DNA of 30,432 nucleotides from a virus: positions 1-30,432 of the IMG/VR virus record IMGVR_UViG_3300007735_000593, one strand, 5' to 3'. The notes beneath the pieces are model-generated. The model saw only the letters and a program-made list of their open reading frames with translations. It searched no databases and had not been told where the DNA came from. Shown here piece after piece: positions 1-30,432 of the stretch. The translations under genes and the position numbers were made by a program. Numbering within the stretch: position 1 is the first letter of the stretch; each line of letters begins with the position of its first letter.

Positions 1-72
1 CGCGGGGCTGATGAACGTCGCAATGAACAACAATCCGCAGAGGATAGTCGGCCATTTGAAGACTGCTCCCAT
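1..72 (-). CDS. Small membrane protein, cut by window edge
   Basis: The ATG at 72 overlaps the TAA of the upstream SSB-like gene (TAATG), and the frame stays open to the window edge, giving 24 residues: MGAVFKWPTILCGLLFIATF and then ISPA. After a short start with one Lys, residues 8 to 22 form a hydrophobic segment, so this is the beginning of a membrane protein or a signal anchor. The TAATG junction is used elsewhere here (10330-10332), which supports a real start. The function cannot be told from what is visible. Confidence 0.55.
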   Translation of the reverse strand, partial: MGAVFKWPTILCGLLFIATFISPA

Positions 73-344
73 TAGAATGGAAGGTCATCTTTGGTCTCCT
101 GAACATCTGCCTTTGGGGTAGGTCTCCAGGTATTCAACTCGGCATTGTGAGTGCCGTACTTATCCGCTTCACGCTTCGGCCAACAAGCGACTCGGACATA
201 GCCCTTATCGTCTTTGTGTTCCTGAAGCCAGGCAGCGAATTGGTCTGCATTAAAAGAGAGTTCAACAAGCTCCTTGCCTGCGATAATCTTCTTGTTAATG
301 TAAATCCCTTTTGCGTAAACTTTTGGTGGGTTTTGTTGTGACAT
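72..344 (-). CDS. SSB-like small protein with DDLPF acidic tail
   Basis: A 90-residue protein ending in TKDDLPF, the kind of acidic tail by which bacterial SSB proteins recruit repair and replication partners; Bacteroidetes SSB usually ends in DDLPF. The body (residues 8 to 75) is compact, mixed in charge and contains short beta-like stretches (VYAKGIYINKK, VELSFNADQF, YVRVACWPK), so an OB-like fold is possible but not shown. I chose the ATG at 344 over the longer frame to 479 because it follows an A-rich leader (ACAAACCCAAAGAAA) and the longer N-terminus is low-complexity Thr/Arg. It overlaps the end of the upstream gene by 50 nt. A role in single-stranded DNA handling is inferred from the tail and its place in the replication block. 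Confidence 0.72.
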   Translation of the reverse strand: MSQQNPPKVYAKGIYINKKIIAGKELVELSFNADQFAAWLQEHKDDKGYVRVACWPKREADKYGTHNAELNTWRPTPKADVQETKDDLPF

Positions 345-621
345 TTTCTTTGGGTTTGTAAGGAGGTTTAGGTTTTCGGCAGCCAATTTTTTCGGAACGC
401 TTGTACTTCCGGGCATACCATTCGGAAGCGTCAATCGTGTACTTCTTGGGGTGCGAGTAGTTGTCGTACCCTTCTGCATAGGCGGCCTTCAAGTGGTTGA
501 TTTCCTCGCGCTGATGAAGTTTGTCAGCCTTCTTCATTACTACGGTCTTCAGCACCAAGCCGGGTTGGTTGGATAGCCAATCCATAAATAGCTCTAAGGG
601 GGTTGATTTGGGTTTAGGCAT
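295..621 (-). CDS. Hypothetical phage protein, 108 aa
   Basis: A basic protein with a central segment (residues 37 to 75) reading REEINHLKAAYAEGYDNYSH and then a DASEWYARKY motif. This layout, an AYxxGxxN helix followed by a Tyr-rich helix, is common in small phage proteins of unknown function. The C-terminus is very Lys/Arg-rich (CRKPKPPYKPKEN), which would suit nucleic-acid binding. The start overlaps the stop of the DnaA-like gene by 8 nt, and the end overlaps the SSB-like gene in another frame. A later ATG at 585 is possible. I assign no function. Confidence 0.6.
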   Translation of the reverse strand: MPKPKSTPLELFMDWLSNQPGLVLKTVVMKKADKLHQREEINHLKAAYAEGYDNYSHPKKYTIDASEWYARKYKRSEKIGCRKPKPPYKPKENVTTKPTKSLRKRDLH

Positions 622-1138
622 TGTTAATCATCTTCACTTTAATCATCGTACTCTGAATGCATCGGTCTTTCTTCTTACCGACAAGCGACTTGATTCTATC
701 CTGGAGACAGACATTGGCTTCGTCCGAATTGTCCCAAAAGCCATAGTATTCATCCTTCATATCATCGCATCGCAGGAGGACGCAGAACTTGGTCTTAATC
801 TTTGACTTGAACGCAGGGGCTTTGCCTTCAATGATGTTGCAGATGTTCTCCAAATCCTTGCGAGTTCCCCGGATGTTGTGGGTCGCTTCCTCTTCAATCA
901 ATCGGATGGAGTGGATGACCGTGCTATGGTCTTGGTTGAAGTAAACTCGCCCCAAAGACAATTTGCTTATCTTGGTGTACTTGCGGATGAGGAAGGTGCA
1001 TATCTGCCGGGCGTGGACGATGTTAGCCCTGCGGGTCTTCTTCTGCAACTCCCCTGGAGTGATGCCGAAGTAGGACGCAACCACCGAGATGATGTTCTCG
1101 GACATCTTGTTTTCAATCAAACCGACTTTCTGTTCCAT
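614..1138 (-). CDS. Stand-alone DnaA domain IV (DnaA-box binding) protein
   Basis: Residues 16 to 84 match the C-terminal DNA-binding domain of the initiator DnaA: an N-terminal helix (VASYFGITPGELQKKTRR), the ARQICTFLIRKYT helix, and the signature FNQDHSTVIHS at 68-78 (DnaA: GRDHTTVxHA), which contacts the DnaA box. No AAA+ ATPase domain is present. A further 90 residues of unknown fold follow, with CVLLRCDDMKDEYYGFWDN near 119-137. In the family this fold recognises DnaA boxes; here it may direct phage replication or compete with host DnaA, which is inference. The ATG at 1138 follows the TAG of the zinc-ribbon gene by 2 nt (TAGAAATG); an internal ATG at 1105 is an alternative. Confidence 0.85.
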   Translation of the reverse strand: MEQKVGLIENKMSENIISVVASYFGITPGELQKKTRRANIVHARQICTFLIRKYTKISKLSLGRVYFNQDHSTVIHSIRLIEEEATHNIRGTRKDLENICNIIEGKAPAFKSKIKTKFCVLLRCDDMKDEYYGFWDNSDEANVCLQDRIKSLVGKKKDRCIQSTMIKVKMINNA

Positions 1139-1140
1139 TT

Positions 1141-1287
1141 CTATTTCTTCTTCTTTTTATCCGTTTTCAGAACCAAAACAAGCCTGCCGCAGTAGGGGCA
1201 GAATGGGCCACCTTTGAGGTCAATAGTCCTTTGGTCTGCATCGTGGGCCACAAGGCCGTGATTCGGGCATTCTCCTGCGTATTTCAT
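1141..1287 (-). CDS. Small zinc-ribbon-like protein, 48 aa
   Basis: A short gene read directly from the sequence. The ATG at 1287 overlaps the methyltransferase stop as ATGA, and a TAG at 1141 lies 2 nt before the next start. The protein begins MKYAGECPNHGLVAHDADQR and later has FCPYCGRLVLVLKTDKKKKK. Cys7 and His10 with the CPYCG pair (Cys30, Cys33) can form a single zinc site, and the tail is poly-Lys. Tight coupling on both sides and the zinc ligands support a real protein. Such treble-clef or ribbon peptides usually bind nucleic acid or partner proteins; the role here is unknown. Confidence 0.75.
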   Translation of the reverse strand: MKYAGECPNHGLVAHDADQRTIDLKGGPFCPYCGRLVLVLKTDKKKKK

Positions 1288-2540
1288 AGGTCTTTCATTA
1301 ACAATTCAACATACTCAATCCTTTGCCCAATCCATCGCATTACCGGCACGGCCATTGAGTTACCGCAGGCTTTGTACCTCGGCCCATCGGGGCATTGGTC
1401 GGCAGGTTTGTTGCGATATGGAATTTTCGTCCAATCATCGGGAAAGCCCTGCAACCGTTCGCACTCTTTTGGAGTCAGCCTACGAATAGCCATTGTGTGC
1501 TGAACTGCGTGTGGCCCTTTGGCTACGAGCGATGACATCGTTTGTCCCGCCTCAATCCTTGGCTCGTATTGCGCATTTTGACCTTGATTGAATGCGGCAC
1601 GGTCAATGATGGTTGGCTCCAACACCGCTCCGTAATGGTTTACATCCGAAGCCGAAGAGCCAATCGTCTGGGATGTTTTTTCGTTGATGGTTTGGTTGAA
1701 GCAGTCCACGGCAATGGGTTGAGCGACAAACTCTCTTTCCCCGCCTTGTCGTGACCCTTGGTCTTTGTAGTAGCTCGCATCTATTGGGCCTGCAATCTTT
1801 TCCATCGTAATGGGTTGAGCGACTTGCTCAATAACCGTATTAAAGCCATCGGCCCTGCTATAGTCATCGCAACTTGTTTGCAAACAAGCCGCCACCTGGC
1901 TCTCTACATTTCCTGCGAAGCCTGTCGCTCCAACGCTTCCTTGAGCATCGGTGGCAGTTTCTTGCCTCTTCGCTCTGCTCGGTTTAATATCCCTTTGCAG
2001 GCTTTCGGACTCAAATAATACCGCTGCGGCAGGTCGCCAATCTCCAAGGTATCCGACAACAAAGACTCTTCTGCGTCTTTGTGCGACTCCGAAGTGTTGA
2101 GCGTCAAGAACTCGGTAGGCGAACCCATACCCGAGTTCGCCCAACGCCCCGAGGAAGGTTCCAAAATCTTTTCCTCCGTTACTTGACAAAACGCCTGGGA
2201 CATTTTCCCACAGTATCCACTTGGGACGGCGTTTATCAGCGATTGAAAGAAATGTAAGCATGAGGTTTCCTCTTGGGTCAGCAAGACCCTTGCGAAGTCC
2301 TGCAACGGAGAATGATTGGCACGGAGTTCCTCCGACCAAAAGGTCAATTGGTTGTTCATTGAATTGTTGGAATTGGTTAAGTTGAGTCATATCCCCCAAG
2401 TTGGGGACATCGGGGAAACGGTGCTTGAGGACTGCGCTTGGGAAATGTTCAATCTCGGAGAACCATTGCGGTTTCCATCCAAGGGAGTGCCAAGCAACGG
2501 ATGCGGCTTCAATGCCCGAACAAACGGAACCGTATCTCAT
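1284..2540 (-). CDS. DNA (cytosine-5) methyltransferase
   Basis: A 418-residue C5 methyltransferase that transfers a methyl group from SAM to cytosine in DNA. Visible motifs: I (GSVCSGIEAAS, 4-14, SAM binding), IV (GGTPCQSFSVAG, catalytic Cys74), VI (WENV, 111-114), VIII (QRRRRVFVVG, 154-163), then a variable target-recognition region, and motifs IX/X near the end (RLTPKECERLQGFP; GNSMAVPV). All catalytic parts are present, so it should be active. The start at 2540 is set by the ATGA overlap with the 50-aa gene upstream and by the conserved MRYGSVCSG beginning; the frame continues upstream to 2636 but without family similarity. No restriction enzyme is nearby, so protection of phage DNA from host restriction is the likely role. 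A second frame lies inside it (1904-2359). Confidence 0.95.
   Translation of the reverse strand: MRYGSVCSGIEAASVAWHSLGWKPQWFSEIEHFPSAVLKHRFPDVPNLGDMTQLNQFQQFNEQPIDLLVGGTPCQSFSVAGLRKGLADPRGNLMLTFLSIADKRRPKWILWENVPGVLSSNGGKDFGTFLGALGELGYGFAYRVLDAQHFGVAQRRRRVFVVGYLGDWRPAAAVLFESESLQRDIKPSRAKRQETATDAQGSVGATGFAGNVESQVAACLQTSCDDYSRADGFNTVIEQVAQPITMEKIAGPIDASYYKDQGSRQGGEREFVAQPIAVDCFNQTINEKTSQTIGSSASDVNHYGAVLEPTIIDRAAFNQGQNAQYEPRIEAGQTMSSLVAKGPHAVQHTMAIRRLTPKECERLQGFPDDWTKIPYRNKPADQCPDGPRYKACGNSMAVPVMRWIGQRIEYVELLMKDL
1904..2359 (-). CDS. Overlapping 151-codon frame inside the methyltransferase gene
   Basis: An open frame fully inside the methyltransferase gene, from an ATG at 2359 to a TAG at 1904, covering motifs IV to VIII in another phase. 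The product starts MNNQLTFWSEEL, has a Ser/Thr-rich middle (SSGRWANSGMGSPTEFLTL) and ends in a basic helix-rich tail (YYLSPKACKGILNRAERRGK). I recall similar proteins annotated in phages that carry this methyltransferase type, but could not check this. Part of the apparent conservation may simply reflect constraint on the main frame. The tail lies over the poorly constrained recognition linker, which makes it the better evidence. No function is known to me. Confidence 0.45.
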   Translation of the reverse strand: MNNQLTFWSEELRANHSPLQDFARVLLTQEETSCLHFFQSLINAVPSGYCGKMSQAFCQVTEEKILEPSSGRWANSGMGSPTEFLTLNTSESHKDAEESLLSDTLEIGDLPQRYYLSPKACKGILNRAERRGKKLPPMLKEALERQASQEM

Positions 2541-2689
2541 GCGTTTTTGGCTTGAAGGATTCTTCCGAGCAGGGTCCAGTTCACTCTCCATGGAGAAATT
2601 GTTTCGGAGCGGTCGGGGCGGCTGCAATTCACGCACTCCTTGCGGATGTGGATTTGCCAGCGGCGGAAATCGGTGGGGGTTGGTTTCAT
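2537..2689 (-). CDS. Small protein upstream of and coupled to methyltransferase, 50 aa
   Basis: A short gene with an ATG at 2689 after the leader CTAAACCCCTAAACCC, typical of this phage, and a TGA that overlaps the methyltransferase start as ATGA. The protein begins MKPTPTDFRRWQIHIRKECV and has one CxxC pair (Cys19, Cys22) followed by a Trp-rich, basic C-terminal half ending LLGRILQAKNA. It is the first gene behind the best promoter in the window. It could be a small DNA-binding or anti-host protein, but I see no recognisable domain. Confidence 0.65.
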   Translation of the reverse strand: MKPTPTDFRRWQIHIRKECVNCSRPDRSETISPWRVNWTLLGRILQAKNA

Positions 2690-2710
2690 GGGTTTAGGGG
2701 TTTAGTAGGT

Positions 2711-2740
2711 CAAAGATATGCACAAGTTAGCCACATTCAA
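2711..2740 (-). promoter_or_regulatory. Bacteroidetes-type promoter, perfect consensus
   Basis: On the minus strand TTG (2740-2738), exactly 19 nt, then TATCTTTG (2718-2711). This matches the Bacteroidetes consensus TTG-N19-TAnnTTTG at every fixed position. It overlaps the last codons and stop of the VRR-NUC gene and lies about 20 nt upstream of the start at 2689, so it should drive the methyltransferase, zinc-ribbon, DnaA-like and SSB-like genes. Confidence 0.75.
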
Positions 2741-3056
2741 CCAACACCCGTTGGAATTCTTCCACGCTTCTAATGACCTCGTATCTGTACCCCGCCTCTT
2801 GAACGACCCCCTGCCACCATTTCTGCGATAGCGACTGCTTGCCTTTGGGTGTTTTAAATTCCAAGAACACCGCACCCTTCGGCGATAGGTAAGTCATGTC
2901 AGCAACCCCAGCGGTCAGCCCGATTCCCTTTAGGAAAAAACCGTTGGAACGGGAGCGGGGGTTGTTGAGGTTAAGGAATAGCAGACCCTGCTCGTTGGGT
3001 CGCATTATTGCGAACAACTTAACGCAGGCGGCTTGGAGGTTGTATTCGTCCATCAT
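2727..3056 (-). CDS. VRR-NUC family nuclease
   Basis: A 109-residue protein of the VRR-NUC group of PD-(D/E)XK nucleases, found in phages and in FAN1. It begins MMDEYNLQAACVKLFAIMRP; the catalytic core reads GLTAGVADMTYLSP (Asp of the motif) and then AVFLEFKTPKGKQSLSQKW (the E-x-K pair), followed by a Gln-Trp helix and a final beta/alpha unit (YRYEVIRSVEEFQRVL). Length is normal for stand-alone phage members. The family cuts structured or branched DNA; here it probably processes replication or recombination intermediates. The start at 3056 overlaps the helicase stop (ATGATG around TGA), indicating coupling. Confidence 0.9.
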   Translation of the reverse strand: MMDEYNLQAACVKLFAIMRPNEQGLLFLNLNNPRSRSNGFFLKGIGLTAGVADMTYLSPKGAVFLEFKTPKGKQSLSQKWWQGVVQEAGYRYEVIRSVEEFQRVLVECG

Positions 3057-4333
3057 AGGGAATGTGGTGGGTATTCGTTGGCTTTGGTGTAGGGAAGGTG
3101 GCATTGGACCTCTGCGATTCCAAGCGAGCCATTGCGGTTCTTGCGGACGATGACCTCCATGAGGTCCGATGGCTGACTCTTGTCGTGTTCGTAAGGGCGG
3201 TAAACAAAACCAATCTTGTCAGCGTCAAACTCCAGTTGCCCCGTTTCCCGAAGGTCGGACATGATGGGTCGATGGTCGCTGCGTCCTTCCGTTGCACGGG
3301 ATAGGGATGAAACCACAACCCCGAACACCTTCTGCCGCTTGCAGATGGCTTTGATGGTCTTGCTGATGTTGGTCATTTGCTCAATCTTGGGCTTGGCCTT
3401 GTCAATCTTGGTGGGTTCTACGAGTTGGATGTAGTCCAAGTAAAATCCACAAATCCCGTACTTGGTTTTCAGTTTGGCTATTTCCCCTTCAATGCGGTCC
3501 AAGTTGGCTTGATGCAGGTCCACGATGTAGAGCGGTTTGGACTTGAGCAGGTCCGCTTTTTGCCCCAAGTCCATGAAGTCCTTGGTGCTGATTCGCTCGG
3601 TCGGGTTGAGAAATGCCGCCCCGTCCATTGTAGCCAAGTTGGATAGCATCCGCTGGGTCAGTTGCTCGGCACTCATTTCAAGCGTGAAGAACACCACAGG
3701 GATGTCGGCCATGGCCTGGTTCATGGCTATCTGCAGGGCCAAGAGGGTCTTACCCATTGCAGGCCGTCCGCCAAGCAGAATGAACTCGGTGGGCTTAAAA
3801 CCCGTGAGCATTCGGTCCATCGGGCTGATGTAGGTCGGGAAGATGGAATCCTTGCGTCTACCTTCACGGACCTCGTTCATGTTTAGCAGGAACGCCTTAG
3901 CCAGTTCGTGAGCGGTGCTTTCCGAGGCATTGGTTTCAATGGCCTGCATGGACTGATAGCGGGCAAAGGCTTTGGGGATGTCCCTATCATGGGCAAGTTC
4001 ATCCATGATTCTCTGCTCTTCTCGCTGCTTCCACGCCTCGTTGAGGTCGGAGGCATAGACCTTCCAATCGGAGGTCAAGGTATTGCCGTCCAAGATGTCT
4101 ACGAAATCGGCTATCACATGGGACTGCCCATTGTCAATGAGGTATTTGTGAACGGCTACCAAGTCAACGGGTCGCTCCGCTCGGTGCAGGGCTTCAATCG
4201 CTCTGTAAACAAGAACATGGTTTCCTGTAAACAACCGTTCGGGGATTTGCAGGAGGAGGACCGCTCGGTTGATAAATTGGTCCATGAGGCATGAGAGCAG
4301 CCTGCGTTCAGCGGTAAGATGGTAGTGGTTCAT
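3053..4333 (-). CDS. dnaB: Replicative DNA helicase, DnaB-like
   Basis: A 426-residue replicative helicase that would unwind the phage fork as a hexamer. The N-terminal DnaB domain spans about 1-110 (AERRLLSCLMDQ; VYRAIEALHRAERPVDLVAV). The RecA-like domain carries Walker A GRPAMGKT (189-196), VVFFTLEMSAEQLTQRML (motif H1a), Walker B YLDYIQLV (298-305), a SSLSRATEGR segment and a late arginine-finger region (SDLRETGQLEFDAD; IVRKNRNG). Length is slightly below bacterial DnaB. Its start overlaps the replication organiser gene by 26 nt and its end overlaps the nuclease, so all three are probably made together. Confidence 0.96.
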   Translation of the reverse strand: MNHYHLTAERRLLSCLMDQFINRAVLLLQIPERLFTGNHVLVYRAIEALHRAERPVDLVAVHKYLIDNGQSHVIADFVDILDGNTLTSDWKVYASDLNEAWKQREEQRIMDELAHDRDIPKAFARYQSMQAIETNASESTAHELAKAFLLNMNEVREGRRKDSIFPTYISPMDRMLTGFKPTEFILLGGRPAMGKTLLALQIAMNQAMADIPVVFFTLEMSAEQLTQRMLSNLATMDGAAFLNPTERISTKDFMDLGQKADLLKSKPLYIVDLHQANLDRIEGEIAKLKTKYGICGFYLDYIQLVEPTKIDKAKPKIEQMTNISKTIKAICKRQKVFGVVVSSLSRATEGRSDHRPIMSDLRETGQLEFDADKIGFVYRPYEHDKSQPSDLMEVIVRKNRNGSLGIAEVQCHLPYTKANEYPPHSL

Positions 4334-5012
4334 CGTCGGTTTGGTTTAGTTGGCTAAAGGTAGATGTTCGTGGAATCACTTGGTCCTCCCATCGGGCTTG
4401 GTTGATGTAGGTGGCGGCATGAGGGACGAACTGGATGGGAGTTTGGGAATAGAGCCGTCCGATGTTGCTGATGGCCTTCTGCTGGTCTTCATCCTTCAAC
4501 TTGGCGAAGGCTTTTGATGCGGACTGCTTGGAGGTCTTCCTTGGGTAAAGGGTCCAAAATTGGTCAAAAAGGACACAAGTACTTTCTCCTCTCTTCTTCT
4601 CTTCTCTTCTCTCCTCTTCTCTATTGAACAAAGGTTCAACCTTAGTTGAAGGTAGGTTCAACATAGGTTCAACCTTGGTTGGGTTTTCTTCAACCTTTGC
4701 TGACCTCCTTTCGGCACTCCGCTTGCCCGCTTGGGACATCTTGGTGCGATGCAGGTTGGCTTCCTCCCATTGGATGTCAAGGAACTTGATGAACACCGAC
4801 GGCCCGTTGGATTCTACCAAGCGGGTTTGGAGTAACCGTTCAAGATGCCCATCGGCTTCCAGTTCGGCGTGGTCGGTTGACATCTCACATTCTGCGTTCC
4901 AATACACGCAGCAGAGTCGGATGAAGGCCACCTGCACCTCGGCGGGTTGGCGGGATATTCGGCCCATCATCCAATCGGCTGGGCAGAACTTAAACCATGA
5001 TATTTGCTTCAT
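4308..5012 (-). CDS. Phage replication initiator / helicase-loader-like protein
   Basis: A 234-residue protein with three parts. An N-terminal winged-helix-like domain (MKQISWFKFCPADWMMGRIS, about 1-95) resembles the start of phage replisome organisers. A charged linker (about 96-145) holds an 11-residue repeat (TKVEPMLNLPS, TKVEPLFNREE) and a run of Arg/Glu/Lys. The C-terminal domain (FDQFWTLYPRKTSKQSASKA then ATYINQARWEDQ) is the small domain often found at the end of phage DnaD/DnaC-type or O-like proteins. Its place directly before dnaB fits helicase loading at the origin. The linker DNA holds iteron-like repeats. A terminator ends 4 nt before its ATG, so expression is probably conditional. 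Confidence 0.82.
   Translation of the reverse strand: MKQISWFKFCPADWMMGRISRQPAEVQVAFIRLCCVYWNAECEMSTDHAELEADGHLERLLQTRLVESNGPSVFIKFLDIQWEEANLHRTKMSQAGKRSAERRSAKVEENPTKVEPMLNLPSTKVEPLFNREEERREEKKRGESTCVLFDQFWTLYPRKTSKQSASKAFAKLKDEDQQKAISNIGRLYSQTPIQFVPHAATYINQARWEDQVIPRTSTFSQLNQTDDEPLPSYR
4632..4694. repeat. Iteron-like repeats inside replication gene, candidate origin
   Basis: AGGTTCAAC occurs at 4632-4640, 4654-4662 and 4665-4673, with weaker copies in phase near 4643 (inverted, GTTGAAGG) and 4689 (TTCAACC). Spacings of 22 and 11 nt keep the copies on one face of the helix. A long pyrimidine-only tract (about 4583-4622) adjoins. Repeats followed by a purine/pyrimidine tract within the initiator gene is the layout of the lambda origin inside gene O. 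That this is the origin is inference. Confidence 0.45.
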
Positions 5013-5144
5013 GAGTAAAAAAAAAGCCCCAACTGATTCAGGCAGTCGGGGCAGGGTTAAAGCGGCTAACCCTTAGTCGGACGCATCGTGTGGCCTGAAT
5101 TACACACGGGCGTTATTGGTAAATGTAATCTTCGGGCAAAGTTA
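5013..5144 (-). promoter_or_regulatory. Structured leader RNA / attenuator before replication gene
   Basis: This 130-nt stretch holds no gene. In minus-strand order it has a TAACTTTG -7 box (5144-5137, no good -33 element), a hairpin with CGTGTG stem arms (5108-5103 with 5092-5087), a second hairpin AGGGTTA/TAACCCT (5073-5053), and the intrinsic terminator (5052-5017). The 10-nt loop of the first hairpin contains ATTCAGGC, the exact complement of GCCTGAAT spanning the terminator loop. CCGACT upstream (5080-5075) duplicates part of the terminator 5-prime arm and could pair instead with its 3-prime arm. The layout suggests a termination/antitermination switch controlling the replication organiser. 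Confidence 0.55.
5017..5052 (-). terminator. Intrinsic terminator touching start of replication gene
   Basis: Minus-strand stem GCCCCGACTG / CAGTTGGGGC (ten positions, one G-T wobble), a 7-nt loop CCTGAAT, and nine T directly after. The T run ends 4 nt before the ATG at 5012, leaving no room for another promoter between terminator and gene. Confidence 0.85.
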
Positions 5145-5146
5145 CA

Positions 5147-5389
5147 CTAAAACGGCAAATCTTTGTCTTGTGGCTCAAAAGCGTTGGCTGGACGGGATTC
5201 GTTCATCGGCTCAACTTTGCCTGATAAGAACTTCTTGCCGCTCTGCCCTTCCTTGACCCATGCGGATAGCCGCATCTTCGTTCCGTCGGGGAGAATGATA
5301 TCGCCCCTGTAATCGGGACGCTTCGGGTTGTCGCCTTTGTCGTTGGAGAACAAGGTGAAGGTGTTGGGTTGGGGTTGATAGTTGCTCAT
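5147..5389 (-). CDS. Possible internal start: 80-aa SSB-tail protein alone
   Basis: The ATG at 5389, in frame with the fusion, follows TAAAACCCCAATCCAAACC, matching the A/C-rich leaders before the genes at 7547, 7327 and 2689. Internal initiation would give an 80-residue protein with the DKDLPF tail and no nuclease. The resemblance of the junction DNA to a leader is visible; that it is used is inference. Confidence 0.4.
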   Translation of the reverse strand: MSNYQPQPNTFTLFSNDKGDNPKRPDYRGDIILPDGTKMRLSAWVKEGQSGKKFLSGKVEPMNESRPANAFEPQDKDLPF

Positions 5390-5857
5390 GGTTTGGATTG
5401 GGGTTTTAGGTAAAATTGAAAATTTAATTGTTTTAAGGTGGTCAAATGGTACCCACACAAAAAGGTCTTTTTTGTTTGGACGGTTGATTTTTTCGTAAAG
5501 ATGTTCGTTGGCTTCGTAGTGATTTACAAGGTCTTGCCTTCTAAAGATAAGGAAGGAATCGGATGTTTCCCAGGCGATGTATTCAGCCTTTCCGTAAAGC
5601 CAGCCGTCAAAACCTGCAACTCCTTTAATCTCCAAAAGTATTTGGTCATCGCAAAAGTCGTCGTTTTCTCTTTTCTTTCTCCTTTGTCCCTTTACATCAA
5701 AGGCCCAGTCCCCACAAAAGCAGTCAATATGCTCAACCGTGTTTTGTTTTTTGGTTGATGGCTTGCATGGTATCCCATTCTTTTTAGCAAAGAGGAACAT
5801 GAACAAATCCTCGGATTTTTTGCCATCCTCAATGGATTCGGGGAAGTCCTTCATCAT
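5147..5857 (-). CDS. PD-(D/E)XK-like nuclease fused to SSB-tail domain
   Basis: A 236-residue fusion. Residues 1-150 resemble a phage PD-(D/E)XK-like family: HIDCFCGDWAFDVKGQRR (about 43-60, with D54-x-K56), ILLEIKG (73-79), GWLYGKAEYIAWE (85-97), then RRQDL. Residues 157-236 begin MSNYQPQPNTFTLF, contain a beta-rich segment (IILPDGTKMRLSAWVKEG) and end in DKDLPF, an SSB-like tail. The junction KTPIQT is encoded by CTAAAACCCCAATCCAAACC, which looks like this phage's translation leader, so the second part was probably once its own gene and may still start at 5389. The nuclease half is AT-richer than its neighbours. The start at 5857 is set by ATGA overlap with the regulator gene; a longer frame from a TTG at 5914 is less likely. 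Confidence 0.75.
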   Translation of the reverse strand: MMKDFPESIEDGKKSEDLFMFLFAKKNGIPCKPSTKKQNTVEHIDCFCGDWAFDVKGQRRKKRENDDFCDDQILLEIKGVAGFDGWLYGKAEYIAWETSDSFLIFRRQDLVNHYEANEHLYEKINRPNKKDLFVWVPFDHLKTIKFSILPKTPIQTMSNYQPQPNTFTLFSNDKGDNPKRPDYRGDIILPDGTKMRLSAWVKEGQSGKKFLSGKVEPMNESRPANAFEPQDKDLPF

Positions 5858-6075
5858 TGGCTTTGGATTTTGTTTGGTTGGATTGAATAAGTGAGGTTTT
5901 CTTTGACGAGCCAATTTGAGGCCCGTAAATCGCTTAAGATTCGGTAGGTGGTACGAAGGTTCAGCCCAAGTACTTTGGCGAGTTCTGTGGCCCTGTATGG
6001 GCGTTGTGCGAGATACGACACGGCGTAAATGGTGGCGACCCTTCGTTGGATTTCTTTTCCTTTTGGTTTGGGCAT
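5854..6075 (-). CDS. Winged helix-turn-helix regulator, 73 aa
   Basis: A small protein that is essentially one winged HTH: IYAVSYLAQRPYRATELAKV (about 16-35), the recognition helix LNLRTTYRILSDLRASNWL (about 38-56), and the wing VKENLTYSIQP. The pattern (relieve, then TTYRILSDL) is that of IclR-type and related domains, here without any ligand-binding part. It probably binds DNA as a dimer and regulates a phage promoter; the repeated elements at 7762-7844 are candidates but no link is shown. The gene follows the 149-aa gene by 2 nt and overlaps the nuclease fusion as ATGA. Confidence 0.8.
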   Translation of the reverse strand: MPKPKGKEIQRRVATIYAVSYLAQRPYRATELAKVLGLNLRTTYRILSDLRASNWLVKENLTYSIQPNKIQSQ

Positions 6076-6077
6076 GG

Positions 6078-6527
6078 TTAAGTGGTCTTAAAAGTTACTG
6101 CAATGCTCGGTTTTGTCCCTTTTGCAGGACACACAGGAACCGCTTCGCCAGTCGCTTCGTCGTACACCGTAGCCTTGCCAGCGTTGCGGAAGGCCATTTT
6201 CAGCAGTTCTTCACGGGCCTTCATGCTTGCCTGCAGGTCGCTCCACACCTGGTCGTGCTGGTAGTCGGGAGTGAGTGCACCCTCCTTGATTTGGATTTCA
6301 GCACCGAAGGCGGAGAAGGTCTTGCCGTGCTTTATGGCTTCGTCCCGAACGATGTCCTCGGTGGCTTTCAGTACTTGCTCCAGAGCTTTCACGACCGCCT
6401 TCAAGCGTACATGGGCGGCGATGGGATTGACCTCGCCTTCCTTGATGCGGAGGATAAGGCCAGCGGCGATGTCGGCGATGTCCTGCTTGGATATGTCCGA
6501 CTTGGGTATAGTGACAAGATGATTCAT
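6078..6527 (-). CDS. Hypothetical phage protein, 149 aa
   Basis: A mostly helical protein: MNHLVTIPKSDISKQDIADI at the start, a long amphipathic helix (VRLKAVVKALEQVLKATEDI, about 43-62), then FGAEIQIKEGA, a second helical region with KAREELLKMAF and a C-terminal strand (PSIAVTFKTT). I cannot place it in a named family. It sits between the ERF-like and nuclease genes, so a role in recombination or replication is plausible. The start overlaps the previous stop as ATGA, and the TAA is 2 nt before the regulator gene. Confidence 0.75.
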   Translation of the reverse strand: MNHLVTIPKSDISKQDIADIAAGLILRIKEGEVNPIAAHVRLKAVVKALEQVLKATEDIVRDEAIKHGKTFSAFGAEIQIKEGALTPDYQHDQVWSDLQASMKAREELLKMAFRNAGKATVYDEATGEAVPVCPAKGTKPSIAVTFKTT

Positions 6528-6763
6528 GGGTTAGTGATTGGGCGGGTTTGAAACAAGTTAACAAGCGTGCGGATGTTTCCATCCCAAATATCTTTGGGAA
6601 GGTGCATAGACAAGTTCCACAATTCTTTTTGAGTGAGGTCTTGGAACCAGTCCTTTTGTTGCATCGTTTGGAGCAACTCGTTGATGGTGTTGGAATACTG
6701 GTCACGCTCGTTCATGAGGGCAACGAATGCGTCGGCGTTGAGGCGGGATAGTAGGTTGGTCAT
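6524..6763 (-). CDS. Hypothetical phage protein, 79 aa
   Basis: A small acidic, helical protein starting MTNLLSRLNADAFVALMNER and containing a Trp-rich middle (QKDWFQDLTQKELWNLSMHL, DIWDG). No domain is recognised. It lies 3 nt after the ERF-like gene and overlaps the next gene as ATGA, so it belongs to the same message. Confidence 0.7.
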   Translation of the reverse strand: MTNLLSRLNADAFVALMNERDQYSNTINELLQTMQQKDWFQDLTQKELWNLSMHLPKDIWDGNIRTLVNLFQTRPITNP

Positions 6764-6766
6764 GGT

Positions 6767-7327
6767 CTATTTTTTAGAAAGTTGATTTTGGATGAATGCG
6801 ATGCCCTTCTCAAAGCGGGCGGGGGTCATTTGGTCAATGTCCTTGAGGAACCGTTCCTGCTGGTCGGCGGGCAACTTCTGCACCAACTTCAGGAAGTCGG
6901 CTTTGAGGGTCGCAACGGTCAAGTCGTCGTAGGATGGAACGAGGCCAAGTTTGTCGCTCAAGTCGTTGAACTGCTCCTGTTTGGCGATGGCCATGGACAC
7001 CTCGTTGGCTGATGCTATGCTCGTTTCAATGCCGATACCAAGGGCGGCCAATGCACGACCAAAGGCAGAGGTTTCGCAGTTTTCTACATAACTCGTTTTG
7101 TTTATCATTGAACTGGTGCGGTCCTCATGAGCGTGGCCCGTAGCCCTGATGCGGCCATCGGCATCACGGATAATGGCCTTGATGCAACACCTATCGGGTT
7201 GCAGGTCAACGAGGTCGGATTCAATGGACCAACCAGCGAAGGTTGGCTCGTTTCGGAAGTACAGGAGGCGTTGGTTGACTTCCACATAGTCCTTCCCTTT
7301 GATGTTGGTGGTTTTGAATTTGTGCAT
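6767..7327 (-). CDS. ERF-family single-strand annealing protein
   Basis: A 186-residue protein with the ERF core: EPTFAGWSIESDLV, RDADGRIRATGHAHEDRTSS (54-73) and the diagnostic block TSYVENCETSAFGRALAALG (78-97). ERF proteins anneal complementary single strands during phage recombination. The C-terminal third is helical and charged (LKADFLKLVQKLPADQQERF), as is usual for these proteins. The start at 7327 is preferred to the frame start at 7384 because it follows TAA-ACCACCAACC, the leader type of this phage, and gives the usual N-terminus. Neighbouring SSB-tail and nuclease genes fit a recombination module. Confidence 0.85.
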   Translation of the reverse strand: MHKFKTTNIKGKDYVEVNQRLLYFRNEPTFAGWSIESDLVDLQPDRCCIKAIIRDADGRIRATGHAHEDRTSSMINKTSYVENCETSAFGRALAALGIGIETSIASANEVSMAIAKQEQFNDLSDKLGLVPSYDDLTVATLKADFLKLVQKLPADQQERFLKDIDQMTPARFEKGIAFIQNQLSKK

Positions 7328-7337
7328 GGTTGGTGGT

Positions 7338-7547
7338 TTAGAGGGTGACGAAATAATATGTTTGAACAGGGTTGCCGTGTTCATTTACCTCGGTGACTTC
7401 CGAATATTCTTCCCAGTATTGCGCATCTGCGCCATGTGGCGTTTGGTGCTTACAATAACCTATTGCGCTGTCCAGGCTGCTAAAATAGCCAAGGTGTTCG
7501 CTCGCCTTTGCGTATTGCGACCAGTTGGTGACCATAAATTGGTTCAT
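7338..7547 (-). CDS. Hypothetical phage protein, 69 aa
   Basis: A small acidic protein beginning MNQFMVTNWSQYAKASEHLG, with aromatic residues throughout and a C-terminal VQTYYFVTL strand. The start follows the leader TAA-ACCCCAAAACC, in which the TAA is the stop of the membrane peptide upstream. No domain is recognised. Confidence 0.7.
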   Translation of the reverse strand: MNQFMVTNWSQYAKASEHLGYFSSLDSAIGYCKHQTPHGADAQYWEEYSEVTEVNEHGNPVQTYYFVTL

Positions 7548-7558
7548 GGTTTTGGGGT

Positions 7559-7678
7559 TTAGTTGGTGATAATTGCAAGGATAAATCTGCCGAAGAATGC
7601 GATGCCGAGGCAGGCGGTCAGCACGATGTAGCCCGTGGCAAGGGCTGCTTTGAGTTTGGTTTTGGTTTCGTGGGTCAT
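7559..7678 (-). CDS. Small membrane peptide, 39 aa
   Basis: An ATG at 7678 follows CTAAACCCAATAACCC. The peptide starts MTHETKTKLKAALATGYIVL and continues with a hydrophobic stretch (about 13-37, with TACLGIAFFGRFILAIITN), so it has one membrane segment behind a basic N-terminus. Its TAA forms part of the next gene's leader. It is the first gene behind the promoter at 7702-7731. Early membrane peptides of phages often act on the host, but nothing specific can be said. Confidence 0.65.
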   Translation of the reverse strand: MTHETKTKLKAALATGYIVLTACLGIAFFGRFILAIITN

Positions 7679-7701
7679 GGGTTATTGGGTTTAGTGTCCG
7701 A

Positions 7702-7731
7702 CAAAGTTACAACGGCTTTTCCTATTTGCGA
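7702..7731 (-). promoter_or_regulatory. Bacteroidetes-type promoter for leftward block
   Basis: Minus-strand TAACTTTG (7709-7702) with TCG exactly 19 nt upstream (7731-7729), one mismatch from TTG-N19-TAnnTTTG. It lies 23 nt before the ATG at 7678, in the divergent intergenic region, and would drive the leftward recombination genes. Confidence 0.6.
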
Positions 7732-7761
7732 CCTCTCGTGTCATTTTTTGTGAAACTTTTT

Positions 7762-7844
7762 TTTGGCCATTTGCACCCGATGCGGTATAAGATTTTTAAA
7801 ACTCGCTGATTTGGCCATATTTTGACGCTATCGGGTATAAATTT
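7762..7844 (+). repeat. Two related operator/promoter-like units
   Basis: TTTGGCCAT (7762-7770) followed by GGTATAAGATTT (7784-7795), then again TTTGGCCAT (7810-7818) followed by GGTATAAATTT (7834-7844). The two blocks share both halves with spacers of 13 and 15 nt and lie 48-50 nt apart, just upstream of the gene at 7850. They may be tandem promoters or paired operator sites in this divergent region. The rest of 7684-7849 holds no gene. Confidence 0.5.
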
Positions 7845-7849
7845 GCAGT
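7838..7849 (+). promoter_or_regulatory. -7 box 4 nt before ATG, leaderless promoter candidate
   Basis: TAAATTTG (7838-7845) ends 4 nt before the ATG at 7850. In Bacteroidetes the box lies around -7, so transcription would begin at or within a base or two of the start codon. No TTG is found 19 nt upstream. Confidence 0.5.
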
Positions 7850-8101
7850 ATGACCTACCACTCCACAAGACCTGCAAAAGCCCTCACGAATGCCTTGGAG
7901 CGGCTGATGATAGCCATATCCCCCGCTGACCTGGAGCAGAACCACGCCCTCCTGTGCGAGTACCGCAGGGCTTGCGAACTGCTGGGCTACGACCCCGCCA
8001 AAGCCCAATGGGCTGGGATTCACGAAGTGTCCGCCTCCCAGTTGCCCGATGATCAGGATCACACCGTATGCTATTACCCACTCCTTAACCCCGAAGAATA
8101 A
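7850..8101 (+). CDS. Hypothetical protein preceding endolysin, 83 aa
   Basis: The first of the only two plus-strand genes. It starts MTYHSTRPAKALTNALERLM, continues as a helical segment rich in Leu, Ala and Cys (about 20-50), and ends in an acidic tail (LLNPEE). No transmembrane segment is obvious, so it is not a holin. It is 2 nt from the endolysin start (TAACCATG) and shares its message. It could regulate endolysin timing, which is inference from position alone. Confidence 0.75.
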   Translation: MTYHSTRPAKALTNALERLMIAISPADLEQNHALLCEYRRACELLGYDPAKAQWAGIHEVSASQLPDDQDHTVCYYPLLNPEE

Positions 8102-8103
8102 CC

Positions 8104-8529
8104 ATGCGAAACATCACCCACCTCGTTGTCCATTGCACGGCCACGCCGAAGAACACCACCATCGCCAGCATCCGCCGCCACTGGAAGGAGGGGTTGGGCT
8201 GGAAGTCGGTGGGCTACCACAAAATCGTGGAACCCAACGGGAACATCCTCACCCTTGCGACCGACGACAAGACCACCAACGGGGTTGCTGGCCACAACGC
8301 TACCAGCCTCCATGTGTCCTATATCGGAGGCAAGGATACAGATGACCGCACCATTCAGCAGAGGCAAGCCATCGCAGGGGTTCTTCTATCGTGGTTGCAG
8401 AAATATCCGAAGGCCCGCATTTGTGGCCATCGGGACTTCCCAGGGGTTAACAAAGCCTGCCCGCAGTTCAATGCGGAGAAAGAGTACGGCTACCTGTACT
8501 TGACCGCCAACGATACGCAGGAGGGGTGA
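8104..8529 (+). CDS. Endolysin, N-acetylmuramoyl-L-alanine amidase (T7 lysozyme type)
   Basis: A 141-residue amidase that would cut the bond between MurNAc and L-Ala in peptidoglycan at lysis. Zinc ligands line up with T7 lysozyme: His10 (LVVHCTAT), His109 (ICGHRDFPG) and Cys119 (NKACPQFN); Tyr38 (GYHKIV) and Lys117 match its catalytic Tyr and Lys. Other family marks are GVAGHNATSLHVSYIGG (60-76). Length is that of a single-domain amidase with no separate wall-binding domain. No signal peptide is visible, so it needs the holin encoded on the other strand at 9807-10043. Confidence 0.95.
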   Translation: MRNITHLVVHCTATPKNTTIASIRRHWKEGLGWKSVGYHKIVEPNGNILTLATDDKTTNGVAGHNATSLHVSYIGGKDTDDRTIQQRQAIAGVLLSWLQKYPKARICGHRDFPGVNKACPQFNAEKEYGYLYLTANDTQEG

Positions 8530-8534
8530 ATGAG

Positions 8535-8648
8535 AAACCCGTCATTAACGGGGGTTTGCAGGGATAGTGTAGCGTAAGTCATGCAGCAGTTGTACGAGAG
8601 AATCGTACACCAAAAACGCCGTTTTCTACACATGACCGCTTCGTCATG
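8535..8648. terminator. Cluster of four hairpins between converging genes
   Basis: The gap 8530-8653 holds no gene but four inverted repeats: AAACCCGT...ACGGGGGTTT (8535-8557, two-base bulge), TGTACGA/TCGTACA (8591-8609, perfect, 5-nt loop), AAAAC/GTTTT (8613-8625) and CATGAC/GTCATG (8631-8648, perfect, 6-nt loop). The first is placed to end the endolysin message, the last two to end the leftward message from the metallophosphoesterase gene. Long T runs are lacking, so termination strength is uncertain. Confidence 0.5.
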
Positions 8649-8653
8649 CGTAA

Positions 8654-9538
8654 TTAATACAACCTATCCGCAGGCGTGAAGGTTGCGTGGAGTTGCAACT
8701 CGGTCCCCTTGTTGTCCTTGCTTGCGTTCCTGCTGGTTTCAAGTTTCATCCAATATCCGCCAAGAGGCTTCGGGCCTCGTCCTCGTTCAGTGTGAAAGCC
8801 CATGTACCCGCCGTCCCATTCTTCCTTGTAAGTCGCCGTGCGAAGTTGGTGAACAGGCTTTTGAACGAGGGTCTTCTTGGGACGGTCATAGCGGTGAATC
8901 ATGTTTTGGTGATAATACAATTCGTGAACATGGCCCATCCAAGTCAGGTCGTAGCCTTCGGTGGCTGCGAGTAGGCGTTGGTCGGCAATTACTCCGCGGG
9001 TGACCACCCCACCGCCTGCACTCCCATGGAAATAATGTACCACGAAGTTCATCCCCCGATTGGGGTCGTGCTGCACTCGGATGTCAATGGTTCCTCCGTA
9101 GCCACCGACCTCAACCGCTGACCCTGTTGCATAGTTGAGGGTGCTTGCGAAGCGTTGCAGGATGTCGGTTTCTTGGTGGTGGATGATGGATGTTTCGTGG
9201 TTTCCGTAGCCAACCAGTAGCAGGTTCTTTGCGTAAGGGGCAAACCATTCCACCGCCGTGTTGACGATGCTATCCAAGTACCTTGCGTTGTTGTGTTCTT
9301 CCCGTATGTCTTCCTTGCTCCTGCGTGGGTCGCCACGCCCTTGCATGAGGCAAAAGCAGTCACCGTTGACGATGACTCCTGCGTTGCGGCGTTGTGCTTC
9401 CTTTAGGTGGTTGGTCAGCAGCCCCCTGTCACAATGCGGGTTGTCCCAATGCAGGTCGCTGATTAAGAAGAACTCCTGCCCGCTTTGGCAGGTCAGGTCG
9501 TGAATGTTACGGGAATGCTTGGTAAGTGGTAGAATCAT
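8654..9538 (-). CDS. Calcineurin-like metallophosphoesterase
   Basis: A 294-residue enzyme with the full metallophosphoesterase motif set: SDLHWD (27-32), NGDCF (58-62), YGNHET, a central VHYFHGSAGGG and a late MGHVH. These residues hold two metal ions and hydrolyse phosphate mono- or diesters. The C-terminal 70 residues (RTATYKEEWDGGYMGFHTER) resemble phage-encoded members. The substrate cannot be read from sequence. It ends the structural/lysis operon and overlaps the spanin-like gene by 4 nt, so it is probably made late. A role in packaging, DNA processing or nucleotide-signal removal would be a guess. Confidence 0.88.
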   Translation of the reverse strand: MILPLTKHSRNIHDLTCQSGQEFFLISDLHWDNPHCDRGLLTNHLKEAQRRNAGVIVNGDCFCLMQGRGDPRRSKEDIREEHNNARYLDSIVNTAVEWFAPYAKNLLLVGYGNHETSIIHHQETDILQRFASTLNYATGSAVEVGGYGGTIDIRVQHDPNRGMNFVVHYFHGSAGGGVVTRGVIADQRLLAATEGYDLTWMGHVHELYYHQNMIHRYDRPKKTLVQKPVHQLRTATYKEEWDGGYMGFHTERGRGPKPLGGYWMKLETSRNASKDNKGTELQLHATFTPADRLY

Positions 9539-9810
9539 CGCTGAGATTTAAGCGTTGCGTTCTCGGCTTCAAGTTGATGGATGGTGTTCTCCAACAACTC
9601 TATCCGCTCCCGCAAACTTACAATCTCGTTGCGTAATTCGGTTAACTCTTTCTTCTGAGCCTCAGCAGTTTCCTGCCACATCGCAAGCACCGCTTGGGCT
9701 TGCTTTACCTGGAGGGAATCCGCCGTGAATTTTCCCTTGGTAATCCAAGCAACTCCACCGCCAACGATTGCGCTGACCGTGCCGATGATAGTGGTCTCCA
9801 ACAGGTTCAC
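9535..9810 (-). CDS. Membrane-anchored coiled coil, spanin (Rz)-like candidate
   Basis: A 91-residue protein with an N-terminal membrane segment (MNLLETTIIGTVSAIVGGGV, about 5-23) and then one long coiled coil (QETAEAQKKELTELRNEIVS; LRERIELLENTIHQLEAENA). That build and its position right after the holin suit an inner-membrane spanin, which helps disrupt the outer membrane at lysis. No outer-membrane lipoprotein partner was found. It starts with GTG, sharing GTGA with the holin stop. Confidence 0.65.
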   Translation of the reverse strand: MNLLETTIIGTVSAIVGGGVAWITKGKFTADSLQVKQAQAVLAMWQETAEAQKKELTELRNEIVSLRERIELLENTIHQLEAENATLKSQR

Positions 9811-10043
9811 GCCTTCGGTGCTTCGGGTTTAGCCTTTACTTTCTCTACGGCCATCCAACCAACTGACAACAAAGTAATTAACGCACCGATGATTTCTTGC
9901 AAAGCGGTTGCGTCAAGTAATCCTTTGGCTACGAGTGTTCCGCCGATGAAGGTTAACAAATGGCGAAGGAGGGCGATGATGGCTGATTGCATGAGTGGAA
10001 GGTTTGGTTGGTCGGGGTTGGCTTTACGGCGAAATAGTCCCAT
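9807..10043 (-). CDS. Holin, Pam3-gp28-like
   Basis: A 78-residue protein with a basic N-terminus (MGLFRRK), two hydrophobic segments (about 20-41 and 46-65) joined by a short turn (KGLLDATALQE), and a charged C-terminus (EKVKAKPEAPKA). The pattern LLRHLLTFIGGTLVAKG, then IIGALITLLSVGW, resembles the Pam3-gp28 holin group as I recall it. It would form membrane lesions that release the endolysin. I chose the ATG at 10043 because the longer frame to 10205 has no holin-like N-terminus and overlaps the gene at 10055-10330. Confidence 0.8.
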   Translation of the reverse strand: MGLFRRKANPDQPNLPLMQSAIIALLRHLLTFIGGTLVAKGLLDATALQEIIGALITLLSVGWMAVEKVKAKPEAPKA

Positions 10044-10054
10044 GATGGTATATG

Positions 10055-10330
10055 TTATTTGCTTTGCGGTGTTGCAAATTCTTGATAATCGGCCTCGTAT
10101 TGAGCATCCCAACCGAGGAAGGAATGCACTCCGCAAGGCGTGGGCCACACTTGATGGCGCACCCAATAACTCGGTTCTTCGCCTTCCCAAAGGATGTCCA
10201 CACAAAAAGCCTTCGGGTTGTCGGGGTTGACATGGCCTAATTCTACACAGGTATTCGGCGAGGCTTCTGCATCATAGATGGTGCGGAAGTCAGCGTAAAT
10301 GGCAAACTCGTATTTTCGGAATGTAGCCAT
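10055..10330 (-). CDS. Hypothetical protein next to tail-fibre gene, 91 aa
   Basis: A small acidic protein rich in aromatic residues: MATFRKYEFAIYADFRTIYD at the start, then CVELGHVNPDNPKAFCVDIL and EEPSYWVRHQVWP. Its ATG overlaps the fibre-gene stop (TAATG). Being coupled to a receptor-binding candidate, it might be a fibre chaperone or small tail component, but no domain is recognised. Confidence 0.7.
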   Translation of the reverse strand: MATFRKYEFAIYADFRTIYDAEASPNTCVELGHVNPDNPKAFCVDILWEGEEPSYWVRHQVWPTPCGVHSFLGWDAQYEADYQEFATPQSK

Positions 10331-11526
10331 TACGGAGTTGTTAGTGCTGCGAGTTGGTCGTTGGTCAGGCGGGTGGTGTAGAGGGCAGCGGCACGGATGC
10401 GGTCGTTAAATTGGCCGTAATTTGCATTTGATAGGATGCATTGAGTCAAAGATGTTGCAGGGTAATCCGTAGAATTAGTTGAAGTCCCTGCCAAACTTCC
10501 ATCAATGTAAAGAGCATAATCACCATTAGTGTAACCAAGGGCTATCTTATGTACACCAAGCGAAACTGCGCTGCTCGTGATAATATTTGTTATTGTACCA
10601 CTTGTCCTTCTTATTCTTGCTCTTATTGTGAGATTTGCGTTTTTTATTATTGAAATAAAGTCCGAAGTATCTCCATCGTCTATTGTCAAAATAGAGCCTA
10701 ATGCGGCATTCCGAATATCCACCTCCGTATAAATGGTTCCGCTCAACTGCCCGATACTACCACTTGCACCAGTTACCGAAACCACATCTGCGTTGCGTGT
10801 GACTGATGCCGTTGTGGTGGGGATGTAGGATGTAGCGACCGAGCCTGTTTCTACTTGTGCGCCCCAAGCGTAAAAATCGGCACTACCACTTGCACTCGCA
10901 TTATTGCCTCGTAAATCAAAACCAAAATCACGACTACCTGCGCTTGGCGTTCCTGTGAATGTAAATCGCTGCCAAGATGGTGTAATTTCAATAATGGTTT
11001 GTGGCGCACTATTAAATCGGATTGCTACAAATTGACTTCCACTCGTTGCACTGCGCAGGTAAACGCTAAAGGTATGAGCGACTGCGGTGAATGTTAAAGT
11101 TTGACGCAAAATACTGAAGTCCGTTGAAAGTGTACCTGAGCCCACATTTAACTGTATGCGTTCTGCGGTCGTTCCTCCTGCGGGGTCAACAATGCCTGTT
11201 GCTTGTGTTACAACAGGCACAACTCCTGTGCCTCCTGACAAAGATGTCCAAGTTGCACTCACATTAAATCCTTCACTCTGCAACGCCAAGTTACTCCCAC
11301 TCGGCTCAACCAACAATGCAGGACACCCAACCGTTCCACCGCTGGCGAAGTAGTCCAAGCGAGGTATCCCCGAAGCCACCGATTCAATGTAGCCACTTGC
11401 GTTCACACGGGTTGCCGTAGTCGCACGGGTTACTGTAAAGTCACCTGCTCCGCTTGTTGGGATTTGGGAGTAAAGTTTGCCCGACTTGAAACGAGCGGGA
11501 ACTATCAGGAGGGAAGGTGTCGGCAT
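10330..11526 (-). CDS. Tail fibre / receptor-binding protein with lectin-like domains
   Basis: A 398-residue, Ser/Thr/Gly-rich protein. The N-terminus (MPTPSLLIVPARFKSGKLYS) is followed by FTVTRATTATRVNASGYIES, the RASxATRV-type block found in many phage fibre proteins. Residues about 70-240 look like a carbohydrate-binding jelly roll (FSVYLRSATSGSQFVAIRF; FYAWGAQVETGSVATSYIPT). About 255-395 resemble a concanavalin A/LamG-like domain (LTIDDGDTSDFISIIKNANL; YALYIDGSLAGTS). Binding of host surface glycans is inferred. The stretch at about 10450-11150 is visibly AT-richer than flanking DNA, suggesting module exchange. The ATG at 11526 is preferred to 11568 because of the repeated MPTP start. 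Confidence 0.82.
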   Translation of the reverse strand: MPTPSLLIVPARFKSGKLYSQIPTSGAGDFTVTRATTATRVNASGYIESVASGIPRLDYFASGGTVGCPALLVEPSGSNLALQSEGFNVSATWTSLSGGTGVVPVVTQATGIVDPAGGTTAERIQLNVGSGTLSTDFSILRQTLTFTAVAHTFSVYLRSATSGSQFVAIRFNSAPQTIIEITPSWQRFTFTGTPSAGSRDFGFDLRGNNASASGSADFYAWGAQVETGSVATSYIPTTTASVTRNADVVSVTGASGSIGQLSGTIYTEVDIRNAALGSILTIDDGDTSDFISIIKNANLTIRARIRRTSGTITNIITSSAVSLGVHKIALGYTNGDYALYIDGSLAGTSTNSTDYPATSLTQCILSNANYGQFNDRIRAAALYTTRLTNDQLAALTTP

Positions 11527-11528
11527 TG

Positions 11529-11708
11529 TTAGAAGTTGTAAATCGTAGCAAAGCGACCGAACAGGCAACCGCTGACGGCGGCCTCTGCTGGCAATGCCGC
11601 ACCCGTTGGGTCAGCATCAGCACGGGCGTTGAAGGCGGCCCATGCCGCAGCCGCAAGTCCACCTTGCAGCATATTGGTCGGATAACCGTAGCCGTATCCT
11701 ATCAGCAT
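11529..11708 (-). CDS. Small structural module protein, 59 aa
   Basis: A short gene read directly, between a TAA at 11712-11714 and the fibre-gene ATG at 11526. It begins MLIGYGYGYPTNMLQGGLAA and has the block AAWAAFNARADADPTGAALP, ending CLFGRFATIYNF. This matches the pattern near the N-terminus of the large tail protein at 21749-24139 (AAWNNFNARATADGADAVEA then CLYLRF). Shared spacing of Trp, Phe-Asn-Ala-Arg, Ala-Asp, Cys-Leu and Arg-Phe suggests a common module. It is probably a virion accessory protein of the fibre region. Confidence 0.65.
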   Translation of the reverse strand: MLIGYGYGYPTNMLQGGLAAAAWAAFNARADADPTGAALPAEAAVSGCLFGRFATIYNF

Positions 11709-11711
11709 TGC

Positions 11712-11987
11712 TTACAGGAATGTATAACCGATGACGCTTCCGACCGATGGAGTGACGGCAGTAATCTTCCCCCCATTGCGACCGCTGATGACGATGCCAG
11801 CAGACACGGACTTGCCGCTCATTGAGTAGGCGGTCAGCAGGTTCTCGCCACCAGTACCTGTGAGGGTCGTGAAGGTAGCGGCCGTGTTGACGACAATGAA
11901 GTCAAAGTTTGCGCCCGATACGGCAGCGTCAATGAACTGCATCGTGCCGCCTTGGCCGAGTATTTGTTGTAGAATTGGAGTAGGCAT
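11712..11987 (-). CDS. Small beta-rich structural protein, 91 aa
   Basis: A Gly/Ser/Thr/Val-rich protein beginning MPTPILQQILGQGGTMQFID, followed by alternating strand-like segments (FDFIVVNTAATFTTLTGTGG; SAGIVISGRNGGKITAVTPS) and ending VIGYTFL. Its composition and place among fibre genes suggest a decoration or fibre-tip protein. It shares the MPTP start with the fibre protein downstream. The start follows CTAAAGCAACAAA. Confidence 0.7.
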   Translation of the reverse strand: MPTPILQQILGQGGTMQFIDAAVSGANFDFIVVNTAATFTTLTGTGGENLLTAYSMSGKSVSAGIVISGRNGGKITAVTPSVGSVIGYTFL

Positions 11988-12012
11988 TTTGTTGCTTTAG
12001 GGTAAATGTATT

Positions 12013-12516
12013 TTAGGAGGGAATTTCACAAACGGAATGACTGTATGGGATTTGGAACGACAAGGTGGCCACCCATCCCGCCGTACGGTCATCTCGGCTC
12101 TCTACAAACCTCGTAAGCGATACGGAGGCAGAAAGGGTCCACTCTTGCGTCGGGTCGTTTGTAAGGCTTGAAATGAAATCCTGTGCGATTTGCAGTTGGT
12201 CACTTAAGACCTCGTCTTCGTTGTCTTGCCAGCCCAGCGTCGGACTGCCCGAAACCACGCCACCCATCGTGGCAATGGATTCAACTCGGTCAGAAAAATA
12301 GACACCCACAGTAAGGTTGAGAGTACCCAAATCCGTAGTCGCTGACTGCACATCCGCAAAGACGAGAGGATAGACGATTCGCTCACGGCTTGGGGTTCGC
12401 AGGTTTATCGTGTTGTCCGTTCCGATTGCAAGAGGGTCCCCTGTTCCGAAGGAGTTTACTTGCGGGTGGGCATTTGCAAGCGCAAGGAGTGCTTGCTTGA
12501 TTTTTATCCATGACAT
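12013..12516 (-). CDS. Tail terminator/completion-like protein, 167 aa
   Basis: The N-terminus (MSWIKIKQALLALANAHPQV then NSFGTGDPLAIGT) and the body (YPLVFADVQSATTDLGTLNL; VGVYFSDRVES) fit a group of phage proteins placed just after head-tail adaptors, with a mixed alpha/beta fold like tail terminators. The protein would cap the tail tube or join it to the head. It lies directly downstream of portal and adaptor genes. The family assignment rests on position and general pattern. Confidence 0.65.
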   Translation of the reverse strand: MSWIKIKQALLALANAHPQVNSFGTGDPLAIGTDNTINLRTPSRERIVYPLVFADVQSATTDLGTLNLTVGVYFSDRVESIATMGGVVSGSPTLGWQDNEDEVLSDQLQIAQDFISSLTNDPTQEWTLSASVSLTRFVESRDDRTAGWVATLSFQIPYSHSVCEIPS

Positions 12517-12561
12517 AAGCCTGTAATTTCAGAATATTTTTTGAGTGCGCTCCCATAGGGT

Positions 12562-13143
12562 TCAACAGTTATTGCAGTAGGGGTCATATCCGTAGGGCCA
12601 AGGGCGGTCCAAGCCAGCACCACGGCGCAGGGTTCTTGCATCCAAGGCCATGCCCGTGTTGTAGTTGGTGCCGTTGGGATAGATAGTGTCAAGAGCCGAT
12701 GGTGGGGAGTTGAAGAGCGGGTAATTAGTGCGGTTCTCCATCAGGTACCTGGTAATCCTTTCCGAATACCATTCCGCATCGTTCTTCACTTTGTCCGTCA
12801 AGCGGGTAATCTCGTCCATGGACATTTGCGAAGATTCCTCGCTGGTTCTGCGTACCATGCCCTTGTTCATGTATTTAAAGGCCAATACCATCGGCAACTC
12901 GTAGTAGAGCCATTGCACCATTGCGGGTTGGATGTAATCTTCCAAGAGCGTCGTGTTCAAGGCAGTAGTCGTTCCGCTTACCACCTGCGTCACCATTTCG
13001 CTATACAGGGCCGATCCGACTATTGGTTGGATCCTCATCTCCTGCACCTTTACGATCGTAGGCCGAATCTGCGTAAACGATACATTCTCGTTTATTACGC
13101 TATTGTCCAAGAGCGTCTGCTCGCTGATAAAGAGTGCCTTCAT
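12562..13143 (-). CDS. Head-tail adaptor, DUF6712-like
   Basis: A 193-residue protein with the start MKALFISEQTLLDNSVINEN and the helix-rich core TIVKVQEMRIQPIVGSALYS, which I recognise as the DUF6712 type found with portals in Bacteroidetes phages. It probably forms the ring below the portal. The C-terminus is Tyr/Pro/Cys-rich (PWPYGYDPYCNNC). The start overlaps the portal stop as ATGA, so the two are translated together. Confidence 0.75.
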   Translation of the reverse strand: MKALFISEQTLLDNSVINENVSFTQIRPTIVKVQEMRIQPIVGSALYSEMVTQVVSGTTTALNTTLLEDYIQPAMVQWLYYELPMVLAFKYMNKGMVRRTSEESSQMSMDEITRLTDKVKNDAEWYSERITRYLMENRTNYPLFNSPPSALDTIYPNGTNYNTGMALDARTLRRGAGLDRPWPYGYDPYCNNC

Positions 13144-15260
13144 GCTTTCGTGATTTTATTGCCCTTGCGGATGACGAGTTGCTGCTCCCATACATGGCGG
13201 CATTGGGGGCGATTCACTCCGCTGGCCGTATGATACCAACCGCCACGGCGATTCCATACTGAGTACCCCATGATGTTGGAAATACCATTTATGTCGTCCC
13301 GTGTGTAGACCTTGCCTTGGTCAGCCAAGTCCAGCATGACCTTGCAGAACTCACGGCTGGTCCGTTTGTCCTTGTTGCTGAAACCTGCCGCCCATGCGTA
13401 CTTGTAGCGGACTTCAAGCACGGGTTCTGCGACCTCCTTGATGTTTTTGGGCAAGCCCTGCTCTGCGATTTTGTCCACCGCTCTTGCAATGGGGTAGCGG
13501 TCTTTTGTGATTAGGTAAGCGACCCGCTTGGCGACCTTGGCCTTGCTGACCCCGAACTCCTTGGCCATTTCTTCCACGGATGCGTCACGGTTCTTCTTGC
13601 GGTAGGCTTCAATCTTCTTGTCCAACTCTTTCTCTTCCTCGCCAAGTTCAGCGAAGGCTTGACGGACCTGGTCGTCTAAATCGGCATCAAACCGCATTGG
13701 CTTGCTGTGCATGACAACATACTCGTCGGCATTGCTTCCAAACTTGCTTGCAACGACCTCCAAGACCTTAAATTCCTCGTCCCCCCATCCGTAGTCCTCG
13801 TCATCTTCTTCGCCCCATGTAGGCTCGGAAAACGCTTGCTCTTGAACTCCGAGAAGGGTGTTCACTTCTTCGGGGGTCAACCCGAATCCAGCGGATAGCA
13901 TCGTGCGGGCCATCTCCAAGGTGATTTTTTCTTGGGCGTAGTGCCGAACTATCCGCATCAAGTTCTGGTACTCACGGCCCGATAGTTTCTTAATGTTGTC
14001 GTTGGATAGTTGTGCAGGTGTTTGGGGTTGCTCGTCGGGTTGGGGATTGTGTCCAACCACATCGGCGGGTTGCTTTTCCAATGCAGGAAGGCCCGCTTTT
14101 TCCCGCAGTTCTTCGGGGGTCATTATTTGCAGCAGGGCGGCTTCGGATAGTCGCTCGGTGATGGGTTCCACAGGAATCAGTTCCATCCCTTCCACGCCGT
14201 TGAACGAACCCAAATAGTTAATCATCCGCTCCACCTTGCGAACTCGGTCGTTCACATAGGTAGCCTTGAATAGTTCGTAAGCCTCCACCATTTCCTGCCT
14301 GCCGCCAAGTTGCCCTTCGGTCTTCACACCGAATAGCATCGGGTTCACGACACGGTGCGAAATAAATATTTCCTGCTGGATGGCCTTGTTGAGAATCTCA
14401 AACTGCTTGTCCATATCGCTCGGAGTGAGCGGTTCAAGCGTCGGGGCTTTGTTGACATCGTCGTTGAAAGTCACAACGAATCGGCCTGCATTGTCGGTCC
14501 CGCTGAACTTGCGCTTGATTTGCCGCTCAATGTCGCCTTGTTCTTCGGGCGTTGGGATTCCGTTATTGAAATTTATCAAGTACCCGCCCCAAAAGTTATT
14601 GCGGAGGTTGTTGTTGTGAAAGTTCGCCACCTGCACATCCGCTTCAATCCAAGCCAAGCCTCCCATGTATTCAGGCAGGGGATAGGATTTGACACCTGCT
14701 GCATAGACCCGATAGTAGAACAGTTGCTTGCCGATTCGGTTGTCTGCATCAAAGGCGGGGATTTTCTCTACATCGCCGATTTTGGGATATAGTTGCACCA
14801 TATCATCATTGTACCAATCGGCGACTTGAAACATCCGCTCGTCTTTGTCCACTCGGATTTTTTCAAAGGGGATGTGTTCCATTTTCGCAATGGTTCCCAT
14901 CTTGTTCCAAGTGACGGCAACGGCAAACCCGTTGAATATTTCCAAGTCAAGGACGAGTTTCTCGGTGATATCGTTTAAGTCGTCATGCTCGGATAAGCCG
15001 TCAAAGAACTTGGCGTAGCGGGCTTGTTGCTCCACGGTCATCTTGTCCCCAGGTTTCCAGCCACCGCCAATGATGTAGTTCACCTTGCCGTTGACGATAG
15101 CGTTGTGCTTGCTGCTTCGGCGGTAGTTGTCAAGAAGATAGTAGGGGTACTCGTTGAACGCACCGTAGGTGATGTATTTGCCCGCTTTGTTTTCAAGCAT
15201 CACGGGGACTTTATGTTCAATACCCAACCATTGGGTGAATGATTGCTTTATACTGCTCAT
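13140..15260 (-). CDS. Portal protein with C-terminal HTH-like and MuF-like extension
   Basis: A 706-residue portal, the ring through which DNA enters and leaves the head. The portal core spans about 1-400 (AFNEYPYYLLDNYRRSSKHN; KVNYIIGGGWKPGD; NNLRNNFWGGYLINFNNG; EIFISHRVVNPMLFG). It is followed by a Pro/Gln linker, a helical region, an acidic stretch (EEDDEDYGWGDEE), a predicted helix-turn-helix at about 556-585 (SVEEMAKEFGVSKAKVAKRV) and a C-terminal domain ending NRPQCRHVWEQQ, with the CRHxW mark of MuF-type head proteins. It is longer than usual portals. A fused MuF-like part would be packaged with the head. ATGA overlaps exist at both ends. Confidence 0.88.
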   Translation of the reverse strand: MSSIKQSFTQWLGIEHKVPVMLENKAGKYITYGAFNEYPYYLLDNYRRSSKHNAIVNGKVNYIIGGGWKPGDKMTVEQQARYAKFFDGLSEHDDLNDITEKLVLDLEIFNGFAVAVTWNKMGTIAKMEHIPFEKIRVDKDERMFQVADWYNDDMVQLYPKIGDVEKIPAFDADNRIGKQLFYYRVYAAGVKSYPLPEYMGGLAWIEADVQVANFHNNNLRNNFWGGYLINFNNGIPTPEEQGDIERQIKRKFSGTDNAGRFVVTFNDDVNKAPTLEPLTPSDMDKQFEILNKAIQQEIFISHRVVNPMLFGVKTEGQLGGRQEMVEAYELFKATYVNDRVRKVERMINYLGSFNGVEGMELIPVEPITERLSEAALLQIMTPEELREKAGLPALEKQPADVVGHNPQPDEQPQTPAQLSNDNIKKLSGREYQNLMRIVRHYAQEKITLEMARTMLSAGFGLTPEEVNTLLGVQEQAFSEPTWGEEDDEDYGWGDEEFKVLEVVASKFGSNADEYVVMHSKPMRFDADLDDQVRQAFAELGEEEKELDKKIEAYRKKNRDASVEEMAKEFGVSKAKVAKRVAYLITKDRYPIARAVDKIAEQGLPKNIKEVAEPVLEVRYKYAWAAGFSNKDKRTSREFCKVMLDLADQGKVYTRDDINGISNIMGYSVWNRRGGWYHTASGVNRPQCRHVWEQQLVIRKGNKITKA

Positions 15261-15811
15261 AGCGTGTGTACGGTGAAGGATAGGGCTGAAATAGTGATGT
15301 TTGCGCCCGAATCAATGGCGTTGATGTAGATGCTGAACTCGTCGTTGACCGCACCTTGCAGAACGGTTTCGGTGAACACCGCATGGCCGTTGGTGTGGGT
15401 CGTGGTCAGGTCAGCCATTGACTGTGGAATGATGGTGCCATTCTTGGCAATGTAGATTTTTATCTGTGTCTGATTGTTTTGGGCGATGACCATATTCACC
15501 GACACCCGCAAGGCTGCACCCGTTGTGCCTGTGTAAGTCAACGATGTGGTTGTGCGTGAAAAGTTGTAGGTTGAAAGCAGCCCCAACTTCATTGCACTCG
15601 TCAATTTGACGGCCTGCCCTTGGGTCGGGGTCCAGGTGGTTGCTTGGTCCAGGTACAGGTTGCCCACGCCCCGCTCTCGGTCAAGAGTTGCGGTATCGGC
15701 AAGGTCGTCGAATAGTCCACCCACACGGGCGGCGGTGTTCGCTCCTGCAGCGGTTTCGTTCGTGATGGTTGCGGCACTCGTCTGCAACTGGGTTCTCGTT
15801 TGTACGCTCAT
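15257..15811 (-). CDS. Fibre-like structural protein, 184 aa
   Basis: The N-terminal 40 residues (SAATITNETAAGANTAARVG then GLFDDLADT) form an attachment segment I associate with fibre-like proteins of Bacteroidetes phages. The rest is beta-rich, with YTGTTGAALRVSVNMVIAQN, IYIAKNGTIIPQSM and a final ITISALSFTVHTL, in the manner of a C1q/TNF-like trimer. It probably decorates head or tail and may bind the host surface. The start overlaps the previous stop as ATGA, and the stop overlaps the portal start as ATGA. Confidence 0.72.
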   Translation of the reverse strand: MSVQTRTQLQTSAATITNETAAGANTAARVGGLFDDLADTATLDRERGVGNLYLDQATTWTPTQGQAVKLTSAMKLGLLSTYNFSRTTTSLTYTGTTGAALRVSVNMVIAQNNQTQIKIYIAKNGTIIPQSMADLTTTHTNGHAVFTETVLQGAVNDEFSIYINAIDSGANITISALSFTVHTL

Positions 15812-16206
15812 GCGAAGGATTGGTCAAAGGTTTGGTCAAAGACACCCTCGTCGGATGCCCCGAAGACGGTGTACTGGATGGAATTTGCGAAGGTGTTGAA
15901 TGTCAGCGACACTACCTGTACATACGCCAAGCCCGTTTCAACCACCGCAACGGCTGCACCAACCGTGCTACTGGTATCGTAAACTTCATAGCGATACGAG
16001 CCTGTTTCAAGCGACCCCACGGCAAGCGAAAATTTGTCATAGCGGTTCGTGTATTGCGATAGGTTGGCCGATTTCAGCAGGGTGAAGTCGGTCGTGGAGT
16101 TCTTGGCGATGTTGGTGAGCCGCAAGATGTAGCGGTCCCCCGATGAGGCCCGCTGCGTCCAAGTGACGACAATAGTGTTGGTGGTGTTGGGGGATAGGTA
16201 AATCAC
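15808..16206 (-). CDS. Beta-rich structural protein, about 132 aa, start uncertain
   Basis: The clear protein part begins IYLSPNTTNTIVVTWTQRAS and continues as strand-rich sequence (YILRLTNIAKNSTTDFTLLK; GSLETGSYRYEVYD) to a C-terminus with FDQTFDQSFA. The frame is open up to an ATG at 16368, but that stretch overlaps the glycosyltransferase gene and lacks structural character, so I prefer the GTG at 16206, which follows AGGGGTAGA. It is likely a small fibre or virion accessory protein with an Ig-like pattern. Its TGA overlaps the next start. Confidence 0.62.
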   Translation of the reverse strand: MIYLSPNTTNTIVVTWTQRASSGDRYILRLTNIAKNSTTDFTLLKSANLSQYTNRYDKFSLAVGSLETGSYRYEVYDTSSTVGAAVAVVETGLAYVQVVSLTFNTFANSIQYTVFGASDEGVFDQTFDQSFA

Positions 16207-16237
16207 TCTACCCCTAAATGTAGGATGCGCCCGAATT

Positions 16238-17314
16238 TCACAATTTGCGCCCGATACTGCGGTAGAGTTCGGCCCTCCGCTCGGCGGTCTTGCTGATGTC
16301 AAACCGCTCACGGACATCCTTGGACAACTGCACGGCCAAGGAGCGAGCGTAGTCGGGTTCGTTGACAAACTTCCTCACCGCCTTGTACCAAGCGTCCTTC
16401 TTGCCGTAAGGTATCACAAGCCCGTTGTGGCCGTGGACGATGATGTCGGTGTAGGGAATGGTTTCGGAGGCGATGATAGCCTTGCCCATCCAGCCTGCTT
16501 CCACGACCTTCAGTTCGCTTTTGAGGCGGTTGAACTTGGTGTCTCGGAGCGGGGCGATGGTGGCGTTGATGAAGTTGTAGCCCCCGACATAGGAATAAAT
16601 GTCAGCGGCTTGGATGCGGCCATAGTTCTTGTTCAGCCCACGGCACGATAGCATCCGCTCGTAATCGTCGTAAACGGGGTTGTTGTCGTTCCAACCGCCC
16701 AGGTAGATTTTGTACCTCCCGTCAAGGGACTTATCGTGGGCAAGCAGTCCGAACGAATGCTCTACGAGGGCAATGTCTTCCTGGTGCTGCGCCCCACCAA
16801 ACCATCCGATTTTAAACAGGTGCGGTTCGGGTTCAGCGGTCGTGTCGGGAATATACTGCTGGTAGGCTTCGTAGGGTTCGTTGGGGAGGATGGTCACGGC
16901 CTTGTTGAGCAGGCGAATCTTCTGCGCCAAGTGTTCCGTCGTCGTGGTCACATGGTCAGCAAGACGGATATGCTCCCGAATCTGCTCATCCAATTTCGTG
17001 GACAGGTAGTGCCGATACATGATGTGGCCCGATTCCAACACCCAGTAGTCATCGAGGTCCAGTATCACCTTCGCCCCAAACGCCGTGAGAGCCTTGTAAA
17101 CGCCACGAATTTGGTCCAGCGTACCTTGACACCACAAGCGGTTAAAAAGCCACACATCGACCGTCTTAAGGTCTTCATCTTTGACATTGGCGATATTGTC
17201 TACACACACATAGTCAAACTCGGTGTAGTTGTCGCCAAGGTAGGCGTTCGGCATCTCCAAGCGGTAGAAGGAACACCCCGTCGGGTGGGCGTTGTAAACG
17301 ATGCAAATTCTCAT
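16238..17314 (-). CDS. GT-B glycosyltransferase (GT4-like)
   Basis: A 358-residue protein of the two-domain GT-B type. The N-terminal domain starts MRICIVYNAHPTGCSFYRLE and includes VILDLDDYWVLESGH. The C-terminal domain has HLFKIGWFGGAQHQEDIALV, YKIYLGGWNDNNPVYDDY, and the nucleotide-sugar block KSELKVVEAGWMGKAIIASE with a following YTDIIVHGHNGLVIPYG, as in group 1 glycosyltransferases. It would transfer a sugar from an activated donor. The acceptor is unknown; virion proteins or host surface glycans are possible. The start at 17314 is 4 nt behind a -7 box; the upstream frame start at 17329 is rejected for that reason. Confidence 0.87.
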   Translation of the reverse strand: MRICIVYNAHPTGCSFYRLEMPNAYLGDNYTEFDYVCVDNIANVKDEDLKTVDVWLFNRLWCQGTLDQIRGVYKALTAFGAKVILDLDDYWVLESGHIMYRHYLSTKLDEQIREHIRLADHVTTTTEHLAQKIRLLNKAVTILPNEPYEAYQQYIPDTTAEPEPHLFKIGWFGGAQHQEDIALVEHSFGLLAHDKSLDGRYKIYLGGWNDNNPVYDDYERMLSCRGLNKNYGRIQAADIYSYVGGYNFINATIAPLRDTKFNRLKSELKVVEAGWMGKAIIASETIPYTDIIVHGHNGLVIPYGKKDAWYKAVRKFVNEPDYARSLAVQLSKDVRERFDISKTAERRAELYRSIGRKL

Positions 17315-17318
17315 ACAA

Positions 17319-17348
17319 CAAAGGTACAAAAAAAAGGGCCACCCCCGA
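17319..17348 (-). promoter_or_regulatory. Promoter overlapping a terminator, 4 nt before ATG
   Basis: Minus-strand TACCTTTG (17326-17319) with TCG exactly 19 nt upstream (17348-17346), one mismatch from consensus. The box ends 4 nt before the ATG at 17314, so the message would be leaderless. The spacer is formed by the T run and 3-prime arm of the preceding terminator. Confidence 0.6.
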
Positions 17349-17359
17349 AAGGATGGCCC
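17328..17359 (-). terminator. Intrinsic terminator after tail-tube-like gene
   Basis: Minus-strand stem GGGCCATCC/GGGTGGCCC (nine positions, one wobble; 17359-17351 with 17344-17336), a 6-nt loop and eight T (17335-17328). It separates the 177-aa structural gene from the glycosyltransferase gene. Confidence 0.85.
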
Positions 17360-17396
17360 AGACCACTAAACCATGCGGCGTATGAGAACCGCAGGT

Positions 17397-17404
17397 CAAA
17401 GATA
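17397..17404 (-). promoter_or_regulatory. Weak -7 box directly after structural gene
   Basis: TATCTTTG just past the stop of the 177-aa gene, without a -33 element at the right distance. If used, the transcript would run only about 60 nt to the terminator at 17328. Confidence 0.25.
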
Positions 17405-17406
17405 CT

Positions 17407-17940
17407 CTACGACCCGCTGATTTGTGCGGTCAGCGCAGAGAATGTTGCTGCTGCGATGTTCAGCATCGGGTCTGGTTCCATACCCGTCAGCGTCATCTCG
17501 TAGCCTGAACGGTCGCCGAATGCCGTACCCGTTCCAGCAGTTCCTGCCGAGGCTTCCAAGCCATTTGCGGCACCAAGCAACCAGTAGCGGTTGTTGTTGT
17601 CGAGCACGATGACCAACAAGCGATTCCGAGCCAAGAGGCGCAGTTCATTGCGCACGGCGGTCTGCAACTTGTTGATGGTGAAGGTGACTTCGGGGGTGTA
17701 GAACAAGGTGCCGTTCTCCGTGCTGGCGTTCAGCGTTTCCGTCATGCTGGAAGTCGCCTTGGTCAAGTCGTATTCAAACCAAGACCCCGAAACCGAGGTA
17801 GGAGTGAATCCAGTTACCAATCCGCTGCCGTTCGTGTTGACCGAACCCGTAGCGTTGATTGGTTGTACATAAATCGTTTTGATGCCGCCGACTGAATCTC
17901 GGCATCCGAGGGCGTAGCCCGTAGTTAGGGAGCAGGACAT
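17407..17940 (-). CDS. Probable tail tube / major structural protein, 177 aa
   Basis: The protein starts MSCSLTTGYALGCRDSVGGI, a start I associate with a structural protein found beside the capsid gene in Bacteroidetes phages, and has VSGSWFEYDLTKATSSMTET, a TPEVTFTINKLQTAVRNELR helix and a C-terminal LTGMEPDPMLNIAAATF. A beta-rich protein with one helix, between terminators downstream of the capsid, suits a tail tube subunit. The name is tentative since no catalytic residues can confirm it. The leader is A/T-rich (TTAAAATAAAAAATACACT). Confidence 0.68.
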   Translation of the reverse strand: MSCSLTTGYALGCRDSVGGIKTIYVQPINATGSVNTNGSGLVTGFTPTSVSGSWFEYDLTKATSSMTETLNASTENGTLFYTPEVTFTINKLQTAVRNELRLLARNRLLVIVLDNNNRYWLLGAANGLEASAGTAGTGTAFGDRSGYEMTLTGMEPDPMLNIAAATFSALTAQISGS

Positions 17941-17972
17941 AGTGTATTTTTTATTTTAAGAGTTGCAAGAAT

Positions 17973-18001
17973 AAAAAGCGGGGGGAAGTTTCCCGCCCCC
18001 C
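17973..18001 (-). terminator. Intrinsic terminator after major capsid gene
   Basis: A minus-strand G/C hairpin with six G (18001-17996) and six C (17985-17980), then GC and a T5 run (17977-17973), 7 nt after the capsid stop. It may reduce transcription into the next gene so that capsid protein is made in excess. Confidence 0.7.
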
Positions 18002-18007
18002 TTACAC

Positions 18008-18943
18008 TTAGGCCAATCTCCAGTCAACAACGAGGTCTGGGTAAGCGACTTGGACACCAACTTTGAAGGCGGCTTGGAAGCGGACTTCGTCGTTGTCCTG
18101 TGAGTACCACAAGGAGAAGTTTTCCTCGTCGCTCAACAGGTCGGTTCCGTAGAAGAAGTTGCCGAGGTAAGAACAAACCAAGCGGTTGTAACCAAGCAAG
18201 CCTGGTACTGCAACTACACGGACATTTGTACCAGGGTAGATGATGTCACCATCGGCCAACCCTTGCAGGTCAACTTGGTTGTACATGACACCCGCATTGG
18301 CCTTCAACGCTCCAATCAAGGTGCGGAAAGTGTCCCATCCGCAGAAAATCACCAAGTCGTTGCGGGTCAAGATGGCCTGCGGGATGCGGTTGTAGATGGT
18401 GTCAAAGACGCTGCTGATGACATTGTTTGTGGTGATACCAACCGAGGCAGACACGGCAGCGGTGTTACCCGACACGGTTGAACCCGATGCAGCGTTTAGG
18501 ATTGTCAGCAAACCAGTCACCAAGGTAGAACCCGACCAGATGGCGTTCTCCAAAGCCTCGGCGATGCGGAGGGCTTTCTGCTCGGCGTAAGCCTGCTCAA
18601 AAGGAACTCCATCGTAGGTAGAGCCTTGGGTCAACTGCGTCTGCATCCAGTACTGCTCCAAGGAACGAGGGCAAAGAGCCTCTTGGATTTTCATGGGGGC
18701 GACGGTGATATTGCGCTGGGTGAAGGTTGTGGTTCCTGATGCAGCACCAGCGACATTCCATCCGCAGGCGGTTCCTGATTGCAGGGCAGCATCCGTGTCC
18801 ATCAAGTTCAGGGCAGCGGCTGATTTGATACCTACCTGCTTGGTGAACAGGGCGGCAGTACGGGCCGCAAATACGGCCTTGGTGATGAGCGGCAACCGAT
18901 TTTGCTCGGTGTAGGCGGTTAGGGTTCCAAGTGAAAATGACAT
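18008..18943 (-). CDS. Major capsid protein
   Basis: A 311-residue capsid subunit, probably of HK97 fold. Features: an N-terminal arm (MSFSLGTLTAYTEQNRLPLI), the helix PFEQAYAEQKALRIAEALEN, a Gly/Ser/Thr-rich middle, IPQAILTRNDLVIFCGWDTF, and a C-terminal domain with LADGDIIYPGTNVRVVAVPG and NDEVRFQAAFKVGVQVAYPD. It follows scaffold and protease genes, as is usual for capsid proteins, and is followed by a strong terminator. The leader TTTAACCCCCCAAAACAAAAAGCC is A/C-rich. Confidence 0.9.
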   Translation of the reverse strand: MSFSLGTLTAYTEQNRLPLITKAVFAARTAALFTKQVGIKSAAALNLMDTDAALQSGTACGWNVAGAASGTTTFTQRNITVAPMKIQEALCPRSLEQYWMQTQLTQGSTYDGVPFEQAYAEQKALRIAEALENAIWSGSTLVTGLLTILNAASGSTVSGNTAAVSASVGITTNNVISSVFDTIYNRIPQAILTRNDLVIFCGWDTFRTLIGALKANAGVMYNQVDLQGLADGDIIYPGTNVRVVAVPGLLGYNRLVCSYLGNFFYGTDLLSDEENFSLWYSQDNDEVRFQAAFKVGVQVAYPDLVVDWRLA

Positions 18944-18969
18944 GGCTTTTTGTTTTGGGGGGTTAAAGG

Positions 18970-19608
18970 TTAATTGGATTTTTTAAGGTTTTGGATTGCT
19001 TGTGCGAGGTTGTTGAAGTTCTGCTGCGTTGCGGCCTTGCGCTGCTCCACGATAGCGGAGGCGGTAGGCTTGGGGGCTTCGGTTGGAAGTTCAGCGACTT
19101 TCTCAACGATGTCGGTCATGGTTTCCATCTGCGAGGCAAAGGCGGCCATCTTGTCCTTCATCTTGCCCATCTCCACTTCCATGGCGGCCTTCAACTCGTC
19201 CATGATAGCAGCGAGGTGCTTGGCGACGATTTCTTGCACGGCTTCGGGGGTCAAGCCAACGCCAGGAGCGGCAGGGGCTTCGGGGGCTTCGCCTTCGGGG
19301 GAAACCTCGATTTCCACCTCTTGGGCTGCAACTTCGGCAGCAGGTGCTGGGGCTTCGGCTACAACGACCTCGGTGATTTTGCCACCTTCAGTCTTGATGA
19401 CACCAACACCCTCAACTTCATGCTCACCGTCGGGGGCAGGCAGGGTTTCGTCTTCGGTGATGACATACACGGCGGTACCTGCAACGAGGTCGCCATCCAC
19501 ACGGATGACCGTACCATCCACCAACTTGTAGTCGGCAAAGGCTTGCTTTTGGGTTGTGAACTTCCGCAACTCGGTGCGGAGAGTATCAATGGCTGCTTTT
19601 AGGTTCAT
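18970..19608 (-). CDS. Capsid scaffolding protein
   Basis: A 212-residue protein with a compact N-terminal beta domain (residues 22-90: FADYKLVDGTVIRVDGDLVA; TLPAPDGEHEVEGVGVIKTE), an Ala/Pro/Glu-rich linker (about 84-118) and a long helical coiled coil (VQEIVAKHLAAIMDELKAAM onward). Acidic, helical, linker-rich build and position between the protease and the capsid gene are typical of scaffolds. It would guide prohead assembly and then be removed, probably by the upstream protease. Confidence 0.82.
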   Translation of the reverse strand: MNLKAAIDTLRTELRKFTTQKQAFADYKLVDGTVIRVDGDLVAGTAVYVITEDETLPAPDGEHEVEGVGVIKTEGGKITEVVVAEAPAPAAEVAAQEVEIEVSPEGEAPEAPAAPGVGLTPEAVQEIVAKHLAAIMDELKAAMEVEMGKMKDKMAAFASQMETMTDIVEKVAELPTEAPKPTASAIVEQRKAATQQNFNNLAQAIQNLKKSN

Positions 19609-19611
19609 AGA

Positions 19612-20205
19612 TTATTGGGATTTGTAGGTTGGGTTGATATGTTGCAAAAAAGCGGTTAAGTCGTCTGCAAGGCCCGCAAGTGCGACCTCTAATTCCGTGC
19701 CTGTGTTCTTCATTCCGAATAGCCCCTCCACCGAGAAACCTTTGAAGGCGTGGCGATTCTCCCAAACTTCATCGTTCTCCACCTTAAACGAACCGAACCA
19801 AGAGCCGTCGGGGGTGTCCTCGTAGCCTTTGGGGGGAAGGATGCCCCGCTCTGCGTCGGTGATGTAGGATTCAAACATGAACACGCCATCAAGTTCGGCA
19901 TTGTGGTAAGCGTTCACATTGTGCTGGTTCCCTTGCTTAAAATACTTTTGGACAATCTTGCGGATGGTAGCCTTGTCGAATACGACATAGTATTCCCCGT
20001 AGGTGTCGTCCTTCCGATAGATGGGCGTATCGGCCAGCATGAGCGGCCCAGTCAGCACCCTGCGTTCTCCTGTTTCGGCGAATCTTTGCGGGGTCTTGGC
20101 GAAGGCTTGGAAGGGTTTCTCAATCGCAGGCATATCAACGAGGGCGACAAATTGCACGCCCTCATCCACCTCATCCACAGTCATCCGATATACGGGTAGT
20201 TCCAT
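19612..20205 (-). CDS. Prohead protease, XkdF-like
   Basis: A 197-residue protein of the XkdF-like putative protease type: TGPLMLADTPIYRKDDTYGE then YYVVFDKATIRKIVQKYFK, NVNAYHNAELDGVFMFESYI, PDGSWFGSFKVENDEVWE and AFKGFSVEGLFG. The last two blocks hold conserved Ser residues and the YHN block holds the conserved His; the residue before the His, often Glu in my memory of the family, is Tyr here. It would cleave the scaffold and perhaps the capsid during maturation. A 3-nt gap separates it from the scaffold gene. Confidence 0.85.
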   Translation of the reverse strand: MELPVYRMTVDEVDEGVQFVALVDMPAIEKPFQAFAKTPQRFAETGERRVLTGPLMLADTPIYRKDDTYGEYYVVFDKATIRKIVQKYFKQGNQHNVNAYHNAELDGVFMFESYITDAERGILPPKGYEDTPDGSWFGSFKVENDEVWENRHAFKGFSVEGLFGMKNTGTELEVALAGLADDLTAFLQHINPTYKSQ

Positions 20206-20222
20206 AGGGGGATATGTAGGAG

Positions 20223-21746
20223 TTACCCCAATGTTGCAAATTCGGACAAGCGTCGCACCCTGCTGGTCGTCTGCTGGATGTCCCGCTCTACGACATAAGC
20301 CCGCATGGGTTGCATCCCTTGGCCTTGCGTGGGTATTGATTCGCCTTGGTTGCCCAACATCGTGGTTTGTGGGTTCGTGAATGTCGGCGGTGGGGTCATG
20401 CTTGCACCACCAGGCGCAGGGGATGGAGCAGAACTTCCACCGCCACCGCCTTGGAATTGAGTGGCTGCAATCTTGCGGACCTGCGTCAAACCCGATGCGA
20501 TGATTCCCGCAACCGCAAAGGCTTTGGCTACCGTTGGAAGGGTTGCATCCCGCAAAACTTGGGACGCACCGAGGAAGGTGTTAATGGTTGCATCAGCAAT
20601 ACCTGCCGCCTTGTTGATATTGAACGCCTTGCGAGCATCGGCCTCGGATTGCCCTTGAGTTGCAGCGATGAATCCAAGCACGCCCGTGAAGGCTTCACCT
20701 GCAAACTTGATAGTTGTATCTCGTTCCTTTTGCTTTAATTCAATGGTTTTTTGGGTGGATGCCTCCGATATGCCTTGAGCCTTGACACGATACTGCTCGT
20801 TTAAAAGGGCTTCGGCTTCTTTGAATTGAGCGGTATCGCCAAACATTTCCTTGAGTTTAGCCAATCGGTCCTGCCGCTCTTGCTCAAGGATGGCAAGCCT
20901 CTCATCCCTCAAAAGCGTTTCCCTTTGCAGTTCGTTCCCAATGCCTTGGATTTTCTGCAATCGGAATTGGGTTTCAGCATCCAATGCCTCCTTGTTCAGG
21001 TTTTCTATTTCCTGCTTTAGGCGCAACTGCTTTGCAAGGAGGTCGTTTTGTTTTTGTTGGTTTTCAAGTTGTTTGGTGGATAGGTCTATTTCGGTTTGCA
21101 CCACATCAGCGGCCGCCTTGCCTTCCTTTTCCTTGATACCAAAAAAGTCCTTGACGGACTTGCTCAATTTGTCCCAATTCTCAAGGAGCAATCCAAGGCC
21201 AGCGATTGCAATACCAACGCCCGATGCGACTAATGCGGTTCGGAACACACGCAAGGCTATCGTGCTTTGACCGAGTGTGAAGGCGTAGATTCGCTGCGCT
21301 GCCGCCTGTGCTTGGGTTATCAGGATTGAATCCTTGTTCAGCAGGTTGGCCACCTGTTGCACTCCGTTGGCGAGGGCCATGGCCGCTTGGACCTTGACGA
21401 GCGACTTCTGCAGTTCTTCTTCTTCGGCCCCAAACAAAGCCGCCGCACCCTGGGCGATTTGAAATCCCGCCGTGATGCCTTGGATGGCCCCGACGAAGGT
21501 GTCAATGGTTCGGGTATCGGATGCGAGGTTCTTGATTCGCTGCTGCGTGTCGCCGATTTGGTCCTTGAGCCTTCCCGCCTCTTTCTCCATCTCACGGAAT
21601 GCCTTCGTGCCGTCTTGGCCAGCGAGGGCCATATCCGCAAGGGTCTTCTGCAATTCCCGCAGGCGGGTCTTTGCGCTGGTCGTGCCAGCGGCGGTGGAAT
21701 CTTTTAGCCCTACTTCGAGGACTATTTCTTTGGTTACATCTGCCAT
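20223..21746 (-). CDS. Tail tape measure protein
   Basis: A 507-residue, mainly helical protein: MADVTKEIVLEVGLKDSTAA start, coiled coil (RLRELQKTLADMALAGQDGT; EMEKEAGRLKDQIGDTQQRI), two hydrophobic regions (about 85-110; VASGVGIAIAGLGLLLENWD near 170-190), a second long coiled coil (about 220-350), and a hydrophobic segment (ADATINTFLGASQVLRDA). It ends with a Gly/Ser/Pro/Gln-rich tail and RAYVVERDIQQTTSRVRRLS. It sets tail length; at about 1.5 angstrom per residue the tail would be near 75 nm, short for a siphovirus. It may also help DNA pass the membrane. Confidence 0.85.
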   Translation of the reverse strand: MADVTKEIVLEVGLKDSTAAGTTSAKTRLRELQKTLADMALAGQDGTKAFREMEKEAGRLKDQIGDTQQRIKNLASDTRTIDTFVGAIQGITAGFQIAQGAAALFGAEEEELQKSLVKVQAAMALANGVQQVANLLNKDSILITQAQAAAQRIYAFTLGQSTIALRVFRTALVASGVGIAIAGLGLLLENWDKLSKSVKDFFGIKEKEGKAAADVVQTEIDLSTKQLENQQKQNDLLAKQLRLKQEIENLNKEALDAETQFRLQKIQGIGNELQRETLLRDERLAILEQERQDRLAKLKEMFGDTAQFKEAEALLNEQYRVKAQGISEASTQKTIELKQKERDTTIKFAGEAFTGVLGFIAATQGQSEADARKAFNINKAAGIADATINTFLGASQVLRDATLPTVAKAFAVAGIIASGLTQVRKIAATQFQGGGGGSSAPSPAPGGASMTPPPTFTNPQTTMLGNQGESIPTQGQGMQPMRAYVVERDIQQTTSRVRRLSEFATLG

Positions 21747-21748
21747 AA

Positions 21749-24139
21749 TTAGCCTTCAGAAGGTAGTTCGGGGTTAATGGGTGGTTCATACCCTGGGTCC
21801 ACAGGGTCGGTGTCAATCGGACCGTTGTATAGGGCCGCAGGGTTGTTAGCGACGGGTGTGGTGCTGGTAGCAACGAAATCGGCAAGGTTGAGAATGCGGC
21901 GCAGGGTTACACGGCAAGGTTTCATCTGCCCAACCAGGTAGTCCCGAATCTCCAGCAACCGCCAACGGATGCCGCCGTAGTAGATGGGCTTGCGGAAGTC
22001 CAGTTGGTAGATGTCCACGCTTGATAGCAGCATCGTGAGTTCCAACTGCAACGCCTCTTGGCTGACGGTTTCGTTTATATAGTTCAGCCAGTAGGTATTG
22101 TAAAGGTTGTTGTTCGTGTAGTTGTACGGGTTGCCGCTTGCGTTCACGGCGTTGTAGTACACCAACCTTGGCTGCCCGAAGGCCAAGTCCACCGACGGGG
22201 CGTAGGGGTTGTCAATATGGCTGACGAAGGGCATCTTGAGAATGCCGCTGGACAGGGCTACATTCCCGCTGACAGTCGAACTTACGCCGTATTGATAGGC
22301 CCACTCGGTCTGCCCTTCAATCAAGTTGTACTGTGCCAATCGGTAGCCCGTCTGCAGGGGCTTAATGGTCCCACTTGCAAGGGTTCCGTCGATGTCCCAA
22401 GTCCTTCCAACGATTTTGTCCGTGCTGAACGATGCAGGTATCAAAGTCCCACATAGGGTTTCCACGACCTTATCTCCCTTGCCGTAAAAGTTGGATGTGT
22501 TGAAGATTCTGCCGCCGTAACCTTCACGGGCCAAGGGGTAGGACTGCTTGTAGGTCTTGGACAAATAGTCGTCCATATCCTTGTACTTGAACACGATGTT
22601 GGTATAGGCATTTGGGTCGCCATTGGTCAGCACCTGCTCTGCATTCTCGTCCGACTTTTGCGACCAGTCCACCACCGAACCCGATGAGTAAAAGTCCTTC
22701 CAAGGCTCGATGTAGAGCAGTTTGGGGTCTTGCGGGTCAGGCATGAATTGCAAGTTGAACATCTTCTGCAAGTCCTGCAACAGGTCGCTCTGCTTGACAT
22801 CGGCAGGCAGGGCGGTTCTCATATCCAGCGCACCAATGCTTTGCGGGTTCTCAAGGCAGGTCCATTGAATGGTTGCGCCTGATAAAATCGTGAAGTTTTG
22901 CGTAAAACCACCTATGCCATCCCACTCAACCAAAAATTGTATATTGGCGGTAGCAAATGCTGGTATTGTGACATTAGCGAAATCGATAACTGATATCACA
23001 TTTTTTTTCAAACTGAAGTTTACAACAGTCGCCCAATTCCCTCCTGATGCAGGATTGCGAATTGCCATTCTGCAAATGTTGTTGTTAGTAGATGCAACTG
23101 AACCGCTTAATGTGAATGATACCCGAACATTCCATCGAGTGTCAACTGACGGCGCAACGAAGGTGCTGGATGATGCGACCCAATAGCCGCCATTATCATA
23201 ATAGGGAGCAGGCGTGTCTTTTGAAAAGGAAATCTTTTGTTCTACCAATTCGGCAAAATTCGCCGTGTTCCCCGTGCTTTGCGCAAGGATATTGGACCCC
23301 GATAGGTTTATCGGCATGGTCCCCGCTGCGTACGGGATGACCAACTTGTTGAATAGGGACGAGTTGAAAAAACTTGACGAGTAGCGAAACCCCGCCTCGG
23401 TGAAAATGAGGTCCACCATCTTCTTCACATAAATACTTGGACCGAGCCTCCACCACGGGGCTTGGAACCAACCGCCGCCTTGGTTCAGGATATCCGTGAA
23501 CCCCGCCGCATCCACAACCCCGTAAACATACCCGCTACTTAACGCACCGCTTGCCGTCCAAGTTCCCGACACATGGCCGCTGGTGGGCGTGTGGTTCATG
23601 CCTGTCACGCCTGCCGTGTTGACGAGCATATTCCCCTCAATCGCTTTGAAGAGGCTCACATTGTCCGTAAACAACCCCACCTCGTAGGTGACGGTTCCCT
23701 TGGTTTTGGACATGGAGAGCAGTTGCAGCACTCCCGAAAACACCTGCACCCCATCCTCCCACATAGCGGCACGAATCCGCTTGTTGGGTTGGAATCCACC
23801 CACAAAGGATTGTATGTTGTAGGCATACGCAAAGCAGGCCCGATTGTTCGGAGTGTTGGGCAGGGTTATCGTCTTGCTGAACGACCCCCGCTGCTTGGTC
23901 ACATCCTCAATGTCCCCGATGCTATAGGTGACGGCGATATCCGTGCCGCCCATCGTGTCAAGCACATAGGCGAGTTCGGGCATGGCGTTCAGCCCCGCAA
24001 AGCGGAGGTAGAGGCAGTCAAAGCAGGCTGCTTCAACCGCATCCGCTCCATCGGCAGTCGCACGGGCGTTGAAGTTGTTCCACGCCGCTAAGTCGTCGAT
24101 GAAGTTGGCGGTCGGGTAGGCTATGAGGGTTACGCTCAT
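21749..24139 (-). CDS. Large tail/baseplate protein, 796 aa
   Basis: The N-terminus (MSVTLIAYPTANFIDDLAAW then NNFNARATADGADAVEAACF) carries the FNARA/CLYLRF module shared with the small gene at 11529. Next comes IGDIEDVTKQRGSFSKTITL then PNTPNNR and AMWEDGVQVFSGVLQLLSMS, a layout typical of tail hub or distal-tail proteins from Bacteroidetes phages. Later parts include DLLQDLQKMFNLQFMPDPQD and a C-terminal domain (LLEIRDYLVGQMKPCRVTLR). The DNA at about 22860-23260 is AT-richer than the rest and encodes a carbohydrate-binding-like region, suggesting a swapped insert. It overlaps the 393-aa gene as ATGA. Confidence 0.8.
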   Translation of the reverse strand: MSVTLIAYPTANFIDDLAAWNNFNARATADGADAVEAACFDCLYLRFAGLNAMPELAYVLDTMGGTDIAVTYSIGDIEDVTKQRGSFSKTITLPNTPNNRACFAYAYNIQSFVGGFQPNKRIRAAMWEDGVQVFSGVLQLLSMSKTKGTVTYEVGLFTDNVSLFKAIEGNMLVNTAGVTGMNHTPTSGHVSGTWTASGALSSGYVYGVVDAAGFTDILNQGGGWFQAPWWRLGPSIYVKKMVDLIFTEAGFRYSSSFFNSSLFNKLVIPYAAGTMPINLSGSNILAQSTGNTANFAELVEQKISFSKDTPAPYYDNGGYWVASSSTFVAPSVDTRWNVRVSFTLSGSVASTNNNICRMAIRNPASGGNWATVVNFSLKKNVISVIDFANVTIPAFATANIQFLVEWDGIGGFTQNFTILSGATIQWTCLENPQSIGALDMRTALPADVKQSDLLQDLQKMFNLQFMPDPQDPKLLYIEPWKDFYSSGSVVDWSQKSDENAEQVLTNGDPNAYTNIVFKYKDMDDYLSKTYKQSYPLAREGYGGRIFNTSNFYGKGDKVVETLCGTLIPASFSTDKIVGRTWDIDGTLASGTIKPLQTGYRLAQYNLIEGQTEWAYQYGVSSTVSGNVALSSGILKMPFVSHIDNPYAPSVDLAFGQPRLVYYNAVNASGNPYNYTNNNLYNTYWLNYINETVSQEALQLELTMLLSSVDIYQLDFRKPIYYGGIRWRLLEIRDYLVGQMKPCRVTLRRILNLADFVATSTTPVANNPAALYNGPIDTDPVDPGYEPPINPELPSEG

Positions 24140-25317
24140 AGGATATTATTGTCGTAGGCTACCGCAATCTCGATTTGCAGTTGGGTCAAGCGGTCGTTCC
24201 GTCTGGTTACAAATTGATACTGGTTGGCGTTGACCACCGCTTCCACAAGTTGGCCACCGAGTTCGAGCCATACATATCCGCTACGGACCATCTCGATGAG
24301 CCACTCGGATTCGGCATCGGTCAGCCAATCGGAGTTCAGCGCATAGACATAGTCAAACGACCCCGCCCATACCTTGTTGTAAGTTGTGGTTGCGTACACA
24401 TCCGAGTTGTACCCGAAGACCTCCCGCTCAATGTTGGCCCGCTTCCTGTTCTTCATCGTGAAGGTGTAGGAATCAATCCCGCCGTACTTGTTGACGAAGT
24501 GAACGGGGATGGAGTTGAATCGTTGACAGGGGCCAAAGGTGAAGGTTACGACATTGCCTGCGCTTTGTGAGCCAGTATTGGATATGAAACGCACCGTGTA
24601 GGAATCTCCCTCAACCGCTCCGCTCAATGCCGTAATGGTTCCCGATAGGTTTGCAGGGCCACAGGCAAAGCGTTGGATGTTGAAGTCCGTAGTCCCCGAA
24701 AGGCTTGGGGTTACGGCGAAATTGTAATCCGTTCCCTTGTAGTTCACTTGGCCCGATACGAGATATGTGTCGTTGGGGGATACGGCTTCAAACTTGGTGG
24801 CGTTGATTGCAAGGAAGTTGCTGCCCCCTTGGTACACCGTGAATGCTCGTGGGGTTGTCAGCGGACGGACAACGCTAAAAGAACTCCCAATGCGGAAGTA
24901 CGGGCTGACACTCCAATCAGCCAATTCCAACTGCTCCAAGTTTCCCGCAAATGCCATCACCCCGCTGACCGTCGTGGTCGCTCCTGTGACGACGGGCGTG
25001 TTCCCGTATTCTTGCGTAAAGTCCAGACGATACCCCGAATAAAACCCCGCATGGTCCACGAATCCCGTCTGCGTCAAGGACGGCTTGGTCGGGCTTACCA
25101 GAGTTTCCACGACCTTCTGCACATCAAAGAATCCGAAGTTGGTGGTGGGCAATTTGTCGCACTTTAGCCGTGCAAGCGTCGTGCCTGCGGGGTTCTTCAC
25201 ATCGCAGACATAGCGGTAGTTCGGTTGGGCAATCAGCGAGCCGCTGACCTTGTAGAGCATCTTGTTGAAGACGGGCGTGGCCACAAGGGGCGAACCCGAA
25301 AGGACGGTTATGGACAT
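24136..25317 (-). CDS. Tail structural protein, 393 aa
   Basis: A beta-rich protein starting MSITVLSGSPLVATPVFNKM, with repeated strand-like segments (YRYVCDVKNPAGTTLARLKC; SGYRLDFTQEYGNTPVVTG) and a C-terminal region WAGSFDYVYALNSDWLTDAE ending LTQLQIEIAVAYDN. A partner of the larger tail protein downstream, to which it is coupled by ATGA. I think it belongs to the distal-tail or baseplate group, but the exact part is not clear. Confidence 0.75.
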   Translation of the reverse strand: MSITVLSGSPLVATPVFNKMLYKVSGSLIAQPNYRYVCDVKNPAGTTLARLKCDKLPTTNFGFFDVQKVVETLVSPTKPSLTQTGFVDHAGFYSGYRLDFTQEYGNTPVVTGATTTVSGVMAFAGNLEQLELADWSVSPYFRIGSSFSVVRPLTTPRAFTVYQGGSNFLAINATKFEAVSPNDTYLVSGQVNYKGTDYNFAVTPSLSGTTDFNIQRFACGPANLSGTITALSGAVEGDSYTVRFISNTGSQSAGNVVTFTFGPCQRFNSIPVHFVNKYGGIDSYTFTMKNRKRANIEREVFGYNSDVYATTTYNKVWAGSFDYVYALNSDWLTDAESEWLIEMVRSGYVWLELGGQLVEAVVNANQYQFVTRRNDRLTQLQIEIAVAYDNNIL

Positions 25318-25320
25318 GGG

Positions 25321-25989
25321 TTATAGTGATGTTGAAAGGCTGACCTGCTTGCCCAAGGTTTCCGAAATAGTATTAACGAGCAAATCTATTTGTTCGTCGG
25401 TTAGGGCATTGGTGAGGAACTTGGTGGCGTAAAGGCCACGGGTGCGGACAAAGTAGGTGATAGACCTTGCATCTACGAGTTTCTGCTCCTCCACCGTCCG
25501 CTTGGCTTTCTTCTCACGGGAATAGGTCGGGGTGACCAAAATCCCTTTGTCGGTAATCCAGTCCGCAATGGCTTGGGTCATCGGACCAACTTGGTCGCTC
25601 TTGCCCCCGCCCTTTTTCTTGAACGAGAATGGTGAGTTTGGCGCACGGGTTGAACTGACGGTCCCCCGCACACCTTGGTCCACAAACTTCCAATAAGGGT
25701 TGGCGAGCAGGTTGACCGCAATCTTTTCGGCGGTCAAGGGGATAGGGTCAAAATCAAGGCTTGCGGATAGCGTTCCACCCGCATTCACATCCTTGCCGTC
25801 CTCCCGACCCGTCAGCAGGTTCTTTTGTGCAAGTTTGATGATATTCTTCAACCAATCAATCAGCACCTGCTGCCTTGGGTCAACGCCTCCACCTTTCGAG
25901 CCTACGGTTATACCAAGGGCTTGAAGGTCGGCAGTGTTGACCTCCTTCAAACTTCCGCTTCCGAACTTGGCGAGAACTTTGGTTTCCAT
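25321..25989 (-). CDS. Tail completion/neck protein, HK97 gp10-like
   Basis: A 222-residue protein with a helical start (QQVLIDWLKNIIKLAQKNLL, about 41-60), the segment LLANPYWKFVDQGVRGTVSS typical of gp10-like proteins (a YxxFVxxGvrG pattern), a Lys/Gly-rich loop (FSFKKKGGGKSDQ) and a C-terminal helix (FLTNALTDEQIDLLVNTISE). Such proteins join head and tail or complete the tail. It lies just after the tail chaperone gene. The assignment is by pattern. Confidence 0.7.
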   Translation of the reverse strand: METKVLAKFGSGSLKEVNTADLQALGITVGSKGGGVDPRQQVLIDWLKNIIKLAQKNLLTGREDGKDVNAGGTLSASLDFDPIPLTAEKIAVNLLANPYWKFVDQGVRGTVSSTRAPNSPFSFKKKGGGKSDQVGPMTQAIADWITDKGILVTPTYSREKKAKRTVEEQKLVDARSITYFVRTRGLYATKFLTNALTDEQIDLLVNTISETLGKQVSLSTSL

Positions 25990-26021
25990 GCTGGTAAATG
26001 TAACCCTCCGAGCAAAGTGTC

Positions 26022-26767
26022 CTACCGCCTCCGCATCCGCTCTGCCTCTTGGCGTTCGGCTTCCAATATGTCGTGAATCAAAAGGGCGTAGTTCAAGAAC
26101 TCCACCGCCTTCATCGCAAAGATGGCATCAAATTTCAGTACATCCTTGTTGGCCATCCGCCAAACCACCATCAGCCAACCGTAGCCAGCAAGCGGGTTGG
26201 TTACTGGGCCTGCATCCCCTTCGTCAGGTGCCGTGAATAGTCGCTCAAAATTTTCAAGTAACTTTCGGAACTTAGCAAAAAAAAACTGACCACCCCCCAA
26301 ACATCCCCGATTTTGGCGTGGGACTTGAATAGTTCGGCCCGCTCTTGATGACTTGCCCCGTCGTATTTCTTGGGGAAGTAACCGAGGAACCCGCCCTCCC
26401 TGCAAAGCGTGGCCATTATCCGGTGCAGGTTTTGGACGAGTTTCTTCTCGTCCGTCGTATCCGTGTCCATTAGGTCAATCAGTTGGCCAGCGGTCAACTC
26501 ATCGGTGAACACCGTCGGAATCCACCATTTGCCCCCCGCTTTGAACCTGCGCTTGTACCCAAGAGCAGGTAGTTCGTTCCACTCCGCTATGATGGTCTTG
26601 TAACGCTTTGTCAGCCCCTTAGCGGGCATTTCTCGGACGAGCGATACATCCACCCCCTCCACTATCGCCACTACCCCTGCACGCTTGTCGTAATCGGTCA
26701 GCACAGGGCTGAACTCCAGCGCAGCGATGCGTTGGAATTGGTCAATAGTGAGGTCTTGGAGTTTCAT
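26022..26767 (-). CDS. Extended tail assembly chaperone (gpGT-like), -1 frameshift product
   Basis: Reading begins at 26767 as for the short chaperone and shifts -1 on the T9 run (26285-26277). After Phe163 the ribosome re-reads one T and continues with FAKFRKLLENFERLFTAPDE to the stop at 26022, giving 248 residues. The added part (MVVWRMANKDVLKFDAIFAM; LLIHDILEAERQEAERMRRR) is helical and has no sensible start of its own: the matching open frame begins in shadow sequence upstream of the slip. Such gpG/gpGT pairs recruit tape measure and tube proteins in lambda-like phages. Confidence 0.72.
26201..26767 (-). CDS. Tail assembly chaperone (gpG-like)
   Basis: A 188-residue protein: MKLQDLTIDQFQRIAALEFS, FTDELTAGQLIDLMDTDTTD (88-107), KKLVQNLHRIMATLCREGGF and a C-terminal helix. 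Small helical protein upstream of the tape measure region with an overlapping -1 frame marks it as a tail chaperone. It is made without frameshifting and is expected in excess over the extended form. Its ATG overlaps the stop of the glycosyltransferase gene. Confidence 0.8.
   Translation of the reverse strand: MKLQDLTIDQFQRIAALEFSPVLTDYDKRAGVVAIVEGVDVSLVREMPAKGLTKRYKTIIAEWNELPALGYKRRFKAGGKWWIPTVFTDELTAGQLIDLMDTDTTDEKKLVQNLHRIMATLCREGGFLGYFPKKYDGASHQERAELFKSHAKIGDVWGVVSFFLLSSESYLKILSDYSRHLTKGMQAQ
26277..26285 (-). promoter_or_regulatory. Slippery T9 run for -1 frameshift
   Basis: In the short-form frame it reads AGT TTT TTT TTG; after slippage TTT is re-read and GCT AAG follows. A T-TTT-TTT heptamer is a permissive -1 site. 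I did not identify a clear pseudoknot downstream by eye. Confidence 0.7.
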
Positions 26768-27414
26768 AATTTCAGGAAGGTCTTGTAGGAAGATGCAGCC
26801 GATGCCGTTGCAAGGTACTGGCTAAACTCCTTATCAGCCTTGCGCTCTTTCTCGGAATAGTACCAAGGAATATGCCTCGCCCATTCCAGCAAAGACACGC
26901 CCCCGATGAAGTATTCGGGCTTGTTGTAAACGGCGAAGGTCGTGTCAATCGCCACATCCACCATAGCAGCAGAGATGATGGTGGACCGCTTTTGCCTTTG
27001 GGCTTCGTAAGTGTTGACATGGGTGTAATACGACGACCTTGGAGGCACATCATCCCACCGAAGGGATAGACCGACCTTGTGAGCGTATGGGTACACTTCC
27101 AACCAATTCACGCATTTGACAATCGTCTGCCTGCTCGTTGCCGAAAGGTCCAGGTCGGGGTCAGTTACAGCGTAGTAAGGCGCACCAAGTTTCTGCACCA
27201 AGCCACAAAGCCACGGGGCTTGATGGCCTGCATTCACGCCAAGCGAAATAATCTCGCAGGGCTTCGTTGCGTACCATTCCAAAAGCGGTTCGTAGGTTGA
27301 ACCGTTGTCCACGATGTAGATGTCCCCAATGCCCTCCCACTTGCTCAAGTCCCTGACCATCGCCTTGGGCCATGTCAGCAGGTTGCGGTTGTTGATGATG
27401 ACGGGAACTTTCAT
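26764..27414 (-). CDS. GT-A type glycosyltransferase
   Basis: A 216-residue protein with a GT-A start (VIINNRNLLTWPKAMVRDLS; IYIVDNGSTYEPLLEWY), LGVNAGHQAPWLCGL, and the metal-binding acidic block AVTDPDLDLS (DxD type). Later YFIGGVSLLEWARHIPWYYS would lie in the acceptor part. It is shorter than many family 2 enzymes, as phage members often are. It is the third of a sugar-related set (28664-26764) and its stop overlaps the tail chaperone start as ATGA, linking its expression to virion assembly. Confidence 0.83.
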   Translation of the reverse strand: MKVPVIINNRNLLTWPKAMVRDLSKWEGIGDIYIVDNGSTYEPLLEWYATKPCEIISLGVNAGHQAPWLCGLVQKLGAPYYAVTDPDLDLSATSRQTIVKCVNWLEVYPYAHKVGLSLRWDDVPPRSSYYTHVNTYEAQRQKRSTIISAAMVDVAIDTTFAVYNKPEYFIGGVSLLEWARHIPWYYSEKERKADKEFSQYLATASAASSYKTFLKL

Positions 27415-27416
27415 GG

Positions 27417-28001
27417 CTAAAATTGATAAACTGCGATAAGATCGTCGTATCGTCCAGATGCGGTCAAGTCAATGGCCTCAAACAAAACCCCGCTGGGCGC
27501 GACTGCTGACAACTGCGTGAACCAGTCCTTGGACTGCACATCCTCAATCATCAGCACGCCTCCTTGGTTCATTAGGGGAGCGTACAACTTAACGCAGTCA
27601 AGCATGGAATCAAGCGTGTGAGGGCCATCGTCCAAGAGGAAGTCAATGCCGTTCTTAAAATAGTCCTTGGCGTATTGCACGGCTTCGGGAGTGTAAGCCG
27701 ATGCGATGTGAAGGTGCGAGCGATTCCAGTCAATGTGTTGGTCGGCTTTTGGCTTGACTTGGTTGGCAATGTCAAAGAACAGGAACTTAGCCTTTGGTAG
27801 ATACTTGCACCACATGGCCATCGACCCGCCGTGCCAAACGCCTATCTCCACGAAGTTGATGGGGTCAGCCCGCATCTCTTTGAGGAACCGAGCATAGGTG
27901 CTGGTATAGTTGTGGCCGTTGGCTTTGTCCGTGCCTCCAGCGTAGTCAGCACCGTTGAGGTCTAACTCGTTGAGGATGTCAATCAGTTCTTTGTCTTGCA
28001 T
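27417..28001 (-). CDS. Class I SAM-dependent methyltransferase
   Basis: A 194-residue enzyme with motif I NFVEIGVWHGGSMAMWCKYL (49-68) for SAM binding, then AKFLFFDIANQVKPKADQHI (acidic motif II) and GIDFLLDDGPHTLDSMLDCV, as in the Methyltransf_24/cephalosporin-hydroxylase-like group. These often modify sugars or small metabolites made by nearby glycosyltransferases. A starting role in methylating a phage- or host-surface glycan is inferred from its neighbours. The leader TAGCC separates it from the gene downstream. Confidence 0.82.
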   Translation of the reverse strand: MQDKELIDILNELDLNGADYAGGTDKANGHNYTSTYARFLKEMRADPINFVEIGVWHGGSMAMWCKYLPKAKFLFFDIANQVKPKADQHIDWNRSHLHIASAYTPEAVQYAKDYFKNGIDFLLDDGPHTLDSMLDCVKLYAPLMNQGGVLMIEDVQSKDWFTQLSAVAPSGVLFEAIDLTASGRYDDLIAVYQF

Positions 28002-28004
28002 GGC

Positions 28005-28664
28005 TCAAAAGGTTATTACGAATTTATCAGGCGCAGGCCATCCCTTGCAGGAGTTGTAGACGGTCATACCTTCCCTCTTCCCAATCCAATGCTCGGCTTG
28101 CCAGCGGTGTTCTCGCACAGGTTCTCCCAGTTCCCGAATATGGGACGACTTGGCCCACCAAAAGGTACCCGCAAAGTAGGGGTAGCCGTCGGGGTTGTTG
28201 TGGTCAGCAATTTGGGGGAACTCCTCTTTGGTCAACCAGTAGGCACCGACGGCATCCACTTTCTCCAGTTCTGCAAGGCAGCGTTCCCATGCGACCACAT
28301 TGAAGAATATCATGGACCTGCACCAAAGTTGGTTGATGAGGGATGGGTCGCTGCTGCCCTTGGTGTGAGCGTACAGGTAGGCGGCATCTTCGGTCTGCGA
28401 TGCCTTGTACATCTCGGTAAGGGTCGCTTGCTCCCAAGCGTTGGTTCGGGTGACGACCACCTTGATTTTTGGGGCGACGAGGGAGTTGTCCAGGATTTCC
28501 TTGACCGCCTTCCGCTGGTCGGGAGGGCCGACGATGCCGACCCGAATCTCGTCCAACTGTTCAATCAGCCCGTAATTGCAGAGGGCCATCATGTGCTGGT
28601 GCATTATCAACTGCCATTGGCCGCCGCCTCCGCAGTAAATGTGGTAGTAGTGGATGAGTTTCAT
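28005..28664 (-). CDS. Glycosyltransferase-like protein, 219 aa
   Basis: The protein starts MKLIHYYHIYCGGGGQWQLI and has IRVGIVGPPDQRKAVKEIL, DAAYLYAHTKGSSDPSLINQ, FNVVAWERCLAELEKVDAVG, and a C-terminal block YFAGTFWWAKSSHIRELGEP then AEHWIGKREG. The YLYAHTKG and FAGTFWWAKS blocks occur in uncharacterised bacterial glycosyltransferases with capsule or surface-polysaccharide genes, as I recall. It is coupled by ATGA to the small membrane peptide upstream. The donor and acceptor are unknown. Confidence 0.75.
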   Translation of the reverse strand: MKLIHYYHIYCGGGGQWQLIMHQHMMALCNYGLIEQLDEIRVGIVGPPDQRKAVKEILDNSLVAPKIKVVVTRTNAWEQATLTEMYKASQTEDAAYLYAHTKGSSDPSLINQLWCRSMIFFNVVAWERCLAELEKVDAVGAYWLTKEEFPQIADHNNPDGYPYFAGTFWWAKSSHIRELGEPVREHRWQAEHWIGKREGMTVYNSCKGWPAPDKFVITF

Positions 28665-28759
28665 AGCATGAGGAGGGTTAAGATGCAGCCGATAAAGACC
28701 AAGGCAAGCACGACCCGACCGATGGCGAGGGCGAGGTCAAGGAGTGATTCGAGGTTCAT
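28661..28759 (-). CDS. Tiny membrane peptide, 32 aa
   Basis: An ATG at 28759 within ATGA of the upstream peptide, and a TGA shared with the next gene's ATG. The peptide starts MNLESLLDLALAIGRVVLAL and is almost entirely one hydrophobic helix (VFIGCILTLLML end). The double ATGA coupling argues that it is translated. The function is unknown; it may anchor or accompany the glycosyltransferase products at the membrane. Confidence 0.6.
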   Translation of the reverse strand: MNLESLLDLALAIGRVVLALVFIGCILTLLML

Positions 28760-28836
28760 GGGCGATGTATATGACCCAAGAAACACCCAAACAAGAATGC
28801 AAGACAAAGCAAAAAGGCAAACAAGGTTAGGTTCAT
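28756..28836 (-). CDS. Tiny hydrophobic peptide, 26 aa
   Basis: An ATG at 28836 lies 4 nt behind a TAACTTTG box. The peptide MNLTLFAFLLCLAFLFGCFL plus GHIHRP is hydrophobic and could span the membrane once. Its TGA overlaps the next ATG. A frame with a TTG start at 28843 runs through the same DNA but has no matching signals. The first gene of the glycan-related operon by position. Confidence 0.5.
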   Translation of the reverse strand: MNLTLFAFLLCLAFLFGCFLGHIHRP

Positions 28837-28840
28837 GCCC

Positions 28841-28870
28841 CAAAGTTACACCACAAGATACTTCCCCGAA
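28841..28870 (-). promoter_or_regulatory. Promoter over terminase stop, 4 nt before ATG
   Basis: Minus-strand TAACTTTG (28848-28841), whose TAA is also the terminase stop codon, with TTC exactly 19 nt upstream (28870-28868), one mismatch from TTG. The box ends 4 nt before the ATG at 28836, so the message is leaderless or nearly so. Confidence 0.6.
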
Positions 28871-30024
28871 TTACTGACCGCCAATTTGTTGAGGGCTACA
28901 TATCGCAGGGCATCGCAGGCGTGGTTGTACGAATCAATCGGGACCCCCGTGTCCTTCCCGTCTTTGTCGGTCGCCCAAGTGTAGGAGCGGAGTTCCTTGA
29001 TGAGATTGGTGCTATCCTTGGTCACATGAAGATTGAACCGTTTCACGATGTCAATCCCCTGCCTGACCGAATCGGGTCCCTTGCTCGCTGGCTTGATGTT
29101 GAACCCCATCCGATAGATTTCCTCGATGCTCTTGGGTTCTGCAGAATCGGCCACGATTTCCCAAGCCCGTGTGATGCCGAACTCCTTCAGCCTTGTGGCG
29201 ATGTCGGAGTTGGTCAGACCCCGATGGTAGAGCAGTTCGTGGACAAACAAGTCGTCCCCCCTACGGTAAACTGCGACCAAGGCGGTAGGGTCTGCGCTGA
29301 AACCCCAGTCAAGGCCGTAGGCGACAAATTTCATCGTGGACGGGTCTATTGCCTCAACCACCGTGTAATCGCCGTAGATAGCCCCTTGGAGCGTTCCTAC
29401 TTGACCGAGGCCGTATACCTTCCACCAGTTGGCCCAATAGGCGGATGTTTCGGCTTTGGTTCGGTTTAACTCAATATCGTTGCGAATCGTATCGGGAAGA
29501 GCCTCGTTGTCTTGGTAGGTCAGGACGAGGAACTCCGCATCCGTTTCTGGAAGGACTTCCGTATGCGCCCAGAACTCATGCGTGGGGTTGAAGTCGATGT
29601 AAATCTCCTGACTTGTACGGATGGCCAACTGGTAATACGAATCAAAGTCAATATTGTTCGCTTCGTTTATGTAGAGTATCTGCCTCCTTGCACCTCGGAG
29701 GCGGGCTTCCGAATCAGCCGAAAAGAACTCAATCGTAGAACCGTTGGCGAAGTTGTATTGCAGCAGGGTCTTGTTCCAGCGGTCGGGAACCCATCGGTGG
29801 GTCCATTGCATAATCTTGGCGAAGTCCTTGATAGCCCCCCTGCGAAGGTGAGGCACCGATTCGGACACCACGGATATCTCCGACTTGGGATGGCGGGCGG
29901 CATGGTCAATCAGGACCGCAAGGATGCCGAAGGTTTTGCTCGCACTTGTTCCGCCCTGGATGACTTTCTTTCGGGCCTTCATCGCCCGAATCTTCTTGAT
30001 GGCGGTGGTGTACTTAAACTCCAT
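28846..30024 (-). CDS. terL: Terminase large subunit
   Basis: A 392-residue packaging motor. The ATPase part has a Walker A-like loop VIQGGTSASKTFG (21-33), SVVSESVPHLRRGAIKDF (51-68), and a Walker B with coupling Glu, ILYINEANNI (116-125). The nuclease part has acidic residues Asp239 (GLDWGFSADP), Asp293 (EIVADSAEPKSI) and Asp371 (HACDALRYV), as in RNase H-like terminase nucleases. Length is near the usual for this phage group. It overlaps the small subunit by 11 nt. Confidence 0.95.
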   Translation of the reverse strand: MEFKYTTAIKKIRAMKARKKVIQGGTSASKTFGILAVLIDHAARHPKSEISVVSESVPHLRRGAIKDFAKIMQWTHRWVPDRWNKTLLQYNFANGSTIEFFSADSEARLRGARRQILYINEANNIDFDSYYQLAIRTSQEIYIDFNPTHEFWAHTEVLPETDAEFLVLTYQDNEALPDTIRNDIELNRTKAETSAYWANWWKVYGLGQVGTLQGAIYGDYTVVEAIDPSTMKFVAYGLDWGFSADPTALVAVYRRGDDLFVHELLYHRGLTNSDIATRLKEFGITRAWEIVADSAEPKSIEEIYRMGFNIKPASKGPDSVRQGIDIVKRFNLHVTKDSTNLIKELRSYTWATDKDGKDTGVPIDSYNHACDALRYVALNKLAVSNSGKYLVV

Positions 30025-30424
30025 CGCCGAAGAGCGGCTGCTCTATCGTCACGCTCGTTTCCTGCTTTTCCACCAAACCGTTTAACCGCTGCGTGATGGA
30101 GGGGTTGTAGAACGAGAGCATCCCCCCGATGATTTGGTCCTCTCGGATTTCCTCCCGAATCGCACGGCAGATACCACCGAACTCCTCGTAGTAACCCTCT
30201 TTGTTCTCAAAATAATGCTGAACCTCCCCGTAATTATTGCGGCAAAACCGCTTGAACCCTTCTAGGGTTAGCGGCACTTTGGCGGGGTCTTCCTTCTTCA
30301 ACCCATCCTTCCCGACATACTGCACCCGCTTCCATTGTTCGCCTTGGGCTTTGACATCCTCCTTGAAGGCGGCCCATGCTTTTCCAAGGTCTTCGGGGGT
30401 CTTGAATATCCTCGTTGGGTGCAT
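30014..30424 (-). CDS. terS: Terminase small subunit, P22 gp3-like DNA-packaging protein
   Basis: A 136-residue protein: RIFKTPEDLGKAWAAFKEDV (about 5-24), KVPLTLEGFKRFCRNNYGEV (49-68), ICRAIREEIREDQIIGGMLS then FYNPSITQRLNGL, a series typical of the gp3-superfamily small terminases in Bacteroidetes phages. It recognises the packaging site and positions the large subunit. The start at 30424 is 8 nt from the window end, so the frame could extend further, but the conserved part is complete. Confidence 0.85.
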   Translation of the reverse strand: MHPTRIFKTPEDLGKAWAAFKEDVKAQGEQWKRVQYVGKDGLKKEDPAKVPLTLEGFKRFCRNNYGEVQHYFENKEGYYEEFGGICRAIREEIREDQIIGGMLSFYNPSITQRLNGLVEKQETSVTIEQPLFGDGV

Positions 30425-30432
30425 CAGTATTC

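Follow-up and report, generated by a model that had tools for sequence, protein, structure and literature searches.

The window analysed here, the whole stretch of viral DNA of 30,432 nucleotides, carries on its minus strand at 1284..2540 a gene for a C5 cytosine methyltransferase (MTase). This identity is established by the match to PF00145 (E 4.7e-60, covering 2-322 of 324) and by the PC catalytic motif, contained in the PCQ motif IV at 2316..2324 (minus strand) and preserved in 266 of the 268 relatives that were aligned. Translation likely starts with MRYGSVCSG at 2540, and the open frame extends upstream to 2690. Motifs IX and X are in frame, and both RRLTPKECERLQGFPDDW and GNSMAVPV are present in the large protein. 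Upstream lies the gene of a replicative DnaB helicase (3053..4333, minus strand; PF03796, E 1.3e-59) and downstream, at 614..1138 (minus strand; PF08299, E 2.9e-21), a gene for a stand-alone protein made of the DnaA C-terminal DNA-binding domain. Judged by these neighbours, the MTase appears to sit in a phage replication module.

Inside the MTase gene, an open reading frame of 151 codons with an ATG start occupies 1904..2359 on the same minus strand, in the +1 frame of the enzyme; its 151-residue product includes KACKGILNRAERRGKK. It spans the PCQ motif, which thus falls within the overlap, and stops past motif VIII, in the recognition region. The earlier note had described such an ORF inside the MTase and a second phase open across motifs IV to VIII into the recognition region, and both statements proved correct. 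No Pfam or NCBIfam match was obtained for the nested protein, and it matches phrog_16143 with an E value of 8.7e-12. When the window alone is considered, a frame of this length stays open in 1.5% of synonymous-codon shuffles. The window sequence by itself makes a case for a gene that is only suggestive, and it is the relatives that decide.

A search of viral contigs, genomes, phages and plasmids yielded 310 matches to the domain of the alternative frame, from 313 loci. All 310 are +1-frame matches inside C5 MTases, 308 of them fully so and two cut by contig ends, and none is a free-standing gene. Since many of these loci had been found through the alternative-frame motif, an unbiased set of MTases was collected with the last 129 residues of the enzyme only, outside the overlap, to avoid selecting for the alternative frame. 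Among the MTases recruited in this way that included motifs IV-VIII, the +1 frame was open and matched the alternative profile in 71 of 71. This set gives the same result as the larger collection, which rules out recruitment bias. In 36 non-redundant relatives recruited by the C-terminus, the +1 frame contained 10 stops in 5,234 codons over alternative residues 1-147, as compared with 261 in the +2 frame, and in the flanks outside the overlap it contained around 3 stops per 100 codons. The stops among relatives by which the earlier note would have judged its own proposal are thus almost absent.

The pattern of substitution is inverted within the overlap. Near alternative residue 127, the divergence at MTase codon positions 1, 2 and 3 is 0.575, 0.277 and 0.155, while the values in control regions are about 0.35, 0.29 and 0.65, with the greatest variability at position 3. 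Within the overlap, MTase position 3, which corresponds to position 2 of the alternative codon, is conserved best, and variability is greatest at MTase position 1, the wobble position of the alternative frame. The reduced synonymous change that had been proposed as a check is therefore seen. The inversion runs the same way in the relatives recruited without use of the alternative frame and, less strongly, in a distant branch typified by Streptococcus phage MM1. Individual residues behave likewise: alternative Arg131 is encoded by all six arginine codons and retained in 133 of 134 sequences, with A, K, T, E, P, S or Q as the MTase residue there, and alternative Ile124 uses ATC, ATT and ATA, with D, N, H or Y in the enzyme. 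An RNA or DNA element is unlikely, because invariant residues of the alternative frame swap synonymous codons while the MTase residue changes.

Selection was further estimated by counting changes according to their effect in both frames. Over alternative residues 101-147 the dN/dS of the alternative frame is 0.13-0.26 and that of the MTase frame, here the relaxed one, is 0.35-0.69; counted in the same way, control regions yield 0.64-1.13. Over residues 1-100 the alternative-frame estimates are 0.34-0.35 (dSN/dSS) and 0.62-0.92 (dNN/dNS), and these higher values point to weaker selection on that part. The best-conserved section of the nested protein (alternative residues 100-147; 1919..2062, minus strand) is thus the one where the MTase frame is relaxed, and in the tail beyond motif VIII, whose conservation in both frames was another of the suggested checks, the pairwise identity is 0.53 in the alternative frame and 0.29 in the MTase frame. 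The median score against the alternative profile is 108 bits as observed and 15 bits after synonymous shuffling of the MTases.

Could the open frame exist without a second protein, produced by conservation of the MTase, by codon bias or by an RNA or DNA element? The fraction of shuffles of the window in which the frame stays open leaves some room for this. The phase inversion and the synonymous codon swapping at invariant alternative residues speak against it, as do an alternative dN/dS well below 1 and the absence of the frame from the other C5 MTases of the same genomes; a by-product of MTase conservation or codon bias is ruled out by the synonymous shuffles, the inversion and the codon swapping. 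We regard the chance that no second protein is encoded as next to nil. The comparisons leave hardly any doubt that 1904-2359 (minus strand) is a genuine and ancient overprinted gene; its translation is itself inferred, without protein or ribosome data. Overprinting on a conserved enzyme, as had been supposed, was strongly supported by every one of the proposed tests that could be run.

A Shine-Dalgarno match of at least 5 bases precedes the first alternative ATG in 29% of copies, as compared with 10% of random ATGs, and nearly all copies of the Clostridia type have GAGGT-N8-ATG or a sequence close to it. The window copy has no Shine-Dalgarno sequence, and the same is true of nearly all other genes of this phage. 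The near-total lack of such sequences before the minus-strand genes of the window suggests a Bacteroidota-like host that initiates without them. Ribosomal frameshifting from the MTase into the alternative frame, giving a truncated MTase with an alternative tail, would agree with the C-terminal end being the most conserved part. However, the nested frame has its own ATG, with Shine-Dalgarno enrichment in many branches; the clade of the window has stops just upstream of the start (157-codon open frames for 151-codon ORFs); and the N-terminal motif described below is found at residues 3-7 counted from that ATG. Frameshifting is therefore considered highly improbable.

The nested product is predicted to be small and mostly disordered. 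AlphaFold2 is confident only for a C-terminal two-helix hairpin (alternative residues 118-147, ACxGILxRAxxRGKxLPxxLxxAL; 1919..2008, minus strand), with helices at 118-131 and 137-147 and a pLDDT of 94-97 for this block, and predicts the N-terminal 100 residues to be disordered. The conserved C-terminal core would be a helical hairpin in most branches; copies of the MM1 branch end their core with the first helix and have no second one. Nothing useful was found for a similar fold in PDB structures, nor by profile in PDB sequences. A Pfam search across 118 members of the nested family gave PF00145, in one member, as its only match, and PADLOC gave no match for the nested protein.

The family is widespread. 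A tblastn search with the nested protein returned 130 phage and 530 plasmid records, mostly P1-like. Between distant relatives the alternative frame is better conserved than the MTase: dmt of phage P1 and the window share 57% identity over 67 residues in the alternative frame and 39% in the MTase, and for a Deinococcus plasmid the values are 62% over 40 residues and 32%. The MM1-type copies form a second large branch, which takes in as many as 216 records from phages and 58 from plasmids (counts that partly overlap those of the first branch), in Streptococcus, Lactococcus, Enterococcus, Listeria and Clostridioides; its archaeal members are Methanobacterium virus Drs3 and a Methanomethylovorans plasmid. 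In phage SpSL1 the nested frame lies inside the MTase and is 69% identical to that of MM1; the MTase of SpSL1 is active according to the methylome of its authors, with 102 of 113 sites methylated in the phage DNA (PMC6755750).

The nested frame is confined to some C5 MTases. In 20 genomes carrying the nested gene, 12 of 30 C5 MTase loci have the frame and 18 do not, so that the other C5 MTases of these genomes lack it. A tree was built with 83 MTases from those 20 genomes, 15 further genomes and the phage loci; on it the nested trait needs 3 changes, as compared with about 20 when shuffled. This tree is a quick one with long branches, and a single origin of the trait is not ruled out. The nested gene marks one MTase subfamily, which includes P1 Dmt and enzymes of mycobacteriophage, Clostridia, streptococcal and archaeal elements.

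The mention in the earlier note of similar proteins in other phages was borne out by phrog_16143 and by MM1 orf14. GenBank DQ113772 annotates orf13 and orf14 of MM1 as the alpha and beta subunits of a C5 methyltransferase and, as in the window, beta lies wholly within alpha in the +1 frame; the alternative frames match by tblastn with 37% identity over residues 10-125. The second half of the C-terminal hairpin, present in the window protein, is missing from MM1 orf14. On sequence similarity, the window ORF fulfils what is required of a member of the nested family of MM1 orf14 and phrog_16143, which is matched by 85 of the 118 nested proteins. The label of this phrog, DNA methyltransferase, describes the overlapping enzyme and not the function of the nested protein; phrog_16143 appears to be made of nested alternative-frame proteins, a naming error that is spreading in annotation.

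Several loci depart from the usual arrangement. In the mycobacteriophages Thibault (L345, 1266-3067) and Constella (L347, 1270-3069) the MTase is interrupted near motif VIII by an insert that bears an HNH gene. Thibault gp104 (81 residues, hypothetical) is annotated in the alternative frame; it was ruled out as a stand-alone copy, being inside the MTase split by the insert. In mycobacteriophage Dove (L344, 2194-3312) the MTase consists of two consecutive genes, motifs I-VIII then IX-X, and the nested frame is in the first. The P1-like phage 813R1 (L349, 1814-4073) has the alternative frame annotated as a hypothetical protein, and was excluded as evidence because several small indels of dmt in both frames and a split rdgC annotation indicate probable sequencing errors. 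At L153 (2053-2734) the N-terminus of an MTase runs into the alternative frame through one single-base shift, likely an assembly error.

A short peptide recurs at the start of the nested protein. The published consensus for binding to the bacterial sliding clamp is QL[S/D]LF, more generally QxxLF (PMC12309361; PMC9690074). The MM1 branch begins with QMTLF (MM1 itself), QMSLF or QMNLF, in the form MTSQQYQM[TSN]LF; the nested protein of Dove has QLDLF; some Clostridia-type and Deinococcus copies have QLSLF, QMNLF, QVSLF or QPLLF; and Pseudomonas zjk6 has QLTLL. In the clade of the window the peptides are QLSMF, QMSIF and QLTFW, the last being that of the window (alternative residues 4-8; 2336..2350, minus strand), a weak form that departs from QxxLF at positions 4-5. 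Examples of the N-terminal peptides are MTSQQYQMTLFEE, MTSDQLDLFPS and MNNQLTFWSEE. Thus the strict QL[S/D]LF or QxxLF occurs in MM1-type, mycobacteriophage and some Clostridia copies, and the N-terminus that bears QLTFW in the window is predicted to be disordered.

In the larger branch to which the window belongs, 62 of 134 sequences have a clamp-like peptide, as compared with 1.6 in shuffles. QxxLF itself occurs 7 times, always at residues 3-7, and not once in about 17,000 further positions. Among the MM1-type copies, 11 of 20 non-redundant sequences have Q..[LI]F, as compared with 0.66 in shuffles. These counts depend in part on the idea that they test, since the motif first came to notice in the very sequences on which it was then tested; the cleanest check is the MM1 branch, which was fetched later, though the QMTLF of MM1 was already known. 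The peptides are encoded over non-equivalent stretches of the MTase, PIDLLVGG in the window, RSAGFVP in Dove and the SDDTIR region in MM1. Because alike peptides recur in the alternative frame over several different MTase sequences, we read them as a functional clamp motif. In P1 and in most copies of the Clostridia type no such motif can be recognised; no clear PCNA-type motif was found in the archaeal copies, Drs3 having none and Methanomethylovorans QLNLF. A short motif of a strength that varies between branches is weak evidence of binding to DnaN, which is inferred from sequence alone. As it stands, the motif points to a partner of the replication clamp rather than to the small anti-host or regulatory protein that the earlier note had imagined.

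A clamp-like motif is also what one would expect if the nested protein bound the host clamp on its own account, slowing or redirecting host replication or helping that of the phage, with no action on the MTase and only hitch-hiking on its gene. Small clamp binders that stop replication do exist, for instance SocB (PMC9690074). However, an independent gene should sometimes escape the overlap, and none of the 310 matches is free-standing; the nested gene is, moreover, tied to one MTase subfamily. We consider such an effector unlikely.

The same strict linkage to the MTase would suit a protein that serves the enzyme as an obligate subunit, chaperone or inhibitor and has no role at the clamp, its N-terminal peptide being used otherwise. 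The alpha and beta names given to the MM1 pair agree with this. M.EcoHK31I, an m5C MTase (YGGCCR), resembles the window in having a second small polypeptide, its beta subunit, which is encoded in a different frame of the gene for alpha. It is a known two-polypeptide m5C MTase, and its small subunit carries motif IX (PMC3404938). In the window, by contrast, it is the large protein that contains motifs IX and X, and the nested protein is devoid of MTase motifs, so that the M.EcoHK31I type is ruled out by motif content and nothing catalytic is missing that a subunit would have to supply. A subunit without a clamp role also leaves unexplained the recurrence of QxxLF at residues 3-7 in non-equivalent contexts. 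It remains conceivable, if rather doubtful.

We tentatively favour, at somewhat less than even confidence, a clamp-docking accessory subunit that ties phage DNA methylation to replication. The nested protein would be the accessory (beta) subunit of its enclosing MTase, made from the same mRNA; its C-terminal part would hold the MTase and its N-terminal peptide would dock on DnaN, the clamp of the host; newly made phage DNA would then be methylated on leaving the fork, much in the way that DNMT1 uses its PCNA motif. The sequences themselves establish the gene and its conservation, the strict tie to one MTase subfamily and the recurrence of the N-terminal motif. Translation, clamp binding, MTase binding and action coupled to the fork are all inferred, and contact between the nested protein and the MTase is inferred solely from their strict linkage, no contact having been shown. 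Replication neighbours give supporting context to the clamp-docking reading: DnaB and the DnaA domain in the window, and DnaC/DnaD or DnaI near the related loci of SpSL1, which has DnaC and DnaD, and CHPC1175. Against an accessory subunit, the C-terminal part is not uniform, the MM1 branch being without the second helix of the hairpin. That one mobile m5C MTase subfamily of phages, plasmids and archaeal elements has a near-universal nested gene of the clamp-docking type, tying methylation to the fork, is a possibility that we put forward with still more reserve.

Among known systems, the dcm-vsr pair of E. coli also joins a C5 MTase gene to an overlapping partner gene, that of a repair endonuclease. 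The overlap there is short and terminal, unlike the window, and no protein is fully nested; the two were compared by arrangement and not by sequence. DNMT1 is a C5 MTase brought to new DNA by the replication clamp through a PCNA-binding motif (PMC9690074); that motif is within the enzyme itself, whereas here it would sit on a separate nested protein, and the two share no homology. Within the library searched, no paper or functional study on the nested gene was found. As an annotation, the arrangement is already on record in MM1; judged against the same library, what appears new is how widely it is distributed, the proof that it is coding, and the clamp-like motif.

Outside small viruses, few fully nested overlapping genes on the same strand are backed by decisive evolutionary evidence. 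The one described here is ancient and hardly ever annotated; hundreds of database records contain it, among them that of the textbook phage P1 (in dmt). Earlier mutations and constructs in such MTase genes have probably changed two proteins together. If the proposed function is true, the system would be a bacterial counterpart of the link between DNMT1 and PCNA, realised through a separate subunit whose gene is overprinted, and the clamp link would offer a concrete and easily tested mechanism by which phages methylate their DNA fast enough to outrun restriction.
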